Positions 1 to 62,819 of a stretch of 62,819 nucleotides of DNA are shown piece after piece. Both the position numbers and the translations under genes were made by a program. Numbering within the stretch: the stretch's first letter is position 1; the number at the start of each line of letters is the position of its first letter. Where the stretch lies: contig NZ_JAHDIG010000019.1 of assembly GCF_020630935.1 (NCBI RefSeq), positions 1-62,819 on the forward strand. Reading direction: 5' to 3'. A model generated the notes under the pieces. The model saw only the letters and a program-made list of their open reading frames with translations, made no database searches and was not told the origin of the DNA. Source of the DNA: Bernardetia sp. (GTDB taxonomy: Bacteria > Bacteroidota > Bacteroidia > Cytophagales > Bernardetiaceae).

Positions 1-2
1 CA

Positions 3-59
3 GCTTATGGAGCTAAAAAAGTATATGATTTTAGAAACAATCAGAATGATGAGAACTAG
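3..59 (+). CDS. Possible C-terminal end of a gene entering from the left
   Basis: An open frame runs from base 3 to a TAG at 57-59 and would encode a hydrophilic tail ending in NQNDEN. Nothing identifies the family, and another frame is also open until base 72. The assignment rests only on the composition of the 18 residues, so it is weak. It would converge with the Fur-family gene that ends at 91 on the other strand. Confidence 0.25.
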   Translation, partial: AYGAKKVYDFRNNQNDEN

Positions 60-90
60 TATATACAACTAAGCATGATGACTTTTATTG

Positions 91-486
91 TTATGATATA
101 GAAGTTTTTGCCAAACAGTTGCTACATTCTCCTTGAATCAAAATGTGAGAACTTGTTACTTTCCTACTTGGAATAGTAGGCAGTTTTACCTTTATTTTTA
201 TGCACTCAATCTTTCCACAAACCAAGCACTGGAAGTGTGGATGGTATTCTGGAGGCTCAGATGAACTGTTGCACAGATGTTTGGCATACCACTTTATTCC
301 ATCTTTTCCGAAGAAAGAATATAAAGTACCGTCATTTTCTAGTCTGTCCAATACACGATATACTGTGGTCTTGTTTACCTCAGATTCAAAAAGTTTGACT
401 AGTGAGACTGCAGAAATGGCTTCTTGTCTCTTATAAAACTCTTCTAAAATTAGTTCAACAGCCTTTTTTTTCTTGATAAATCTCAT
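91..486 (-). CDS. Fur-family metal-responsive repressor, probably Zur
   Basis: The 131-residue product has the Fur layout: an N-terminal winged helix (about residues 10-65, with the TTVYRVLDRLEND recognition-helix segment) and a C-terminal metal and dimer domain with HPHFQCLVCGK and a distal CSNC pair, the structural zinc site of the family. Fur proteins are dimeric metal-dependent repressors. It is divergent from merC-folE, and the 82-bp gap holds two TGCAA/TTGCA palindromes. Because the divergent genes are a MerC-type membrane protein and a GTP cyclohydrolase I, I infer zinc sensing (Zur) and autoregulation. Fur or PerR cannot be excluded from sequence alone. The ATG at 484-486 is the natural start, immediately followed by a lysine-rich stretch. 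Confidence 0.85.
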   Translation of the reverse strand: MRFIKKKKAVELILEEFYKRQEAISAVSLVKLFESEVNKTTVYRVLDRLENDGTLYSFFGKDGIKWYAKHLCNSSSEPPEYHPHFQCLVCGKIECIKIKVKLPTIPSRKVTSSHILIQGECSNCLAKTSIS

Positions 487-497
487 AAAACAAAATT

Positions 498-516
498 AAT
501 GCAACAACGTTGCATT
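498..516. promoter_or_regulatory. Perfect 19-bp palindrome, candidate Zur/Fur operator 1
   Basis: AATGCAAC, AAC, GTTGCATT is an exact 8-3-8 inverted repeat, 11 bp upstream of the repressor ATG. It shares its core TGCAA(C/T)NNNGTTGCA with a second site at 536-550. Size and placement between a Fur-family gene and its likely targets suggest an operator; metal identity is inferred. Confidence 0.65.
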
Positions 517-535
517 TGCAAATTTTCTTTATATT

Positions 536-550
536 TGCAATAATGTTGCA
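536..550. promoter_or_regulatory. Second TGCAA/TTGCA palindrome overlapping the merC promoter
   Basis: TGCAAT, AAT, GTTGCA is a 6-3-6 near-palindrome (one mismatch) that repeats the operator at 498-516. It abuts TATATTTG at 530-537, which matches the Bacteroidota -7 element TAnnTTTG, so a bound repressor would block the start of the merC-folE transcript. Confidence 0.6.
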
Positions 551-568
551 TTTATATAAATTGTATTT

Positions 569-973
569 ATGAGATTATCTTTCTCCAAACCAGATGCTAT
601 GGGGGCATTGGCAAGTACAATGTGCCTAATACATTGTATAGCCACACCTTTTATTTTTGTCGCTCACAGTTGTGCGATGAGTTGTTGTGAGGTCACTCCA
701 ATTTGGTGGAAGTGGATAGACTATTTCTTTCTAGTAATTTCTTTCCTCTCTATCTATCAATCTACACGTACAAGTTCCAATGATTTTGTCAAGTATGGTT
801 TATGGATAAACTGGGTAATTTTGCTTGTTGTGCTAGTCAATGAAAGTCTAGAAATATTTGCCTTACCAAAAATTACAATTTATGTAGTTGCACTTTCTTT
901 AGCCTCACTACACCTCTATAACCTCAATTATTGCCAGTGTAAGAATGAAAAATGTTGTACCAACTATGAATAA
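569..973 (+). CDS. MerC-domain inner-membrane protein
   Basis: The 134-residue product has about four hydrophobic segments and the MerC signature CLIHC near residues 19-23, a second SCC cluster near residue 45, and a cysteine-rich tail (CQCKNEKCC). MerC proteins are inner-membrane metal-binding proteins first known from mercury resistance; in Bacteroidota, MerC-domain genes also sit beside zinc-responsive regulators. Here it is the first gene after a palindrome-bearing promoter shared with a Zur-like repressor and it overlaps folE, so a role in zinc uptake or zinc sparing is more likely than mercury resistance (no merA or merR nearby). The transport role is inferred. Confidence 0.8.
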   Translation: MRLSFSKPDAMGALASTMCLIHCIATPFIFVAHSCAMSCCEVTPIWWKWIDYFFLVISFLSIYQSTRTSSNDFVKYGLWINWVILLVVLVNESLEIFALPKITIYVVALSLASLHLYNLNYCQCKNEKCCTNYE

Positions 974-1628
974 AGAACAAGTAGAATTGATAGGAGATAA
1001 TCATATTTCTTCAAGTATAGAAACACCTTTACTTCCCAATGCTTTTGAAAAGTCTGATAAAGAAAAAATTGAAAATATTGAAAGATACTTTGCTAAAATA
1101 ATGACTGAGTTAGGTCTTGACCTTTCAGATGATAGCTTATCTGGAACGCCCTACCGTTTTGCTAAAATGTATGTAAAAGAATTATTTTATGGACTGAATC
1201 CTAAAAACAGACCCAAGCTATCTACTTTTGAAAATAAATATGGTTATAATAAAATGCTTGTAGAGCAAAATATTACCATAGATTCAGCTTGTGAACATCA
1301 CTTTTTGCCCATTATTGGACAAGCACATGTGGCTTACATTCCTAAAGATAAAGTTATAGGTCTTTCCAAAATTAATCGTTTAGTAGATTATTATGCTCAT
1401 CGTCCACAAGTACAAGAAAGGTTAGCACTGCAAATTCTTGATGATTTGCAAAAGGTCTTAGAAACAGATGATGTAATCGTTATGATTTCTGCCAAACATC
1501 TTTGTGTTTCTTCAAGAGGAATTAAAGACAAGAGCAGCTTTACTACTACACTGGAATACGGAGGTTGTTTTGAAGACAAACTGATGCGTGAGGAGTTTTT
1601 CAAAATTGTTGGTAATTCGGAAATCTAA
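966..1628 (+). CDS. folE: GTP cyclohydrolase I
   Basis: The C-terminal two thirds carry the type I GTP cyclohydrolase hallmarks: CEHHFLP (zinc ligand and catalytic His), KINRLVDYYAHRPQ, and HLCVSSRG with the second zinc-ligand His and Cys. The enzyme converts GTP to 7,8-dihydroneopterin triphosphate for folate or pterin synthesis. I chose the ATG at 966, which overlaps the merC stop by 8 bp; an in-frame ATG at 945 would add seven residues. The 220-residue length is normal. Translational overlap with merC and the shared operator imply zinc-responsive expression. This is the zinc-dependent type IA family, not the metal-flexible type IB, so the logic would be extra enzyme under zinc limitation (inference). 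Confidence 0.95.
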   Translation: MNKEQVELIGDNHISSSIETPLLPNAFEKSDKEKIENIERYFAKIMTELGLDLSDDSLSGTPYRFAKMYVKELFYGLNPKNRPKLSTFENKYGYNKMLVEQNITIDSACEHHFLPIIGQAHVAYIPKDKVIGLSKINRLVDYYAHRPQVQERLALQILDDLQKVLETDDVIVMISAKHLCVSSRGIKDKSSFTTTLEYGGCFEDKLMREEFFKIVGNSEI

Positions 1629-1663
1629 TGATTTGTAAGGCAAAGTATAGTTTTTTTCACTAG

Positions 1664-1715
1664 AAAACTCTAAAGTTTTTATAGTAAAGTAGTATCCGAA
1701 AGACTTTAGAGTTTT
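1664..1715 (+). terminator. Hairpin terminator after folE
   Basis: A perfect 13-bp stem (1664-1676 with 1703-1715) encloses a 26-nt loop and runs directly into a T-rich tract. It lies 36 bp after the folE stop and separates the Zur-like operon from the next gene. Confidence 0.75.
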
Positions 1716-1718
1716 TGT

Positions 1719-1750
1719 TTTGCTTTTTGTTTTTTTAGTATGTAAATTTG
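1719..1750 (+). promoter_or_regulatory. Bacteroidota-type promoter for the 1782 gene
   Basis: TTTG at 1719-1722 and TAAATTTG at 1743-1750 are separated by 20 bp, the spacing of the Bacteroidota housekeeping sigma consensus (TTTG, TAnnTTTG). The predicted start point near 1757 leaves a short leader before the TTG codon at 1782. Confidence 0.5.
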
Positions 1751-1781
1751 CAAAAATAAAACAAACCAATATCGCAGTTTT

Positions 1782-2228
1782 TTGAAGCAATCATCTTCCA
1801 TATTCTCAACTCTCTTGATACTCATTATCTTGATACAACCTTTCCAAAAACTTTGGATTGTTTTGTCTTTCGAAATGAATAGAGAATACATTGCCCAAAA
1901 CATGTGTGAGAATAAAGAAGCAGAGGAAAAACGCTTAGAAGAACTAGCAAGACTACGAAAAGCAAAAGACTTTCAAGAACAGTATGGCATTCGTTGTGCA
2001 GGTTCTTGTCAGCTTCAAAAACAACTTGCAGAGGCTGAAAAAGCAAATCAAGAAAGCTCTTCTATTTCGCCAAAATATACATTAGATGTTCTTTTTTTAG
2101 AACCAAGAGAGCTTTTTACCTTTGAAAATCAATTTTTTAGTTCAGAACAACCTGTTTTGAATGGTTTTTATAAAGGTTTTGATTCTACCTCAAGTTTACA
2201 CGGAATTTTCCGTCCTCCTATAGTTTAA
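1782..2228 (+). CDS. Small membrane-anchored protein of a metal (copper) cluster
   Basis: The 148-residue frame begins at a TTG codon; the reading frame is closed upstream at 1743-1745 and no ATG gives a full N-terminal membrane segment, so TTG is the best start. Residues 7-28 form one membrane helix, followed by NREYIAQNMCEN, a charged coiled-coil-like stretch, and CAGSCQLQKQL. Proteins with this 'N-terminal helix, Cys, then Gly-x-Cys-x-Leu' pattern are found in Bacteroidota next to copper-handling genes; function is unknown to me. It precedes an MbnP-like gene on the same strand, with a repeat-bearing 263-bp gap between. The two cysteine motifs could bind metal (inference). Confidence 0.6.
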   Translation: MKQSSSIFSTLLILIILIQPFQKLWIVLSFEMNREYIAQNMCENKEAEEKRLEELARLRKAKDFQEQYGIRCAGSCQLQKQLAEAEKANQESSSISPKYTLDVLFLEPRELFTFENQFFSSEQPVLNGFYKGFDSTSSLHGIFRPPIV

Positions 2229-2262
2229 ATCTCTATGTATTGTTGTATCATTTTGTAGGTTT

Positions 2263-2336
2263 AAAGGCTTGCCTTTAACTATACTGTGTGTTTTCCTGTA
2301 AAATAACCATTCTACACATTTCAAAGGCAAGCCTTT
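2263..2336. repeat. Inverted repeat built from two mini-palindromes
   Basis: AAAGGCTTGCCTTT (2263-2276) and AAAGGCAAGCCTTT (2323-2336) are exact reverse complements 46 bp apart, and each arm is itself a dyad. It may act as a terminator between the 1782 and 2492 genes or be a dispersed repeat; related AAAGGC/GCCTTT arms occur at 56680-56712. Confidence 0.5.
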
Positions 2337-2491
2337 GTACGTTACCTCAATTTCATACTATTTTCTTATTTCATTGTCAGTGTCTTACCGACGATATATA
2401 ATTTACATCGATTTTGACAAAATTTTTATTCCAAAATCGCCCTGCTTTTCTATTGATTTTATTCTATTTATTAAATATAAAATAAACAAAA

Positions 2492-3346
2492 ATGAATACT
2501 AAAATAAATTTATCAAAAGTTTCTCTTTTTGCCTTATTTATGGCATTTTCTCTAATACTTTTCTCTTGTAAAAAAGACAGTGAAACAGAACCTGAAATAG
2601 ATCCTAACAAAAGTGGAACGGTCGAAATCAAGTTTGACAATATTTATGGTCAAGATGATTTTACCCTCAATACCGAATATACAAATTCTGTAGGAGAAAA
2701 TTTTACAGTAGATATGTTACAGTATTATATCAGCAATATTGTTTTAAAAACTGAAGATGGCAGAGAGTACGTCGTGCCACAAGAGGAATCCTATTTTCTT
2801 ATCAAGGAACACGATGCAAACACACAAAAGATACAACTTCCTAATGTTCCAGAAGGAAATTACAATGAAGTTACTTTTACGATTGGTGTGGACAGTTTGC
2901 GTAGCACTATGCTTCCAGAAAACCGTACAGGCGTGTTAGATATTGGTGTAGAAGGTGCAGGAAAAGAAATGTATTGGAGATGGAACTCGGGCTATATTTT
3001 CTTTAAAATGGAAGGAGTTTCTTCTGCTATTGAACCAACAGAAAATAATCCTGATGGTCGTTTCTTTTACCATATCGGAGGTTTTGGAGGATATGAATCC
3101 CAAACTATCAATAATATCAGAACTATTACACTTTCTTTGGGAAGAGATGCTGCCAAAGCAAGAGAAGAAGCAATGCCATCCATTCATATTGTAGCTGATA
3201 TGGAGAAAGTATTAGGTGGAAAAACAGATGTTTCTTTGAGAGAATATCCTGTTGTGATGTTTAATCCTTTTTCACTTAGTGTTTCTGAAAACTATATGAA
3301 AGCCTTTGAATATCATCACGTTCATAACGAACACGGACACGAATAA
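2492..3346 (+). CDS. MbnP-family lipoprotein, likely periplasmic copper-binding
   Basis: The 284-residue product has an SPII signal (LILFSC, Cys26) and then a domain beginning GTVEIKFDN with the family's DMLQYYISN and later YHIGGFGG segments and a Trp-rich WRWNSGY motif. This matches the MbnP-like family, the partner of the diheme enzyme MbnH; in methanotrophs MbnH converts a Trp of MbnP to kynurenine, creating a copper site. The C-terminal tail is His-rich (EYHHVHNEHGHE), consistent with metal binding. The MbnH-like gene follows directly, which supports the assignment. Copper handling is inferred from family and context. Confidence 0.8.
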   Translation: MNTKINLSKVSLFALFMAFSLILFSCKKDSETEPEIDPNKSGTVEIKFDNIYGQDDFTLNTEYTNSVGENFTVDMLQYYISNIVLKTEDGREYVVPQEESYFLIKEHDANTQKIQLPNVPEGNYNEVTFTIGVDSLRSTMLPENRTGVLDIGVEGAGKEMYWRWNSGYIFFKMEGVSSAIEPTENNPDGRFFYHIGGFGGYESQTINNIRTITLSLGRDAAKAREEAMPSIHIVADMEKVLGGKTDVSLREYPVVMFNPFSLSVSENYMKAFEYHHVHNEHGHE

Positions 3347-3355
3347 AATTTAAAC

Positions 3356-3388
3356 AAACCTATAAGGTTTTCAAAACCTTATAGGTTT
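3356..3388. terminator. Perfect palindrome between the MbnP-like and MbnH-like genes
   Basis: A 16-bp arm (3356-3371) and its exact complement (3373-3388) form a long hairpin ending 21 bp before the next ATG. No T-run follows, so it may be a processing or partial attenuation site rather than a full terminator. Confidence 0.55.
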
Positions 3389-3409
3389 GGCAGTAAAAAT
3401 CCACCAATT

Positions 3410-4462
3410 ATGAAAAATCTAATTTTATCTACTTTCTTCATGATATTTTTGGTTTCCTGTCAAACAGAAAACATAAACCCAAAAGAAGAATTTGGTTTCC
3501 AACAACCGAGCAACTTTCCTCCTCCTGTCTATGATTTGTCGGAAAACCCTATAACAGTAGAAGGATTTGAACTAGGCAAAAAATTATTTTATACTGGACT
3601 TTTGTCAAGGGATGGGACAGTAAGTTGTGGTTCTTGTCATCAACAAACTTCTAGTTTTACGCAGCACGGACACAGCCTAAGCCATGGCATAGACGACCAA
3701 CTTACGATGAGAAACTCACAACCAATTCAAAATTTGGCTTGGTCTAAAAGTTTTTTTTGGGACGGTGGTGTTTTTCATTTAGATTTATTTGCTCCTGTTC
3801 CTATTGAAGCCGATAATGAGATGGGTGAAACATTGCCAAATGTTTTGCAAAAACTAAGAGAAACAGAAGGTGCTAAATCTCCCAAAACAGATTATCCACT
3901 GCTTTTTGAAAAGGCTTTCGGAACAAAAGAAATCACGACTGCTAATTTTTTAAAGGCATTATCACAGTTTCAACTCATGTGTATTTCATCAAATTCTCGT
4001 TACGACAAACACATTAGAAATGAAAGTACAGACGAAAATAAACTCACTGCTCAAGAACTAAAAGGTTTAGAACTCTTCAATCAGAAATGTGCGACCTGCC
4101 ACACTACGGAGCTTTTCACAGACTATTCCTTTAGAAATAATGGTTTGCCTATTGGAAATCCGAATGATGAAGGACGTTTTTTGATTACACAACTAGAAGA
4201 AGACAAATTTAAGTTTAAAGTACCCAGTCTTAGAAATGTAGAAGTTACTCGTCCGTATATGCACGATGGTAGGTTTAGAAATTTGGAAGCTGTTTTAGAC
4301 CATTATGCTGATGGAATTGTAGATTCTGAAACACTAGACCCAATTTTGAAGAAAAATTTGAAAATAGAATTGAACGAAGACGAGAAAAAAAACATAATAG
4401 CTTTTTTAAAAACACTTACCGATGAGGAATTTTTGAATAATCCTCTTTTATCTGAATTTTAA
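3410..4462 (+). CDS. Diheme cytochrome c peroxidase/MauG-family protein (MbnH-like)
   Basis: The 350-residue lipoprotein (SPII Cys17 in LVSC) has two CxxCH heme sites, CGSCH at 73-77 and CATCH near 226, and the conserved RNSQPIQNLAWSKSFFWDGG and VPSLRNVEVTRPYMHDGRF segments of the di-heme peroxidase/MauG superfamily. It lies 64 bp after the MbnP-like gene. In the MbnPH pair the diheme enzyme oxidises a tryptophan of its partner. An ordinary hydrogen-peroxide-reducing peroxidase is the alternative, but the partner gene and the adjacent outer-membrane protein favour the MbnH role. Confidence 0.88.
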   Translation: MKNLILSTFFMIFLVSCQTENINPKEEFGFQQPSNFPPPVYDLSENPITVEGFELGKKLFYTGLLSRDGTVSCGSCHQQTSSFTQHGHSLSHGIDDQLTMRNSQPIQNLAWSKSFFWDGGVFHLDLFAPVPIEADNEMGETLPNVLQKLRETEGAKSPKTDYPLLFEKAFGTKEITTANFLKALSQFQLMCISSNSRYDKHIRNESTDENKLTAQELKGLELFNQKCATCHTTELFTDYSFRNNGLPIGNPNDEGRFLITQLEEDKFKFKVPSLRNVEVTRPYMHDGRFRNLEAVLDHYADGIVDSETLDPILKKNLKIELNEDEKKNIIAFLKTLTDEEFLNNPLLSEF

Positions 4463-4465
4463 CCA

Positions 4466-4490
4466 TCAACGAGCTTAAAAGCGTCGTTGA
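4466..4490. repeat. Short dyad with TCAACGA/TCGTTGA arms
   Basis: TCAACGA (4466-4472) and TCGTTGA (4484-4490) flank an inner GCTT/AAGC pair. The arms recur in opposite order at 58366-58390, suggesting a dispersed intergenic repeat. It lies between two cluster genes and could also shape mRNA ends. Confidence 0.45.
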
Positions 4491-4505
4491 GGAAATTGCA
4501 CAACA

Positions 4506-5435
4506 ATGAAAAATCTTATTACCGTTTTACTTCTTATAAACTCCTTTTTATTCATATCATATTCCTCACAAGCCTGTGATTTGTGTGGGTGTGGTGCAGG
4601 AAGTTATTATTTGGGTGTGATGCCACAGTTTCAAAAAAACTTTATGGGTGTGCGTTATCGCCAAGCTAGTTTTGATTCTCACTTAGGAGGAACTGGAAAT
4701 TATTCAGACCTTTTCCGAACACAAGAGCGTTTTTATGCTACCGAAATTTGGGCAAGATATTATCCCACCCCAAAACTACAACTTTTGGCTTTTTTGCCTT
4801 ACCAATGGAATTTTCAAGATGAAAGAGGCAATACAAAATCGCTTCATGGCATGGCTGATGCTTCTTTGATTGCTCAATATGAGATTTTAAATACCACAAC
4901 AGATACTATTTCTCAAATCTTTGAACACAATTTTTTGATAGGTGGAGGCATAAAATTACCTACTGGAAAATCAAACTTCGACGAGGAAGATGTCTTGCAA
5001 GTCGCTAATCCTAATTTTCAACTTGGCACAGGCAGTACAGATTTTCTTTTGACGACTCAATATACTCTTCGTTATAGAAATGTAGGTTTTACAGCCGATG
5101 CTTCTTATAAAATCAATACAAAAAACAACGAAAATTATCGTTTTGGAAATCGTTTTAGTAGTAATGCTACACTTTTCTATGTCAAGCAAATTGGAAAATT
5201 TGGTTTTATGCCAACCTTAGGAACATACTATGAATACAATCAAAAAGACCAGAGAGAAAATACTATTGTTTTTGATACAGGAGGAAATCTTCTAAATGCC
5301 GTTTTTGGAACGCAAATTTATACTGGACGTTTTATGGTAGGAATAAATTATCAAAAACCAATTTCTCAAAATTTGGCTAACAAAAAAATCAAATCAAGAG
5401 ATAGATTTATGATTCAGACGGCTTTTTTGTTTTGA
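4506..5435 (+). CDS. Outer-membrane channel-like protein of the MbnP/MbnH cluster
   Basis: The 309-residue product has a cleavable signal ending SSQA and a mature N-terminus CDLCGCGAGSYYLG, a cysteine cluster that could bind metal. The rest alternates polar and hydrophobic residues with aromatic girdle patterns and ends in FLF, typical of an outer-membrane beta-barrel. It follows the diheme gene by 43 bp and is probably cotranscribed. Similar barrel proteins accompany MbnP/MbnH-like genes in Bacteroidota; passage or sensing of metal is inferred. No TonB-dependent receptor is present in the cluster. Confidence 0.6.
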   Translation: MKNLITVLLLINSFLFISYSSQACDLCGCGAGSYYLGVMPQFQKNFMGVRYRQASFDSHLGGTGNYSDLFRTQERFYATEIWARYYPTPKLQLLAFLPYQWNFQDERGNTKSLHGMADASLIAQYEILNTTTDTISQIFEHNFLIGGGIKLPTGKSNFDEEDVLQVANPNFQLGTGSTDFLLTTQYTLRYRNVGFTADASYKINTKNNENYRFGNRFSSNATLFYVKQIGKFGFMPTLGTYYEYNQKDQRENTIVFDTGGNLLNAVFGTQIYTGRFMVGINYQKPISQNLANKKIKSRDRFMIQTAFLF

Positions 5436-5455
5436 GTATAAATTAAACCAATTCA

Positions 5456-5797
5456 ATGAATCCAAAAAAAAGAACAGAGTGGCTTATAAAAAATACGGAA
5501 GAAATTTATCAGAAAGCAGAACAGTGGAAAGACAAGGAGATAAAAGCAAGTATTTCTCTAACAGATAGAGATTTTGACCGACATGGAACGAGCAATACTT
5601 CTTTTTTATTTATGCTAAAGTCATTTTCTCTACGAATAAGTGGAGCAAGAATGATGTTTTGGGGAACAAAAGACGAACTCATAGAAATAGCTACTGATTT
5701 TCTTGTAGAAATAACTTTAGAAGAATCTAAAATTACTTTCTTAGAAGATTTGGGTAATAAATGGTATAAAAAAGTGATTTTAGAAAAACAGGAGTAA
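5456..5797 (+). CDS. Conserved-looking hypothetical cytosolic protein
   Basis: A 113-residue protein without signal peptide or membrane helix. It has a charged first half (WLIKNTEEIYQKAEQWKDKE) and a mixed alpha/beta second half containing MMFWGTKDELIEIATDFL and a repeated Glu-rich end. I do not recognise a family. It begins 20 bp after the barrel gene, so cotranscription is possible, but its content does not suggest metal handling. Confidence 0.6.
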   Translation: MNPKKRTEWLIKNTEEIYQKAEQWKDKEIKASISLTDRDFDRHGTSNTSFLFMLKSFSLRISGARMMFWGTKDELIEIATDFLVEITLEESKITFLEDLGNKWYKKVILEKQE

Positions 5798-6065
5798 CTT
5801 GTTGATAATTTACTAAATCTTATCACAGTTCTTTATGTAGTTCAAACTTTTAGTCTAACGACAAAGATTAAAAAGAATTTATTTCATTTAAAAACTTAGT
5901 TTTTGATTTTACAGACTATTCTGGAGGACTGGTGTATAAAATTAACCGTGATAATTTGTACTTTTCAAAATATTTTCATCTTGCAAAATATATTTGGTTA
6001 GATTCAAACAAAATGTTTTGTAAATTGTAGTGTACTAATTACAAACTACTCTGATAAGACTATTT

Positions 6066-8414
6066 ATGAAGAATTATCTTCCATTTTTTAAAACAATAGC
6101 GCAAAAAATATGGTCTGTTTTCGGTTTTCCAAAAGGAGAATCTAAGCTAATACGCTTCTGTCGTGTGCTTTGGTGGCTTACCATAACAGGACTTTCAAGT
6201 ATCATTTTATTGTTCGTTGCCATAATTTTCAACTGGTTTGGTTTTTTTGGAGAAATTCCTTCTCTAAAAGCCTTAGAAAATCCTAAAACGCCTATGCCAT
6301 CGGTGGTTTATACATCAGATAGTGTAGAAGTAGTGCGTTATTATAGCCGAAACAAAACGCCACTCAAGTACGAACAGATAGATTCGATGACTATTTTGGC
6401 TCTTCTAGCGACTGAAGATGCTCGTTTTGAAAGGCATTCAGGCATTGATGCAAAAGCTACGTTTTCCATTTTTTGGTATCTTTTGAAAGGAAATAACAGA
6501 GGAGGCAGCACCCTAAGTCAGCAACTTGCTAAAAATATGTTTGATACTCGTTCCAAAGAAAATACTGGTAAATTGGCAGGCAAAGGCAAAATCAGTACTA
6601 TCATAGCAAAGGCAAAAGAATGGGTTATGGCAGTTCGTTTAGAACGTTCTTATACTAAAAAAGAAATCCTTAATATGTATCTGAATGAAGTAGCTTTCGG
6701 AAATAATGCCATCGGACTTCATGCAGCAGCAAGAAAATATTTTTCTACTTCCCCTGATAGCTTGGAGGTACATCAGTCGGCTCTGCTTGTGGGACTTTTA
6801 AAAGCTCCTTCTACGTACAACCCTCTAAGAAATCCAGAAAAGGCTATCAAAAGAAGAAATACAGTGCTGAATCAGATGGAAAAATATAAATATATTTCTT
6901 CAAAAGAAGCGTCCTCTCTGAAAGAGTTACCCTTAGATTTAGATATTTCGTACGAAGTAGCTGAAACAGGAACAAGTACTTATTACAAGAATTTTGTTAC
7001 ACAAAAACTCAAAAAATGGTGTGAGCAAAATGGATATGACCTTTATGCCGATGGGTTGGAAATTTATCTTACCATAGATTCCAAAATTCAAGCTCATGCA
7101 GAGGCTGCCATAGCTAGACAAATGCCTATTCTGCAAGATAAATTTTATGAGCAATGGAAAGGTTTAGTTCCGTGGACAAATAGTGATAAAGAACCTATCG
7201 AAAATTACATTGAAAATGCTGTTGCTAAAACAGATTATTATAAGTTTTTGGTAGAAAAATATGGAAAACAGAGTGATTCTGTTCAAATTTTATTAGAAAA
7301 GCCTAAAAAAATGACTGTCTTTACTTGGGCTACAGAAAACCATAGAACAGATACTACACTCTCTACCATAGATTCGGTAAAATACTACAAGCAAATTTTG
7401 AGGTCAGGCTTGGTTTCACTAGACCCCTACACAGGACATATAAAAGCGTGGGTAGGAGGAATCGATTTCGAATATTTTAAATATGACCAAGTACGACAGG
7501 CAAAAAGACAACCAGGTTCTACCTTTAAAATGTTTGTCTATGCTGCTGCGATTGATTCATTGAATATGTCACCTTGTGATACTATCTTGGATACAAATCC
7601 TATCATCAGATATGAAGAAAATGGAGAGCAAAAAGTTTGGACACCTCATAATGCAGACTGGACAAATACTTACCGATATATGACACTTCGACATGCTATG
7701 GGACGCTCTATTAATACGGTTACAGCGAAGCTAACTGAAAAAGTAGGTTGGACAACAGTAGCACACTACGCAAAAAAAATGGGAATAGAATCTAAGTTAG
7801 CAGAAGTTCCTTCTATCGGATTAGGTTCTAGTGATGTATCTCTTTTCGAAATGGTGGGGGCATATTCAACCATTATGAATGCTGGAATGTGGCAAGAACC
7901 ACAAATTTTATGGCACGTAAAAGACAAACACGGTAAAATATTGAATTATTTCTACAACGACTCTCATCGTGCTTTGTCTAAAGAATCGGCTTGGCTAATG
8001 AGTTATATGCTTAAAGGAGGAACACAAGAACCTTATGGAACATCACTTGCTTTATGGTCGTATGGCGTTTTGGGAAATGGAAATGATATAGGAGGAAAGA
8101 CAGGAACATCTTCCAACTTTGCTGATGGCTGGTATATGGGAGTTACAAAAGACTTAGTTACTGGGGTTTGGGTAGGTGGAGACGATAAAGCTATTCGCTT
8201 CCGAACCTCTAGTGTGGGAGAAGGTTCTAAAACGGCACTTCCTATCTTTGGAGTTTACCTCAAAAGCCTTTATGAAGATAAAAATACAGGTATCAGAAGA
8301 GGAAAATTTTTGCCTCCCACAGTAGAAGTACAACGTTCTTATTATTGCCCTACTCCAAAATATGACCGTTATCCAGAAAAGGATAGTACGGATGTAGAGG
8401 AAGTTATTGAGTAA
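6066..8414 (+). CDS. Class A penicillin-binding protein (PBP1A-type glycosyltransferase/transpeptidase)
   Basis: This 782-residue bifunctional murein synthase has a short cytosolic N-terminus, one membrane anchor (about residues 38-58), a GT51 domain with the catalytic ATEDARF motif (Glu117) and GGSTLSQQLAKN, and a transpeptidase domain with GSTFK (active Ser near 485), SINT and KTGTSS. It polymerises lipid II and cross-links peptidoglycan outside the inner membrane. Length is normal. The ATG at 6066 gives a natural N-terminus. It stands alone, followed closely by unrelated membrane genes. Confidence 0.96.
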   Translation: MKNYLPFFKTIAQKIWSVFGFPKGESKLIRFCRVLWWLTITGLSSIILLFVAIIFNWFGFFGEIPSLKALENPKTPMPSVVYTSDSVEVVRYYSRNKTPLKYEQIDSMTILALLATEDARFERHSGIDAKATFSIFWYLLKGNNRGGSTLSQQLAKNMFDTRSKENTGKLAGKGKISTIIAKAKEWVMAVRLERSYTKKEILNMYLNEVAFGNNAIGLHAAARKYFSTSPDSLEVHQSALLVGLLKAPSTYNPLRNPEKAIKRRNTVLNQMEKYKYISSKEASSLKELPLDLDISYEVAETGTSTYYKNFVTQKLKKWCEQNGYDLYADGLEIYLTIDSKIQAHAEAAIARQMPILQDKFYEQWKGLVPWTNSDKEPIENYIENAVAKTDYYKFLVEKYGKQSDSVQILLEKPKKMTVFTWATENHRTDTTLSTIDSVKYYKQILRSGLVSLDPYTGHIKAWVGGIDFEYFKYDQVRQAKRQPGSTFKMFVYAAAIDSLNMSPCDTILDTNPIIRYEENGEQKVWTPHNADWTNTYRYMTLRHAMGRSINTVTAKLTEKVGWTTVAHYAKKMGIESKLAEVPSIGLGSSDVSLFEMVGAYSTIMNAGMWQEPQILWHVKDKHGKILNYFYNDSHRALSKESAWLMSYMLKGGTQEPYGTSLALWSYGVLGNGNDIGGKTGTSSNFADGWYMGVTKDLVTGVWVGGDDKAIRFRTSSVGEGSKTALPIFGVYLKSLYEDKNTGIRRGKFLPPTVEVQRSYYCPTPKYDRYPEKDSTDVEEVIE

Positions 8415-8425
8415 ATTTTAATTTT

Positions 8426-8839
8426 ATGCAAGGAACATACAGATTAAAATTAGGTTGGTTAATATTTATTGGAGCAGGTAGTTTACTACTTTTATACCTA
8501 TATTTTGTAGGAGTTTTCATGATTTATGAAAGTAGAGAGTTATATAATCTAACTGATTTTATAGTGTTTTTTATATTCTCACTCCCTTTATTAGCTTTAG
8601 GAACAGCAGGAGTTATTGAGCTTTTTTATGCAAAAATTGTAATTGAAAAAGATAGAATCTACTCAAAAGGAATTTTGAATAATCACTCATTTACTTTTGA
8701 TAAAATTACAGGAGTAAAGAGAACGATTCATTATGTCCATATCTTTTCGGGGCAAGAACATATAGATATATCTAAATATGTAAAAGATGTTGATAAAATA
8801 TATAATTGGTCAAGCAATAAATTCAAAAAAATTAGATAA
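8426..8839 (+). CDS. Truncated paralogue of the 8895 membrane protein
   Basis: The 137 residues have two membrane helices (about 10-32 and 42-65), then a PH-like soluble segment (KIVIEKDRIYSKG ... FTFDKITGVKR ... VDKIYNWSSNKF). The same order occurs in the first ~145 residues of the next gene (GTYKL, two helices, FSFDEIRGFR, IDKIRNWVHRSF), so the two are tandem duplicates. This copy stops where the paralogue continues for another 270 residues, and a remnant of the lost C-terminus remains downstream at 8849-8881. It may still make a stable N-terminal module. Function unknown. Confidence 0.6.
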   Translation: MQGTYRLKLGWLIFIGAGSLLLLYLYFVGVFMIYESRELYNLTDFIVFFIFSLPLLALGTAGVIELFYAKIVIEKDRIYSKGILNNHSFTFDKITGVKRTIHYVHIFSGQEHIDISKYVKDVDKIYNWSSNKFKKIR

Positions 8840-8848
8840 ATACTGTAA

Positions 8849-8881
8849 AAGATAGGTATTCCTTGGCTAATGCCTAATTAA
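8849..8881 (+). pseudogene. Remnant C-terminus of the duplicated membrane gene
   Basis: The frame at 8849-8881 reads KIGIPWLMPN followed by TAA, while the intact paralogue ends KLGIPWLIPN and stop (10130). The nucleotide match is obvious despite the stop codon at 8837-8839 in the upstream frame. An internal deletion of roughly 800 bp in the first copy explains both the short ORF and this leftover. Confidence 0.75.
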
Positions 8882-8894
8882 AAACTAAGACGAT

Positions 8895-10130
8895 ATGCAA
8901 GATATAGAAGGCACTTATAAATTAGTTAAAAAGGCAAGTCAACAGAGTTTAATAATAGGTTTAGTTGGTATACTTTTGAGTATCACCCCATATTTTTTTC
9001 TGATTAGAGCAGAGCTTTTGGAAGCTGCTCTATATTTATCTTTTTTTCTAATTCCATTTTTGATTTTAGGTTTAGTAGTAACAATACACCCTTTTATTTA
9101 TCAAGTTACAATAACAGAAAAATCTATTTCTTTAAAACTACCAACTAAAAAACGCTCGTTTTCTTTTGATGAAATAAGAGGGTTTAGAACAAGTCCAGGC
9201 TATATCTATATTTACTCTAAGAGAAAGAAAATAGCCATTTCTGCATATACTGAAGGTATTGATAAGATACGTAACTGGGTACATCGAAGCTTCGTGAACT
9301 TAGATGCACTACCACAAGAGGAAAATGATTTTGCAGGAAAGTTTAATGCTTTTTTCGACAGGCATTTTTCGAATCTTGATAATGAAGAGAACACTGATAT
9401 TTCTTTAGCTTCATATCAAAAGCAGCTAAGTAGAGCCAAATACGTCACTAAGATATATAATATTATATGTGTCATTTGTATTATTTGGTTGTTCTTATAC
9501 CCTTATATTGGCAACTCTTCTTTTTTTGCTGATACTTTTTTTGATAGTTATAAAAATGCTTTTATTTCAATAGTTGTACTCATTATAACAGGTATAATTC
9601 TTCCTAAGATATCAAATGGATTTATTAAGTATTCCAATAAAGAAGATAACAAACCCTACGTAAGTAGTATGTTTTTACCATTGGGGGCAGTTTTAACTTT
9701 GAGAGTTTTACTTGATATAAACCTACTAGGCTATTCTACTATACTTCTTTACAGTGGCATGATAGGATTACTATTAACTATAACCGTCATGACAAGCAAA
9801 GAATTTAATGTTAAGCAATTAAAGACTTACTTACAAGGAGTATTTTTTCTGTTCTCATTTACCATTTTTGGATATGGAACAATAGGTATAGGTAATTTTT
9901 TATATGATGAGTCAATGCCAAAGATATATAGGGCTAAAATTATAAAAAGAGAAATGTATTCTGGAAAAGTAATCACATATAATTTGAGAGTAGAAAAGTG
10001 GCACGAAACTTTTTCCAACGATAGAATAAATATCTCAAGAAATAAGTATCGAGAGTTAGAAGGTGAAGATAGTGTTACAATTTATCTAAAAGAGGGCAAG
10101 TTGGGTATTCCTTGGCTTATTCCTAACTAA
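8895..10130 (+). CDS. Multi-pass membrane protein with PH-like domain, intact paralogue
   Basis: A 411-residue protein: two N-terminal helices (about 18-68), a PH-like beta-rich soluble domain (about 74-140), a linker, then four or five further helices (about 180-345) and a final soluble beta segment (AKIIKREMYSGKVITYNLRVEKW) ending GIPWLIPN. The architecture resembles Bacteroidota proteins with bacterial PH-like domains fused to membrane bundles; no enzyme motif is visible. It starts 14 bp after the remnant of its duplicated neighbour. Confidence 0.6.
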   Translation: MQDIEGTYKLVKKASQQSLIIGLVGILLSITPYFFLIRAELLEAALYLSFFLIPFLILGLVVTIHPFIYQVTITEKSISLKLPTKKRSFSFDEIRGFRTSPGYIYIYSKRKKIAISAYTEGIDKIRNWVHRSFVNLDALPQEENDFAGKFNAFFDRHFSNLDNEENTDISLASYQKQLSRAKYVTKIYNIICVICIIWLFLYPYIGNSSFFADTFFDSYKNAFISIVVLIITGIILPKISNGFIKYSNKEDNKPYVSSMFLPLGAVLTLRVLLDINLLGYSTILLYSGMIGLLLTITVMTSKEFNVKQLKTYLQGVFFLFSFTIFGYGTIGIGNFLYDESMPKIYRAKIIKREMYSGKVITYNLRVEKWHETFSNDRINISRNKYRELEGEDSVTIYLKEGKLGIPWLIPN

Positions 10131-10168
10131 CTTTTTAAAAACCTAGACCCTTTTGAGGATACTCCTTT

Positions 10169-10208
10169 TCTTCGTAGTGTTGGATTTATAAACCCAACGC
10201 TACGAAGA
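10169..10208. terminator. Hairpin between convergent genes
   Basis: TCTTCGTAGTGTTGG (10169-10183) pairs with CCAACGCTACGAAGA (10194-10208) with one G-T wobble and a 10-nt loop. It lies between the convergent genes ending at 10130 and 10284 and probably stops transcription from both sides, although the T-run is weak. Confidence 0.5.
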
Positions 10209-10283
10209 GACAAGTAGAGTTTGATTAACTAAACTGTCAATAGGCAGAATTGTAAAAAACTGTGATAGCCTTTAATTTTTAAT

Positions 10284-11357
10284 TTATTTCCAACTCACTT
10301 CATCAAAAATGATAACAGCTTTTTCTTGGTTTTCGCCTAGTTTTGAAAGGTTGAGAGTATCTTCTTTGAATGTTCCCCAATCTTTTAGTGTTTGTGCCAT
10401 CTCTACGTCTGTGCGAACAGGATATTCCATTTCTTCTCTTACATAGACTTCTTGTGCTTCTTTGCTTGTCAAAAACTCAATCAGTTTGATAGCATTTTCT
10501 TTATTAGGTGCATATTTGGTTACAGCTGCTCCACTTACGTTGATATGTGTTCCTCTTCCATCTTGATTTGGGAAAATAACAGCTACTTTTTTTGCTGCAT
10601 TTACGTTGGCTTCATCTGTATCGTTGAGCATTTGAGCAAAGTAATAGGTGTTTGTTACAGCAAGTGTTCCTTCTCCTGCTGCAATGGCTTTGATTTGGTC
10701 ACGGTCGCCTCCTTTTGGCTCTCTTGCCATATTTGTGACTACACCAGTAGCCCATTTTTTAGCTGTTCCTTCATCCGAATTGGCAATAACTGAAGCTAAA
10801 AGCGACTGGTTGTACACATTGCTAGATGAACGGATAAGTAGTTTTCCTTTAGCTTTTGCATCAGCAAGACTCTCATAAGTAGAAAAGTCTTCTGGCTTTA
10901 CTTTTTCTTTATCATAAACAATAACTCTAGCACGCTTTGTAATGCCAAACCACTGATTATCTGCATCTCTCAAGTGAGCAGGAATATTTGTAAACAAAAC
11001 TTCTGATTCAATCGGCTGTAAAAGGTCTTTTGCTTTAGCTCTATGCAAACGCCCAGCATCTACAGTTATCAGAATATCAGCAGGTGAATTTTGTCCTTCC
11101 ATTTCTAGTTTGTTGATAAGCTCATCAGCCGAAGCCTTCACAACATTTACTTTAATGCCTGTTTGTTTTTCAAACTCTTCAAAAAGATTTTTATCAGACT
11201 CATAATGACGATGCGAATATACATTTACTTCCTTCACTTCTTCTGCTACAGTAGTAGAGTCAGTAGTTGTTTCTGCATTATCTTTTTTATTGCCATTGCA
11301 AGAGAAAAATGAAAGAGACAGGATAAATAAAATAGCACTTAAAAAAATACGGTTCAT
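10284..11357 (-). CDS. Iron(III) ABC transporter substrate-binding lipoprotein (FutA/FbpA-like)
   Basis: A 357-residue lipoprotein (SPII Cys20 in SFFSC) with the ferric-binding-protein fold: VNVYSHRHYESDKNLFEEFEKQTG at the start, ADILITVDAGRLHRAK, and the NTYYFAQ segment carrying adjacent tyrosines that bind Fe(III) in this family. No permease or ATPase gene is adjacent. A 17-bp near-palindrome just upstream of its ATG (11384-11400) resembles one near an AraC gene at 22286, consistent with Fur-type iron control (inference). Confidence 0.88.
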   Translation of the reverse strand: MNRIFLSAILFILSLSFFSCNGNKKDNAETTTDSTTVAEEVKEVNVYSHRHYESDKNLFEEFEKQTGIKVNVVKASADELINKLEMEGQNSPADILITVDAGRLHRAKAKDLLQPIESEVLFTNIPAHLRDADNQWFGITKRARVIVYDKEKVKPEDFSTYESLADAKAKGKLLIRSSSNVYNQSLLASVIANSDEGTAKKWATGVVTNMAREPKGGDRDQIKAIAAGEGTLAVTNTYYFAQMLNDTDEANVNAAKKVAVIFPNQDGRGTHINVSGAAVTKYAPNKENAIKLIEFLTSKEAQEVYVREEMEYPVRTDVEMAQTLKDWGTFKEDTLNLSKLGENQEKAVIIFDEVSWK

Positions 11358-11383
11358 AATTTAGAAATTAATTGTTGTTCTTA

Positions 11384-11400
11384 TTTAGAATCATTTTAAA
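11384..11400. promoter_or_regulatory. Candidate Fur box upstream of the iron-binding protein
   Basis: TTTAGAAT, C, ATTTTAAA is a 17-bp dyad with one mismatch, 27 bp before the start codon of the iron-binding protein. The same core TAGAATCATTCTA occurs perfectly at 22286-22298. Assignment to Fur is by context. Confidence 0.45.
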
Positions 11401-11535
11401 CAATGCAAAGATAGTAATTAGATTTAGATTTGCCTTGTCTGATTTATTTTTTTGAAAAAATTAGTAACTAAACAATATGAGTATAGGGAAGTTGAATCAA
11501 TACACAATTTTTTAACCTAAAGCCACTTTTTAGAT

Positions 11536-12657
11536 ATGCAAGACAAAAATATAGACAAAGAACCAAAGCGTATTCAGTTTTATCTCAACAACGAACTCAA
11601 TCCTTTAGAAGATGCCAAAATTAGAGATGATATTTCATCAGTTGTCAGAACAGGAAAAAATATTTGGATTGGTTTTGATGAGAGCTTAGGATTGGAACGC
11701 TTAGAGCTTGTTACTTTTGGAGAGAAACAGAGTTTTAGAAAGCACACTCATTTTCCATTAGAAGATTATATTGATTTGACAGACGATAGTGAAGTGGACA
11801 TTGAAGGTTTGGCGTATGACAATTATTATCTTTGGGTAACAGGCTCACAGAGTAAAAAACGCAATGATGTAGATAAAGAAGATGACCTAAAAGAACAGAT
11901 AGACGACCTTACCGAACTCAAATACGATTACAATAGATACACGCTTGCTAGAATCCCTTGTGTTCCCAATAAAGAAACTGGAGACTGGGAACTTCACAAA
12001 GAAATTCAGCATCCAAAAAATGAAGATATTACGCTTAGAGCTGCCAAACTAAAAGGAGGAAAGAAACATACACAGCTTTCTAAAAAGTTGGGTAAAGACA
12101 AGCACTTTAAGGAATTTATGGATTTGCCTTGTAAGGAAAACGGTTTTGATATTGAAGGGTTGGCAGTAGATGGAGAGCGTATTTTTCTAGGAATGCGAGG
12201 TCCTGTATTGAGAGGTTGGGCAACTATTATTGAAATTGCTGTCAAGGAAACCAAAAAAGGAAAGCTAAAGCTCAAAAAAATAGGAGAAGAAAAAGATGGA
12301 AAGACAATGAAGTATCGCAAACACTTCCTAGACCTCAAAGGAATGGGAATTAGAGAACTTTGTTTGCAAACGAACGATTTGCTCATCTTGGGAGGTCCTA
12401 CAATGGATTTGGATGGAACAATTTCTTTATACAGAATAAAAAATGGTTTGGAAGATGCCAGTTATTCTATTAACCCTGATGTAGAACGTGTTTTTGATGT
12501 AGCCAAAGGCGCAGAAATAGAACGAGGCAAAGACAAAGCAGAGGGAATTACACCTATGGCAAATGGCGATTTGCTTATTGTTTATGATGCACCAAAAGAC
12601 GACCGTCTGATTGGAGAATCTAATATAGAGATGGATATTTTTCCATATCAAAATTGA
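11536..12657 (+). CDS. DUF3616 domain protein
   Basis: The 373-residue cytosolic protein has the DUF3616 pattern of paired VDIEGLAYDNYYLWVTGSQSKKR and GFDIEGLAVDGERIFLGMRGPVLRG repeats, as in beta-propeller-like folds, and a C-terminal AEGITPMANGDLLIVYDAP blade. Homologues are uncharacterised; the fold suggests a ligand or protein binding role. The start at ATG 11536 gives the expected N-terminus. It precedes the ATPase/nuclease pair by 61 bp on the same strand; whether it is linked to it is unknown. Confidence 0.8.
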   Translation: MQDKNIDKEPKRIQFYLNNELNPLEDAKIRDDISSVVRTGKNIWIGFDESLGLERLELVTFGEKQSFRKHTHFPLEDYIDLTDDSEVDIEGLAYDNYYLWVTGSQSKKRNDVDKEDDLKEQIDDLTELKYDYNRYTLARIPCVPNKETGDWELHKEIQHPKNEDITLRAAKLKGGKKHTQLSKKLGKDKHFKEFMDLPCKENGFDIEGLAVDGERIFLGMRGPVLRGWATIIEIAVKETKKGKLKLKKIGEEKDGKTMKYRKHFLDLKGMGIRELCLQTNDLLILGGPTMDLDGTISLYRIKNGLEDASYSINPDVERVFDVAKGAEIERGKDKAEGITPMANGDLLIVYDAPKDDRLIGESNIEMDIFPYQN

Positions 12658-12718
12658 TAAATACTAGAATGTTATTTAACTTCAAATGAGTTAATAACAA
12701 AACAATGAAATAAGAAAA

Positions 12719-14083
12719 ATGGAAAAACTGATAGTAAAGAACTTCAAAGCCATAGAATATGCCGAAATAGAAGTAAATGACCTTACTTTTTTTATTGGAC
12801 AACAAGCTAGTGGAAAAAGTACACTCGCTAAGTTGGTGTATTTTTTTAAGACTTTGGGGAAGTTTATTGGTAATGAATTACTTTATCAAGAAAATACTTA
12901 TGATGTTTCTCAAATAGAAAAGAAAATTGAACATATTATTTGGGTATTTTTCTTAGCTCTATTTGGCAACAATGAAAATTTCTACATAAATTTTGTTTAT
13001 GCTAATGGTAACTCTATAAAGTTTTTTGCAAGTGAAGAAGTGGGTTTTACATTACAAGATGATAATGATTTTTTATCAAAACTATCTGAAGAATTAATAC
13101 AACCCATCGAAGAATTAAATTCATTGCGAAAAACAGATACTTCATTTAATGATAGAATATTCAAATTGTGGGAAGACAAAATTGATAGAGAATTAAATAA
13201 ATATTTGCCTTATAAAAAAGATAATATTTATTTTCCTGCTGGGCGAAGTTTTTTGTCTTTAGTCGATAAAAATATAATAGAGATTGGAAGAGGATATAGA
13301 GAAGAGTTTGAAAATTATATAAGACAAGCCGAAACAGGAGATTCAGGCTCTCCTTTATTATATCCTACTATTAATGAAAATGCTTTACTCATTTCTTCTT
13401 ATATTAATCATTGTTTAGACTTAAAAAAAACTTTTAAAACTCTAAGTAACATTATTTTCCAAGATAAAAATTTGATAGAGTTTGTGGTTAAACAAGAACA
13501 AATTTTAAAGGGAAATTATTTTCAAAATAATGGAGAAGAAGGAATAAACACAGAAAAAAATAAAATACTTTTACAAAACACTTCATCAGGACAACAAGAA
13601 GCAATCAGACTTTTACAAGATATTAAGAGCCTTATAATTTATAACAAAAAAACAGCCTTCCGAGTGTACGAAGAACCTGAAGCGCATTTATTTCCTGCCT
13701 CACAAAAAGCATTAATGGAAATGATTGTAATTTTATTAAATTCTAATCCAAATGTACAATTACTTATTTCTACGCATACGCCGTATTTATTGGCTGTTTT
13801 GAATACGTTGATGAAGGCAAAAAAATTAGAAAAACAGCTAGGAGAAAATGATTTGACTTTAGATTCTTTAGTTCCAAAAGAAGAACGTTTAGATTCTAGT
13901 CGTGTACGAGTTTATAGTGCAAAACAAACAGAAAATGGAAGATTTGTTTTTGAGAATGTTGTTAATCAAGAAACACAAAGTATTGATGCAGAAATCATAG
14001 ATAAAGTTTCAGAAGAAATTGGAACTACTTATGAGCAGCTTTTAGACTTACAAAGTAATCTTTCTAACTCTGTATCTGAATGA
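12719..14083 (+). CDS. OLD/RecF-like AAA ATPase of a two-gene module
   Basis: The 454-residue protein has the ABC/SMC-type ATPase layout with Walker A GQQASGKST (27-35), a central helical insertion, an SSGQQ signature near 289, Walker B plus Glu in VYEEPEAHLFP (about 315-325) and an H-loop STHTPYLL. Such AAA_15/AAA_21 proteins act on DNA or serve as the sensor of anti-phage systems (OLD, PtuA, AbiL-like). No Toprim domain follows; instead the next gene, overlapping its stop by 4 bp (ATGA), encodes a small protein with a putative PD-(D/E)xK core. I infer a two-component defence or repair module. Confidence 0.75.
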   Translation: MEKLIVKNFKAIEYAEIEVNDLTFFIGQQASGKSTLAKLVYFFKTLGKFIGNELLYQENTYDVSQIEKKIEHIIWVFFLALFGNNENFYINFVYANGNSIKFFASEEVGFTLQDDNDFLSKLSEELIQPIEELNSLRKTDTSFNDRIFKLWEDKIDRELNKYLPYKKDNIYFPAGRSFLSLVDKNIIEIGRGYREEFENYIRQAETGDSGSPLLYPTINENALLISSYINHCLDLKKTFKTLSNIIFQDKNLIEFVVKQEQILKGNYFQNNGEEGINTEKNKILLQNTSSGQQEAIRLLQDIKSLIIYNKKTAFRVYEEPEAHLFPASQKALMEMIVILLNSNPNVQLLISTHTPYLLAVLNTLMKAKKLEKQLGENDLTLDSLVPKEERLDSSRVRVYSAKQTENGRFVFENVVNQETQSIDAEIIDKVSEEIGTTYEQLLDLQSNLSNSVSE

Positions 14084-14658
14084 AAAAAATAACCTCTAAA
14101 AAGTGGATAAGTACAGCCAATCAGAAAGAAAGACATAATAGGCTAACTACTATTTTATTTGACAAACAAAACTGTTTTGAGTTTTTTGAGGAAAATACAT
14201 TTTTTGAAAAAACAGAAAATGGAAAAACCATTATTTTGAAGTCAAAACCTACAAAAAATACAGCACAAACAAATCGTCTCATCTGTATAGACTTTGAAAA
14301 ACTTTTTGATTTTGTGAATAGTAACTTGAGCCAAAAGTGCGATTTTGTTTTTATCGATTATTACAATCAAGAATATTACTTTATAGAATTGAAAGGAAAT
14401 GCAGAGCATATGTCAAAACCTTACGAACAGATAAAAATAACTATTGAACTTTTCAAGCAACGAGCAAATATCAATAAAAACTCCATTTTTGGAATAATCA
14501 TAGGAGGAAATAACAAAATAGCAGGTATTGGTATTCCACAGGTTGTAAGTAAAAGAAATGAGTTTATTCAAAAAGTCGGTAAAGACTTATTTCACGCTCA
14601 AAATAAAGGTATTATGAATTCGCCATTTATTTCAAGTACTGATTTTATTGGCTCATAA
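14080..14658 (+). CDS. Small putative PD-(D/E)xK nuclease-like partner of the ATPase
   Basis: The 192-residue product overlaps the ATPase gene by 4 bp, implying translational coupling. Residues 86-107 read as a beta hairpin, CDFVFIDYY then EYYFIELKGN, giving Asp88/Asp93 and Glu103-x-Lys105, the spacing of a PD-(D/E)xK active site; a basic, Lys-rich N-terminus could contact nucleic acid. No family is recognised with certainty. The arrangement resembles effector genes next to OLD-type ATPases in phage-defence pairs. The function as a nuclease is inferred only from the motif and context. Confidence 0.55.
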   Translation: MKKITSKKWISTANQKERHNRLTTILFDKQNCFEFFEENTFFEKTENGKTIILKSKPTKNTAQTNRLICIDFEKLFDFVNSNLSQKCDFVFIDYYNQEYYFIELKGNAEHMSKPYEQIKITIELFKQRANINKNSIFGIIIGGNNKIAGIGIPQVVSKRNEFIQKVGKDLFHAQNKGIMNSPFISSTDFIGS

Positions 14659-14660
14659 TT

Positions 14661-17600
14661 CTATTCTACCAAAGGCAGTTCTATAAAAAAGGTTGTTCCA
14701 AAATAAGGTTCTGTTTCGAACCAAATTTTTCCTCCTGCGTGTTCTATTCCACGTTTGGCAACTGAAAGACCAATTCCAGACCCTGTTGATTTGGTTGTGA
14801 AGTTAGGAATAAAGAGCTTTTTAGCTGTTTCTTCATCAATTCCCTTTCCATTATCACGAATATAAATCAATATCGTTTCAGGGGATTTCTGATTTGTTTT
14901 TTCCAAAACAACATTAATATGTGGGTCTTTATCTTGAACTGCCTGTATTCCATTCAAAATAAGGTTTGTCAAGATACGTCCCATTAGCTTTGAATCTCCA
15001 TTGATATAAAACTCTCCTTGGTCTAGGATAGCATCTAAACGAACGCTTCCATCATTTTTGTAAAGAATTAAAGTTTCTTGCAAGACCATCGAAACATCAA
15101 AACGTTCACTCTTAGGAATAGGCATTTTGGCAAATGCTGAAAAAGAAGTCGCAATATCGCTTAGTGTATCTACTTGTGTAAGCAAACTTTTTATAGAACG
15201 CTCGGCAGGAGACTCTTCATTAGCAAGCACTCTTTGTAAATGTTGTAATGTCAGTTTCATCGGGGTTAGAGGATTTTTTATCTCGTGTGCTACTTGTTTT
15301 GCCATTTCTCTCCACGCCGATTCTTTTTCACTAGCAGCCAGAGCAGCTCTACTTTCCTCTAGTTTTACCAACATCTTATTGTATTCTCCAGCTAGAAGAC
15401 CAATTTCATCATCTGATTTATAATCCAAAGGCTTATTATCTCCACTAAGCGTAATTCTTTTCAAACGAGATGTAACAAGATTCAATGGCTGTGTCAAATC
15501 ACGAGAAGCAAAAAATGAAAGCACTACCAAAAGCAAAAATATTCCTGTAAAAACATTGAGGATGGTAGAAACTACTTCCACAATCTGCTCATCTGCATAG
15601 CGTTGAGATTCAAAAAAAGGAACATCAATAATCCCCATCACTCTGCCTGTTTCTGGAGATTTGACCACTACATAGGCAGAATTATAATTTAGCTTTCCAA
15701 TAGACTCACTCAAAATGGCTTTGTTTTGTTTTTGTTCGATAAGCAATGCCATTGCCTTTGGATTGATGAGTGAAGAAACCAATCCGTTGTCGTAAATGGT
15801 GGGTTGGGAAGAAGCTAAAAGAACACCATTTCTGTCAAAAACATTGATTTCGGTTTGTGTGAGGCGAGCAATTTCTTCTAATGATTCTAGTAGTTCGTCT
15901 TTTGAAATATCCTTATCAATAACATAATCACTTAGCTTGTCTGAAAAGTTTTGTGCCACATTTTCAGCCTTTTGAAAATAGGTTTCTATGGTCTGATTTT
16001 TATTTTCTGAATTAAGAATACTGACAATCAGAATACTCAAAAGAATGGTAGGAAGGAAAAACGCAAGGTTGAGATAAAGCTGAATTTTTCCAGTAAGGTT
16101 AAAGGCAAAAGGCTGTTGTCTAAAGTAGAAACGATAAATTGCCAAAAGCAAAAGCATCATCAATACAATACAGATAAATTGCATTGAAAAATTGGTCAGT
16201 ATAGATTTTAAAGGATATTTTACAGATGAAATAACAACAGCTTTTTCGTCATTGTTTTCTGTTACTAAAAGATGCTTATAGGAGGAAGTGGAAAAGGTTT
16301 TTTGACTATCAAAGTTTGTTAGAAAATCTTTTTCATAAACAAAATTTCCTTGTGTGTATATGGGTTCGCCATTTTTAAGAATAGCATAACTCCACGCATT
16401 TCTTCCTCCCCAACGGTTATATGTTAAATAAGGATTGTCTGATAAAAGATTTGGATAAACACTATTCGAAACCACTTTTTTGAGCTGTAATTCTAACACA
16501 ATTTTTCCAATCTTGACACCACTTCTACTAATTTCACTAAAAGCAAAATAGCGTTTAGTATTGGTGGGCAAATCATGAACTAGGAAAATACTTTCATATT
16601 CTGTACTGTACTCTTTTTGCGCATACCTAGAGTACATCTCATCATAGGTCATGGTGTTTTCATAAGGCATTCCATTTCCATTAAACAAATGCACTTTTAT
16701 ATCATACTTATCAAAATAATAGTCTAAATAAAACTTGCGTATTTTTCTTGAAATAATATCCTTTGTAGTAAAGGATGTCATAAGTCTATTTTTAATAATA
16801 GGGTCGTAGGGCAAAGATTCGACAACGTCATTGAGTAAAAACTCTCCTTGCAAATCATTTTCTAATAAAAGCTGTTCAGCAAAATTTTCTTTGGCTGTTT
16901 TTTCTCTTGTCTGTTCGAAACAATAGATGATATAACTACTCATAATAGAAGTAGTAATTGCCCCTAAAAATATATAGATAAAGATTTGATAGGTAAAAGA
17001 ACGTTCCGAACGTGGCAATTCTACAAAAATAACTATCAAAATATAGATAGTATGAGCAAGGGCAATCCAACCATCTGAAATATTAGCGTGTACACTAAAA
17101 GCATAAATACCACTGATTATCCAACCTATCAACATTCCTATCATAACCATTGAGATTATCTTCTTCTTGTCCACATGTAGCCATTCTACAAACCTAACTA
17201 ATATATGAATCAGCAAAAAATAAGTTGTGGCTGTCAAGATACCTATCAGAAGAGCAGTTATTTTTAGTAGAGAAAAGTCTAGTTCTCTTGTAAAGTCTAA
17301 GGAAATTTGAGGCGAGTGAATATAAAGGTTACGAATATTTATAAAATGATAGAAAGCAACAGCAAAAGACAGAGCAATAGCTATCACGATGCCAAACTTT
17401 TTACGTTTTCGGCTGCCAATGCTTCTCATGTGTGAGAGTTCGCTAAAGTGTACAAATAGAAAACTACTGATAATAAAAATACAGACTACATTTAAAAACA
17501 AATCTCCCAACGAAGGAGCAACTATCGAAGAGGCATAATAACGAGCATTGAAAAGCAAAGTAGGAACAGCACTATTGGGTAAATCTAAAAATAGCATCAA

Positions 17601-18377
17601 AAAACGAATGCCAAGGAAAGTGGACAGTAAAATAAAAAAAGCTGACCAAACTTTTCCATTTTTGAGATGGTAAAGCATCGAAATGCGAGCTTGCAAAAAC
17701 ACAAAAATACAGGAGATGAGCATAAAGAAAAGCACTGTATAGTTTTGTGAAGATTGCCAGCTATAATCAGAGGGAAAAATAAGTGCAAATAGTAGATTAC
17801 TTCCTGTTCCATAAATTCTATAAGATGAACCCTCTGGAGTGAGTTGTATGCCTATATCTGGTTTTGAAAAGAGCTTTGGGTTTACACCTAACGTAAGAAA
17901 CTGATTGTAGATTTTGTATTCAGAAGCAAGTGGAATCAGTACAACACCTGTCATATTATCATATTTGGTAACGATAATTTTTTGTTTTATCAGAAACAGA
18001 CCCTTTGGTGTTTCGATGGTATATTCTGAATACTTATTTTTGAGTTGGTCATAAGACAATATATAGGTATTGTCTGTCCAGAAAAGCAGTTCACTATTCC
18101 TAAAAATATAAATTGGATATTTTCCTGTGTTGGAAGTGATGAGGGAAAAATCTAGTTTTTTGTAGTTTTGAATAACAGCTTCCTCTAGTTGTGTAAGTTC
18201 TTGTTCAGCAACTTCTAACTCCTTATCTACTTTATTGCTTACTTCTTGTCTATATTCATTATAATCCTTCGTATTTACCAAAAAGTATCGAAAGCCCAAA
18301 CCAGCTAGCAGAGTAGCTAATGCAATAAACAAGAAAGAATAAGAAACAGGTTTTGACATGCTTTTTCTATAGACCAA
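14661..18377 (-). CDS. Large NtrY-like sensor histidine kinase
   Basis: This 1238-residue kinase has an N-terminal membrane segment, a periplasmic stretch, a bundle of roughly seven to eight further helices (about 200-510), a second extracytoplasmic region (about 515-745), more helices around 755 and 800, another sensor segment, a helix near 960, HAMP (about 975-1005), and a C-terminal kinase: AHEIKNPLTPMKL (His near 1030), NLILNGIQAVQ, DNGKGID, GSGIGLSVAKR. The H-box matches NtrY-type kinases. It is at least 400 residues longer than a typical NtrY, mainly from added membrane and sensor segments. No response regulator is adjacent. Confidence 0.9.
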   Translation of the reverse strand: MVYRKSMSKPVSYSFLFIALATLLAGLGFRYFLVNTKDYNEYRQEVSNKVDKELEVAEQELTQLEEAVIQNYKKLDFSLITSNTGKYPIYIFRNSELLFWTDNTYILSYDQLKNKYSEYTIETPKGLFLIKQKIIVTKYDNMTGVVLIPLASEYKIYNQFLTLGVNPKLFSKPDIGIQLTPEGSSYRIYGTGSNLLFALIFPSDYSWQSSQNYTVLFFMLISCIFVFLQARISMLYHLKNGKVWSAFFILLSTFLGIRFLMLFLDLPNSAVPTLLFNARYYASSIVAPSLGDLFLNVVCIFIISSFLFVHFSELSHMRSIGSRKRKKFGIVIAIALSFAVAFYHFINIRNLYIHSPQISLDFTRELDFSLLKITALLIGILTATTYFLLIHILVRFVEWLHVDKKKIISMVMIGMLIGWIISGIYAFSVHANISDGWIALAHTIYILIVIFVELPRSERSFTYQIFIYIFLGAITTSIMSSYIIYCFEQTREKTAKENFAEQLLLENDLQGEFLLNDVVESLPYDPIIKNRLMTSFTTKDIISRKIRKFYLDYYFDKYDIKVHLFNGNGMPYENTMTYDEMYSRYAQKEYSTEYESIFLVHDLPTNTKRYFAFSEISRSGVKIGKIVLELQLKKVVSNSVYPNLLSDNPYLTYNRWGGRNAWSYAILKNGEPIYTQGNFVYEKDFLTNFDSQKTFSTSSYKHLLVTENNDEKAVVISSVKYPLKSILTNFSMQFICIVLMMLLLLAIYRFYFRQQPFAFNLTGKIQLYLNLAFFLPTILLSILIVSILNSENKNQTIETYFQKAENVAQNFSDKLSDYVIDKDISKDELLESLEEIARLTQTEINVFDRNGVLLASSQPTIYDNGLVSSLINPKAMALLIEQKQNKAILSESIGKLNYNSAYVVVKSPETGRVMGIIDVPFFESQRYADEQIVEVVSTILNVFTGIFLLLVVLSFFASRDLTQPLNLVTSRLKRITLSGDNKPLDYKSDDEIGLLAGEYNKMLVKLEESRAALAASEKESAWREMAKQVAHEIKNPLTPMKLTLQHLQRVLANEESPAERSIKSLLTQVDTLSDIATSFSAFAKMPIPKSERFDVSMVLQETLILYKNDGSVRLDAILDQGEFYINGDSKLMGRILTNLILNGIQAVQDKDPHINVVLEKTNQKSPETILIYIRDNGKGIDEETAKKLFIPNFTTKSTGSGIGLSVAKRGIEHAGGKIWFETEPYFGTTFFIELPLVE

Positions 18378-18597
18378 ACAAATAAAAATAAAACGCTAAA
18401 ATAAGTCTCAAATTTTGAACCTTAAATTTTACAAGAACATTTTGATGAAAAATAAATGACAGACTGTTAGATTATAAAAGAACAAAACCTCATATTTGTA
18501 CGTATATTTGCAACTATTTAATTTTTTATTGGCTTTTTTGGTACTACATTAAGTGTTCTATTGATTCAATCAAAAAATTTCTCTTTCTAAAACAACT

Positions 18598-19410
18598 ATG
18601 ATGATACAGGAAAAATTATATGAGCTTAGAGATGCTTTCTTGCTTTATGCAAAAGATAGAGGGCTAATGATTTTGATGCGTCCTTTCACAACCCTTTTTC
18701 AAATTGCCTTCTCTATGTGGACATTTTTCAATTTCTTTTGGATTATGGTGGTTTGTGCGCCTTTTATCATCTTTCCAATTCTTATGGGCGAAAAAAGAGG
18801 TGGAAGGTTTGCCTTTACAATTATGAAGATTTGGGGTTTTAGTTTTAGTCTTTTGAGTGGAATTATTTATCGTATCAAAAACAAAAAAACGCTTCAAAAA
18901 GGACAGCCTTATATTTTTATTGCTAATCATAACTCTTTTTTAGATTCGCCTGCCATTACGCTTGCTATTCCAAATCAGTTTAGAGCCTTAGGAAAAATTG
19001 AAATTTTGAAGATGCCAGTTTTCGGACTTATTTTCAAATATATCGGTGTTGTAGTAGATAGAAGTAGTATGCAAAGCAAAAAACGAAGCCTACGCCTTAT
19101 CAAAGAAAAACTAAAAAAGCAGATTCATGTCATGATTTTTCCAGAAGGAACAATGAATAATTCTGACTTTGATATGCTGCGCTTTCACGATGGGGCATTT
19201 CTAGTTGCTATCGAAACACAAACACCTATTGCCCCTCTTGTCATTAAAAATACTCGCAGAATGCTTCCTAAAAACAGCTGGAGAGTGAAAGCTGGTTTTA
19301 TAGAAGTAGAATTTTTAGAGCCTATTTCTACTGAAGGAATGACAATTCAAGACCTTCCTGCACTCAAAATGCAAGCCTACCAAATGATGCAAACTGCATA
19401 TTCAAAATAA
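18598..19410 (+). CDS. 1-acyl-sn-glycerol-3-phosphate acyltransferase (PlsC family)
   Basis: The 270-residue protein has a hydrophobic N-terminal half (helices about 33-65) and the acyltransferase motifs NHNSFLD (HX4D at 111-116), a VVVDR motif, and FPEGTMN. PlsC enzymes acylate lysophosphatidic acid at the inner membrane. TATATTTG at 18503-18510 could be the -7 promoter element. Two ATG codons stand in tandem at 18598/18601. It precedes a SerC-like gene by 11 bp, probably an operon of unrelated functions. Confidence 0.9.
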   Translation: MMIQEKLYELRDAFLLYAKDRGLMILMRPFTTLFQIAFSMWTFFNFFWIMVVCAPFIIFPILMGEKRGGRFAFTIMKIWGFSFSLLSGIIYRIKNKKTLQKGQPYIFIANHNSFLDSPAITLAIPNQFRALGKIEILKMPVFGLIFKYIGVVVDRSSMQSKKRSLRLIKEKLKKQIHVMIFPEGTMNNSDFDMLRFHDGAFLVAIETQTPIAPLVIKNTRRMLPKNSWRVKAGFIEVEFLEPISTEGMTIQDLPALKMQAYQMMQTAYSK

Positions 19411-19421
19411 TATTTTTTTCT

Positions 19422-20504
19422 ATGAAAATCTATCTTACCCCCGGACCTTCTGAAAACTATTTTATTGTAGAAGAAGCCATCAAAGAAGCCTTAAAAAATA
19501 AAGTAACAGCCATTTCACATCGTAGTAAAGAGTTTAAAGCTATCTTTGAGCATACTGTTTCAGAGCTTAGAGAATTGCTTCAACTTCCTGCTAATTTTTC
19601 GATGGCTTTTACAGGGTCTGCCAACGAAATTTGGGAGCGTATTCTGCAAAACTGTGTAGAAAAAGAAAGTTTTCATTTAGTTAATGGCTCATTTTCTAAG
19701 AAGTTTTATCAGTTTGCAGAGCAGCTTCATCTTAGTCCTTCGAAATATGAAGTAAAGTTTGGGGAAGGCTTTGAGGTAGAAAATATTAATGTTCCTTCAT
19801 CTGCCGAACTTATTGCTGTTATCCAAAATGAAACAAGTAGTGGAGTTCAGTTTCCAGTAGAAAATATAGCCAAAATACGAGAGAAAAACCACGACAAACT
19901 CATTGTTGTAGATGCAGTTTCGTCGTTGCCGTATGCCAATCTTGATTATTCTGTGATAGATTCAGTTTATTTTTCTGTACAGAAGGGTTTTGGTGTTCCT
20001 GCTGGGTTGGGTGTTTGGGTATATAATGACAAAATGATAGAAAAAGCCAAAAACTTAGAGGCAAAAGGAAAATCTATTGGCACATATCACTCACTTTTGG
20101 AATTGGACAAGTACGCAAAACAAAACCAAACTCCAGAAACGCCAAATGTCTTAGCAATTTATGTCTTGGGAAAGGTAGCCGAAGCGATGAACAAAAAAGG
20201 AATGGCTATGATTCGAAGAGAGACAGATTATAAGGCAGAGCTTCTATATCATACCTTAGAAAAAACGGAATTTTTGTCTCCTGTAATTAATGATAAAGTC
20301 AAACGTTCAAAGACAGTTGTAGTGGCAAATGTAGAAAAAGGAACTTCCTCTGATGTGGTTGCATTCTTAGAGAAGAAAAAAATCTTGATAGGCAAAGGCT
20401 ACGGAAGCTACAAAGACTCACAAATCCGAATTGCTAATTTTCCAACTCATTCAAAAGAACTAATAGAACAAGTAGCTGACTTTTTAATGGAATATGGGAA
20501 ATAA
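19422..20504 (+). CDS. Class V aminotransferase, SerC-like (phosphoserine aminotransferase)
   Basis: The 360-residue PLP enzyme starts with the typical LTPGPS motif and has SHRSKEF, FTGSANEIWERIL, VDAVSSLPYANLDY and the Schiff-base lysine in SVQKGFGVPAGLGVW (near residue 188). Ending and length fit the phosphoserine/alanine-glyoxylate aminotransferase group. SerC converts 3-phosphohydroxypyruvate to phosphoserine; no serA neighbour is present, so the exact substrate is not proven. The terminator at 20679 follows. Confidence 0.82.
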   Translation: MKIYLTPGPSENYFIVEEAIKEALKNKVTAISHRSKEFKAIFEHTVSELRELLQLPANFSMAFTGSANEIWERILQNCVEKESFHLVNGSFSKKFYQFAEQLHLSPSKYEVKFGEGFEVENINVPSSAELIAVIQNETSSGVQFPVENIAKIREKNHDKLIVVDAVSSLPYANLDYSVIDSVYFSVQKGFGVPAGLGVWVYNDKMIEKAKNLEAKGKSIGTYHSLLELDKYAKQNQTPETPNVLAIYVLGKVAEAMNKKGMAMIRRETDYKAELLYHTLEKTEFLSPVINDKVKRSKTVVVANVEKGTSSDVVAFLEKKKILIGKGYGSYKDSQIRIANFPTHSKELIEQVADFLMEYGK

Positions 20505-20678
20505 ATAAATGTAGAATTTAGAATAAACTTCTCTATACTGTTGTAAAAGGTAGAGTTATAATTTCTTATAAAGTACATTGGTGTATGAGAAAAAATAGAA
20601 GACTTATAAACCTTATAATAAGCAAAAGTTTGTAGAATCTTTCTTTACGAGGAGATGAACTTAGATATTGTATTTGAT

Positions 20679-20717
20679 AAACCAGCCTTATACTCTACAA
20701 GAATATGAGGCTGGTTT
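20679..20717 (+). terminator. Intrinsic terminator
   Basis: AAACCAGCCT (20679-20688) pairs with AGGCTGGTTT (20708-20717), with extra AU pairs in the loop, followed by a T7 run. It is 175 bp after the SerC-like gene and faces the convergent PEBP gene. Confidence 0.75.
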
Positions 20718-20726
20718 TTTTCTGAT

Positions 20727-21272
20727 TTATCTTTGATAATAAAACACCAAACTAGCTTTTGCAATAGTATTATTCCATAAATAATAGCCTACCACAGCAG
20801 GGTTAGTTGATGCATCTAAACCTAGTTTGTCAGTTTTGAGAGCGTGTAGAGTTACAATATACTGATGTAATCCGTGATTTTTAGGTGGACAAGGTCCTCC
20901 ATATCCTGCTACGCCATAATTTGTTATACTTTGAATAGCTTCCTTAGGCATAAGATTCTGTTTTATATCTCCAGCACCAGTTACTAGCTCATTTATATCA
21001 GATGGAATATCAAAAACTACCCAATGCCACCATCCACTTTCAGTAGGAGCATTAGGGTCATATACTGTAATGGCAAAGCTTTTGGTCTCTTTTGGCGCAT
21101 TCTTCCAAGATAAATGAGGGGATTGATTTTGACCTGTACATCCAAAACCATTAAATTCTTCTGTTTTGGTGGCTTGTCCTCCTATATCTGAACTACTAAG
21201 TGTAAATGTTTCTTGAGCAAAGGAAATAGTGCTATAAAGAAAGAAAATTAAGAATACGGTTACTTTTTGCAT
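20727..21272 (-). CDS. YbhB/YbcL-type PEBP-family protein, secreted
   Basis: The 181-residue protein has a signal peptide cleaved after ISFAQ and the phosphatidylethanolamine-binding-protein signatures CTGQNQSPHLSWKNAP, AITVYDPNAPTESGWWHWVVFDIP and YGGPCPPKNHGLHQYIVTLHAL. Bacterial members bind small anionic ligands and their biological role is unclear. It is a lone gene beside a divergent-orientation AraC regulator gene on the same strand. Confidence 0.9.
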   Translation of the reverse strand: MQKVTVFLIFFLYSTISFAQETFTLSSSDIGGQATKTEEFNGFGCTGQNQSPHLSWKNAPKETKSFAITVYDPNAPTESGWWHWVVFDIPSDINELVTGAGDIKQNLMPKEAIQSITNYGVAGYGGPCPPKNHGLHQYIVTLHALKTDKLGLDASTNPAVVGYYLWNNTIAKASLVFYYQR

Positions 21273-21367
21273 TTTATTTTTGGTTTAAAGTTAAAATACA
21301 AATTTATGGAATCAGTAGAGTGGATAGTTAGAGCTAAAAGGTCTAAAAGTGTTGCTAAACGTCCCTT

Positions 21368-22201
21368 TTATATAGTATGCTGTTTAGGTGTTTTACCAAA
21401 GTGTTTTTTATAGGCTTGTATGAATGAGGATAAACTTTCATAACCCACTTGCATATAAATATCACTAGCACGAAGTTTCTTATGTTTTAATAGAAATGCT
21501 GCATGAGATAATCTCTTCTCTCTAAACCACTTTATAGGACTATCATCATATACCTTTTTAAACTCTCTTTTAAAGGCAGAAATACTCTTATTACATAGAA
21601 ATGCCAATTCTTCGACACTAAGATTAGTATAAATATTATTTTCAATGACAGAGGTAAAATGTTCTTTGTTGTATATCGTGCTGTTCAAAAATTTGTAAAG
21701 AAATGCTGCTCCATTTTTATGTACTAGATACAGCATAATTTCTTCTAACTTTGTATGTAAAATTTGTTGTTGTAACATCTTAGATTCCTCGTGAATGTGT
21801 ATTAAGCTAAGAACAAAGTTCCTTATGTACCTATCATAATCAAATGCTATAAATGGACTCGGTGTATTATTATTTTCAAGTATTACCTTATATTTTTCTA
21901 TAAAGCTAATCAGCCAGTCGTCGTCGAAAAATAATAAAAAACTTCTATACTGTTTTTTTTGTGATAGCTTTTCAGTCATCAAACACTTACCTGATTTAAT
22001 CAATAAGAACTTGTCATTTTGTATAGTAATGTGTTTATCAAAATGTGTTACCTCTTTTATTCCTTCTTGTAAAAAACTAAATATATTCTGATTGAGCGTA
22101 ATTTTGTTTTTAGTAACAGTATTACTAATTAGATAGTCATAAATACAAATCTGTTGGTCTTTATTTTCTAATAAATCATTGGGCAGTAGGTAAGTAGTCA
22201 T
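21368..22201 (-). CDS. AraC-family transcriptional regulator
   Basis: The 277-residue protein has a beta-rich N-terminal sensor half and a C-terminal double helix-turn-helix: NLSVEELAFLCNKSISAFKREFKKVYDDSP and ASDIYMQVGYESLSSFIQAYKKHFGKTPKQH, which fit the AraC consensus. A perfect TAGAATCATTCTA dyad 85 bp upstream resembles the site at the iron-binding protein gene, so iron control of this regulator is plausible, as for other Fur-controlled AraC activators. Its targets are unknown; the PEBP gene lies immediately downstream. Confidence 0.88.
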   Translation of the reverse strand: MTTYLLPNDLLENKDQQICIYDYLISNTVTKNKITLNQNIFSFLQEGIKEVTHFDKHITIQNDKFLLIKSGKCLMTEKLSQKKQYRSFLLFFDDDWLISFIEKYKVILENNNTPSPFIAFDYDRYIRNFVLSLIHIHEESKMLQQQILHTKLEEIMLYLVHKNGAAFLYKFLNSTIYNKEHFTSVIENNIYTNLSVEELAFLCNKSISAFKREFKKVYDDSPIKWFREKRLSHAAFLLKHKKLRASDIYMQVGYESLSSFIQAYKKHFGKTPKQHTI

Positions 22202-22550
22202 TAGTACAAAATTTTTCTAAGGTTCATATTCTTAATAACCTATATCACACGTAATTTCACAATTATTTCAAGATGAAAATAAAAATAGAATCATTCTAAA
22301 TTAACTGAAAAATGTGTCAATTCGGACTTCAAATTATCAAAATCAGTAGTTTCTTTGCAAATTTGTTATGCAAACCGAGTAAATTTTGAAATTTTCTCTA
22401 CTCATTGTCTTTGCAATTCTTTATCTTCAAAACTTTCAGATTTATTTTAAGTTTAGCTATTGCTATGCTAAAACAAAAATGATAACAGAAAATTTAAGAT
22501 ACTAAATCATACATTTTTAATCCGATAATTATTTTATATAGTCCCTTTTT
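22202..22550. other. Divergent intergenic region
   Basis: This 349-bp gap separates divergent AraC and Fe-S oxidoreductase genes. Apart from the dyad at 22286-22298 it is AT-rich and I see no ORF, RNA gene or strong hairpin. Confidence 0.6.
22286..22298. promoter_or_regulatory. Perfect 13-bp dyad, candidate Fur box
   Basis: TAGAAT, C, ATTCTA is an exact inverted repeat, with AAA/AA flanks resembling the 17-bp site at 11384-11400. It lies in the divergent region and could serve the AraC gene or the Fe-S gene. Confidence 0.45.
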
Positions 22551-23915
22551 ATGAAACCAGTAGAAATTTTTGGTTATTTATTTCCAGCCTTATTTGTTAC
22601 AGCCTTGGCAGTAACAGGGCTTATAATTTATAACCGTTACAAATACATTCGTAGAAATATTGAGCTTGGGAAAGAGTGGAAAGCTGCTCACAACCCTGCC
22701 GAACGAATGAAACTTATGCTCTTGATAGCTTTTGGTCAGAAAAAAATGTTTGCTCGTCCTGTGGTTGGACTTATGCATTTTGTTGTCTATGCAGGCTTTC
22801 TTCTGATTAATATTGAAATCTTAGAAATTGTCATTGATGGACTAACAAACCAACATCGTATTTTTGCTCCTCTTTTTGGAACAACAGTTTATAAATTATT
22901 GATAGGCTTTTTTGAGTTGATGGCATTAGGCGTTTTGGTAACGTGTGCCATTTTCCTCATCCGTAGAAATGTTGTCAAAGTAGAGCGTTTCGAAAAGCCA
23001 GAAATGAAAGGTTGGGCACATCTTGATGCAAATCTTATTTTAGTTTTTGAGATTGTCTTGATGTTTTTCCTTTTCACAATGAATGCAACAGATTCTATTC
23101 TTCAAGAAAAAGGATATGGACATTACGTGCATGAAGGAATGCAACCTATGCGCTTTTTAGTTAGTCAAGTTCTTATTCCTTTATATGACGGACTTTCAGA
23201 AAATCAACTCGTTTTATTGGAACGTGGAGCTTGGTGGCTACATATTTTAGGCATTATGGGATTTGCAATTTATGTAACCTACTCAAAACACCTTCATATT
23301 TTTCTTGCTTTCCCAAATGTATATTTTACTCGTTTGAAACCTGCTGGAGAGATGAACAATATGCCTTCTATTACTAAAGAGGTGAAAATTACGATGGGCT
23401 TAGAAGAGCCAGACCCTAATGCAGGAATGGAAGATGAAATTCCTTCTTTTGGAGCGAAAGACGTAACTGACCTAACTTGGCGAAATATTTTAGATGCTTA
23501 TACGTGTACACAATGTGGACGTTGTACAGATGTTTGTCCTGCCAACACAACAGGTAAAAAACTCTCACCTCGTAAGATTGTAATGAACGTGCGTCAGCGT
23601 GCTGATGAAATTGGACAACGTATGGATGAAATGGGAGAATACTACAAGCCAGATGATAAAATGCTTTATGGCGATTATGTAACGAAAGAAGAGCTAATGG
23701 CTTGTACGTCGTGTAATGCCTGTGTAGATGCTTGTCCTGTAAATATCAATCCGTTAGAGCCTATCTTAGAAATGCGCCGTTATGTGGCGATGGAGGAGGC
23801 GAATGTTCCTGACGCTTGGAAAGCTATGCTTACAAATGTAGGAAACAATGGTGCGCCTTGGGCATTTGCACCGACCGAACGCTTTAAGTGGGCAGAGGAA
23901 ATGAAAAATCAGTAA
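22551..23915 (+). CDS. Membrane-anchored 4Fe-4S oxidoreductase subunit
   Basis: The 454-residue protein has about five membrane helices in residues 5-265, like the cytochrome b-type NarI/HdrE module, then a soluble domain with two 4Fe-4S motifs, CTQCGRCTDVCP and CTSCNACVDACP. It pairs with the CCG-domain protein encoded 153 bp downstream, as in Bacteroidota heterodisulfide-reductase-like (HdrDE-like) pairs that pass electrons between quinone and an unknown cytosolic partner. Physiological donor and acceptor are not evident. A short tandem repeat overlaps its stop codon. Confidence 0.9.
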   Translation: MKPVEIFGYLFPALFVTALAVTGLIIYNRYKYIRRNIELGKEWKAAHNPAERMKLMLLIAFGQKKMFARPVVGLMHFVVYAGFLLINIEILEIVIDGLTNQHRIFAPLFGTTVYKLLIGFFELMALGVLVTCAIFLIRRNVVKVERFEKPEMKGWAHLDANLILVFEIVLMFFLFTMNATDSILQEKGYGHYVHEGMQPMRFLVSQVLIPLYDGLSENQLVLLERGAWWLHILGIMGFAIYVTYSKHLHIFLAFPNVYFTRLKPAGEMNNMPSITKEVKITMGLEEPDPNAGMEDEIPSFGAKDVTDLTWRNILDAYTCTQCGRCTDVCPANTTGKKLSPRKIVMNVRQRADEIGQRMDEMGEYYKPDDKMLYGDYVTKEELMACTSCNACVDACPVNINPLEPILEMRRYVAMEEANVPDAWKAMLTNVGNNGAPWAFAPTERFKWAEEMKNQ

Positions 23916-23941
23916 TCAGTAATCAGTTATCAGTTACCAGT
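23907..23941 (+). repeat. Short tandem repeat across the stop codon
   Basis: Four to five imperfect copies of a 7-bp AATCAGT/TATCAGT unit run through the TAA of the oxidoreductase gene into the intergenic region. Slippage here could alter only the extreme C-terminus. Confidence 0.6.
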
Positions 23942-24067
23942 AAGTTTATATATTTTTTACTAATAGTTAGTATTAAACTATATCCTAATACAAAATATGT
24001 TTCCGTCATTCGTAATTGATAATTAGCTACGCTGAATTTTAGTTCGTAATTTTTAATTGAAAATAAA

Positions 24068-24859
24068 ATGAGTGAAACTATAAAAATTCCTACAATGGCA
24101 GAGCTTTCTGCTGAGGGGAAATCTCCAGAAATATTATTTTGGGTAGGCTGTGCAGGTTCTTATGACGACCGTTACAAAGCTGTTACTCGTGCAATGATTC
24201 GTATTTTGAATAAAGCAAATATCAATTTTGCTGTTTTGGGAACGGAAGAAAGCTGTACGGGCGACCCTGCTCGTCGTGCTGGCGATGAGTTTACCTTCCA
24301 AATGCAAGCAGCGATGAATATTGAGGTTTTGAATGGTTATGAAATCAAAACTATTGTTACAGCTTGTCCTCATTGCTTCAACACATTGAAAAATGAATAT
24401 CCAGAGTTGGGTGGAAATTATGAAGTCATTCATCATTCTCAATACCTTCAAAAACTTATCAATGAAGGTAAAGTGAAATTTGGAGGAGGAGAGTTCAAAG
24501 GAAAACGTATCACATATCATGATTCTTGTTATTTAGGACGTGCCAATGATATTTATGAAGCTCCTCGTGAAGTTTTGGAAAAACTAGATGCTGAACTCGT
24601 AGAAATGAAACGCTGCAAATCTAAAGGGCTTTGCTGTGGTGCAGGTGGAGCGCAAATGTTTAAAGATGCTGAAAAAGGCAATAAAGAAGTAAATATTGAG
24701 CGTGCAGAAGAAGCTGTGGCTGCTCGTCCAGATTACGTAGCTGTAGGCTGTCCGTTCTGTATGACAATGATGGGAGATGGAATTAAACACTTCAACAAAG
24801 AAAAGGAAATCAAAGTATTAGACCTTTCTGAGTTTATTGTAGAAGCACAGGATTTGTAA
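24068..24859 (+). CDS. CCG-domain (HdrB/GlpC-like) Fe-S oxidoreductase subunit
   Basis: The 263-residue cytosolic protein contains two cysteine-rich CCG domains: ACPHCFNTLKNEYP with EESCTGDPARR, then HDSCYLGR, CKSKGLCCGAGGAQMF and VGCPFCMTMM. These ligate non-cubane or 4Fe-4S clusters in HdrB, GlpC and LutA families. Together with the upstream membrane 4Fe-4S subunit it probably forms a quinone-linked electron-transfer complex. A strong terminator follows at 24883. Confidence 0.9.
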   Translation: MSETIKIPTMAELSAEGKSPEILFWVGCAGSYDDRYKAVTRAMIRILNKANINFAVLGTEESCTGDPARRAGDEFTFQMQAAMNIEVLNGYEIKTIVTACPHCFNTLKNEYPELGGNYEVIHHSQYLQKLINEGKVKFGGGEFKGKRITYHDSCYLGRANDIYEAPREVLEKLDAELVEMKRCKSKGLCCGAGGAQMFKDAEKGNKEVNIERAEEAVAARPDYVAVGCPFCMTMMGDGIKHFNKEKEIKVLDLSEFIVEAQDL

Positions 24860-24882
24860 TCTGTCATTTTTATGAAAAAACT

Positions 24883-24927
24883 AAATACTCTTTATTCTCT
24901 CTTGTGCAGAATAAAGAGTATTTTTTT
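24883..24927 (+). terminator. Strong intrinsic terminator
   Basis: A perfect 16-bp stem (24883-24898 with 24908-24923) with a 9-nt loop runs into T7. It ends the Fe-S operon 24 bp after the stop codon and decides the start of the next gene, because an upstream in-frame ATG at 24872 would place this hairpin inside the coding region. Confidence 0.9.
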
Positions 24928-24940
24928 ACCAAAACAAATA

Positions 24941-25375
24941 ATGAAACTAATACTACAAGTTATAATCATAGTTTTGTTGAGTTCCTATACACTAGATACT
25001 CAAAAACAGATAGAAAACAATAAAGAAGAATTAGTTATAGACCAAAATCAAATTGATAAAAGGTTACTGGGTAAATGGGGAATCTATGTGCAAGTTATAA
25101 AAGGGACAAATGTGTTGTGCAATGCTTGCCCAGAGATAGAGTTTGATTCTTTAAACAGAACAATTTTGACTCTACCATCTGGAGATAAAGAAAAGTATGA
25201 GTGGAACACATCTAACAGTATTTTACATCTCAAACTCATTGAAAAAGAAACACCAGAAGCTCACTTTATAGATTCAAAATACAAGATGAGTTTTACTCAA
25301 AGAAAAGAGTTTATGGAACTGGTTTTATCATTGAATAAGAATAGACAATATATATTGAGAAAATCAGATAGATAA
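24941..25375 (+). CDS. Hypothetical exported protein, lipocalin-like size
   Basis: I take ATG 24941 as the start, since the frame extension to 24872 encodes a transcription terminator. The 144-residue product begins MKLILQVIIIVLLSSYTLD, a signal peptide, followed by a region with LLGKWGIYVQVIKG, a CNACPEIEFD pair of cysteines, and LPSGDKEKYEWN, similar in rhythm to small Bacteroidota beta-barrel (lipocalin-like) proteins whose first strand carries GKW. No family is assigned. Confidence 0.6.
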   Translation: MKLILQVIIIVLLSSYTLDTQKQIENNKEELVIDQNQIDKRLLGKWGIYVQVIKGTNVLCNACPEIEFDSLNRTILTLPSGDKEKYEWNTSNSILHLKLIEKETPEAHFIDSKYKMSFTQRKEFMELVLSLNKNRQYILRKSDR

Positions 25376-25449
25376 TAGACCTTTTTTACTCAAAATAACT
25401 AACTTTGTATTTGTCTGAAAAATAGATTCTTATTAATTAATACTATAAA

Positions 25450-25749
25450 ATGAACGACATCACACCACAAGAACTAAAAGCTCTCAAAGATGAAGGCAAA
25501 AAAATCAATCTTCTTGATGTAAGAGAGCCTTTTGAATATGAAGAATATAACCTTGATGGAAAACTAATTCCTTTAGGTGAGCTTCCTTCTAGGCTAGACG
25601 AACTAGAAGACTGGAAAGAACAAGAAGTCATCGTACACTGCAAAGCTGGTGGTAGAAGTGCTAATGCAAAGGCTTTTTTGATGCAAAACGGTTTTAAAAA
25701 TGTTCGTAATCTTTTGCAAGGTGCAGATGGTTATAAAAAACTCTCTTAA
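25450..25749 (+). CDS. Single-domain rhodanese
   Basis: The 99-residue protein is a complete rhodanese fold: LLDVREPFEYEEYNLDG at the start and the active-site loop IVHCKAGGRS with the persulfide-forming Cys64. Such proteins carry sulfane sulfur; the partner is unknown. The ABC ATPase gene begins 14 bp later. Confidence 0.93.
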   Translation: MNDITPQELKALKDEGKKINLLDVREPFEYEEYNLDGKLIPLGELPSRLDELEDWKEQEVIVHCKAGGRSANAKAFLMQNGFKNVRNLLQGADGYKKLS

Positions 25750-25763
25750 CACAAGTTTCTGAT

Positions 25764-26405
25764 TTGACTACACCAAAAGAAGAAGCAGTTATTTCCATTT
25801 CTGCACAAGATATTGGGAAAAGATTTGAAAGAGAATGGATTTTTCGACATCTTTCTGCTGATTTTTGCAGCAAATCCCCAACAGCTATCGTAGGGTCTAA
25901 TGGAAGTGGTAAGTCGACGCTTGTCAAAACGCTCATTAGTTATTTGCCATTGTCGGAGGGAAAATTAGTTTATTCTGAAAATTCAAAGCCTATTTCAAAA
26001 GAAAATTGGCAAGATTATATCTCTTGGGCTGCTCCATATACTGAACTCATTGAAGAATTTACGTTGTTAGAGCAACTCAAATTTCATCAGTCTTTCAAGT
26101 CTTTTGAAATAAAAATAGAAGAAATTGTTGAAAAGCTGGGTTTTTCTAACATCAATAGTAAAACCATACGTTTTTTTTCTTCAGGTATGAAACAAAAGCT
26201 CAAATTAGCTCTAGCTTTATACTCTGAGGCAAAAGTTGTATTTTTAGATGAGCCGACTTCTAACCTTGATAAACAAAATAGTGAGTGGTACTTGAAAGAA
26301 ATAGATGCAGTTATTGATAAAAAAGTCCTTATCATTGCATCAAATCAAGAATCTGAATATCATTTTTGCTCGCAAATTATTGATATTCAAAAGTTAAAGC
26401 CGTAA
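25764..26405 (+). CDS. ABC transporter ATP-binding protein without adjacent permease
   Basis: The 213-residue ATPase has Walker A GSNGSGKST (44-52), a FSSGMKQKLKLALAL signature, and Walker B FLDEPTSNLD. It starts at a TTG codon (no ATG is available before the Walker A strand), 14 bp after the rhodanese stop. The short length and lone position recall CcmA-like ATPases of Bacteroidota, but substrate and permease are not visible in the window. Confidence 0.82.
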   Translation: MTTPKEEAVISISAQDIGKRFEREWIFRHLSADFCSKSPTAIVGSNGSGKSTLVKTLISYLPLSEGKLVYSENSKPISKENWQDYISWAAPYTELIEEFTLLEQLKFHQSFKSFEIKIEEIVEKLGFSNINSKTIRFFSSGMKQKLKLALALYSEAKVVFLDEPTSNLDKQNSEWYLKEIDAVIDKKVLIIASNQESEYHFCSQIIDIQKLKP

Positions 26406-26628
26406 ACTTGCAAAAAATTGTATTTACGTGGTAAACTTTTGTCTTTTGTGCTTGCTTTTTTTACAATTCCAAAAATTCGTACTATCTTTAAAGACAATTA
26501 ATTTTAAACAAAAATTACAACTAGAAATACATATCAAATTCAAATTAATGACATTAATACTGCTTTAATCTTAACTTCAATTTGATTTCTAAATTTTAAC
26601 TCAATCTCAACTCTTAAATTCTGAATTT

Positions 26629-27069
26629 ATGAACGCATTTCGTAAACCTTTTCTTCTAATTGCATTATTTTGCTCTATGTTTCTTGCAGGCTGTTCTTCT
26701 TGTGAAGATGATGAAGATGTAGAAACCCTAGTAGCTCAAATTTCTAAAGACTGGAAAATCCAATCACTTACAGTAGGTGGTAATGAAGTTGCTGATACAG
26801 ATCAGTTTAGACTTTCTTTGAACCAAAGTGGTGATGAGCCAACTACTTTTACAATTACTACTGGTGGTGTAGCTTATAACTTTGCTGGTGCAAATTCTGG
26901 TTCTTGGTCTTTATTGCCTAATAATGAAAGCCCAACACAGGCTGTATTTGCAGGAAACACAGTAAGTTTTTCAGCATCTGCAACTCAACTAACTATTTCT
27001 TATACCGTTGACCCTGCTGTTGATAAAAATGAGCCAGCAGTACGTTTTGTGTTAGTTCCAGTTGAATAA
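26629..27069 (+). CDS. Small lipoprotein, lipocalin-like
   Basis: A 146-residue lipoprotein (FLAGC, Cys22) with an acidic linker CEDDEDVETL, then a beta-rich domain beginning AQISKDWKIQSLTVGG, containing GSWSLLPNNESPTQAVF, and ending VRFVLVPVE. This is the common Bacteroidota lipocalin-like/DUF5004 type pattern; no ligand is known. It resembles the product at 52049 in plan (WKI or WVV strand, GSW or GNW strand). Confidence 0.7.
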   Translation: MNAFRKPFLLIALFCSMFLAGCSSCEDDEDVETLVAQISKDWKIQSLTVGGNEVADTDQFRLSLNQSGDEPTTFTITTGGVAYNFAGANSGSWSLLPNNESPTQAVFAGNTVSFSASATQLTISYTVDPAVDKNEPAVRFVLVPVE

Positions 27070-27109
27070 TATTATATTTCTAAAAAAATATTAGAAAAAT
27101 AAATTATAT

Positions 27110-27146
27110 AAAAAAGACTTTTCTCATAACAAGAAAAGTCTTTTTT
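27110..27146. terminator. Bidirectional intrinsic terminator
   Basis: A 15-bp stem (27110-27124 with 27132-27146) with an A-run before and a T-run after serves both the lipoprotein gene and the convergent gene ending at 27164. Confidence 0.85.
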
Positions 27147-27163
27147 TGTGTTGTGCTAAGTTT

Positions 27164-28000
27164 TTAGAAGGTATAGCTCACTCCTAAAGCTCCTTGTGTT
27201 GCTTTGTACCTAAAATGGTCGTTGTCGTCTTGATACTGTCCTTCGGTAGTATATTCTGTAAATAAATATGAAAATGCTCCTCTTATCATCACATTAGAGG
27301 CAATTCGATAACCTATCCAAAATTCTGAATTGAGTGTTCCAATATCATTATTACCTACCAAAAGAAGATTAAAACTGGTTGGTTTTGCTGTGTCGGGAAC
27401 TCCTACGCCAGTAATGGCTGGTTCTACTATAACTACTCCGTCTTTTTCTCCTCCAAAACTAAAGCCTACAATATCGATATTGAAACCTAGTAGTAGATTT
27501 TCTGTAACAGAGTAGTCTGTATAAAGTCCTAGATTGATAGCATTGAGTTGACTAGATTCTGTTATAAAGACCTGTGGATTATCCTCTGAAGCCAAATCTG
27601 GAGGAGCAGCTGAAAATTTTCTATCCGAACCAAAAAAAGATGATAAGCGAATACCATATCCTAGTTTGAAACGGCGAGATGAACCAAATCCATAAAGGTG
27701 AGAAAATCCTGCTGTAAGGCTAGTTGAGCTTTCACCAAATGCACCTGTAATTCCAATTCTTTTTTCCCAAGGTTGGGTTTCATCATCTTTTATCTCATTG
27801 ATAGAAAAAGAAGACAGATAGTTTGATTGAATCGTTTTTGAAAATTGACTTTCTAATGAGCTAGTTTTTCTAAAATTGGAAATAGTATTGTTAGTGGTTT
27901 GATAATCTTGCGCTAAAGTGCTAGAGGTTGCCAAAGCAAGACATCCCAAACTAGCCAAAAAAGTAACACATTTTTTCTGTATTGATTTTTTAGATTGCAT
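27164..28000 (-). CDS. Putative outer-membrane beta-barrel protein
   Basis: The 278-residue product has a signal peptide ending SSTLAQ and repeated alternating strands such as AGFSHLYGFGSSRRFKLGYGIRLSSFF, NAINLGLYTDYSVTENLLLGFNIDIVGFSFGG and SEFWIGYRIASNVMIRGAFSYLF, and it ends in aromatic YTF. This is a typical outer-membrane barrel with no identifiable family or ligand. Confidence 0.7.
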   Translation of the reverse strand: MQSKKSIQKKCVTFLASLGCLALATSSTLAQDYQTTNNTISNFRKTSSLESQFSKTIQSNYLSSFSINEIKDDETQPWEKRIGITGAFGESSTSLTAGFSHLYGFGSSRRFKLGYGIRLSSFFGSDRKFSAAPPDLASEDNPQVFITESSQLNAINLGLYTDYSVTENLLLGFNIDIVGFSFGGEKDGVVIVEPAITGVGVPDTAKPTSFNLLLVGNNDIGTLNSEFWIGYRIASNVMIRGAFSYLFTEYTTEGQYQDDNDHFRYKATQGALGVSYTF

Positions 28001-28286
28001 AATAGAACTATTGAAAAATAATATGAGTTAAAAATAATTTGAATGCTTTCCCCAAAAAATAACACCACATAAAAACATGAAGTGTTGCCTTAACTTTGTT
28101 TGAACGCTCAAAAGCAAAAAGTGTTATCTTAAAAAATGGTTGTTTTTTCTTTTAGTAATGCTATTTTATTCTGTAACAATTTCTAATACAATTCTTTAAC
28201 TATTTCAAGTAAAAATTCGTATTTTTATATAAATCAGAAAAAATTAGACTGAAGTTTAGTACAAGGATAATATGTCATAAAGAGTT

Positions 28287-29690
28287 ATGAAAAAATCTAC
28301 ATCAAAAATTTATTCCCATTTTATAGATGCCACTAAACATGCTCACTTTCTTGAACAAAAAAGACAAGATTCTATCACTCATGAGATAATAAGAGAAGGC
28401 GACGAGGTAGTTTTTTGTAGCGTTTGTAAGTCTGCTTTTACAGTAGATTCTTGGGAATATATTGGGCGTTCGCATTGTTATCAGTCGCAGACACTCAAAA
28501 AAGTGCCTATGTTGCGTTCGCTTTCTTTAGATAGAAAGAAAATAGAGAAAAGGAAAAAAATAGCATTCTATAAAAAATATTCTGGGGGAATGGTAATAGC
28601 ATTTTTTATAGTAATTGGAACGCTAGGAATGCTTACAATGGCAGTAGATATGCTGACTTCTCCAGCCAAAAATATGACAGTTCAAGGTATTTCTATTACA
28701 GAAAAACATTATCTCAATAATGGAAAAAAACAATATCAAGCTCAAAACTATACGGAAGCCGAAAATTACTATATCAAAGTATTGAACATCAATCCAAGCA
28801 ATACAGAAGCCTTACATTTTTTGGAGCAACTTGAAAATGAATATCTTCTAGCTTTAGAAGAAGCTGACCATTTTTTTAAATCTCAAAAATATACGGATGC
28901 AAAATATTGGTACAGAAAAGCAGTCAAATACAAACCTAATGCAGAATATCCGACACAGCAGCTACTGCTCATCACACAAGCAGAAGCCGAACGCCCTGTT
29001 TCTTTTGTACCTAACGAAAATCTGAATGAAAATAATAGCTATTCTTTACTGAAAGAATATCCAAAAGAGTGGGCAGTATTTATCAATCCAAATGAACAGC
29101 TGCATTTTTGGGTTACCAATCTTCAAAAAACAGAGGTCTTGTTGAGCTATGAAAGTGGTTTGGTCGAACTTCGAAGTTTAGAAGTGGATGATAAAATTGA
29201 TGAAGACGAAGACAAAAAGACTGAAACAGGCAAACTTCTCAATACATTTAAAGGGGCTAAAATGCCACAGGCTACATTTATCTATCCAGAATTATTTTTA
29301 AAGGAATTTGAAAATCTGACAGAAGAAGAAAAAGACGAAATACAAAAAGACTTTACCTTCAATTATAAATCTATTGCTGTTATTAATAAGGGAAGTAAAA
29401 TTTATTATTATACACTAGATAAGCGTGGAGCAAGACAAGTAAGCCAGTTCTCAACCTTTCACTACAAGAAAAATGAAATTATGATTTTGAGTGAGGATGG
29501 ACGATATTTTATGACTCAAACACCAGACAAAATTCTTCATCTCTATGATGCTAGAAGCAAAACGCTAATAAAATCTTTAGGTACAAACGAACATAAGCCT
29601 TTTGTTGGTAATGCGTATTTTGATTTGGAAAACAATCAAATTGTGGCACAGACCACTGAAGGCGAAAGCCGTTGGAATATCAGCAATTAG
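28287..29690 (+). CDS. Zinc-ribbon, single-pass TPR protein
   Basis: The 467-residue protein begins with a treble-clef-like zinc site (CSVC at 44-47, HC at 63-64), followed by a basic segment, one membrane helix (about 101-121) and two to three TPR units (about 140-225: GKKQYQAQNYTEAENYYIKVLNINPSNTEAL, EEADHFFKSQKYTDAKYWYRKAVKYKP). The C-terminal half is a beta-rich repeat domain resembling WD or propeller blades. The N-terminal part resembles RING-type zinc ribbons seen in Bacteroidota proteins. Function unknown. Confidence 0.65.
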   Translation: MKKSTSKIYSHFIDATKHAHFLEQKRQDSITHEIIREGDEVVFCSVCKSAFTVDSWEYIGRSHCYQSQTLKKVPMLRSLSLDRKKIEKRKKIAFYKKYSGGMVIAFFIVIGTLGMLTMAVDMLTSPAKNMTVQGISITEKHYLNNGKKQYQAQNYTEAENYYIKVLNINPSNTEALHFLEQLENEYLLALEEADHFFKSQKYTDAKYWYRKAVKYKPNAEYPTQQLLLITQAEAERPVSFVPNENLNENNSYSLLKEYPKEWAVFINPNEQLHFWVTNLQKTEVLLSYESGLVELRSLEVDDKIDEDEDKKTETGKLLNTFKGAKMPQATFIYPELFLKEFENLTEEEKDEIQKDFTFNYKSIAVINKGSKIYYYTLDKRGARQVSQFSTFHYKKNEIMILSEDGRYFMTQTPDKILHLYDARSKTLIKSLGTNEHKPFVGNAYFDLENNQIVAQTTEGESRWNISN

Positions 29691-29696
29691 AAAACC

Positions 29697-30644
29697 TTAT
29701 TTCTTCTTCTTAATGCGAAAAATATAACCTCCTTTCGGAACAACAAAATTGTATTGGTTGTCATTGATAGAAACAGCAGGATTGTAAAGGCGAAATTCCT
29801 TGTAGGTCATTCCTTGTTTCTTTGCCCACGCAGGAACACTTTCAATATCTTCTGTAATCAATACTTCTTCAAACTCAAATGTATCGTAATATTCGTATTT
29901 TTCTATACAGTAGCCATATTTTTTTGGGTTTTCCAATACCATTTTTAGGGCTGCAATGCGAAGCACATAGCGAGACGTTTCTGAGTTGAGAAACAAATCA
30001 TAATAGTTTCTAGTGCCTTGGTTATCCATTGCTTTTTCTAGTCCTGCCATTCCTCTATTATAAGACGCTGCGACAGCTGCCCAACTTTCAAATTTTTGGT
30101 AGGCTTGCTTAAAATATTTAGTCGCTGCCACACAAGATTTTAGAGGGTCTTGTCTCTCGTCAATATTATCGTTGATGATAAGTCCGAACTGCTTTCCTGT
30201 GTTTTCTAAGAATTGCCACGTTCCTAAGGCATCTCTAGGAGATTTTATCATTGGGTCAAGACTACTCTCTGCAATGGCTAAATAGAAAAAATCTTTATGA
30301 ATACCATGTTTTTCTAAGCTGTCTTCTATGGGTTTGCGCCATCTGCCAGAGCGTTTGAGAAGCAGCATAGTGTAAGCGTGTCCGTACACAATAGAGGAAA
30401 GTTCTCTGTCTAGGCGTTCTTTTACATCGTCGTCTTCTAAGGGAATTCTTTCTCCAGCAAAATATACTGTATCTGGAATTTTGACAGGCACAACGGTTTG
30501 AATATCGTTAATATTTTGTGCTTGACAAGAGAAAGAAGTCGCAACGCTAAACAAAATCAAAAGACCAAAAAAAATAGGGCGTGTTTTCAAGATAAAGTAA
30601 AATAAAGTAGTGAGAGGTAAAACATTAGCATAAACTAAAATCAA
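29697..30644 (-). CDS. Lytic transglycosylase with LysM-like C-terminus
   Basis: The product contains an SLT goose-type lysozyme domain with the catalytic Glu in YLAIAESSLDP (Glu126 in this numbering), GTWQFLENTGKQFGL and AAVAASYNRGMAGLEKA. The last ~50 residues (VPAWAKKQGMTYKEFRLYNPAV) resemble a LysM motif. It cleaves peptidoglycan in the envelope. The N-terminal start is uncertain: the frame opens with TTG at 30644 and has a signal-like FFGLLILFSVATSFSCQAQ at 26-43; no ATG precedes the signal. This resembles MltD but is shorter. Confidence 0.88.
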   Translation of the reverse strand: MILVYANVLPLTTLFYFILKTRPIFFGLLILFSVATSFSCQAQNINDIQTVVPVKIPDTVYFAGERIPLEDDDVKERLDRELSSIVYGHAYTMLLLKRSGRWRKPIEDSLEKHGIHKDFFYLAIAESSLDPMIKSPRDALGTWQFLENTGKQFGLIINDNIDERQDPLKSCVAATKYFKQAYQKFESWAAVAASYNRGMAGLEKAMDNQGTRNYYDLFLNSETSRYVLRIAALKMVLENPKKYGYCIEKYEYYDTFEFEEVLITEDIESVPAWAKKQGMTYKEFRLYNPAVSINDNQYNFVVPKGGYIFRIKKKK

Positions 30645-30738
30645 AAAATGTTCCTACTTAGATACTAAGGTATATTTCATTTGAAGGGTAGGTGTTTGCT
30701 AAAACTTAGAAAGTCTAACATATCACTATGCAACTGAT

Positions 30739-30897
30739 TTAAGTAGATGTTATCATAACTAAGATAAAGAGAATAATTCCTAACACAAAACCACTACTAA
30801 TTCCTATAAGTATTAACTTGACATAAAATGTGTTTTGTTTGTCTCTTCTAAGAAGTTCTTGTTCAAACTCTTCATCACTATATTTTTGTTTTTCCAT
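30739..30897 (-). CDS. Small single-pass membrane protein (52 aa)
   Basis: An ATG at 30895-30897 opens a 52-residue frame to TAA at 30739-30741. The first 20 residues are acidic and charged (MEKQKYSDEEFEQELLRRDK) and the second half is a clear membrane helix (VKLILIGISSGFVLGIIL) ending MITST. The pattern of a charged N-terminus followed by one helix is common for small Bacteroidota proteins. No family is recognised. Confidence 0.6.
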   Translation of the reverse strand: MEKQKYSDEEFEQELLRRDKQNTFYVKLILIGISSGFVLGIILFILVMITST

Positions 30898-31294
30898 TAC
30901 TATATATTTTTAGTGTAATCTTTTACTGTAGATAATTAAAGCAAAGTTATGTAATAATGTGTTTTCTCAACTGCAAAACGAGTTTGTAAACCCTCATTTA
31001 GGATAATTTTTCCTTGTTGATGACTATAGTTTTGAGCCTCAATAACAGTTATTCTCTATTCATTAAACAACTTCATTATTTAGATAAGCAATTTGTAACA
31101 AAATTAGTTTTATTTCTTGTGATAATTCAGTATTGTTTAGAGAGTAGATTTTTAAAAAAACTAAAGTACTGGACATCAATAGACATTTGCTGTTCTGTGA
31201 GCCATAGAACAGAGGAAAAATATCTTTCGTTGGTGTTTTAGTGTAGCGACACCAACAACTTTTTATCTCAATATATATATAGTACTCTAAAAAA
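30898..31294. other. Intergenic region without a convincing gene
   Basis: No convincing protein gene is visible: the two overlapping opposite-strand frames are low-complexity and lack a consistent start. A hairpin with GTTGGTGT (31229-31236) and ACACCAAC (31249-31256) is present. Confidence 0.5.
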
Positions 31295-31319
31295 AACACC
31301 TTTCTTTTTGAAAGGTGTT
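31295..31319 (-). terminator. Terminator of the 31355 gene
   Basis: AACACCTTTC (31295-31304) and GAAAGGTGTT (31310-31319) form a 10-bp stem, and on the minus strand it is followed by a T-run. Confidence 0.85.
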
Positions 31320-31354
31320 GGTAAGTAGGTAATTAAGTTGTAAGTTTTATATAA

Positions 31355-31600
31355 TTATTTTTTGCTAAAGATAGTACGGCTATTACTATAAATGGTAAGG
31401 GCTGCCATTATGAGTAGGACACCTACAAAAATAGTTAGCCCACAAAGAATAAGCATTTGAATCTCTTGTAGTGTAATGGTAGCTTCGCCTGCTGTTGATT
31501 GTGCATACGTTGTATTAGAAAATAGTATGGTTAGCATAAACATAAAAACACTAATAATTTTGGAAGATTTTGCAAGGAGAGATACAACTGTATTTTTCAT
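31355..31600 (-). CDS. Small exported membrane protein
   Basis: The 81 residues comprise a signal-type segment ending NTTYAQS and a second helix (MLILCGLTIFVGVLLIMAAL). No motif is recognisable. A strong terminator follows, which supports an independent gene. Function unknown. Confidence 0.65.
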   Translation of the reverse strand: MKNTVVSLLAKSSKIISVFMFMLTILFSNTTYAQSTAGEATITLQEIQMLILCGLTIFVGVLLIMAALTIYSNSRTIFSKK

Positions 31601-31957
31601 ATTAAAAGAAAATTTATAGTAAAACGTATTTTTCTGAAATAAAAATTTGAAAATCCTTTAGGAAGTGAATAATGCCTTTTTTTGATTTTCTATACTACAA
31701 ATTTACAGAGAGTAAAAGCCCTAAAGTAGAAGTTTACTCAATTTAAAAGATGACTTTTGATAGGTTTTGAAATAAATTATTGTGTTTGTCTGATTCTTTT
31801 AAATTTTTGATAAAAAAGACAATGTTTACTTGATTTTTTATTAAAAAAAGTAGTAGTTCAAAATGATTTTTGATATTTGAAATAGGGCATTTATTGTTTG
31901 AATCACAATTAAAATGTACTCATTATCGTTTTATTAGGTAAAAAAGACCTTGAACTT
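31601..31957. other. AT-rich intergenic region before the T9SS genes
   Basis: A 357-bp AT-rich gap that separates divergent genes. No ORF or stable hairpin is apparent; the promoters of both flanking genes must lie here. Confidence 0.5.
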
Positions 31958-33832
31958 ATGAAAGAAAAATACTACTTATATCTTACTACTTTAGTATGTT
32001 CTATACTACTTTCACTAATCTTTCATTTTGATGTTTTGGGTCAGTGTGGAGCATGTGATATAACCATTAATTCTAGTGTAACTTGGTCAAGCGTATCAAG
32101 TCCACCACCCACTGCTGTTGTTTGTGTTAGCGACCCAGGTGCTAATATTACAATAACCTTAACAGATAATATTACCATTGCAGGTTTAGAATTATGTGAC
32201 CGAACTGGTGCTGGCTCTACCAATGTAACTATACAGGGTAATGGTAACTCGTTGATAGTAACAGGAGGAGTACATATTGGTAATAAAAGAAATTTGACAA
32301 TAAATGATGCGCTTATTGATGTTAGTGGAGACCTAACGATTGATAATAATGGAAATATTGGTGTTTCAGGTAATGGAGAGTTGGATGTAGATGGATGTTT
32401 CGCTCCTGCTGATAGATCTAACACCATTGACAATTCGGGTGGACTTACTTGGTGTGTTGCTTGTGCTGGAAATCCAAGTAATAGTGGAGAAGGAACTCCA
32501 ACAGATTGTGAGACATTAAACAATCCTATTTTATGTAATGGCACTCGTATTCCAGGAGAGCCAGATTGTACCACTTGTACATCAACTATCAACTCCTCTA
32601 CTGGTGGACTTAATATAAATGCAGGACAGGTAGTATGTGTACAAGGAGGAACTGTAGGCAGTCCAGTATCTCTTAACAATATAAATATGAATGGAGGAGA
32701 CCTTCAAATATGTAGTGGTGTTGTGCAAGGTAGCATCTCAAATTTTGGTTCAGGAACATTAAATGTCCTTACAGGAAGTGATTTTGACATTACAAATAGC
32801 TTTAATATGAATGGCAATGTCGAAATTAATGTTTATGGCACTTTAGACTTGTCAGGAAACTATAATATGCAAAATGGAAACAATATTATAAATGTTTCTT
32901 CTTCAGGCATACTCTCCATCAACTCATTATCTATGACTAGTACAAATTCCAACCCAGGTCATGAATTAAATATAGTTGGGCAAGTGGATATTACCACATT
33001 AGCCGTTAATTCTGGTAACAACTCAATTAGTGTGGAAAATGGCTCACTGGATGTTGGTGTTTTATCTGCTAATAATGCAGAGAATAGTTTCTGTACTAAT
33101 TCTTGTGGTGCTTTTACTATCAATAACTCAGCACAAATCAATGAACCTATCTCTGATGATAGTGGCTTATTGTTCTGTTATCAAGGAGGAAGTGCTATTT
33201 CAGGAGGCAGTGGGCAACCAGCTGGTGGTGGTGATGGTTCTTATGCTGGTTCGGCTACTGAAGGTTGTCCAGCAGATTGTAATTCTGTACTTCCTGTTTT
33301 ACTTACTTTTTTTGATGCAGAAATAAAAGAAAATAACGTTATACTTCGTTGGCAAACAGCTACTGAATACAATAATTCTCACTTTTTCATAGAACGTTCT
33401 TACAATGGATATGATTTTCAGATTATTGGTAGCGTAACAGGACAAGGGACAACCAACAAAGTACAAAACTACCAATGGATAGACAATAATCCCTTAGATG
33501 GAGAAGCGTATTATCGACTAAGACAAGTAGATGCTGATGGCAACTACAATATTTCAAGTGTAAAACATATAGAATATAAACACAGTCAAGAAGAAATATA
33601 TATTTATCCAAACCCAACACAAGACAAACTAACGATTAGGCTTAATCCAAAGCTTCAACAAGTTAAACTTGAGTTGATTGATTTGTCTGGAAACGTTATC
33701 ATTACCAAAGACATTGCTCAGTTTTCGACAAGTAATATTGTTTGGAATGGTTTAGGAGGCTTAAAAGGTTTGTATATATTGAGAATATCTCATCAAGAGT
33801 TTGTAAGGCAACATAAGATATTATTTCATTAG
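31958..33832 (+). CDS. T9SS-exported surface protein with type A sorting domain (copy 1)
   Basis: A 624-residue secreted protein with an N-terminal signal (cleavage near LGQCG), a long Asn/Gly/Ser-rich region of short strands (INGG, GNLTIDNNGN) resembling a parallel beta-helix, a fibronectin-like pre-domain (VLLTFFDAEIKENNVILRWQTATEYNNSHFFIERS) and a C-terminal type IX sorting domain with YPNPTQDKLTIRL and GLYILRI. Several Cys-x2-Cys pairs occur. The paralogue at 34008 shares the last ~190 residues. Exported to the surface; the ligand is unknown. Confidence 0.9.
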   Translation: MKEKYYLYLTTLVCSILLSLIFHFDVLGQCGACDITINSSVTWSSVSSPPPTAVVCVSDPGANITITLTDNITIAGLELCDRTGAGSTNVTIQGNGNSLIVTGGVHIGNKRNLTINDALIDVSGDLTIDNNGNIGVSGNGELDVDGCFAPADRSNTIDNSGGLTWCVACAGNPSNSGEGTPTDCETLNNPILCNGTRIPGEPDCTTCTSTINSSTGGLNINAGQVVCVQGGTVGSPVSLNNINMNGGDLQICSGVVQGSISNFGSGTLNVLTGSDFDITNSFNMNGNVEINVYGTLDLSGNYNMQNGNNIINVSSSGILSINSLSMTSTNSNPGHELNIVGQVDITTLAVNSGNNSISVENGSLDVGVLSANNAENSFCTNSCGAFTINNSAQINEPISDDSGLLFCYQGGSAISGGSGQPAGGGDGSYAGSATEGCPADCNSVLPVLLTFFDAEIKENNVILRWQTATEYNNSHFFIERSYNGYDFQIIGSVTGQGTTNKVQNYQWIDNNPLDGEAYYRLRQVDADGNYNISSVKHIEYKHSQEEIYIYPNPTQDKLTIRLNPKLQQVKLELIDLSGNVIITKDIAQFSTSNIVWNGLGGLKGLYILRISHQEFVRQHKILFH

Positions 33833-34007
33833 AATAGGATAATATTGTGTTTTATCTAATGTTTTACGGCAAAATATATGCTGATGAATATGAAGATAAA
33901 AAGCTAGGATATAACTTGAGCATAAAAAAAGTTAAAATAGGAGGTGGATTGATTTTTGTTAATTTTTCAAGAAATGAAAATAATTACCACAAAGCTCTCA
34001 TAATCAG

Positions 34008-35834
34008 ATGAATAAATGCACTTACTTACTCATATTATTTTGCTTTTTATCTATGCATACTTTGTATGCTGCACAATGTACAGCCACAGCTACTGGTATT
34101 TGGGAAGACCCTAGTATCTGGTCTTGTGGAAGTGTTCCTGGAGATGGAGATGGAGATGATGTCATTATTCCTTTTGGTATTGAAGTACGTGTAACTACCA
34201 GTAACTATACTGGTGGTGGTACTAGGGTAGAAATGAATATATTAGTTGATGGTGTTCTTAGCTTTGACCAAGGCGGAGCTGGAGGACGCCCAGCACTATT
34301 TTTAGACTGTCCGTCTAGTGTAACTGTGGGTGAGAGTGGAATTATATCTGCTGAAGGAAATACAGGAAACAATAACGTGATACAAATTGACCCTGGGAAT
34401 AATAATATATGGTCAGACGGAGATTGTAGAGTAATAGCTGGTCCAAGAGCCGTTTCTTGTAATGCAAACAATGGAAATAATGTGGGCGAACCCAGTAGTC
34501 TATGTGAAGATGACGCTATTACTAATTTTCCTTGTATAGTTCCTGTATTACCACCAACTGAACCAGTTTGTCCAGTAGGAAATACTGAAATTACAGGCTC
34601 TACAGACATAAATGGAACAAATGCTCAACAAATAGATTATTTTTATGATGATGGAGGAACAATACCTACATTATCGGCTTCAGATGTAGGAGACGGTTCT
34701 GTTGTAACTTTTTGTAGTGATGCTACAATCTCAAACCTAGACTTAGGTAATAATGAAGAACCCGTAACGATTATAGTCAAAAGTGGTACTACTCTAACGA
34801 TAGATAGTGGGTTTGCCTTAGATGATAATGTCTCAATACTCAATTATGGTACTATAATCATTAATGGTGATGTTGATTTAACCAACCGAGCTATAAGGCT
34901 TGTTAATGCAACGCCTACGGCACTTATTGATATTAATGGAACACTAACTATTGACAATGAAGGTACGTCTATTTTTAATCTTGGTGTTGATGATAGTGGA
35001 GGTGGGATTCAAGTAGATCAATTAGATATTACTTCACAAGCTGATGAAGATGGAGTAGTTTTAGGTGAAAACTCTAGCCTAGATGTCGGTACATTTAACT
35101 CCAACGACAGACTAAACTCTATTTGTGGAGCTCAAAACTGTGCAGAAATTGATATCCAAACCGTAACACCAGGAGGTTTTACACAAGATATGACAGCTTT
35201 TTCAGAAGTGCGTTATTGTGCTCAGAATAATATTGACCAAGTAATGCCTGGTTCTGCTACAGAACAATGCCCTGTAGATTGTAATATACTTTTGCCCATT
35301 TCTCTCACTTTTTTCAATGCAGAAGCAAAAGAGAGTGATGTTCTACTACGTTGGCAAACAGCTTCTGAATATAATAATTATCAATTCCTCGTAGAGCGTT
35401 CTTCTAATGGAAATTCTTTTCAAGTTATTGGTACGATAGCAGGACAAGGCACAATTAATAAAGTACAAAACTACGAATGGATAGATGTAGCTCCCATAGA
35501 TGGGGGAAATTATTATCGTTTAAGGCAAGTGGATGCTAATGGTAATTATAGTTTTTCTATGATAAGACATGTAAAAAGTTATTATCATAATGAAGAAGTA
35601 GATGTGTATCCAAATCCAGCAAAAGATAAATTAACAATTAGACTTAATTCTGAATTTCAACAAGTCAAACTTGAACTGATTGATTTATCTGGAAATATTA
35701 TTGCTGCTAAAGAGCTTACTCAGCTTTCAGATAGTGGTATTGTTTGGAATGGCTTAGGAAGCTTAAAAGGTTTTTATATATTACGAGTACAGCATCAACA
35801 CTTTATAAAGCAATATAAGATACTATTTCTTTAG
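34008..35834 (+). CDS. T9SS-exported surface protein with type A sorting domain (copy 2)
   Basis: This 608-residue paralogue has a signal peptide ending LYAAQC, an initial WEDPSIWSCGSVPGDGD motif like a G8 or planctomycete-type repeat start, a beta-helix-like core with Asn/Gly/Asp-rich strands, and the same C-terminal pair of domains (LPISLTFFNAEAKESDVLLRWQTASEYNNYQF and YPNPAKDKLTIRL ... GFYILRV). The C-terminus is nearly identical to the 31958 product while the N-terminal halves differ, so the two arose by duplication with N-terminal exchange. 175 bp separates the two genes. Confidence 0.9.
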   Translation: MNKCTYLLILFCFLSMHTLYAAQCTATATGIWEDPSIWSCGSVPGDGDGDDVIIPFGIEVRVTTSNYTGGGTRVEMNILVDGVLSFDQGGAGGRPALFLDCPSSVTVGESGIISAEGNTGNNNVIQIDPGNNNIWSDGDCRVIAGPRAVSCNANNGNNVGEPSSLCEDDAITNFPCIVPVLPPTEPVCPVGNTEITGSTDINGTNAQQIDYFYDDGGTIPTLSASDVGDGSVVTFCSDATISNLDLGNNEEPVTIIVKSGTTLTIDSGFALDDNVSILNYGTIIINGDVDLTNRAIRLVNATPTALIDINGTLTIDNEGTSIFNLGVDDSGGGIQVDQLDITSQADEDGVVLGENSSLDVGTFNSNDRLNSICGAQNCAEIDIQTVTPGGFTQDMTAFSEVRYCAQNNIDQVMPGSATEQCPVDCNILLPISLTFFNAEAKESDVLLRWQTASEYNNYQFLVERSSNGNSFQVIGTIAGQGTINKVQNYEWIDVAPIDGGNYYRLRQVDANGNYSFSMIRHVKSYYHNEEVDVYPNPAKDKLTIRLNSEFQQVKLELIDLSGNIIAAKELTQLSDSGIVWNGLGSLKGFYILRVQHQHFIKQYKILFL

Positions 35835-35926
35835 CTATGAAATATAGTTGTGCTTGTAAAGTAAATTTATAAAAGAAACGAGTATAGCCTAAGACTTAGC
35901 TTCCGTTTTAAAAAGTAGATAGATTC

Positions 35927-35962
35927 GCCAGTCTCATACACTGGCACTCTGATAGGTCGGAG
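35927..35962 (+). ncRNA. Unit 1 CAU anticodon-arm-like hairpin plus second hairpin
   Basis: GCCAGT (35927-35932), loop CTCATAC and ACTGGC (35940-35945) form a 6-bp stem with a 7-nt loop containing CAU at the anticodon position. It is followed by CTCTGA, TAGG, TCGGAG (35947-35962). Units 2 and 3 have the same pair at 36415-36450 and 36906-36941; unit 3 changes the loop to TTCATAG and one pair C-G to U-G. Confidence 0.6.
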
Positions 35963-36046
35963 CATAATTTATTTGCTATTAGTTTAAGTTTTTCGCTCGT
36001 AGTGTAAGTCTGATAGCATTTTTAAAAATGCAGAGGGTTGGTATAT

Positions 36047-36134
36047 ATGACTTAGTGCAGAAGTTCGAATCTTCTCGCCTCCACAAATATAAACTCAAAC
36101 TGGGGGCGTAGCTCAGTGGCAGAGCAAGAGTTAT
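36047..36134 (+). ncRNA. Permuted tRNA-like body, unit 1
   Basis: The 3' half comes first: ATGACT (36047-36052), variable TAGTGC, T-arm AGAAG, TTCGAAT, CTTCT (36059-36075), acceptor CGCCTCC and discriminator A (36083). After an 18-nt linker comes the 5' half: acceptor GGGGGCG (36102-36108), UA, D-arm GCTC, AGTGGCA, GAGC (36111-36125), then AGTTAT (36129-36134). GGGGGCG pairs with CGCCTCC, and AGTTAT pairs with ATGACT, so the missing anticodon loop would be open at both gene ends. Tertiary residues U8, G18-G19, T54-T55-C56 and A58 are all present. CCA is not encoded. This is the order of a circularly permuted tRNA. Confidence 0.75.
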
Positions 36135-36193
36135 GATGTTAGTAAATCGTCTGTATGATTTTTAAAAATGAGTAGTTATAGAATACTACAACC

Positions 36194-36267
36194 AATGAAA
36201 TAGCCGAAGTGGATTAGGCGTTTGGCTCATAACCAAAAGTATGTGGGTTCGAATCCCACTTTCATTA
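36194..36267 (+). tRNA. tRNA-like gene with CAU anticodon, unit 1
   Basis: 74 nt: acceptor AATGAAA (36194-36200) with TTTCATT and discriminator A; D-arm GCC/GGC with an 11-nt loop containing GG; anticodon arm TTTGG, CTCATAA, CCAAA; variable AGTAT; T-arm GTGGG, TTCGAAT, CCCAC. The anticodon is CAU (36228-36230), which would be Met or lysidine-modified Ile. The D-arm with AGCC...GGC resembles tRNA-Gln more than tRNA-Met. No CCA is encoded, as in other Bacteroidota tRNAs. Confidence 0.8.
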
Positions 36268-36268
36268 C

Positions 36269-36306
36269 GGGCAGGCACATAGGTTAGGTGTCTGTCCATT
36301 TTTTTT
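36269..36306 (+). terminator. Terminator of unit 1
   Basis: GGGCAGGCAC (36269-36278) pairs fully with GTGTCTGTCC (36288-36297) using two G-U pairs, followed by a T8 run. The stem starts two bases after the tRNA end. Confidence 0.9.
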
Positions 36307-36414
36307 GTAAATTGAAAATAATATATAACGAACTCTTTAGAGTGATAACGTGAAATATAAAAGAAATGAGTATAGCCTAAGACTTAGCTTTCGTTTTAAA
36401 AAGTAGATAGGTTC

Positions 36415-36450
36415 GCCAGTCTCATACACTGGCACTCTGATTGGTCAGAG
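36415..36450 (+). ncRNA. Unit 2 CAU anticodon-arm-like hairpin plus second hairpin
   Basis: GCCAGT (36415-36420), loop CTCATAC, ACTGGC (36428-36433), then CTCTGA, TTGG, TCAGAG (36435-36450). The second stem is fully Watson-Crick here, while unit 1 has a U-G pair in it. Confidence 0.6.
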
Positions 36451-36535
36451 CATAATTTATTTGCTATCAGTTTAAGTTTTTTGCTCATAGTGTAAGTGTA
36501 ATAGCATTTTTATATCGTTCTAATTATTGGTATAT

Positions 36536-36623
36536 ATGACCCAGTGCAGAAGTTCGAATCTTCTCGCCTCCACAAATACAAATTCAAACTGGGGGCGTAG
36601 CTCAGTGGCAGAGCAAAGGTCAT
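36536..36623 (+). ncRNA. Permuted tRNA-like body, unit 2
   Basis: Same order as unit 1: ATGACC (36536-36541), CAGTGC, T-arm (36548-36564), acceptor CGCCTCC and A (36572), an 18-nt linker, GGGGGCG (36591-36597), D-arm (36600-36614), then GGTCAT (36618-36623). Compared with unit 1, AGTTAT/ATGACT has become GGTCAT/ATGACC: A-U to G-C at the first pair (both bases changed) and U-G to C-G at the fourth. This covariation pairs the downstream half with the upstream half of the same unit, not with its neighbours. Confidence 0.75.
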
Positions 36624-36661
36624 TTGACGTGAGTAGATAATTAAAAAAACTATAAAAATGA

Positions 36662-36682
36662 GTAATGACTAACAATCATTAC
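36662..36682 (+). ncRNA. Covarying hairpin between the two tRNA-like parts, unit 2
   Basis: GTAATGA, loop CTAACAA, TCATTAC forms a 7-bp, 7-nt-loop arm shaped like an anticodon arm. The counterparts are GTAGT/ACTAC at 36172-36189 (unit 1) and GTAATGC/GCGTTAC at 37155-37175 (unit 3); A-U to G-C and A-U to C-G changes are compensated. Confidence 0.65.
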
Positions 36683-36686
36683 AGCC

Positions 36687-36758
36687 AATGAAATAGCCAA
36701 GAGGTTAGGCGTTGGGCTCAAGACCCGAAAGACGTGGGTTCGAATCCCACTTTCATTA
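36687..36758 (+). tRNA. tRNA-like gene with CAA anticodon but short variable loop, unit 2
   Basis: 72 nt: acceptor AATGAAA/TTTCATT with A; D-arm GCC/GGC; anticodon arm TTGGG, CTCAAGA, CCCGA; variable AAGAC; T-arm GTGGG, TTCGAAT, CCCAC. The anticodon CAA (36719-36721) would read UUG leucine, yet tRNA-Leu normally has a long variable arm and this one has 5 nt. The D-arm is tRNA-Gln-like. Identity is therefore unclear; it may be a relative of the unit-1 gene with an altered anticodon arm. Confidence 0.75.
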
Positions 36759-36759
36759 C

Positions 36760-36796
36760 GGGCGGGTACATAGGTTAGGTGTCTGTCCATTTTTTT
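36760..36796 (+). terminator. Terminator of unit 2
   Basis: GGGCGGGTAC (36760-36769) pairs with GTGTCTGTCC (36779-36788) through several wobble pairs and is followed by a T8 run. Confidence 0.88.
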
Positions 36797-36905
36797 TGTA
36801 AATTAGAAAAAATATAGCTCACTCTTTAAAGTGAGTAAATTAAAATATAAAAGAAAATGAGTATAGCCTAAGACTTAGATTTCGTTTTAAAAAGTAGATA
36901 AATTT

Positions 36906-36941
36906 GCTAGTTTCATAGACTGGCACTCTGATTGGTCAGAG
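36906..36941 (+). ncRNA. Unit 3 CAU anticodon-arm-like hairpin plus second hairpin
   Basis: GCTAGT (36906-36911), loop TTCATAG, ACTGGC (36919-36924), then CTCTGA, TTGG, TCAGAG (36926-36941). CAU is retained at the anticodon position although the loop ends differ from units 1 and 2. Confidence 0.6.
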
Positions 36942-37027
36942 CATAATTTATTTGCTATCAGTTTAAGTTTTTTGCTCATAGTGTAAGTCTAAATGTATTT
37001 TTATGTTGTTTTTGATTACTGATTGTG

Positions 37028-37117
37028 TGACCTAGCGCAGAAGTTCGAATCTTCTCGCCTCCACAACAAATATAAACTCAAATTGGGGGCGTAGCTCAGT
37101 GGCAGAGCAAGGGTCAT
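37028..37117 (+). ncRNA. Permuted tRNA-like body, unit 3
   Basis: TGACC (37028-37032), TAGCGC, T-arm (37039-37055), acceptor CGCCTCC and A (37063), a 21-nt linker, GGGGGCG (37085-37091), D-arm (37094-37108), then GGTCA (37112-37116). Acceptor, D- and T-arm sequences are identical to units 1 and 2, while linker and variable positions differ. The 5-bp stem GGTCA/TGACC is intact. Confidence 0.72.
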
Positions 37118-37179
37118 CTGTTGTAAATAGGTAATAAGAGACAGATGAAAATACGTAATGCTTAAGAAGCGTTACATCC

Positions 37180-37263
37180 AACAATATGGCGAAACTTGGA
37201 AAACGCGCTTGAATGCAGGGTCAAGTGCCGAAAGGCTTGTGGGTTCGATTCCCACTATTGTTA
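37180..37263 (+). tRNA. Class II tRNA-like gene with an 8-nt anticodon loop, unit 3
   Basis: 84 nt: acceptor AACAATA/TATTGTT with A (three compensated pair changes relative to units 1 and 2), D-arm GCG/CGC with a 12-nt loop containing GG, anticodon stem CTTGA/TCAAG with loop ATGCAGGG, long variable arm TGCC, GAAA, GGC, T-arm GTGGG, TTCGATT, CCCAC. The long variable arm and D-arm look like tRNA-Leu, but the anticodon loop has eight nucleotides; reading after U33 gives GCA, not a Leu anticodon. Either a degraded tRNA or a tRNA-like RNA. Confidence 0.7.
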
Positions 37264-37264
37264 C

Positions 37265-37301
37265 GGACAGGCACATAGGTTAGGTGTCTGTCCATTTTTT
37301 T
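37265..37301 (+). terminator. Terminator of unit 3
   Basis: GGACAGGCAC (37265-37274) pairs with GTGTCTGTCC (37284-37293) with one G-U pair, followed by a T7 run. It is the best of the three stems. Confidence 0.9.
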
Positions 37302-37337
37302 ATATGTGTGAAAGTTTGAATTCGTCTTAAAAAATAT

Positions 37338-37937
37338 TCAATTTGTATAGGTCTGTCTTAAAATAGGATATATAGTTTTCCACATTGTCTCTGCTACAAT
37401 TTTATAACCTTCTGCATTAGGATGCAAACGGTCAGGGAGGTTCAAGTGTGTCTCTCCCATTACACCATCTAGTAAAGAAGGAATGAGAGGTAAATTATAT
37501 TTTTTTGCTAACTTTTCATATACACTTTGATAAGATTGAATATACTGAGCAGCTACTTGCCCCATCATCCCAAATTCCATAAGTAATTCTAAAGGAAGTT
37601 CTACTCTTACCAATACAATCAATACAGTAGGATATTGTACTTTTGTGCGTTCAATAATTTGTATTAGATTTTGTTCCATTTTTTGAGGTGGAATCCCCCT
37701 AAAAAGGTCATTTATGCCTAGTTCAAGCACAAAAATATCTACTTCTTGCTGTTGAAGAACATTAGGCAAACGCATAATTGCACCATGTGTAGTATCACCA
37801 CTTATCCCTGCATTTATGGTCAAGTAGGGTAATCCATATTCATCAATTTTTTTTTGTAGAAGGGCAGGAGGTGCTTGTGCTAACGTTAAGCCATACCCTT
37901 CTGTTAGGCTATTGCCAAAGAATAGAATATTCTTCAT
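37338..37937 (-). CDS. GDSL-family arylesterase/lysophospholipase (TesA-like)
   Basis: The 199-residue SGNH hydrolase has the nucleophile in FFGNSLTEG (Ser10), the GISGDTTHG block II, ELGINDLFRG block III and the catalytic DRLHPNAEG block V. No signal peptide is obvious; the start at ATG 37937 places block I at the very N-terminus. Likely an esterase or thioesterase acting on small acyl substrates. Confidence 0.92.
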   Translation of the reverse strand: MKNILFFGNSLTEGYGLTLAQAPPALLQKKIDEYGLPYLTINAGISGDTTHGAIMRLPNVLQQQEVDIFVLELGINDLFRGIPPQKMEQNLIQIIERTKVQYPTVLIVLVRVELPLELLMEFGMMGQVAAQYIQSYQSVYEKLAKKYNLPLIPSLLDGVMGETHLNLPDRLHPNAEGYKIVAETMWKTIYPILRQTYTN

Positions 37938-38158
37938 GGCTATTTTTATAAAAGTAAGTAAGAGATAAAAAAGTAGTTTTGCTTTGAAGCTATCAAAGAT
38001 ACATTATTTTAGTGAATTATGAGGATATTAATAGCCTATGAAGTTTGGTAGTTTTACTTTAAAAAAAAGAAAACAACTTGACCATTACACAGTTTTTTTT
38101 GTAATTTGTATATCACATCAAAAATAGCCATCCAATAATCTATAGAAGCCTCTAAAAT

Positions 38159-40378
38159 ATGATTTCTCCAGAAAAAATAGAAGAAGTAATTGAGCAGAGT
38201 CAGTACCTAAGTCGTGATTTGAGCTGGGTTCAGTTCAATTATAGAGTTTTAGACCAAGTAAGAGCAGAGCGTCGTACTATTTTGGAGAAGTTTAAATTTT
38301 TAGCCATTACAGCTTCTAATTTAGATGAGTTTTTTATGATTCGTGTGGGTAGTCTCTACAACTATATGGACTACAACAAACAGCGTTTAGACTATTCTGG
38401 CTTGCGTGAACTTCCTTTTCGTCAGAAGCTCTTACAAGAAAGTCAAGATTTTGTTCAGAAGCAATATCAATATTTGAAAGAACTCTTGCCTCAATGTGGA
38501 GAAAATAATTTTAGAATTATAGATGGCAACGAAGTTTTAAAAGAGGAAGAACAACAAGTAGCTGATTATTTTCAGAATACTATTTTTCCGATGCTTACGC
38601 CAATGGTCTATGATAATTACCATACGTTTCCAATTCTGATGAATAAGTTGTTGGTCTTTGGAGTTGTTACCAACATTAAGGGAGCAAGCAAGGCAAGTAG
38701 AAAAGTTTCTTTTATTCAAATCCCTCAAAACCTTCCACGCTTTTTCGAACTCAACCGAGCAGAGACAGTTATTTTCCTTCCTATTGAGGAAATTATTAGA
38801 AAATATATCTATAAGTTTTTTAGAAATGTAGATATTTTGGGAGTGAGTTTGATTCGTATTACTAGAAATGGCGATTTTACACTAGATGAAAGCGACGATA
38901 TGGAAGTCGACTTTGTACAGGAAGTAAAGCAAAAGCTCAAAACTAGAAAAACAGGGCGTGTAGTACGTTTAGAAATAGAGTCAAATTATTCTACGTGGAT
39001 GCTTAGTCTATTAAAATCTCGTTGGGATATTGAAGACGATAATGTTTTTGAAATAGAAAAGCTCATAGACCTTACTAGCCTATGGCAAATCGTAGGGCAT
39101 AAAGATTTATCTGAATTTTTACCTCTACCACAAGAACCTGTAAAACCACTTGCCTTTTTACGCCAAGAAGAAAACATACAAAAGAAACGCCACGACGATA
39201 GTATTTTTGATAGAATAAAGAAAGAAGATATTGTTCTGCATCATCCTTACAACAGTATGGAACCTGTTTTGGAGATGATAGAAGAAGCTGCCGAAGACCC
39301 AAATGTTTTGGCTATCAAAACAACAATTTACAGATTAGCTAAAGATTCAAGAATCACATCTGCACTTTTGAGAGCTGCCGAAAATGGCAAACACGTTTCT
39401 GTTTTGTTTGAGGTAACAGCTCGTTTTGATGAGGAAAATAATATCAGAGAAGCAAAAAAATTACAGCAAGCAGGATGTTTTGTAATTTATGGAATTACAC
39501 AGCTCAAAACGCATACAAAAATAATGTTGGTGGTAAGGAAGGAAGGCAACCATGTGGTACGTTATGTTCACATGTCTAGTGGAAATTACAATGAATCTAC
39601 TGCCAAACTTTACACAGATGTAGGACTGCTGACCACCAATGAAATCTATGCTAGAGATGTTTCAGAATTTTTCAATGCTATTACTGGACACTCCGACCCA
39701 GATAGCTATGAGCAACTTCTGACTGCTCCAAATTTTATGCGTCATCAGCTTATTGCGCTTATTCAAGGAGAGGCAAGAAATGCACTAGACGGATTGCCAG
39801 CAGGAATTTGTATCAAAGTAAATTCATTACAAGACAAGTTAATTATTGATGCGCTTTATGAAGCCTCACAAGCTGGCGTTCCGATTGAGCTTATTGTGAG
39901 AGGAATTTGTTGTATTCGTCCGAAAAGAGAAGGATTAAGTGAAAATATAAATGTACGCTCAATAGTAGGAGATTTCTTAGAACACTCACGAGTTTTTTAT
40001 TTTCATAACAACGGCGACCCTAAAATTTATAGTGGTAGTGCAGATGCTATGGTACGTAGTTTTGATAGAAGAATAGAATCGTTGTTTTTACTTCTCAATG
40101 AAAATGCAAAGCAACAAATTATTAATCTTCTTTGCTACAACCTTAAAGACACAATGAATAGCTATATTTTGCAAGAAGATAGCAGTTATTATAAATATCA
40201 AAGAGCAGAAGATGAGCCTGTTTTTAATCAACACGAAGAATTTTTTCACATCACACCCGAATCTGTAAGTAAAGCCAACTTATACGAAGAGTTTTTAAAA
40301 CCTAATCAAAAACTGATTACACCACGCATACAGAATAACGTGGAGTTGTATAACTCTTCTGAAAGTGATTTGAAGTAA
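38159..40378 (+). CDS. ppk1: Polyphosphate kinase 1
   Basis: A 739-residue PPK1 with all four domains: N-terminal FLAITASNLDEFFMIRVG, head domain with PMLTPMVYD, and the C1/C2 catalytic domains with KTHTKIMLVVRKEG, YVHMSSGNYNESTAKLYTDVGLLTTN and SADAMVRSFDRRIE. The catalytic His is in the H-rich loop region of C1. It makes polyphosphate from ATP. Start ATG 38159 is natural. It faces a phosphoesterase gene 2 bp beyond its stop on the other strand. Confidence 0.95.
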   Translation: MISPEKIEEVIEQSQYLSRDLSWVQFNYRVLDQVRAERRTILEKFKFLAITASNLDEFFMIRVGSLYNYMDYNKQRLDYSGLRELPFRQKLLQESQDFVQKQYQYLKELLPQCGENNFRIIDGNEVLKEEEQQVADYFQNTIFPMLTPMVYDNYHTFPILMNKLLVFGVVTNIKGASKASRKVSFIQIPQNLPRFFELNRAETVIFLPIEEIIRKYIYKFFRNVDILGVSLIRITRNGDFTLDESDDMEVDFVQEVKQKLKTRKTGRVVRLEIESNYSTWMLSLLKSRWDIEDDNVFEIEKLIDLTSLWQIVGHKDLSEFLPLPQEPVKPLAFLRQEENIQKKRHDDSIFDRIKKEDIVLHHPYNSMEPVLEMIEEAAEDPNVLAIKTTIYRLAKDSRITSALLRAAENGKHVSVLFEVTARFDEENNIREAKKLQQAGCFVIYGITQLKTHTKIMLVVRKEGNHVVRYVHMSSGNYNESTAKLYTDVGLLTTNEIYARDVSEFFNAITGHSDPDSYEQLLTAPNFMRHQLIALIQGEARNALDGLPAGICIKVNSLQDKLIIDALYEASQAGVPIELIVRGICCIRPKREGLSENINVRSIVGDFLEHSRVFYFHNNGDPKIYSGSADAMVRSFDRRIESLFLLLNENAKQQIINLLCYNLKDTMNSYILQEDSSYYKYQRAEDEPVFNQHEEFFHITPESVSKANLYEEFLKPNQKLITPRIQNNVELYNSSESDLK

Positions 40379-40379
40379 A

Positions 40380-41033
40380 TTATTTGAAATCTTTCCAATC
40401 TAACAAAACAGGCTCATTTTTGAGTTTGTAACGAATATCTAGTACACTTGCATTTATAAATGTCGTATCAGAATGATTTGTCATTCCATAGCCTTCATGA
40501 ATGTGTCCGAAAGCGTGTATTTTTGGTTTTATTTCTCCAATCACTTCACTAAGCTCTTCACAACCTACCTGCAAGCCTTGAATGGTTTGGTCTAAGATTC
40601 CATAAGCAGGACCATGTGTGAGGAGGATATCTGTATCTTTTGGAATTTGATTCCAATGTTGTCTAATTTTTTCGCCTCTATCACAGTTGAATGCCCAGTC
40701 GAAAAAACGTGGCGTGATAGGCGAACCCCAAATTTTTATACCTTCTATTTCCACAGCAGAATTATTCAAGTAGATACAATTTGTTGGAACGAGCGACTCT
40801 GCTAACGTAGGATTCATTTCAAATAAAAAATCGTGATTTCCTGCAATAAAAATTTTATAAGTATAGTCTTGAATTTCAAACCATTCTAAAAAGTCTTTAA
40901 CTTCATCTTCCTTGCCTCGCTTGCTAATGTCTCCTGTATGAATGAGCATCGTACTTTCAGTTTCTTTGTCTAATTTTGGTAACTTAAGACTGGCGTGCTG
41001 TCCGTGCGTATCAGAAATAAATAGAATTTTCAT
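40380..41033 (-). CDS. Calcineurin-like metallophosphoesterase
   Basis: The 217-residue protein has the metallophosphoesterase motifs DTHGQH, GDIS, GNHDF, THGP and GHIHEG. The arrangement and length match the MPPED/UPF0046-like cytosolic branch. Substrate unknown. Its stop is 2 bp from that of ppk1 on the opposite strand. Confidence 0.9.
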   Translation of the reverse strand: MKILFISDTHGQHASLKLPKLDKETESTMLIHTGDISKRGKEDEVKDFLEWFEIQDYTYKIFIAGNHDFLFEMNPTLAESLVPTNCIYLNNSAVEIEGIKIWGSPITPRFFDWAFNCDRGEKIRQHWNQIPKDTDILLTHGPAYGILDQTIQGLQVGCEELSEVIGEIKPKIHAFGHIHEGYGMTNHSDTTFINASVLDIRYKLKNEPVLLDWKDFK

Positions 41034-41117
41034 AGCTTGTATAGGTTAGAATAATTATTTTGAAAATCAAACAGTTAATAGGTACTTTTTGTAATAATAC
41101 TAATTTTTAATTGCTTT

Positions 41118-42008
41118 ATGAGGCATTTTCTCAAAACCATTTTCCGAAGGAAACGAACTTATATTTTTGTACTTTTTATCATTGGTTTACAAGCCATTTC
41201 TAGTTGTATGCAATTTCGAATCAGCGACCGAAAAGTTAGAAAAGAATTTAAAGACCAAAAACTCAAACCTACTTTTGATTACATCAATTTCGAAGAGCGT
41301 AAAATTCATTATGCCAAGATAGGAAATGATTCACTTCCAACACTATTTTTTATACACGGCTCACCAGGAGATTGGAGTGCATTTTTAGATTACTTCAAAG
41401 ACTCTATACTCTTAGAAAAAGCCAATATGGTTGCTTTAGACCGAACAGGCTACGGAAAATCAGATTTTGGAAATTATGAAAAAGTATTGAAAGAACAAGC
41501 TCGTTTTTATAAAGGAGTGCTAGAGAAATTTCAAGATTCTACCAAGCAAAAGCCTATTTTAGTTTCACATTCTTACGGTGGTTCTGTGGTACTACAAATG
41601 GCGATGGATTATCCAGATATGATAAGTGGAGTAGTGATTTTGGCAGGACTTTCTTCAGCCGAACTGACTGTTCCTCGTTGGTACAATGGTGCTGCTAAGT
41701 CTATTTTTGTGCGTTGGTGGCTGCCTACAGCTCTTACGGTTTCAAATAAAGAAATGCTACATCTTCAAGCAGACTTGAAAGCGATTGAAAATGATTTTGA
41801 TAAAATCAGAGTACCTATAATGGTTTTACATGGAAAAAAAGACAAGATTGTTCCTTACGAACATGCTACGTTTATGGAAGAAAAACTAAAAGGCAAAGTT
41901 CCTTTTGAACTGACTACACTACCAGAAGCCAACCATTTTATTCCGTGGACACATCAAGAGACTGTCAGAAATATGCTTTTGAAAATGTTGGAAGAAACGA
42001 AACCTTAA
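41118..42008 (+). CDS. Membrane-anchored or lipoprotein alpha/beta hydrolase
   Basis: The 296-residue protein has an N-terminal hydrophobic segment ending AISSC (possible SPII Cys30), an oxyanion loop IHGSPGDW, nucleophile SHSYGG (Ser152), acid in HGKKDKIVP and His in EANHFIPW. This is a proper alpha/beta-hydrolase triad. Substrate unknown. It is followed by a DUF4199 protein. Confidence 0.85.
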   Translation: MRHFLKTIFRRKRTYIFVLFIIGLQAISSCMQFRISDRKVRKEFKDQKLKPTFDYINFEERKIHYAKIGNDSLPTLFFIHGSPGDWSAFLDYFKDSILLEKANMVALDRTGYGKSDFGNYEKVLKEQARFYKGVLEKFQDSTKQKPILVSHSYGGSVVLQMAMDYPDMISGVVILAGLSSAELTVPRWYNGAAKSIFVRWWLPTALTVSNKEMLHLQADLKAIENDFDKIRVPIMVLHGKKDKIVPYEHATFMEEKLKGKVPFELTTLPEANHFIPWTHQETVRNMLLKMLEETKP

Positions 42009-42094
42009 AAGCCAACTAATTTTGTAAGTTTAATTATCTTTCTGATACTTATCAATATAAATAACATTATTTATTCAACAAATTAGCTTTTATT

Positions 42095-42670
42095 ATGCAA
42101 TTATCAATTCGTTATGGTATTATTTTAGGCGTCCTGAACTGTCTATTGGCTCTTTTTGGTTATCTGATGGGAGCAGAGTTTTCTTTAAGCTATTACAGTA
42201 TTATTTCATTTATTTTGTCAATTGGTTCTATTGTCCTTGTTAGTTATCTTTTAAAGAAGAATACACAAGGTGTAATTAAGTATTTTGATGCTGTAAAGTT
42301 GGTATTCGTTGCTCTGATGGTAAGTTTTGCTATTGGTAGTACTTATAACCTTGTCTTCAATAATTTTATTGCTCCAGAATATAATGAAGAAATAGGCAGA
42401 GTTACGCTAGAGAAAACACAATCTATGATGGAAAGTATGGGAATGCCAGAAGATGCTGTAGATGAAGCCATAGAAGAGGCTCGTAAAGGCTTAAAAGAAG
42501 CTAAAGAAAATCCGTATTTGCCATTTTTACAAGGACTTATGACAGGAGCAGTTGTTCTTTTTGTGATTTCTCTCTTAGCAGCTATTTTTGTACAACGCAA
42601 ACCAAAAGACGGAGAGTTTTTATATGATGATGATATTATAGATGATAGCTCTTCAAAAGAAACTTGGTAA
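42095..42670 (+). CDS. DUF4199 membrane protein
   Basis: The 191-residue protein has four membrane helices (about 8-27, 31-50, 69-90, 146-170) with the DUF4199 pattern of a soluble helical loop (MESMGMPEDAVDEAIEEARKG) between helices 3 and 4. These proteins are uncharacterised Bacteroidota inner-membrane proteins. Confidence 0.8.
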   Translation: MQLSIRYGIILGVLNCLLALFGYLMGAEFSLSYYSIISFILSIGSIVLVSYLLKKNTQGVIKYFDAVKLVFVALMVSFAIGSTYNLVFNNFIAPEYNEEIGRVTLEKTQSMMESMGMPEDAVDEAIEEARKGLKEAKENPYLPFLQGLMTGAVVLFVISLLAAIFVQRKPKDGEFLYDDDIIDDSSSKETW

Positions 42671-42680
42671 TTTCCTGTTG

Positions 42681-42706
42681 TTAGACAGGGTTAAAACCCT
42701 GTCTAA
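42681..42706. terminator. Hairpin between convergent genes
   Basis: TTAGACAGGGTT (42681-42692) pairs with AACCCTGTCTAA (42695-42706), a perfect 12-bp stem that lies between the genes ending at 42670 and 42719 and can terminate both. Confidence 0.65.
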
Positions 42707-42718
42707 TTGATGTCTATA

Positions 42719-43237
42719 TCAATTTAGAAATTCGTTGTAGGCGTTGAAAACCTCATCAAAAATATCTTCTAATATCTTTCTCTGCCTTCTGATACTCAAA
42801 ACACAAACAGCTGTGTGAGCAACTGTAAAAATACCTATCAAAACGGCATAAAGAGCATTTATTTTATAAATGCTAAAGTAAAGCGTTAGGAAAAGTCCTA
42901 AAAGTCCCCAAAACCACATCAATATTCTAGTAAATTTGAAAGTTTTGTACTTGATTTGAACAAAACATCCTTTTGAAGTAGCTTCTACTCTTCCCTCTGC
43001 CACACAGAGAAAATTATTAGGTTCTAAAACAGTTCTTGAAAGCCTAAACGTATTATTTTCTATTTTTCCAGTGAAGCGATAACGTTCAAAGTCTTTTTTA
43101 CGCTTAGGCTTTTCTCCATAAGGTTTGGTAAGTTTTTTCAAATAAGCAAGTAATCGTTTGCTATTGAAGGGTAAAATATAAGTGCGCTGATTAAAGTCCC
43201 AATCTTGAGAAGAATAAAAATTTTGTAGCTTTTTCAT
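42719..43237 (-). CDS. Hypothetical two-helix membrane protein
   Basis: A 172-residue basic protein with a soluble N-terminal half (about residues 1-100, containing RYRFTGKIENNTFRLSRTVL) and two adjacent helices around 106-124 and 128-148, followed by a basic tail. No family is recognised. Confidence 0.6.
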   Translation of the reverse strand: MKKLQNFYSSQDWDFNQRTYILPFNSKRLLAYLKKLTKPYGEKPKRKKDFERYRFTGKIENNTFRLSRTVLEPNNFLCVAEGRVEATSKGCFVQIKYKTFKFTRILMWFWGLLGLFLTLYFSIYKINALYAVLIGIFTVAHTAVCVLSIRRQRKILEDIFDEVFNAYNEFLN

Positions 43238-43378
43238 TTTATATATAGTTGAATGCAGCTCCTAAAATTTAAAATTACTTATTCATTGCTCCTATCTATT
43301 TCTATGTTTGCCTAACTTGCTTTGTTAACCTGTTGTTTCTTCTTCTAGCTGTTGTTGGTATCCCCACCAACGACCAGT

Positions 43379-44347
43379 CTAGCTCACTTGGCTTGCTTGT
43401 TGTTCCTCAAACTCTCCCATTTTAGCAAATTTTTCTGTTCGCTGTTGCTTTAGTGTTTTGCTGTCTAGCTTAGAAAGCTCTGCTATCATACTCAAAACTT
43501 CTTTTTTCACTCTCTGCATAGTTTCTTCTTGATAACGATGCGCTCCTCCTAGTGGTTCTTCAATGATTTTGTCAATTAGTCCAAATTTCAACATATCAGA
43601 AGAAGTAAGGCGCAACGCACTAGCAGCTTGTTCTTTGTAGTCCCAACTACGCCACAAAATAGATGAACAAGATTCGGGTGAAATAACTGAATACCACGTA
43701 TTTTCAAGCATACAAACTCTATCTCCAATTGCAATACCCAAAGCTCCACCAGAAGCTCCTTCTCCAATTACGATACAAATAATAGGAACATCTATCAAAA
43801 ACATTTCTTTTAGGTTTCTTGCAATGGCTTCTCCTTGCCCTCTTTCTTCGGCTTCAATACCTGGGTACGCACCAGGGGTGTCTATAAGTGTAAGAATAGG
43901 CATTCCGAATTTATTGGCAAGTTGCATGAGACGCAATGCTTTTCTATATCCTTCTGGGTTTGCCATTCCAAAATTACGATATTGTCTTTGTTTGGTGTTT
44001 CGTCCTTTTTGTTGTCCGATTATCATTACTGATTGTCCATCAATAGTAGCAATTCCTCCTATCATAGCTTTATCATCTCCGAAGCCTCTATCACCATGCA
44101 ATTCTATAAAATCATCTGTCAGATGAGCAATATAGTCTAGTGTGTACGGACGGTCTGGGTGGCGAGAAAGTTGTACTCTTTGCCAACGTGTTAGATTTTT
44201 GAAAGTTTCCTTCTTTAAATGTTGGATACGCTCTTCTAGTAAAGTTACTGCTTGACTAACGTCCATATTGTTTTGAGCAGCTAGGCTTCTAGTTTCTTGT
44301 AACTTTTCTTCTAATTCAAAAATGGGTTTTTCAAAATCTAATAACAT
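43379..44347 (-). CDS. accA: Acetyl-CoA carboxylase carboxyltransferase alpha subunit
   Basis: The AccA sequence starts properly at [16 protein letters not shown] (ATG at 44345-44347); an upstream in-frame ATG at 44416 adds 23 hydrophobic residues that do not belong to the family. Motifs include [63 protein letters not shown] and [15 protein letters not shown]. The 322-residue length is normal. It transfers carboxyl from biotin carrier protein to acetyl-CoA in fatty-acid synthesis. Confidence 0.96.
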
Positions 44348-44533
44348 AACAAATAATAAATAAACTGATAAAATATAGAGGAGATGACATCCGTTTTTTG
44401 ACAAAATCAACTGCAAATATACTAAAAAAAGAATGAGAAAAAGTTATATAAAAAATGCCAAATACAAGATGTACAACAAAAACTCACTTTTGACCTTCGT
44501 CAAATATGAAAGAATAACTGCGTGGTGATTCAA

Positions 44534-44679
44534 GGTTTGTTCCTACGGAACTTGAATTTGCGAAAATATTATTTCTACCAATGGTAATCCCTTACAAGGC
44601 TATTTTTTAGCCTTATTAGAGGCAAACCATTGGTAGCCAAAATAGTCATTGATAATCATAAGCGCCGTAGGAGCGAACC
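44534..44679. repeat. Nested inverted-repeat element (MITE-like)
   Basis: The outer arms GGTTTGTTCCTACGG (44534-44548) and CCGTAGGAGCGAACC (44665-44679) match at 13 of 15 bases. Nested inside is a perfect 11-bp pair, CTACCAATGGT (44575-44585) with ACCATTGGTAG (44626-44636), and inside that AAGGCTA/TAGCCTT (44596-44602, 44608-44614). There is no ORF. It sits between accA and the RNA ligase gene; target-site duplication is not evident. Confidence 0.6.
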
Positions 44680-44730
44680 ATAAATTCTAGTTTCAAATCA
44701 AATAAGTATTTTATTCCAAAAAAAAAAGAA

Positions 44731-45489
44731 ATGAGTAAAAAAATCAGACAAAACTCAAAAAATAGAATCAAACCTTTAGGACATTCCAATTATGGCAGTA
44801 TTCCTCATTTGCCAAGTTCTCGTTTGGGAAAAGGCGAACATCATATTCCAGAAGGACAAGAGCGCATCGCCACATTGGAAGTGAGAGACAATAAAGATTT
44901 GATTATCGTACAAGAAAAATTAGATGGTGCAAATGTCGGAGTTGTGAAGCTAAACAACAGATTACGAATTTTGAGTAGGTCTGGACACGACTGTGAAACC
45001 TCTATTCATCCAACACATCAATATTTTGTTAGGTTTGTAAAACATAATTACACTCGCTTTTTTGATATGCTTGGCGAAGGAGAGCGAGTTGTGGGCGAAT
45101 GGCTTTTAGTGGTTCATGGTACAAAATATCAGCTTCCACACGAGCCTTTTGTAATTTTTGATTTTTTTACCCCTCAAAACAAACGCTTAAATTATCATAG
45201 TTTTTTATTGCGTGTTTTGCCTTTTGCTTTTGTTGTGCCACGACTTATTCGTTTGGGAAATCCTATTCCTGTTCAGAAAGCATTAGAGTTTTTAGACCAA
45301 GACAAATCATATCACGGAGCATTGGAAAACGAAAAAATTGAAGGGCTAATTTATAGAGTGGAGAGAAATAATGAAGTAGATTATCTCTGTAAATATGTCA
45401 GACCAGATAAAATAGATGGACTTCATTTGGACAATGACAACATAATTCTGAATGGAATTTTGCCAAAGTATGAGTATTTGTTAGAATAA
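44731..45489 (+). CDS. RNA ligase family protein
   Basis: The 252-residue protein is a nucleotidyltransferase of the RNA ligase superfamily: motif I EKLDGANVG with adenylated Lys63, motif III-like ERVVGEWLLV, motif IIIa FVIFDFF, motif IV EGLIYRVE and motif V LCKYVRP. It resembles Rnl2/DRB0094-type bacterial ligases that seal RNA or RNA-DNA nicks. No additional domain is fused, so substrate and specificity are unknown. It lies 7.4 kb from the permuted tRNA-like array, which would need such an activity if its halves are cut and rejoined (speculative). Confidence 0.85.
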   Translation: MSKKIRQNSKNRIKPLGHSNYGSIPHLPSSRLGKGEHHIPEGQERIATLEVRDNKDLIIVQEKLDGANVGVVKLNNRLRILSRSGHDCETSIHPTHQYFVRFVKHNYTRFFDMLGEGERVVGEWLLVVHGTKYQLPHEPFVIFDFFTPQNKRLNYHSFLLRVLPFAFVVPRLIRLGNPIPVQKALEFLDQDKSYHGALENEKIEGLIYRVERNNEVDYLCKYVRPDKIDGLHLDNDNIILNGILPKYEYLLE

Positions 45490-46021
45490 AAATTTATGCA
45501 ATTTGCTTATTTTCTGCATCAAAAGAGAAAGAAAATTAGTATTTTGAGTAAATGTAGAACTTTTGCAAAATCGATTGCTTACCAAGTTTTATTTTGTTAC
45601 TCCTTCGGTACTGCCCTTTCGGGCTGACCTAAGTATGAAAATAAGGTCAGTCCCGTAGGGCAGACCGACATAATAAATATTCTTCTATTAAGTAGTTAGC
45701 TGGTATAATTTTGTTATTTTCAAAAGCTAGTGCAATTTTATAAAAAGTTGAATTTTAACTTTGTCAAGGGTCTTTTCGAAGAAAAAAACAGACCTTGACA
45801 ATAGTTTTTATAAACTAAATTGTACTAATCAACTACTTAAAAAAGTTACTTGTGAAAGTCCTAAAATGAAAAGTTTAAAATTACTAATGAAAAATTATTG
45901 ACTTTGAATATTTCGTTTTATCAAAAACAGTAAACTACTACTTACTGCCTTCAAAATATCAAATCATAAATTATCTATAGTATGAATTGTCAATTTTCAA
46001 TTCTACATTATCCATTGCCTT
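45490..46021. other. Intergenic region rich in inverted repeats
   Basis: This 532-bp gap contains the hairpin at 45606-45667 and a second inverted repeat TTGTCAAGG...CCTTGACAA (arms beginning 45761 and ending 45802). No ORF or other RNA gene is visible. Confidence 0.55.
45606..45667. repeat. Long imperfect hairpin, REP/MITE-like
   Basis: Arms 45611-45630 and 45644-45663 match at 17 of 20 bases, extended by CGGT (45606-45609) and ACCG (45664-45667). The loop is 13 nt. It has no coding content and its G/C content is higher than that of its surroundings. Confidence 0.55.
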
Positions 46022-48955
46022 ATGAATCCATTTTTGCACCCTCGTTGGATATTCTTTTCTACTGTTCTGCCACAGCTTACTCTTTTCATTATCTACTACA
46101 ATGCGTTTCAAGTTTTTGGAATGGAACTAGATGAAAATACAGTAAATATGTGGTATCTCTATGGTTTCAGCTTTCTAGGAATTATCATTACTCAAGCAGC
46201 CTATGCCACCTATTCAACCTACCACTCAAAACCTGTCAATGGAACTTGGTCGGTTGCAACAGTAGCCATTTATTTGTTTCTACTTCTTTCCTATTATTTG
46301 CAGTCTAAAGATTTAGTTCCTCGTTCTGTCCCTACTTGGATTCAAGGCGTTACAGATGTACAGAGTTTTATGGGAATGTTTGTTTTTCCTGCTATGCTGC
46401 ACGCTATCGTGGTAGGAGTAGTTTATTTTACTGACCGAGAACAAAAAGCAAAATACCATCTTTGGGCTGTTATTGCGATTCCTCTAAGTATTTATCTTTC
46501 TATTACATTGCTTGTTCCAGTTTTAAATAGAGCTTTTTCGTATAAGTTTACAGAGTTTGCCATGACGATTCTGATGTCGGCTATTATTATTGCTGCATTG
46601 TTTTGGCTTTTTAGAGTGGTGTATTTGGTCTATGAACGCAAAAAATTCCCTCATCTTCGTAGATTTTTAGAAGTTTTTTTTATTGGAGTTTGTCCCCTTC
46701 TAGGGCTTTATTTGTCCAAAGAAATGGATAATCCTTTGGGGAATTTTCAAAGCTACTGGTTCTTTGGATTAGCTATTTTGGCTGCTATTGTCTTGATTTT
46801 GCCTTCCTCTACATTCAAATCTTACAAAACTCGTCTTGTTCATTTTGTTCTAAAAGCCTTTGTTTTCCCTTACACAGTATATTTTATGGTGGTTTTTATG
46901 CCGTTTACGCCTCTTTCTGTGATTATGGTTATTATTGGCTTTGGTCTTTTGATGCTCACACCACTTGTTTTGTTTCTGATTCATGCCCAACAGTTGTATC
47001 AAGATTATCAGTATTTATTAAAACGCTATTCTAGTTTTACACTTATTTCTAGTTTTTTGATTGCTGCTTTATGTATTCCCATCGCCTTTTCTATCAGCAC
47101 ATATTACGATAAAATTCAGCTACACAAAGGCTTAGACTACCTTTACGCTTCTGATTATGATGAAAGCAAAAGTGTACCAAATCCTAATTCTATTGCCAAT
47201 ACATTAAGTCATATAGAAAACTTCAAAGTTAGAAGAGATAGAAACTGGTTTGCCGTTGGAAACGATGGTGTACCACTTTTAGATAGTTTTTATAAGTGGA
47301 TAGTGTTGGATAATATGACACTTTCAGAATCAAAAATCAATCTTTTGAACAACGTATTTGTAGGGGAAGATATGCCAAAACCGAAAAACACATGGCGATG
47401 GTTTACAGACCAAAACAGAGATTTACAAACAGGAAGAGGAGACGAATCAGTAAAAATAGATTCTACTGCCATAACTTCTTATTTCGATGAGAAACAAAAC
47501 GCTTGGGTTAGTCAAATAGATGTAGTTTTACACAATGAAAAAAATGGTTTCGGACAGCGAGAATATGCTACTTTCTTCGATTTACCACAAGGAGCATTTA
47601 TTAGCAATTATTATTTGTATGTCGGAGAAGAAAAAGTAGAAGCACTTTTGGCAGAAAAGAAAACGGCTCTTTGGGTCTATCGCCAAATTGTGAGCGCACG
47701 CAGAGACCCTGGAATTATGTACTACAACGACAAGGGAAAAATTGGTTTTCGTGTCTTTCCGTTTGTCAGAGACGAGTATAGAAAGACAGGCTTCGAAATT
47801 CTCCATGCAGAACCTTTTGAACTCAAAATTGATGATTCTACAACTGTCTTTTTAGGAAACAAAGAGGATTTGAGTGATAGAGTTTTGATTACAGATACAG
47901 AAGGAATTGGTGTAAATGTTCAATCAGAAAAAAATGACTTAGATTATAAAACAACATCAAATTCAAACTATATTTCTGCTAGTGAGCTTCAAAGTGCAAA
48001 GAAAATCACAAGAAAGCCATATTATCATTTCATCTTAGACAATTCAAAATACGGAGGAATAGGCAAAGAAAAGTATATTGAACGGATAGAAAAATTCTTA
48101 GCAGAAAATCCATTACCCAAAGGAGACGCAGCAACTCTGCAAACAAGATTTACAAGTGTAGATTTTGAAGTAAATGAACTAGATAAAAATAACTGGAAAG
48201 AAGAATATTTAAAACAGAATAATAAAGGTGGTTTTTTCTTAGAAAAGGTTGTCAAGACGATTTGGTTAGAGAGTTATTTGAGAAACTTGAGTGCTGAATC
48301 TGCTTCACAGCCCATCATTGTAGTGGTAAGTGATGAACTAGAAGATGGCGTTTGGGCAGGTTCGCTCCACGAATGGAGAAACTATGTTCCAGAAGGCTTT
48401 GATTTTTATGAATTAGCTTCTAATAATCGCCTCATGGCACAGAACTTCGAATATTTTAAAATGCTTGGTGAACCAGTAGATAAAATTTCTTTACAGCAGA
48501 TTAGGCAAGTTGAAAAAAACAATGAAACGTATTTCTTACCCATTTCTACTCAAAACGGAACACTTCTTCCTCTAAAAGATTTTGAAAAAACAGAAGAGAT
48601 TACAAGCGCAGATTTAGAAAGTTTTGAGAAGCTAAACAAATATGAGCAAGCTCTTTCACTTCAAAATCTCAATGAAACAATGGCTCTTTACCCTACACAA
48701 TCTGATAAACGCTGGCTAGAGCAAGTCCAGAAGAGTTTTACAGCTCGTTTGCTCACACCAGTTACGACATTTATGGTCTTGGAAACCGAATCACAACGAA
48801 AAGCACTTTTGAAAAAGCAGGAAGAAGTTTTGAATGGAAAACGCTTTTTAGATTTGACAGATACAAGACGTTCGTCTGAACCTAGTCTGTGGATTTTTAT
48901 AGGTATTTTTGTTCTATTTATTTTGGTAAAGTATCACAAAATGATAGTAGGCTAA
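46022..48955 (+). CDS. MSEP-CTERM-type VIT-domain membrane protein
   Basis: A 977-residue protein with about ten N-terminal helices (to ~380), a soluble region whose middle (about 500-610) is a VIT-like domain (DVVLHNEKNGFGQREYATFFDLPQGAFISNYYLYVGEEKVEALLAEKKTA split over two segments), a von-Willebrand-like beta/alpha part, and a C-terminal tail SSEPSLWIFIGIFVLFIL followed by a short basic end. The 'SEP' motif plus a helix and basic tail is the MSEP-CTERM signal, processed by exosortase K in Bacteroidota. No exosortase gene is in the window. Function unknown. Confidence 0.78.
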   Translation: MNPFLHPRWIFFSTVLPQLTLFIIYYNAFQVFGMELDENTVNMWYLYGFSFLGIIITQAAYATYSTYHSKPVNGTWSVATVAIYLFLLLSYYLQSKDLVPRSVPTWIQGVTDVQSFMGMFVFPAMLHAIVVGVVYFTDREQKAKYHLWAVIAIPLSIYLSITLLVPVLNRAFSYKFTEFAMTILMSAIIIAALFWLFRVVYLVYERKKFPHLRRFLEVFFIGVCPLLGLYLSKEMDNPLGNFQSYWFFGLAILAAIVLILPSSTFKSYKTRLVHFVLKAFVFPYTVYFMVVFMPFTPLSVIMVIIGFGLLMLTPLVLFLIHAQQLYQDYQYLLKRYSSFTLISSFLIAALCIPIAFSISTYYDKIQLHKGLDYLYASDYDESKSVPNPNSIANTLSHIENFKVRRDRNWFAVGNDGVPLLDSFYKWIVLDNMTLSESKINLLNNVFVGEDMPKPKNTWRWFTDQNRDLQTGRGDESVKIDSTAITSYFDEKQNAWVSQIDVVLHNEKNGFGQREYATFFDLPQGAFISNYYLYVGEEKVEALLAEKKTALWVYRQIVSARRDPGIMYYNDKGKIGFRVFPFVRDEYRKTGFEILHAEPFELKIDDSTTVFLGNKEDLSDRVLITDTEGIGVNVQSEKNDLDYKTTSNSNYISASELQSAKKITRKPYYHFILDNSKYGGIGKEKYIERIEKFLAENPLPKGDAATLQTRFTSVDFEVNELDKNNWKEEYLKQNNKGGFFLEKVVKTIWLESYLRNLSAESASQPIIVVVSDELEDGVWAGSLHEWRNYVPEGFDFYELASNNRLMAQNFEYFKMLGEPVDKISLQQIRQVEKNNETYFLPISTQNGTLLPLKDFEKTEEITSADLESFEKLNKYEQALSLQNLNETMALYPTQSDKRWLEQVQKSFTARLLTPVTTFMVLETESQRKALLKKQEEVLNGKRFLDLTDTRRSSEPSLWIFIGIFVLFILVKYHKMIVG

Positions 48956-48971
48956 TTTTGAGGGCATAAAA

Positions 48972-49006
48972 AAAACCACACTCTTCAGATGAAGAGCTGT
49001 GGTTTT
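48972..49006 (+). terminator. Terminator after the MSEP-CTERM gene
   Basis: AAAACCACA and CTCTTC (48972-48986) pair with GAAGAG and TGTGGTTTT (48991-49006, one bulged C), giving a 15-bp stem with a 4-nt loop, 16 bp after the stop codon. Confidence 0.8.
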
Positions 49007-49562
49007 GATTCCCTTAGTAATTTTGTAATACTACCGTTTTTATCTATTATGAATAGATATTTTCAAATTAAGGAGGTCAGAGATTTTTAATACATAGATA
49101 GAATATTCCCCAAGACCCTACTATATACTTCCTTTAATTTTCTTTGAGTACTCGTCCCCTTAAAATTTTCCTCAATCTTTTAAAAAAGAAATGTTCTCTG
49201 ACCTACTGCCTGTTTGGATTTAAAATGAAGTTTTACCAAACGAAGGACTTAAATATATCCCCTTATACTACTTAATGTCAAAAAACACCTAATCATTACA
49301 GGATTTTTCAAAAAAAAACAGAATATTTTTTTAAAAACTATATAAACATCTGATTATCAGCAATTTAAAAGTAAAAATATTTTTTATTTATAGAGTATAA
49401 ATAAACCCGATAATCTTAACAAAAGTTAATTTTCAATCTATTTATTTTTAGATGATAACTGATAGATTCGTATTTCTACGTAAAATAAAGAAAGAGATTA
49501 CAGACTTAGTCCGTATATTTGTTATTATTTCAGAAATATCAATACTCAAAATTACATACACT
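49007..49562. other. Long gap holding a candidate RNA structure
   Basis: Between the terminator and purS lie about 550 bp. A 131-nt closed structure is proposed at 49074-49204 and a hairpin GTTTGG/CCAAAC at 49212-49241. Beyond that the sequence is AT-rich, and the in-frame upstream extension of purS is not credible coding sequence. Confidence 0.5.
49074..49204 (+). ncRNA. Candidate structured RNA closed by a 10-bp stem
   Basis: AGGTCAGAGA (49074-49083) and TCTCTGACCT (49195-49204) are exact complements 111 nt apart, and AU pairs continue inward. The interior is pyrimidine-rich with CCCC runs and the dyad GAGTACTC. The size resembles a 6S-type rod but no conserved 6S element is recognised. 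Strand is unproven; it could also be a leader of purS. Confidence 0.35.
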
Positions 49563-49823
49563 ATGAAATTCAGAGCAGAAATTGACGTAATGCCACTCAA
49601 AGAAATTTTAGATCCACAAGGAAAAGCTGTAAAATTAGGCTTAGACAACTTGGGAGTAACTCAGGTTCATGACGTCAGAATAGGAAAGCATATTCAGTTG
49701 GAAGTAGAAGCTGAAAACAAAGCAGAAGCCGAACAAAAAGTAGAACTGGCTTGTAAAAAACTTCTTGCCAATCTGATTATGGAATATTACGAATACGAAA
49801 TTTTTGAAGTAGAAATGGCATAG
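49563..49823 (+). CDS. purS: Phosphoribosylformylglycinamidine synthase subunit PurS
   Basis: The 86-residue product MKFRAEIDVMPLKEILDPQGKAV starts at ATG 49563; an earlier in-frame ATG at 49452 adds residues unlike the family. The family pattern is the LKEILDPQGKAV repeat and the EAEQKVELACKKLLANLIMEYYEYEI helix. PurS forms the PurLQS complex for the fourth step of purine synthesis. PurL and PurQ are not in the window. Confidence 0.92.
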   Translation: MKFRAEIDVMPLKEILDPQGKAVKLGLDNLGVTQVHDVRIGKHIQLEVEAENKAEAEQKVELACKKLLANLIMEYYEYEIFEVEMA

Positions 49824-49853
49824 TTTGCTTTTTTATAAAAACATTAAAACACA

Positions 49854-49886
49854 AAAAAAGCGTAGGAAAAATTCCTACGCTTTTTT
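49854..49886. terminator. Bidirectional terminator
   Basis: AAAAAAGCGTAGGAA (49854-49868) pairs with TTCCTACGCTTTTTT (49872-49886) around a 3-nt loop, with A- and T-runs on both sides, between convergent purS and the 49921 gene. Confidence 0.9.
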
Positions 49887-49920
49887 CAATCCTATCCTAT
49901 CCTTAATCTTAAAGTTCTTA

Positions 49921-51288
49921 TTAGTCTTCAATTTCTTTTATCGTTACCGAATAACGAGCAATATCTTCTTTCTTGATGCCTTCCAAACGGTATGCTCTTC
50001 CGATACTACGAATTTGGTTGGCTTTGAGTGTTGGCTCAGATGAGTTTATAAAATAAGTTGTTCTACTATCCAAAACTTGTCCTTGATGTCCTAACCAGTT
50101 GATTTCAGCTTGTAAAAGTTCTATATGTCCTTTTTCCGTAGCATTTTGGATTTCCCATTCTACGTGATGGAATGCCCCAACTTTTCCATTCTCTTCAACA
50201 TTTTGCAAATTGCTAACACGTTCAGCAAGTAAAATATTTGGATTAAAATCACTCATATCATTCCATTCTAAGTTTACAGGAACAGTATTGATAGTCGTAT
50301 TTTCTCCATACTCTACTTTTTCTACTCTTACTCTTACCAAAGCTGCATTTTCAACAAATTCTTCTCTATATTCCAAATAACGAAACGGAATAGATTCACC
50401 TTTTCTAGCCACAGGGTCAAAGGCTTCTACTGCCTGTACTACGTCTTGTGCTATGGCGTGTCCGTCTCTGTCTAACAGTTCAATTTTTAATTTTAAATTG
50501 GAGATTGCTCCACTTGCTACATATAAATCTGCTAATAAGTTGTAAGAATAAGCTCCATTAAAATTCTTGAATTTTGATTGTTCTACTTCTAGTTTCAAAC
50601 CCTCAAACTTAGGATTGATAATCCACTCTACAGGCAAATGTAGTCCTTCGTCTTCCAAAATTGTTATAGACTGCAACGAGCCTTCTGCTTGCATCGGCGA
50701 GTCGTTGTTGTCAAAAGCTAAATTTGCTGTGCTGTTACTTATATCAGTAAGCGTTAGAGGCTCTTCAAACCTCAGTACATTATTTTCTTGTTCTAAATAA
50801 CTATATCCCAAATAACTTCCAGAAAGAAACATTACGCCTACAAGTCCCATCATAATATTGGTATGCCAAGAGCGTGTTCTCATTGCTTCTTCTAAAGCTG
50901 CTCCTTTATAAATCTGACTTAAAAGCTGCATTGCCTTATAATGTTGTGGCTGATTGTCCACACAACGACGAGCCAATCCTGCTGCACGATATTTGTCTTT
51001 TGCTTTGCCATAATCCAGCCAACGATTATAGTATGAAACAGCCAAGCCAAAAAGAGCTTCTGTATGGTTAGGATGAATGGCAATTACTTTTTCAAATTCT
51101 CTGATAGCATCGTTCCAATTTTGAAACTCTGCATACCCATACCCTCTTTCTAAGTGCGATTCTAATACAGCTTGCAACTCATAATAGTCAGCAGCATTCA
51201 TAGCTTCGGCTGTCTTACGATAACGACTACTATTTGAAAATAGCTGGTAGAAAAGTTCTTCCGATTTGTAGAGAATATAGTTCATCAT
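49921..51288 (-). CDS. TPR protein with one membrane helix
   Basis: The 455-residue protein has a cytosolic N-terminal part with two TPR-type units (about 40-125: LERGYGYAEFQNWNDAIREFEKVIAIHPNHTEALFGLAVSYYNRW), a membrane helix about 147-166 (NIMMGLVGVMFLSGSYLGYSYL), and a large beta-rich outer domain. It may organise an envelope complex. Family unknown. Two consecutive ATG codons stand at the start. It is divergent from yajC. Confidence 0.65.
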   Translation of the reverse strand: MMNYILYKSEELFYQLFSNSSRYRKTAEAMNAADYYELQAVLESHLERGYGYAEFQNWNDAIREFEKVIAIHPNHTEALFGLAVSYYNRWLDYGKAKDKYRAAGLARRCVDNQPQHYKAMQLLSQIYKGAALEEAMRTRSWHTNIMMGLVGVMFLSGSYLGYSYLEQENNVLRFEEPLTLTDISNSTANLAFDNNDSPMQAEGSLQSITILEDEGLHLPVEWIINPKFEGLKLEVEQSKFKNFNGAYSYNLLADLYVASGAISNLKLKIELLDRDGHAIAQDVVQAVEAFDPVARKGESIPFRYLEYREEFVENAALVRVRVEKVEYGENTTINTVPVNLEWNDMSDFNPNILLAERVSNLQNVEENGKVGAFHHVEWEIQNATEKGHIELLQAEINWLGHQGQVLDSRTTYFINSSEPTLKANQIRSIGRAYRLEGIKKEDIARYSVTIKEIED

Positions 51289-51726
51289 AATTGAAAAATC
51301 TTGTAGCTGGTTGTGCTTGGTATATAAATATCTTTGTCTTCTGTATTAAAAAATTTATGAATTTGTTCTTGTTCAGAATTGCTAGATACTATTCAAAATC
51401 CACGCAAGAAATCTTGCCAAAACACCAAATAGGCTTCGTTTTCGATAAACACAAACTGTCTTTAAGACAAAACCCTCTATTTTTCAGATAAAAGAAAATG
51501 AGCTAAATCAGCCAAAATGAAGCTAAAAGATAAACCTTGTAGTAAAAAAAACTGAATGACTGTTTTTTTTAGTAATTTTGCCTCAACAACTAATACATTA
51601 AAGAATACAAGTGAATTGATATTGCTTTTATTACACCTCATAAATAATTGATAGTTAATTATGATTTCGTAATGCGTAATTTTTATTTCATAATTGTCTC
51701 TTAATTCACTAAACAAAACAAAACGT
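51289..51726. other. Divergent promoter region before yajC
   Basis: A 438-bp gap between the divergent TPR and yajC genes. The 66-residue frame at 51291-51491 and its opposite-strand shadow look spurious. AATTCGTAAT-type short repeats occur near 51670-51695. No further feature is seen. Confidence 0.5.
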
Positions 51727-52023
51727 ATGTTATTACAAGCAATGGATGGTACAGGAATGGCAAATATTCTGATGATTGTTGGAATGGTCGCTGTATTTTA
51801 TTTTTTCTTACTTCGCCCACAACAGCAACAGCGTAAAAAACAAAAATCATTTTTGGAATCTTTAAAGAGAGAAATGAAAATTGTTACGACAGGAGGCATA
51901 CACGGAAAAATTGTTGATGTAAGCGAAACAACTGTTACTGTAGAAGTAGATAAAGGAGTGCGTCTTAAATTAGACAAAACAGCTATTTCTTATGAATTTG
52001 GAGCAACAGCAGACAAAAAATAA
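51727..52023 (+). CDS. yajC: Preprotein translocase subunit YajC
   Basis: The 98-residue protein begins at ATG 51727 (an upstream TTG at 51694 is not needed) and contains the YajC membrane helix ILMIVGMVAVFYFFLLRPQQQQRKKQK, then a soluble basic domain with MKIVTTGGIHGKIVDV, as in the family. It supports the SecDF-YajC holotranslocon in the inner membrane. It is followed by a lipoprotein gene 25 bp downstream. Confidence 0.93.
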   Translation: MLLQAMDGTGMANILMIVGMVAVFYFFLLRPQQQQRKKQKSFLESLKREMKIVTTGGIHGKIVDVSETTVTVEVDKGVRLKLDKTAISYEFGATADKK

Positions 52024-52048
52024 TTATTCAATATCAAATTTTAATCAA

Positions 52049-52579
52049 ATGAAAAATATAAATCTATTTTTAGTTTTTATCTTATCTCTAGTAGTCTTTT
52101 CTGGGTGTAAAAAAGAAGATGAAGAGCCAACACCAAAAGAACAACTAGAAAACAAAACGTGGGTAGTAACCAGTTCTGATACAGAAATACTTACTCCACT
52201 AGGAACATTGCCAGACAGTCTGACAAATGATTTTGACCCAACACAAGGTATAGAAGGACAAACCATTATATTTAATACAGACGGAACGTTTGTAGTTGGA
52301 GAAGGAGATAATCAGCAACAAGGTAACTGGACACTTTCAGAAAATGGCAGCACACTTACTTTCACTGGTTTAGTAGAAGGCGAACTCACAGATTTTATAG
52401 ATGCAGAAACACTTGCAAGCCTACAAACTTTTGAAGTAACTTCACTTACAGATACACAGCTTGCTATTCAGAACAGTACAAATGTTACGATTCCAGCAGA
52501 GATAGCCGAGCAAATTACAGGATTTGCATTTCCTATCACGCTTACAGTAAATCTTACTATAAACTTCTCTAAGCAGTAA
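52049..52579 (+). CDS. Lipocalin-like lipoprotein
   Basis: I start at ATG 52049, since the earlier in-frame ATG at 51992 lies inside yajC. The 176-residue product has SPII signal VFSGC (Cys20), linker KKEDEEPTPKEQLEN, then a domain with KTWVVTSSDTEIL, GTFVVGEGDNQQQGNWTLSENG and LTVNLTINFSK, the pattern of Bacteroidota lipocalin-like proteins. Ligand unknown. Confidence 0.75.
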   Translation: MKNINLFLVFILSLVVFSGCKKEDEEPTPKEQLENKTWVVTSSDTEILTPLGTLPDSLTNDFDPTQGIEGQTIIFNTDGTFVVGEGDNQQQGNWTLSENGSTLTFTGLVEGELTDFIDAETLASLQTFEVTSLTDTQLAIQNSTNVTIPAEIAEQITGFAFPITLTVNLTINFSKQ

Positions 52580-52722
52580 ATAAAAATCATTTACAAAAGG
52601 CTTAAAAATAAGGACTTAACAACTTTCAAATCTGATTGAAAATTTGTATTTTTGTCTGATTTTAAAATAAAACATCACACATCATTTGTGCTCCGACAAA
52701 TGGTTTAACATAATAAAAATAT

Positions 52723-53895
52723 ATGGCATTAGTAGCAGATACTCCACAAGTTTTGGGTTTCCAACTCACAGAAGAGCAAGCAGAAGTACAAAAGGCAGCA
52801 AGAGATTTCGCACAGTCTCAACTTTGGGAAGGTGTAATAGAAAGAGATAACAAGCAAGAGTTTCCAGCAGAGCAAATCAAACAAATGGGTGAGCTTGGCT
52901 TTATGGGAATGATGACTAGCCCAGAATATGGAGGAAGTGGAATGGATACAGTTTCTTACGTTTTGGCAATGGAAGAAATTTCTAAAGTAGATGCTTCAGT
53001 TTCTGTTTGTATGTCAGTAAACAACTCACTTGTTTGTTGGGCGATAGAAAAATATGGAACAGAAGAGCAAAAACAAAAATTCTTAAAACCACTTGCATCA
53101 GGCGAAAAAATTGGTGCATTCTGTCTTTCTGAACCAGAAGCTGGTAGTGATGCGACTTCACAGCGCACAACAGCAGAAGACAAAGGCGACCACTATCTTC
53201 TAAACGGAACAAAAAACTGGATTACGAACGGAAAAAGTGCTTCTATCTATCTAATAATGGCACAAACTGATGTAGAGAAAAAACACAAAGGCATCAACTG
53301 TATCATTGTAGAGCGTGGAATGGATGGTTTTGTAGTAGGTAAGAAAGAAGACAAAATGGGTATTCGTGGTTCAGACACACACTCACTTATGTTTACAGAC
53401 GTGAAAGTGCCTAAAGAAAATCGTTTAGGTGCAGACGGACAAGGTTTTAATATTGCTATGTCGACTTTAAATGGTGGACGTATCGGTATTGCTTCTCAAG
53501 CCTTAGGTATTGCTTCTGGAGCTTTAGAATTGGCTATCAAATATTCAAAAGAGCGTAAAACATTTGGTAAAGAAATTCATAAACACCAAGCTATCGCTTT
53601 CAAATTGGCTGATATGGCTACAAAAGTAGAGGCTGCTCGTTTACTTTGCTTGAAAGCTGCTCAAATTAAAGACGCTGGTGGAGATTACTCTCTTTCTGGA
53701 GCTATGGCAAAACTCTATGCTTCTAAAATTGCGATGGAAGTAACTTCTGATGCCATTCAGATTCACGGTGGTTATGGTTACGTAAAAGAGTTCCACGTAG
53801 AGCGTATGCTTCGTGATGCCAAAATCACAGAAATTTATGAAGGAACTTCTGAAATTCAGAAAATTGTTATTTCAAGACATATTTTGAAAGACTAA
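52723..53895 (+). CDS. Acyl-CoA dehydrogenase
   Basis: The 390-residue flavoenzyme has the family motifs GFMGMMTSPEYGGSGMD, CLSEPEAGSDATS, NGTKNWITNGKSA, GIRGSDTHSLMFTDVKVP, RKTFGKEIHKHQ, QIHGGYGYVKEF and YEGTSEIQKIVISRHIL with the catalytic Glu. It oxidises short-chain acyl-CoA (butyryl-type likely) for beta-oxidation. TATTTTTG at 52647-52654 is a possible -7 promoter element. The start ATG 52723 gives the normal N-terminus. Confidence 0.94.
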   Translation: MALVADTPQVLGFQLTEEQAEVQKAARDFAQSQLWEGVIERDNKQEFPAEQIKQMGELGFMGMMTSPEYGGSGMDTVSYVLAMEEISKVDASVSVCMSVNNSLVCWAIEKYGTEEQKQKFLKPLASGEKIGAFCLSEPEAGSDATSQRTTAEDKGDHYLLNGTKNWITNGKSASIYLIMAQTDVEKKHKGINCIIVERGMDGFVVGKKEDKMGIRGSDTHSLMFTDVKVPKENRLGADGQGFNIAMSTLNGGRIGIASQALGIASGALELAIKYSKERKTFGKEIHKHQAIAFKLADMATKVEAARLLCLKAAQIKDAGGDYSLSGAMAKLYASKIAMEVTSDAIQIHGGYGYVKEFHVERMLRDAKITEIYEGTSEIQKIVISRHILKD

Positions 53896-53935
53896 TTTGT
53901 ATTTAAGTAGCTCATACTTTAGTGTGAGAAATAAG

Positions 53936-53968
53936 AAGACACTTTATTTATAGTAAGTAAAGTGTCTT
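53936..53968 (+). terminator. Intrinsic terminator of the acyl-CoA dehydrogenase gene
   Basis: AAGACACTTTA (53936-53946) pairs with TAAAGTGTCTT (53958-53968) around an 11-nt loop, and a T-rich run follows. It also faces the convergent 53980 gene. Confidence 0.8.
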
Positions 53969-53979
53969 TATTTTTTGTA

Positions 53980-54792
53980 TCATTTTTTCTTAGCTAAAAA
54001 TACATCTACTCCAAAGGCATGTGGAAATAGAACCTCTTCATAAATAGGAGCAGAGTTTTTAGGTTTTGAAAATGCTTCTTCATATTTTTTTCTATTTTCA
54101 AACATCGATATTCCCATTCCCATACCTCCTTGCAAGTGAATTATTATGAGTTCGTAATTTTTACTTGTATAAGTACTCATTGAACTAATTCCTCCTGGAT
54201 ATAGATGTGTATTCCTATACTCGTCCAAATCGTCTGGAATAAAGTAATGTGTACTATCTGTTAATAGTGGTAAAGAATATTTTTTTTGTTGATGAAAAGC
54301 AGAATATTCTTTTGTTAGACTGTCATATAAAACATTAATATTTCTTTTCTTTGGAAATGCTGTAGAATCTTCTTCAAAATAGCCTAAACTATAAAAAGTT
54401 AAGTTTTTAGGTTGTAATAACTCTATTTTTCTATACTTCCTCAAAACTTTCCTTCTACTTTTTTTATAAAGTTCAGTAACTTTATCTATATATGTAGGTC
54501 TAAAAATAACAACAGAGTCTTGTCGTTTTGTAGAGATTAAATTTTGTTCTAAATCGTAGATAGAAATGTGGCTTTGTAATACCCAAGCCATATAATATGC
54601 ATCATCTGGTATGTTTGCGTTGCGTAAAGTATTAGATTCTGTTCTTAGGATTTCTATATCTATAGTAATTATATTTCCTTCATAAATTCCAATAGGAAAA
54701 GTTTTTAATTGTTCTGCCCCCAAACATGAAAAAACATTGTGAGCAGGAAGAGCGAATAGCAATAACAATACAAGTTTTTTAATTAGATACAT
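53980..54792 (-). CDS. Hypothetical exported protein
   Basis: The 270-residue protein starts with a hydrophobic segment (LVLLLLFALPAHNVFSC) that could be an SPI or SPII signal and has a soluble domain with VTELYKKSRRKVLRKYRKI, DSTHYFIPDDLDEYRN and GGMGMGISMFENRKKYEEAF. No family is recognised. It is divergent from the SanA-like gene. Confidence 0.6.
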   Translation of the reverse strand: MYLIKKLVLLLLFALPAHNVFSCLGAEQLKTFPIGIYEGNIITIDIEILRTESNTLRNANIPDDAYYMAWVLQSHISIYDLEQNLISTKRQDSVVIFRPTYIDKVTELYKKSRRKVLRKYRKIELLQPKNLTFYSLGYFEEDSTAFPKKRNINVLYDSLTKEYSAFHQQKKYSLPLLTDSTHYFIPDDLDEYRNTHLYPGGISSMSTYTSKNYELIIIHLQGGMGMGISMFENRKKYEEAFSKPKNSAPIYEEVLFPHAFGVDVFLAKKK

Positions 54793-54832
54793 AGGTGGTA
54801 AATTTATAATAATTTTTTAAAAGCAAAACTCA

Positions 54833-55474
54833 ATGAAATACCTCAAAAAATTAATGATTCTTCTTTTAGTTTTGATAACTGGAGCAGCAGGTAGTATTTC
54901 CATAGCTGAATACCTCATTAAATCAACAACGAAGGAGAGCCTATATTATGATATAAATGAAGTTCCAAAAAGAAAAGTAGGACTGCTTTTGGGTACAATA
55001 AAAACTCTCCCTAACGGAAATAAAAATCTGTACTACAAATACAGAATTGAAGCTGCTACTAGGCTCTATAATACTGGGAAGATAGAGTACATTATTGTTA
55101 GTGGCGACAACAGCCGAAAGGATTACAACGAACCAGAAGACATGAAAAACGACTTGGTAGACAGAGGGATTCCAGAAAATAAGATTTTCATGGATTTTGC
55201 TGGCTTCCGAACCCTAGATTCTGTTGTAAGAGCAAGAGAAATTTTTGGACAGAGTACATTTATGGTTATTTCTCAAAAGTTTCATAATGAAAGAGCTATT
55301 TATTTAGCTCACTTGGAAGGAATGGAAGTAATTGGTTTTAATGCAAAAGATGTGAGTGGACGCTATGGTCTCAAAACGAAAATTAGAGAAAAGCTTGCTC
55401 GTGTGAAAGTTTTCATAGACTATCTGACAGGAAAAGAACCCAAATTTTTAGGTAAAAAAATTAAAATTCCATAG
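54833..55474 (+). CDS. SanA/DUF218 family membrane protein
   Basis: The 213-residue protein has an N-terminal membrane helix (about 5-28) and a DUF218 domain with GLLLGTIK, YIIVSGDN, EDMKNDLVDRGIPENKIFMDFAGFRTLDSVVRAREIFG and FMVISQKFHNERA. SanA-type proteins influence cell-envelope barrier function. It is well conserved over its length. Confidence 0.85.
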   Translation: MKYLKKLMILLLVLITGAAGSISIAEYLIKSTTKESLYYDINEVPKRKVGLLLGTIKTLPNGNKNLYYKYRIEAATRLYNTGKIEYIIVSGDNSRKDYNEPEDMKNDLVDRGIPENKIFMDFAGFRTLDSVVRAREIFGQSTFMVISQKFHNERAIYLAHLEGMEVIGFNAKDVSGRYGLKTKIREKLARVKVFIDYLTGKEPKFLGKKIKIP

Positions 55475-55521
55475 AAAATAAGGAAAATCAAAACAATTTT
55501 ATTTATATTCACGTAATACAT

Positions 55522-55537
55522 ACCAAACAGTCGGTTT
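55522..55537. promoter_or_regulatory. Candidate TetR operator upstream of the 55580 gene
   Basis: ACCAAACAGTCGGTTT matches the site at 56750-56765 (ACCAACCGTTCGGTTT) at 13 of 16 positions. Both flank genes next to the TetR regulator. It is a single-copy half-palindrome here. Confidence 0.45.
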
Positions 55538-55541
55538 ATAA

Positions 55542-55565
55542 ATATAGCTCACTCTTTAGAGTGAG
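55542..55565. repeat. Dispersed palindrome, TCACTCTTTAGAGTGA
   Basis: The palindrome with its preceding ATATAGC is found nearly identical in the spacer of the tRNA-like array (36812-36834, T to A at one inner position) and, shorter, at 36332-36343. It lies directly before a membrane protein gene. Confidence 0.5.
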
Positions 55566-55579
55566 AAAATAAAAACAAA

Positions 55580-56002
55580 ATGAAACTTCAAACGGCAGTA
55601 GAAAAAGTCAGGTCAAATCCAAAAGTCATTTTCTTAATGGATGGTGCAGGTGCGTTAGTTACATCGCTTTCTCTATTTGGAATTGGCTTTTTGCTACAAG
55701 AATATTTCGGAATGCCTAAAAATATTCTGTTTATTTTGGCGAGTGTAGTTATTTTTTATGCCGTTTATTCTTTGTCTTGTTCTTTTTTTCTATTTGATGA
55801 GACAGGAAAACCTAAAAGAAAATGGCAATCTTTTTTAAAAGTTATCATTGCTGGCAATATTTTGTATTGCGTAGTGATGTCATTTTTATTGATGACACAT
55901 TATGACACTCTAACAGTTTTAGGGATTGCCTATTTTACCTTTGAGATTATCATAATTTTGAGTTTGGTACTTTTTGAAATCAAAATAATTTCTTCTAATT
56001 GA
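55580..56002 (+). CDS. Hypothetical four-helix membrane protein
   Basis: The 140-residue protein has four helices (about 20-43, 48-72, 85-108, 113-135) and no signature motif. It precedes the TetR gene by 54 bp and shares the candidate operator region, so it may be part of the TetR-controlled set. Family unknown. Confidence 0.65.
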   Translation: MKLQTAVEKVRSNPKVIFLMDGAGALVTSLSLFGIGFLLQEYFGMPKNILFILASVVIFYAVYSLSCSFFLFDETGKPKRKWQSFLKVIIAGNILYCVVMSFLLMTHYDTLTVLGIAYFTFEIIIILSLVLFEIKIISSN

Positions 56003-56056
56003 ATTTTCAATAAAACATTGTCGGTGGTTCTACTGACGATAGCATTATAAAAATTT

Positions 56057-56665
56057 ATGGCAGACAATCCGACAAAAGACAATATTCTGATAAGTTCGTT
56101 CCGTGTTTTCTTAGAAAAAGGTTACGAAAAAGCAACACTAAACGAATTGGTGAAGGCTTCTAAAGTTTCTAAGGGAGCGTTTTATCATTATTTTAAAGGA
56201 AAAGAAGAACTCTTTGATGCAACTATCGAAAAATATTTTTTTGAGATTGCTTCGCCTGTCGTGAAGTTTGAACCGTCAGAGGAAAAAAACTTCTTGGAAA
56301 ATGTACAGGCATATATTGACAATAAAAATGGAGAGGTATTGAAAGTAATGCAGCGACTAGAGCTTGACTTTACTGCCAATTACATGAATATTATTTTGGA
56401 AGCAATGAAGCTTTTTGAGCATCACAAACAGCGTTCATTAAGGCTTTTAGATGCAGAGTTAGCAACTTATCAAAAAATAATAGAAACAGCACAGAAAAAG
56501 GGTGAAGTTCGTACAGATGTAGAGGCGAGTTTACTTGCCAAACATTTTTATTTTATGCTAGATGGCTTTAAGTTTCACGTCTTGATTTTGTCAGACTGGA
56601 ATGTAGAAAAATATACAGAAGTTCATCAGCTTATTCAGCAATTTCATCAATTAATTAAGGTTTAG
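56057..56665 (+). CDS. TetR/AcrR-family repressor
   Basis: The 202-residue protein has a TetR N-terminal HTH (ILISSFRVFLEKGYEKATLNELVKASKVSKGAFYHYFKGKEELFDAT) and an all-helical ligand domain. It lies between two regions that carry similar ACCNAAC/GTCGGTTT operator-like sites, and the downstream genes form an ABC exporter, so it probably represses that set in the absence of an unknown ligand. Confidence 0.9.
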   Translation: MADNPTKDNILISSFRVFLEKGYEKATLNELVKASKVSKGAFYHYFKGKEELFDATIEKYFFEIASPVVKFEPSEEKNFLENVQAYIDNKNGEVLKVMQRLELDFTANYMNIILEAMKLFEHHKQRSLRLLDAELATYQKIIETAQKKGEVRTDVEASLLAKHFYFMLDGFKFHVLILSDWNVEKYTEVHQLIQQFHQLIKV

Positions 56666-56679
56666 TAGTTCAATGGCTC

Positions 56680-56712
56680 GCCTTTGAAGATGTTTATTTC
56701 AGCGTTAAAGGC
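56680..56712. repeat. Short dyad with GCCTTT/AAAGGC arms
   Basis: GCCTTT (56680-56685) and AAAGGC (56707-56712) form a weak hairpin that resembles the arms at 2263-2336. It lies between the TetR gene and the ABC operon. Confidence 0.3.
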
Positions 56713-56749
56713 AAGACTTTACCCTACAGATTACTGTATATATTAACCT

Positions 56750-56765
56750 ACCAACCGTTCGGTTT
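56750..56765. promoter_or_regulatory. Candidate TetR operator before the ABC exporter
   Basis: ACCAACCGTTCGGTTT contains the palindrome ACCG, TT, CGGT. It sits 18 bp before the ATPase ATG at 56783, in the position to block its promoter. A related site is at 55522-55537. Confidence 0.55.
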
Positions 56766-56782
56766 TTAAATTTACACAAATT

Positions 56783-57661
56783 ATGATTAGCGTTCAAAAT
56801 CTTATTTATTCTTATCCAAAAACTGAAACTCCGACGGTAAAGGAAGTTAGTTTTGAGGTAAAGGACGGCGAAATTTTTGGTTTTCTTGGACCAAGTGGTG
56901 CAGGAAAAAGTACAACTCAAAAAATCTTGACTAAGCTCTTAAAAAATTATGAAGGAGAAGTTTTCGTGAAAAATGGAACTTCTGAAAAAGAATTACGAGA
57001 GTGGAAAAATGATTTTTATAATAAAATTGGAGTAGGCTTTGAGCTTCCCAATCACTATTCTAAACTCTCTGCATTAGAAAATTTACAGTTTTTCGCTTCT
57101 TTTTATGAGCTAGAAAAGAAAAACCTAAATGAAAAACTGATGCAACTTTTGGAAAGCGTTGGGCTAGCAAAAGATGCTAAAAAGAAAGTACAAGACTTTT
57201 CGAAGGGAATGAAAATGAGACTGAATTTTGTGCGTGCGCTTATCCATAATCCAGAAATTTTGTTTTTAGATGAGCCAACTTCTGGACTAGACCCAGCCAA
57301 TGGAAAAATTATTAAAGACATTATCCGTAATCTTCAAAAAGAAGGAAAAACCATTATCCTAACCACTCATCATATGAACGACGCCGAACAGCTCTGTGAT
57401 AGAGTGGCATTTATGGTAGATGGAAAAATTCCTTTGATAGATTCTCCTAAAAACTTAAAGGAAAAATACGGAAAACGTACCCTCAAAATAGAATATTCTC
57501 ATCAAGAAAGGCGAGAAAGTAAGTTATTTGATTTGGAAAACTTAGGACAAAATGAAGACTTTTTAAAGCTAATTAATCAGAACTACATTCAGTCTATACA
57601 CTCACAGGAAGCTACATTAGAAGATATTTTTATTGAAGTAACAGGAAAAAAATTGATTTAA
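56783..57661 (+). CDS. ABC transporter ATP-binding protein
   Basis: The 292-residue ATPase has Walker A GPSGAGKST (36-44), FSKGMKMRLNFVRALI signature, Walker B FLDEPTSGLDP and H-loop TTHHM, and a C-terminal regulatory domain (from ~225) as in drug or lipid exporters. It overlaps no gene but lies 4 bp before the first permease, indicating an operon with the two following genes under TetR control. Confidence 0.92.
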   Translation: MISVQNLIYSYPKTETPTVKEVSFEVKDGEIFGFLGPSGAGKSTTQKILTKLLKNYEGEVFVKNGTSEKELREWKNDFYNKIGVGFELPNHYSKLSALENLQFFASFYELEKKNLNEKLMQLLESVGLAKDAKKKVQDFSKGMKMRLNFVRALIHNPEILFLDEPTSGLDPANGKIIKDIIRNLQKEGKTIILTTHHMNDAEQLCDRVAFMVDGKIPLIDSPKNLKEKYGKRTLKIEYSHQERRESKLFDLENLGQNEDFLKLINQNYIQSIHSQEATLEDIFIEVTGKKLI

Positions 57662-57665
57662 GATT

Positions 57666-58352
57666 ATGAAGAAGATATTAAAACTAACCCTTTGGGAACT
57701 TACCTTACAAGCTCGCCAACACATTATTACGATTGTAGCTGTAATTACGCTGATTTATAGTTTGGCTTTTACCTATTTTGGTGAGCTACCAACGAAATTT
57801 ATCATTTTGCTTATCAGTACAGACCCTACAATGCTTGGTTTTTTGTTTATCGGTGTTTTGATTTTGTTTGAAAAAGGTTCAAAAACGATTGAAGCTGTGG
57901 TAGTTACCCCCATCAAAAAATCAGAATATTTATTTGCCAAAATTATCTCGCTGACAGGAATTGCACTTGTAGCAAGTCTTATAATGGCATTTACTAGTCA
58001 AAAAGATTTCAATCTTTTGGTGTTGTCTGTGGCTGTTTTGCTTTCTTCTACACAGTTTTTACTGATTGGTTTTATTGGGGTTTCTCGCATCCAGACAGTC
58101 AATCAATATATTTTTACATTTCCTTTTCTAATTTCGCCTTTGATGCTGCCTCTACTCAATTTTTTTGAGTTTACAGATTCATTGTTACTCTATATTTTTC
58201 CATTCCAAGCCTGTTTACTTTTATTTGAAGCTGCTTTTGAGCCGATTCTACTTTGGCAATGGATTTACGTACTGGTTTATCTGCCACTTAGTACGATAGG
58301 GTTTTACTTCCTTGCTCTAAAATTTTATGATGATTATTTGATTCAAAATTAA
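57666..58352 (+). CDS. ABC transporter permease subunit 1
   Basis: The 228-residue protein has six membrane helices (about 20-40, 55-70, 105-125, 130-150, 165-185, 205-225) and belongs to the ABC-2 type permease style. It is transcribed with the ATPase upstream and its partner permease downstream. Substrate unknown. Confidence 0.8.
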   Translation: MKKILKLTLWELTLQARQHIITIVAVITLIYSLAFTYFGELPTKFIILLISTDPTMLGFLFIGVLILFEKGSKTIEAVVVTPIKKSEYLFAKIISLTGIALVASLIMAFTSQKDFNLLVLSVAVLLSSTQFLLIGFIGVSRIQTVNQYIFTFPFLISPLMLPLLNFFEFTDSLLLYIFPFQACLLLFEAAFEPILLWQWIYVLVYLPLSTIGFYFLALKFYDDYLIQN

Positions 58353-58365
58353 CCAAGTTCAGCCG

Positions 58366-58390
58366 TCGTTGAGGTCAAGACCGTCAACGA
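58366..58390. repeat. Dyad TCGTTGA/TCAACGA between permease genes
   Basis: TCGTTGA (58366-58372) and TCAACGA (58384-58390) flank an inner AGGTC/GACC pair. The same arms occur at 4466-4490 in reverse order, consistent with a dispersed intergenic repeat. Confidence 0.4.
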
Positions 58391-58405
58391 GGAAAAAATA
58401 AAACT

Positions 58406-59104
58406 ATGAAAGCCACCACATTTCTTCACTTATTCAAAAATGACATAAGAAATATCTTGAGAGACAAGACACTTCTTATGATGCTTTTCTTTCCATTTAT
58501 GCTCATTTTTGGACTGAAAGCTGGATTGCCTTCTCTCAATAAACTTTTGCCACAATTTCCAGATTATTATGGACTTGCTTTAGCTGTTTTGGCGACTACT
58601 TCTGGAATGTTAGGAGGCTACATCATTTCATTTGTGATGTTAGATGAAAAAGATGAAAATGTCTTTACTGTAATTCGTGTGATGCCTTTTTCTATGATTT
58701 GGTTTATATCATATCGTCTGCTTTTAGCTGGTTTTTGGGCATTTTGCTTTGCTTTTTTGAGTTTTGTGGCATTAGATATCAATGATTATTCTTTAGTGGA
58801 GAAGTTGTTGTATAGTCTGTTTTGTTCTCAAACGGCTGTAGTAGTTTTACTTTTTCTAGTAACTTTTGCCAATGACAAAATTGAAGGCATTACGTTTATA
58901 AAAGGCACTAATTTTTTCACTGTATTGCCAGTGTTGGCTTTCTTGGTAGATTCTTCTTGGAAACACATCTTTAGTATTTTTCCATTTTACTGGACATACA
59001 AAGCTATGCAAGAACCTAATTTCCTATGGATTTTGATTTCTATAATCAGCCACTTTATATTTTTTCTTTTGGGTTATTTTTTTTTCTTGAAGAAGGTAAA
59101 GTAA
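58406..59104 (+). CDS. ABC transporter permease subunit 2
   Basis: The 232-residue protein has six helices and starts with a soluble FKNDIRNILRDKTLLMML segment, typical of ABC-2 type permeases. It is probably cotranscribed with the other permease, 53 bp upstream across a dyad. It ends with a basic KKVK tail. Substrate unknown. Confidence 0.8.
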   Translation: MKATTFLHLFKNDIRNILRDKTLLMMLFFPFMLIFGLKAGLPSLNKLLPQFPDYYGLALAVLATTSGMLGGYIISFVMLDEKDENVFTVIRVMPFSMIWFISYRLLLAGFWAFCFAFLSFVALDINDYSLVEKLLYSLFCSQTAVVVLLFLVTFANDKIEGITFIKGTNFFTVLPVLAFLVDSSWKHIFSIFPFYWTYKAMQEPNFLWILISIISHFIFFLLGYFFFLKKVK

Positions 59105-59200
59105 GCCATTAATAACTAGATTGTTGATTTCAATTTCTTATCTTGTATGACCTAAAACGATATAATTCTTAATCAAAAAATTAAATTTTAAAGGAGTAAT

Positions 59201-60124
59201 ATGCTATTTTGGAGAAAAAAGAATAAATATTTTGATGACGGAATTACGATTCAATGTCCTGTTTGTGAATGGCAACCTCATAAAAAAGACCATTGGAGAT
59301 GTACTTGTGGAAAAAGTTGGAATACTTTTGATACAAAAGGAAAATGTCCAAAATGTAAAAGAGTGTGGGAAGAAACTAGATGTATGGGTTGTGGAAGTAT
59401 TTCTGCTCATAAAGATTGGTACAAAACAAAAGAAGACTTAGAAGAAATTGAAATACAAGGAAATACGTATCTGAGAGTAAAGAAAAAAAGTTTAGAATCA
59501 CGTCTTATAGAATATGGTATTCGAAATTACAGAATTAAATACCTAGAGGACTTAGATTACTCAAAAGAGGAATTTCAACTACCCTATGACGCTGCTTGTA
59601 GAATGATTATTTTCTATGCTATATTTTGTATTACTGATGGGGTAGATAAAATTATTGTGGTTTCGTGGTTGAAAAATGAGAACATTTGGCAAAAAGTATC
59701 ACCAGAAGAAAAAACGTTTTTTACTAGCTCATATGATGAAAAAGAGTTACTGATGGATTTATCTTGGAGGATAGAAGCTGCTCTCACACTAGGTTGGACT
59801 TTAAATATTGTTGAAGAATTACCAAAACTAGATAGCAAAAATAACCATAAAACACTTGAAAAATTTGTTGATATACTTCCTAAAGTAGGAGAACCATTAA
59901 ATAATTTTCTGAGTGGACTAAAGTATCGTGATATTGATGAAATATACGAGGAGGCTCTCTTAAATGAAAAGGCAACAGCTTACTTCAGAGATTTACTTTT
60001 TAGTACAGAAAAAAATGAAACCAAAATCAATAGATTTGTAAGTTTTGAGCGTCATAAAGTACTGAACTGGTGGAGAAAATGTTTTGGTATTTCTCAGTGG
60101 GATGAAACAGACACTTCCACATAA
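59201..60124 (+). CDS. Zinc-ribbon plus DUF4272 protein
   Basis: The 307-residue protein begins with four Cys pairs (CPVC 19/22, CTC 34/36, CPKC 49/52, CMGC 61/64), a double zinc-ribbon, followed by a DUF4272 domain (SLESRLIEYGIRNYRIKYLEDLD ... LSWRIEAALTLGWTLNIVEELP ... FERHKVLNWW ... QWDETDTST). DUF4272 proteins are uncharacterised. This gene lies next to the probable attachment site and may belong to the flanking chromosome. Confidence 0.75.
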   Translation: MLFWRKKNKYFDDGITIQCPVCEWQPHKKDHWRCTCGKSWNTFDTKGKCPKCKRVWEETRCMGCGSISAHKDWYKTKEDLEEIEIQGNTYLRVKKKSLESRLIEYGIRNYRIKYLEDLDYSKEEFQLPYDAACRMIIFYAIFCITDGVDKIIVVSWLKNENIWQKVSPEEKTFFTSSYDEKELLMDLSWRIEAALTLGWTLNIVEELPKLDSKNNHKTLEKFVDILPKVGEPLNNFLSGLKYRDIDEIYEEALLNEKATAYFRDLLFSTEKNETKINRFVSFERHKVLNWWRKCFGISQWDETDTST

Positions 60125-60155
60125 AATTAAGGTTTTTTCAACAAAAAAGTAAGTT

Positions 60156-60208
60156 AAAAAAATGGACAGACACCTCACCTATGTGCCTGTCCGTAATGAA
60201 AGTGGGAT
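60156..60208 (-). mobile_element. Probable attachment-site copy: end of a tRNA-like unit, inverted
   Basis: This 53-bp block is the reverse complement of the end of an array unit: terminator stem (GGACAGACAC, 60164-60173; GTGCCTGTCC, 60183-60192), T-run, acceptor TTTCATT with A, and the T-stem CCCAC, ending exactly inside the T-loop at 60208. It matches unit 1 at 51 of 53 positions. Beyond 60208 the similarity stops abruptly. Breaks in the T-arm/acceptor of a tRNA are the usual crossover of tyrosine-recombinase elements, so this is probably attL (or attR) of an element extending rightward. Confidence 0.65.
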
Positions 60209-60238
60209 ATAAAAAGCACTGTTTTTTGTAGCAAACAA

Positions 60239-60290
60239 GCATTTTTTGAATAAAGTGTAAACTATATAGTAACCTTTTATCAAAAAATGC
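60239..60290. repeat. Perfect 11-bp inverted repeat near the presumed att site
   Basis: GCATTTTTTGA (60239-60249) and TCAAAAAATGC (60280-60290) flank a 30-nt loop. It can act as terminator for the repressor gene ending at 60315 on the minus strand or as an element-end recognition site. Confidence 0.45.
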
Positions 60291-60314
60291 TTTTTGGGCA
60301 AGTAGTGATACTAT

Positions 60315-60797
60315 CTAAAGTTGAGATAAAAATGTCAGAGCTTCTGATAATTTTATTTCTCTTTCTTCCGATAGTGTCGCTACATTATAATAACTACTTG
60401 CCTTAGCCTTTCCCAAATTACTATTACTAAAATCTACACCTAGAAATTTTTGAGCTAGAGCTTCTGTAATTTTATCTAATCTATCTCTGACTTCTTTTAG
60501 CTCACTTTTGAGCGACAAAACTTCTTTTTGGGATTGAAAATATTTTTCTTTCCAGCTAATTTCTTTTTCATCAGAAACTTCTTTTGTAATGGAAGTGTCT
60601 AACCCGTCCAGTTCCTTTGCAAAATACGAAGGCTTTAAGTCGAAAATTTTACAGAATCTTAGTAAGATGTCTAAATCTACACTATCTCTACCGTATATTC
60701 TACGCAATGTAGGTACACTTATTTTGAGTAATCCTGCTATTTCAGATTGTCCATAGTCTGATTGCTCTATAATTTTTTTCATTTTTTTTCCTATCAT
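60315..60797 (-). CDS. XRE-family HTH repressor with coiled coil
   Basis: The 160-residue protein has an N-terminal HTH (IIEQSDYGQSEIAGLLKISVPTLRRIYGRD) and a C-terminal coiled coil (EKYFQSQKEVLSLKSELKEVRDRLDKI) for oligomerisation. It is adjacent to the presumed attachment site and divergent from small ORFs, the layout of an immunity or master repressor of an integrated element. Two dyads lie in its upstream region. Confidence 0.85.
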   Translation of the reverse strand: MIGKKMKKIIEQSDYGQSEIAGLLKISVPTLRRIYGRDSVDLDILLRFCKIFDLKPSYFAKELDGLDTSITKEVSDEKEISWKEKYFQSQKEVLSLKSELKEVRDRLDKITEALAQKFLGVDFSNSNLGKAKASSYYNVATLSEEREIKLSEALTFLSQL

Positions 60798-60841
60798 AAC
60801 TTATTGATTTACAGTTATTTGAAAAATATTTTTATTTAATA

Positions 60842-60855
60842 GCTCAAATATGAGC
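60842..60855. promoter_or_regulatory. Dyad operator candidate 1 (GCTCA, AATA, TGAGC)
   Basis: A perfect 5-4-5 dyad 45 bp upstream of the repressor start. In the divergent region it could bind the XRE repressor. Confidence 0.45.
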
Positions 60856-60916
60856 GAAATGTTTTTGTTTTGAAAGAAAATATTTTACATATTTGCATTA
60901 TAGATAATGACATTTA

Positions 60917-60928
60917 CGTAAAGTTACG
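60917..60928. promoter_or_regulatory. Dyad operator candidate 2 (CGTAA, AG, TTACG)
   Basis: A perfect 5-2-5 dyad 29 bp before the start of the small gene at 60958, in the same divergent region as the dyad at 60842-60855. Confidence 0.4.
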
Positions 60929-60957
60929 CATAAGTAATGAAAAAAGTTTACTAATCA

Positions 60958-61221
60958 ATGGAACAAACTCAAAATTTTAAAATAGCGACCATCAATGCAA
61001 AAGTTAATGCAGACCTAAAAAATGATTTTACAAGTGTATTATCAAAGGAGCATATAGCTAGTCAGACTTATTTTTTTGAGTGGTCTATGCAACTAGCTGT
61101 TGAGTACCGTGAGGAATTTTTTGAATTTATGCGAAGTAAAAAACTATCAGATAAATATGAACAAAAAGTACCACAACTTGACAATGGAACAGAAAGCGAA
61201 AATGTACGAGCTTCAATGTGA
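60958..61221 (+). CDS. Small acidic/basic protein of the presumed element (87 aa)
   Basis: An 87-residue protein with KIATINAKVNADLKNDFTSVLSKEHI, resembling ribbon-helix-helix/antitoxin-like N-termini, and a helical rest. First gene of the rightward transcript. Function not recognised. Confidence 0.5.
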   Translation: MEQTQNFKIATINAKVNADLKNDFTSVLSKEHIASQTYFFEWSMQLAVEYREEFFEFMRSKKLSDKYEQKVPQLDNGTESENVRASM

Positions 61222-61345
61222 GTACGATAGTCTTTCTAAGCAAATGGCGAAGGCTTTAAAAGATGGAGATATGGAGAGCTATTTACATTATGAAAAACTT
61301 AGGAGTGAAATTCCTAACAAAAGACTAAAAGTAAAAAACTCATAA
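61184..61345 (+). CDS. Small coiled-coil protein (53 aa), overlapping
   Basis: I start at ATG 61184 (MEQKAKMYELQCEYDSLSKQM) because the frame upstream relies on a TTG at 61100 inside the previous gene. It overlaps the previous gene by 38 bp. It is a single charged helix of 53 residues, function unknown. Confidence 0.5.
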   Translation: MEQKAKMYELQCEYDSLSKQMAKALKDGDMESYLHYEKLRSEIPNKRLKVKNS

Positions 61346-61398
61346 TCCTCTCTTTCAAAAAAACAATTATTTCACAACCCAACTAAAAACTCAAAATT

Positions 61399-61701
61399 AT
61401 GACTTATACAGCAACTCAAAAAGAAGAACAAGTAAAGGAACTAAAAAAAGACCTTGAAAAATCCCATGAGAAAATTCAATCTCTAAATAAGGAACTGGAT
61501 ATTAGTCGTTTTGCTTATCGCAAAGTAGCAGACCTTGAAAAACAACTGAAAGATTTTGAAGAAAAGTATCATAACGACTTTGATAGGTACGAAAAAACTA
61601 GAGTAAGACACAGAACTGAAATTGATTTACAAGCTGACCTTATCAATCGCCTAAAAATTGAAAATGAATATTACAAGGCTAAGTTAGAAGGCAAAATTTA
61701 G
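61399..61701 (+). CDS. Coiled-coil protein (100 aa)
   Basis: A highly charged 100-residue protein with heptad character throughout (KEEQVKELKKDLEKSHEKI, KVADLEKQLKDFEEKYHNDF, DLQADLINRLKIENEYYKAKLE). Typical of small accessory genes of phages or ICEs; no family recognised. Confidence 0.6.
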   Translation: MTYTATQKEEQVKELKKDLEKSHEKIQSLNKELDISRFAYRKVADLEKQLKDFEEKYHNDFDRYEKTRVRHRTEIDLQADLINRLKIENEYYKAKLEGKI

Positions 61702-61774
61702 AAATGAATTTTTGAATTAAGTATTTGTAACGTCTTAGAAGGCATCAATACTGTTTTTGTCTTCTTTAAGGAAA

Positions 61775-61839
61775 ACGATTGAACGTAGTATGAGGATTTC
61801 CTTTGTCCTCTGTAAGAAAGGAGTATTACGCTAAATCGT
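61775..61839 (+). ncRNA. Structured leader before the expanded tRNA-like gene
   Basis: ACGATT (61775-61780) pairs with AATCGT (61834-61839), CGTA (61784-61787) with TACG (61827-61830), and a central hairpin GAGGA/TCCTC (61793-61810) sits within. This three-tier stem ends 2 nt before the tRNA-like 5' end. Confidence 0.5.
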
Positions 61840-61841
61840 CA

Positions 61842-61948
61842 GCTAGGTTAGTATAGTGGTAGTACGTTGGTGTCAGCCTTCAATTTGGGACACAAGAAAA
61901 ATCCTAATTAAGCAGCCAGAAACAGGAGTTCGAATCTCCTACCTAGTT
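61842..61948 (+). tRNA. tRNA-like gene with 34 extra nucleotides in the anticodon region
   Basis: Acceptor GCTAGGT (61842-61848) pairs with ACCTAGT (61941-61947, one G-U pair), UA, D-arm GTAT, AGTGGTA, GTAC (61851-61865), T-arm AGGAG, TTCGAAT, CTCCT (61924-61940). Between the D- and T-arms lie 58 nt instead of about 23. TTGG (61867-61870) can pair with CCAG (61916-61919), with GTCA where an Asp anticodon would be and an inserted 34-nt-scale segment after it. It may be an Asp-type tRNA with an insertion or a tRNA-like RNA. No CCA is encoded, and T is the discriminator. Confidence 0.6.
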
Positions 61949-61980
61949 CAAATATCACTTAGATATTTCTTGGGTAAATT

Positions 61981-62010
61981 AGAAGAGAGTAGTGGGGACT
62001 ATTCTCTTCT
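61981..62010 (+). ncRNA. Strong 13-bp hairpin after the tRNA-like gene
   Basis: AGAAGAGAGTAGT (61981-61993), loop GGGG, ACTATTCTCTTCT (61998-62010) with one G-U pair. CTTGG (about 61969) and CCAAG (62014) extend it as an outer stem. It lacks a T-run and is not a typical terminator. Confidence 0.55.
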
Positions 62011-62046
62011 GAACCAAGAGAGTTAAAAGTAAACCACAACTATATT

Positions 62047-62205
62047 ATGTTTGAAAACATCGCCTATTACTTGACCTTAGCTTTGTGTTGGATTGGAGGT
62101 ATTGGAGCAACAATAGCTACTCTTATTTTCACTTTTAAGGTCATTATGCACTCTGCTTTTGGCGAAAAATTCGACGACTGGTGGGACGCACGATGTCCTT
62201 TCTAA
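62047..62205 (+). CDS. Small membrane protein (52 aa)
   Basis: ATG at 62047-62049 opens a 52-codon frame to TAA at 62203-62205. A hydrophobic segment (YYLTLALCWIGGIGATIATLIF) is followed by an acidic aromatic tail with FDDWWDARCPF. Family unknown. Confidence 0.55.
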   Translation: MFENIAYYLTLALCWIGGIGATIATLIFTFKVIMHSAFGEKFDDWWDARCPF

Positions 62206-62230
62206 TCTAGTTGCATAAATCACTACCGAT

Positions 62231-62482
62231 ATGGCTACACAACGAATGCCCTACCAAATGACAATACAAGAACGACAAGCCAAAATAGTAACGATGAATC
62301 GTGCCTTGAAGGTTCTTATAAGTCATAAAATTGAGTGTAGGAAAGCAAGAAAAGTAGAAGAACCAGAACCTTATTTGAAGCTATCAGAAGTAGAAGTACA
62401 AACATTGATAGATGCTTGTTGTCTTGCAAAAGATGCCCTAAAGGGTATTCAGATAGAAATGTTTAAAGAAGGAATGCCCTAA
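62231..62482 (+). CDS. Hypothetical small protein (83 aa)
   Basis: An 83-residue soluble helical protein (YQMTIQERQAKIVTMNRALKVLISHK, QTLIDACCLAKDALKG). No motif is recognised. It follows the 62047 gene by 25 bp. Confidence 0.5.
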   Translation: MATQRMPYQMTIQERQAKIVTMNRALKVLISHKIECRKARKVEEPEPYLKLSEVEVQTLIDACCLAKDALKGIQIEMFKEGMP

Positions 62483-62511
62483 GCATTCAGAACGATAAAA
62501 CAACTGATTGT

Positions 62512-62763
62512 ATGGAAGACTTTTTAAATTTTTTAGTATTGCTTTTATACTATATGGTTGGAGTTTCAATCGGAATTGGTATTGGCTTTAGGATGTTTAA
62601 AGCAGAGAGAAAGATATGCAAGGAATTAGAAGAAAAAAATAAGGAACTAGAACGCAAGAACTATCATCTTGAGAACCAAAAATATGAAGATGAAAAACAC
62701 ATTGAATTTTTACACACAGCAGTAGATGTAGAATACAAAAAGCAACAAAATGACCTATGGTAA
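62512..62763 (+). CDS. Hypothetical membrane/coiled-coil protein (83 aa)
   Basis: One N-terminal helix (LNFLVLLLYYMVGVSIGIGIGF) followed by a heptad coiled coil (ICKELEEKNKELERKNYHLENQK). This pattern resembles phage spanin or accessory membrane proteins; function unknown. Confidence 0.5.
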   Translation: MEDFLNFLVLLLYYMVGVSIGIGIGFRMFKAERKICKELEEKNKELERKNYHLENQKYEDEKHIEFLHTAVDVEYKKQQNDLW

Positions 62764-62819
62764 CTCTAATTTATACGCTACTCATAAGCCTTGTTTTTGT
62801 ATTTGTGATTTTGGTATTC
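62757..62819 (+). CDS. Start of a membrane protein running off the window
   Basis: ATG 62757, overlapping the previous stop by 7 bp, opens a hydrophobic frame (MVTLIYTLLISLVFVFVILVF) to the last base. The overlap suggests translational coupling. Confidence 0.5.
   Translation, partial: MVTLIYTLLISLVFVFVILVF

What the first reader, a model, noticed from the sequence alone, without database searches (positions are those of the whole stretch)
35876..37301. Three tandem units with a circularly permuted tRNA body: a candidate undescribed RNA system
In each unit the tRNA 3' half (T-arm AGAAG/CTTCT, acceptor CGCCTCC, discriminator A) lies upstream of the 5' half (acceptor GGGGGCG, D-arm GCTC/GAGC), joined by an 18-21-nt linker. 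The halves fold: acceptor 7 bp, and an anticodon-stem equivalent that covaries (AGTTAT/ATGACT in unit 1, GGTCAT/ATGACC in unit 2, GGTCA/TGACC in unit 3), pairing within a unit rather than between units. Residues needed for the tRNA fold are intact. Each unit also has a CAU-loop hairpin upstream and a linear tRNA-like gene and terminator downstream. Permuted tRNA genes are known from some algae and archaea and permuted tmRNA from some bacteria; I know of no bacterial permuted tRNA. It could be a split tRNA-like or tmRNA-like acceptor RNA, a nuclease decoy, or decayed tRNA copies.
Basis: partly seen in the sequence, partly recalled or inferred. Interest (0 to 1): 0.96.

Follow-up and report, generated by a model that had tools for sequence, protein, structure and literature searches.

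The report
Phage-linked RNA with permuted tRNAs
The window holds three copies of an undescribed bacterial RNA that contains a tRNA with its two halves swapped, and RNAs of this kind sit beside one uncharacterised protein gene in many phages and bacteria, which points to a new RNA-protein system built on tRNA mimicry.

Summary
Each of three units (35868-36307, 36356-36798, 36847-37302) carries a tRNA body encoded 3' half first. A fourth copy elsewhere in the genome keeps the fold with a different acceptor stem. Related units occur in Cytophagales (Bernardetiaceae/Microscillaceae-type genomes). It is not tmRNA (six congeners have canonical tmRNA) and fails Rfam's YrlA and permuted-tmRNA thresholds. 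Its partner is DUF7873: 22 of 23 genomes with the RNA (60 bits or more) encode it, against 9 of 367 others. In phages the RNA lies behind the DUF7873 gene: 77 of 84 IMG/VR loci carry a strict permuted body downstream, against 3 of 84 upstream and 0 of 84 shuffled. 43 loci have two bodies; 120 bodies show 101 distinct acceptor pairs. Junctions carry tRNA-processing signals: C74 in 106/120 viral and 35/35 Cytophagales bodies, CCA in 38/120 and 4/35, U at -1 in 68/119 and 30/35; in viral bodies U-1 is as common where it cannot pair with N73. Best reading: RNase P and 3' maturation cut the junctions, leaving a multi-piece tRNA-mimic RNA held by DUF7873, working somewhat like Ro60-Y RNA. The module is well supported, processing inferred, function a guess.

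The parts
35868..36307 (+). Unit 1, whole
   Evidence: direct repeat family and 86% match to unit 2; ends read by eye
36356..36798 (+). Unit 2, whole
   Evidence: ends read by eye
36847..37302 (+). Unit 3, whole
   Evidence: 81% match to unit 2; ends read by eye
35878..35883 (+). Unit 1 helix P1, 5' strand ACGAGT, followed by 5' box TATAGCCTAAGACTTAG
   Evidence: covaries with 35995-36000 across 26 units
35995..36000 (+). Unit 1 helix P1, 3' strand GCTCGT, inside the conserved mid box
36366..36371 (+). Unit 2 P1 5' strand ATGAGT
36483..36488 (+). Unit 2 P1 3' strand GCTCAT
36857..36862 (+). Unit 3 P1 5' strand ATGAGT
36974..36979 (+). Unit 3 P1 3' strand GCTCAT
36047..36134 (+). Unit 1 permuted tRNA body: anticodon-stem 3' strand 36047-36052, T-arm 36059-36075, acceptor 3' strand 36076-36082, A73 36083, C74 36084, linker, acceptor 5' strand 36102-36108, D-arm 36111-36125, anticodon-stem 5' strand 36129-36134
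   Evidence: CM R1 100.6 bits (this unit is in the model)
36535..36623 (+). Unit 2 permuted tRNA body: T-arm 36548-36564, acceptor 3' 36565-36571, A73 36572, acceptor 5' 36591-36597
   Evidence: 101.4 bits; in the model
37026..37117 (+). Unit 3 permuted tRNA body: T-arm 37039-37055, acceptor 3' 37056-37062, A73 37063, acceptor 5' 37085-37091
   Evidence: 101.7 bits; in the model
36194..36268 (+). Unit 1 linear tRNA, anticodon CAT
   Evidence: ARAGORN, Rfam 65.5 bits
36687..36759 (+). Unit 2 linear tRNA, anticodon CAA
   Evidence: ARAGORN, Rfam 66.8 bits
37180..37264 (+). Unit 3 linear tRNA, long variable arm, 8-nt anticodon loop
   Evidence: ARAGORN, Rfam 44.2 bits
36269..36307 (+). Unit 1 terminator hairpin plus T run; loop AGGTTAG
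   Evidence: read from sequence; loop AGGNTAG in 19 of 24 units printed, by eye
36760..36798 (+). Unit 2 terminator hairpin plus T run
37264..37302 (+). Unit 3 terminator hairpin plus T run

Best explanation
Each unit encodes one structured RNA of about 440 nt belonging to a new family of DUF7873-associated RNAs. SHOWN by comparison: the RNA has a 5' domain (helix P1, 5' box, mid box), one permuted tRNA body whose anticodon stem opens into the rest of the RNA, then in window-type units a linear tRNA and a terminator; RNAs with one or two such permuted bodies lie just behind the DUF7873 gene in diverse phages and on plasmids. INFERRED: the acceptor ends are processed like those of ordinary tRNAs. 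RNase P cuts before the acceptor 5' strand and 3' maturation leaves or adds CCA on the 3' strand, so the mature RNA is two or more pieces held together by the tRNA fold, as in two-piece tmRNA; RNase P at the linear tRNA sets the downstream end. GUESS: DUF7873 binds the 5' domain, and the particle uses its tRNA mimics to engage tRNA-handling enzymes, most simply as a decoy, inhibitor or repair platform during tRNA damage. That would parallel the Ro60-Y RNA particle, and explain why many phage loci sit in tRNA clusters.
For: Fold: covariation of the permuted body; P1 read in 26 of 35 units, 94.2% paired against at most 80.1% in 2000 strand exchanges (strands chosen by hand). Partner: 22 of 23 RNA genomes have DUF7873 against 9 of 367 others, and in 6 of those 9 a body directly follows the gene. 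Phages: 12 of 14 fetched phage/plasmid records and 77 of 84 IMG/VR loci have fully paired bodies behind the gene; upstream 3 of 84, shuffled 0 of 84, reverse strand 0 of 84. Kinship of viral and Cytophagales RNAs: the model from Cytophagales finds viral bodies with up to 51.8 bits, and the mid box recurs in 33 of 77 viral loci. Pairing not used for selection: anticodon-stem helix of 5 or more pairs in 73 of 120 viral bodies, at most 30 when strands are exchanged. Processing: C74 106/120 and 35/35, CCA 38/120 and 4/35, U-1 68/119 against 24% in linkers and 30/35 against 33%; U-1 is 49 of 76 where N73 is not A and 19 of 43 where it is A; ordinary tRNAs in the same loci have U-1 in 99 of 215. Linkers vary from 0 to 89 nt in strict viral bodies, reach 221 nt (L190), and in L214 contain an ORF (by eye).
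Against: No transcript, cleavage or binding data. C74 and U-1 could have another structural reason. The P1 strands were picked by eye. 17 of the 35 Cytophagales units come from one genus, so 35/35 and 30/35 are not independent counts, nor are the genomes behind the co-occurrence. In Cytophagales the anticodon-stem test is weak (21 of 35 against up to 21 in exchanges). The mid-box pattern is missed in 44 of 77 viral loci. Only 13 of 32 Cytophagales DUF7873 genes examined have a strict body next door; in the window genome gene and RNA lie on different contigs. Three DUF7873 genomes (G124, G141, G185) have no RNA found by me, and one RNA genome (G169) no DUF7873. DUF7873 has no convincing structural relative, so RNA binding has no support from its fold.
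Confidence: 0.6

Rival explanations
1. It is a divergent YrlA Y RNA: an uncut tRNA mimic whose acceptor is closed by a loop, bound by Ro60 (Rsr).
For: YrlA aligns end to end to unit 1 with 32.1 bits; the genome has a Ro60 gene.
Against: Gathering score is 69, though this genome's own Y-RNA-type modules also stay below it (43.5 bits at best), so the score alone is weak evidence. The Ro60 gene sits beside its own modules on another contig, whose six permuted bodies show the signals less: C74 in 3 of 6, U-1 in 2 of 6. The gene neighbour and co-occurring protein of the window family is DUF7873.
Confidence: 0.12
2. It is a permuted tmRNA or tmRNA-derived RNA with a tag reading frame.
For: RF04321 matches the T-arm/acceptor/linker with 26.7 bits at best; the window acceptor has G3:U70; the own genome shows no tmRNA over threshold but has SmpB.
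Against: Gathering score 47 not reached; all six congeners and 55 of 59 genomes searched have canonical tmRNA; full D-arm; G3:U70 in only 3 of 120 viral and 12 of 35 Cytophagales bodies; no conserved tag frame seen by eye.
Confidence: 0.04
3. The tRNA mimics are pure decoys that soak up tRNA nucleases without any processing or protein partner role; DUF7873 merely travels with them.
For: Phage loci are often inside tRNA clusters; phage tRNAs are reported to evade tRNA-targeting defences (titles and starts of abstracts of PMC10264068 and PMC11555353).
Against: No anticodon loop is formed in the permuted bodies, so anticodon nucleases would not find their site there; the fixed gene-RNA order in phages argues for a joint function.
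Confidence: 0.15
4. Decayed or rearranged tandem tRNA genes.
For: Tandem identical tRNAs gave matches to the same model, for example L121 and L122.
Against: 101 distinct fully paired acceptors among 120 bodies, 1 of 120 T-arms assigned by ARAGORN to a linear tRNA, conserved flanking boxes.
Confidence: 0.01

Closest known systems
YrlA bacterial Y RNA / Ro60 (Rsr) particle (Rfam RF02553)
   Same: RNA domain with T-arm and acceptor 3' strand before acceptor 5' strand and D-arm; protein partner gene nearby; tRNA mimicry
   Different: Different protein (DUF7873), different 5' domain, C74/CCA and U-1 at the junction, long variable linkers, up to two bodies and often a linear tRNA per RNA
Permuted (two-piece) tmRNA (RF04321, RF01850)
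   Same: Gene order 3' half, intervening segment, 5' half; probable end processing into pieces
   Different: Complete D-arm, no tag frame seen, coexists with canonical tmRNA in congeners, below gathering score
Circularly permuted tRNA genes of algae and Thermofilum
   Different: Those are circularised and end as translating tRNAs (same passages); here no anticodon loop is formed and the rest of the RNA occupies its place
Phage tRNA clusters as counter-defence
   Same: Genomic setting of many DUF7873 loci
   Different: Permuted, unannotated in the records fetched, tied to one protein gene

Membership tests
YrlA Y RNA | Rfam RF02553 gathering score 69 bits | tested here: not met
   32.1 and 26.2 bits in units 1 and 3; no row for unit 2
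YrlA Y RNA | tRNA-like body with joined acceptor strands | tested here: met
YrlA Y RNA | Ro60-binding stem and Ro60 gene as neighbour | tested here: not met
   the GTGTCGTAG...CTTGTTACC frame of the C1 modules is absent from the units by eye; the two window genes flanking the array are a Por_Secre_tail and a GDSL protein; not all window ORFs were scanned
YrlA Y RNA | Physical binding to Ro60 | not testable with these tools
   needs pull-down
Permuted tmRNA | Rfam RF04321 gathering score 47 bits | tested here: not met
   26.1-26.7 bits
Permuted tmRNA | Only tmRNA of its genome | tested here: not met
   canonical tmRNA in G001-G006 beside the RNA; own genome inconclusive
Permuted tmRNA | Tag reading frame | tested here: inconclusive
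   looked for by eye only; the one candidate stretch overlaps helix P1
Permuted tRNA gene | Halves can be joined to a tRNA with anticodon loop | tested here: not met
   the anticodon position is filled by the rest of the RNA
Permuted tRNA gene | BHB motif at the junction | not tested
   no BHB search was run
DUF7873 (PF25283) | partner protein over the curated cut-off of 27 bits | tested here: met
   275.5 bits in the window genome

The most novel reading that the evidence does not exclude
A mobile RNA-protein system: DUF7873 holds an RNA that RNase P and 3' maturation cut at one or two permuted tRNA bodies, giving a nicked, multi-tRNA-shaped particle with free CCA ends, which phages and some bacteria use to blind, inhibit or repair after tRNA-attacking enzymes.
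Probability: 0.3. Interest if true: 0.96.

Novelty: categorically new. Interest (0 to 1): 0.9.

Why it matters
It would be an RNA-protein system shared by phages and bacteria that appears to be unannotated: the protein is 'hypothetical' or unannotated in the phage records listed, and the paper library searched holds no mention of DUF7873. It would show that swapped tRNA halves are a recurring bacterial and viral RNA design, not a curiosity of algae and archaea, and it gives a concrete test of whether tRNA-processing enzymes build multi-piece RNAs other than tmRNA. The shape alone is not new (YrlA); the pairing with DUF7873, the processed-end signals and the phage spread are.

Tried and rejected
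tmRNA replacement: first suspected because the own genome lacks a tmRNA match over threshold and has SmpB; dropped. A tag-like frame ending GTG TAA in the mid box: dropped, since it lies in helix P1. Pairing between the 5' box and the terminator loop AGGTTAG: possible in many units by eye but failing in others (L056, L106, L111); not claimed.

The order-wide CM count (211 of 390 genomes at E up to 1e-6) is not a family count: it includes tandem identical tRNAs and YrlA-like loci. I set the line at 60 bits after seeing the list (23 genomes) and dropped G191 (60.3 bits; no downstream tRNA, YrlA-like); with G191 kept, 22 of 24 have DUF7873. G125's match (73.5 bits) was not confirmed by my own finder (locus L112). 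Several weaker bodies listed (for example L130, L132, L133, L140) were not classified.
Full report
CHECK OF THE OBSERVATION. The sequence shows three tandem units of about 490 bp. In each, a T-arm and the acceptor 3' strand with discriminator A come before the acceptor 5' strand and a complete D-arm, joined by 18, 18 and 21 nt. The acceptor pairs 7 of 7. ARAGORN and Rfam at gathering level see only the linear tRNAs. A fourth copy at G000:C15:1419-1849 has different acceptor and T-stem sequences that still pair. Of six congeners searched, five (G001-G004, G006) show two tandem copies and G005 one.

COVARIATION. Sixteen bodies from several families give 96.9% standard cells and 15 of 22 pairs changing on both sides; no shuffle of 500 reaches either, and sliding the 3' strands by 1-3 columns gives 38-46% paired. 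The D-stem never varies and says nothing. T-stem and acceptor pairing were used to find most of these sequences, so the anticodon stem is the fair test: 5 of its 6 pairs change on both sides. In viral bodies the anticodon stem, not used for selection, has at least 5 contiguous pairs in 73 of 120 bodies, against a mean of 19 and a maximum of 30 when strands are exchanged between bodies. In Cytophagales the same test is weak (21 of 35; exchanges mean 12.3, up to 21), partly because those sequences are related.

THE WHOLE RNA. The 24 units printed share, by eye, the order: 5' box, mid box, body, spacer, linear tRNA, terminator. With 11 further congener units (35 in all; near-duplicates such as L103 and L124 left out), 30 of 35 match the mid-box pattern upstream of the body. 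A helix P1 joins the nucleotides before the 5' box to those of the mid box; in unit 1 ACGAGT/GCTCGT and in unit 2 ATGAGT/GCTCAT, in L089 ATGGAAC/GTTCCAT. Over 26 hand-read units, 94.2% of cells pair and 41 cells change on both sides, against maxima of 80.1% and 24 in 2000 exchanges (nine congener units were left out, and hand reading favours pairing). The linear tRNA changes identity freely: Leu, Ile, Gly, Val, Met, Arg and odd loops, Asp by eye. In 22 other tRNA loci of the window genome given to ARAGORN there are ordinary Met(CAT), Ile(GAT), Leu(TAA) and Leu(GAG) genes, but no Leu(CAA). In L185 the second tRNA is itself permuted (by eye).

THE PARTNER GENE. In several families the gene just upstream of the RNA is DUF7873. 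A search of 390 order members found it in 31 genomes. Of 23 genomes with the RNA at 60 bits or more (line set after seeing the list, G191 dropped as YrlA-like), 22 have DUF7873; of the other 367, 9 do (Fisher p 9e-28; genomes are related, so this p overstates). In 6 of those 9 (G032, G047, G058, G067, G085, G136) a fully paired body directly follows the gene. The one RNA genome without it, G169, is 79% complete. Adjacency by the strict filter holds in 13 of 32 genes examined; of 35 matches three were not examined, and in one of these, G152, the RNA lies directly behind the gene fragment. In a phylum sample of 296 genomes only the window's own has the gene.

PHAGES AND PLASMIDS. tblastn finds DUF7873 in 88 of 50,697 phage records and 4 of 72,556 plasmid records. 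Of 14 fetched records, 12 carry fully paired permuted bodies in the 900 nt after the gene; a Microcoleus phage (which has a HEARO element there) and a Prevotella Lak phage do not. Several loci lie inside tRNA clusters. From IMG/VR, four productive scans gave 101 loci, 88 after removing near-duplicates, 84 with at least 400 nt downstream. A strict body (5/5 T-stem, 7/7 acceptor, D-arm, linker up to 130) lies within 900 nt downstream in 77, in the 900 nt upstream in 3, in shuffled sequence in 0, on the other strand in 0. Of the 7 misses, four (L208, L210, L214, L308) show a body by eye; L295, L297 and L304 show none. 43 loci have two bodies, 34 one. There are 101 distinct acceptor pairs among 120 bodies, and a linear tRNA follows within 350 nt in 30 of 77 loci, so the linear tRNA is not universal. 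The scan that gave most loci kept only the best 80 of 245. The link between viral and Cytophagales RNAs rests on the shared partner, the CM matches (up to 51.8 bits) and the mid box, found in 33 of 77 viral loci with bodies (shuffled 5 of 84).

PROCESSING SIGNALS. The base after the discriminator is C in 106 of 120 viral and 35 of 35 Cytophagales bodies; 38 and 4 spell CCA. The base before the acceptor 5' strand is U in 68 of 119 viral bodies (linker background 24%) and 30 of 35 Cytophagales bodies (33%). An extended stem U-1:A73 could explain the latter, but in viral bodies U-1 is 49 of 76 when N73 is U or G and 19 of 43 when it is A. Ordinary tRNAs in those loci have U-1 in 99 of 215. The six permuted bodies of the Y-RNA modules in the window genome have C74 in 3 and U-1 in 2. 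Seventeen of the 35 Cytophagales units are from one genus. A preference of bacterial RNase P for U-1 is recalled, not from a call. Linker length is loose, up to 221 nt in L190, and the L214 linker holds a reading frame (by eye), as expected if the linker is removed or idle.

WHAT IT IS NOT. Rfam at gathering level gives only linear tRNAs for the window and eight relatives' loci. Weak matches are YrlA, 32.1 bits against 69, and permuted tmRNA, 26.7 against 47. The genome has a Ro60 (TROVE) gene, followed by about ten Y-RNA-type modules, themselves below the YrlA threshold, and a T4-Rnl2-type RNA ligase on contig C1. Congeners carry canonical tmRNA.

MECHANISM. Shown: a conserved gene-RNA module with permuted tRNA bodies. 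Inferred: RNase P and 3' maturation cut the junctions, giving pieces held by the tRNA fold. Guessed: DUF7873 binds the 5' domain, and the particle engages tRNA-handling or tRNA-damaging enzymes. The comparison with Ro60-Y RNA is one of working principle, not membership; for YrlA, competitive inhibition of an anticodon nuclease has been suggested (passage in PMC7790460). The DUF7873 model is fairly confident (pLDDT 84.0, pTM 0.71: helical hairpins with a beta region), but no solved structure resembles it by sequence (best E 0.16) or convincingly by fold.

PRINT. Searches for YrlA with Ro60, permuted tRNA with bacteria or phage, tRNA-like noncoding RNA in jumbo phages, DUF7873, and phage tRNA with anticodon nuclease list no title or abstract describing this RNA or protein. 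I saw listings, and passages of PMC7824862, PMC10085705, PMC7790460, PMC8058203, PMC12803027, PMC5733544 and PMC3978253. The library holds only open-licence PMC papers, and two Wolin-group papers on bacterial Y RNAs were not held.

NAMES. The taxon names come from record titles (Microscillaceae, Cytophagales). Bernardetiaceae for the window genome is my inference from genome size and kinship, not a call.

Noticed in passing
L078 (G000:C1:22000-36000), 3843-8444: Ro60/TROVE gene, then about ten Y-RNA-type modules (GTGTCGTAG...CTTGTTACC), six with permuted tRNA bodies of different acceptor sequence, then an Rnl2-type RNA ligase: a large Y-RNA array whose modules stay below Rfam's YrlA threshold (best 43.5 bits).
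   Followed up: partly
L080 1312-1437 minus, L081 1051-1170 minus, window 61842-61948: tRNA genes with inserts of about 43-52 nt at the anticodon region; the tRNA-Lys and tRNA-Val inserts share GGTCAA...TTACTTCT. Shorter than the self-splicing tRNA introns of bacteria (recalled).
   Followed up: no
window 60156-60208, minus strand: Lone fragment of a unit's linear tRNA 3' end plus terminator, 92% identical; looks like an attachment-site remnant.
   Followed up: no
L008 about 200-1220 minus: Gene with an integrase-type arm DNA-binding domain (22.7 bits, cut-off 22.6) beside the 3' end of unit 4's tRNA, suggesting that these tRNAs serve as integration sites.
   Followed up: partly
L214, downstream of DUF7873: The linker between the two halves of the permuted tRNA contains a small reading frame of about 55 codons (by eye).
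   Followed up: no
L188 and L190 downstream of DUF7873: Linkers grown to 167 and 221 nt by repeat-like inserts while the acceptor halves still pair.
   Followed up: partly
L185 (G054:C104), after DUF7873: Second tRNA of the RNA is also permuted and Leu-like, instead of linear (by eye).
   Followed up: no
L202 3348-3557: HEARO RNA (129.1 bits) shortly after DUF7873 in a Microcoleus phage, where other loci have the permuted RNA.
   Followed up: no
L200 563-1091: tmRNA (89 bits) inside the tRNA cluster of Gordonia phage Phendrix, with no feature listed there.
   Followed up: no
window about 36815-36838 and L009 about 1650-1680: Short palindromic element like AGCTCACTCTTTAGAGTGAG recurring between units and elsewhere in the genome.
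   Followed up: no
L175 (G001) 7376-11900: DUF7873 sits beside two genes whose homologues lie next to the RNA array in the window, hinting that gene and RNA were once adjacent in this genus.
   Followed up: partly
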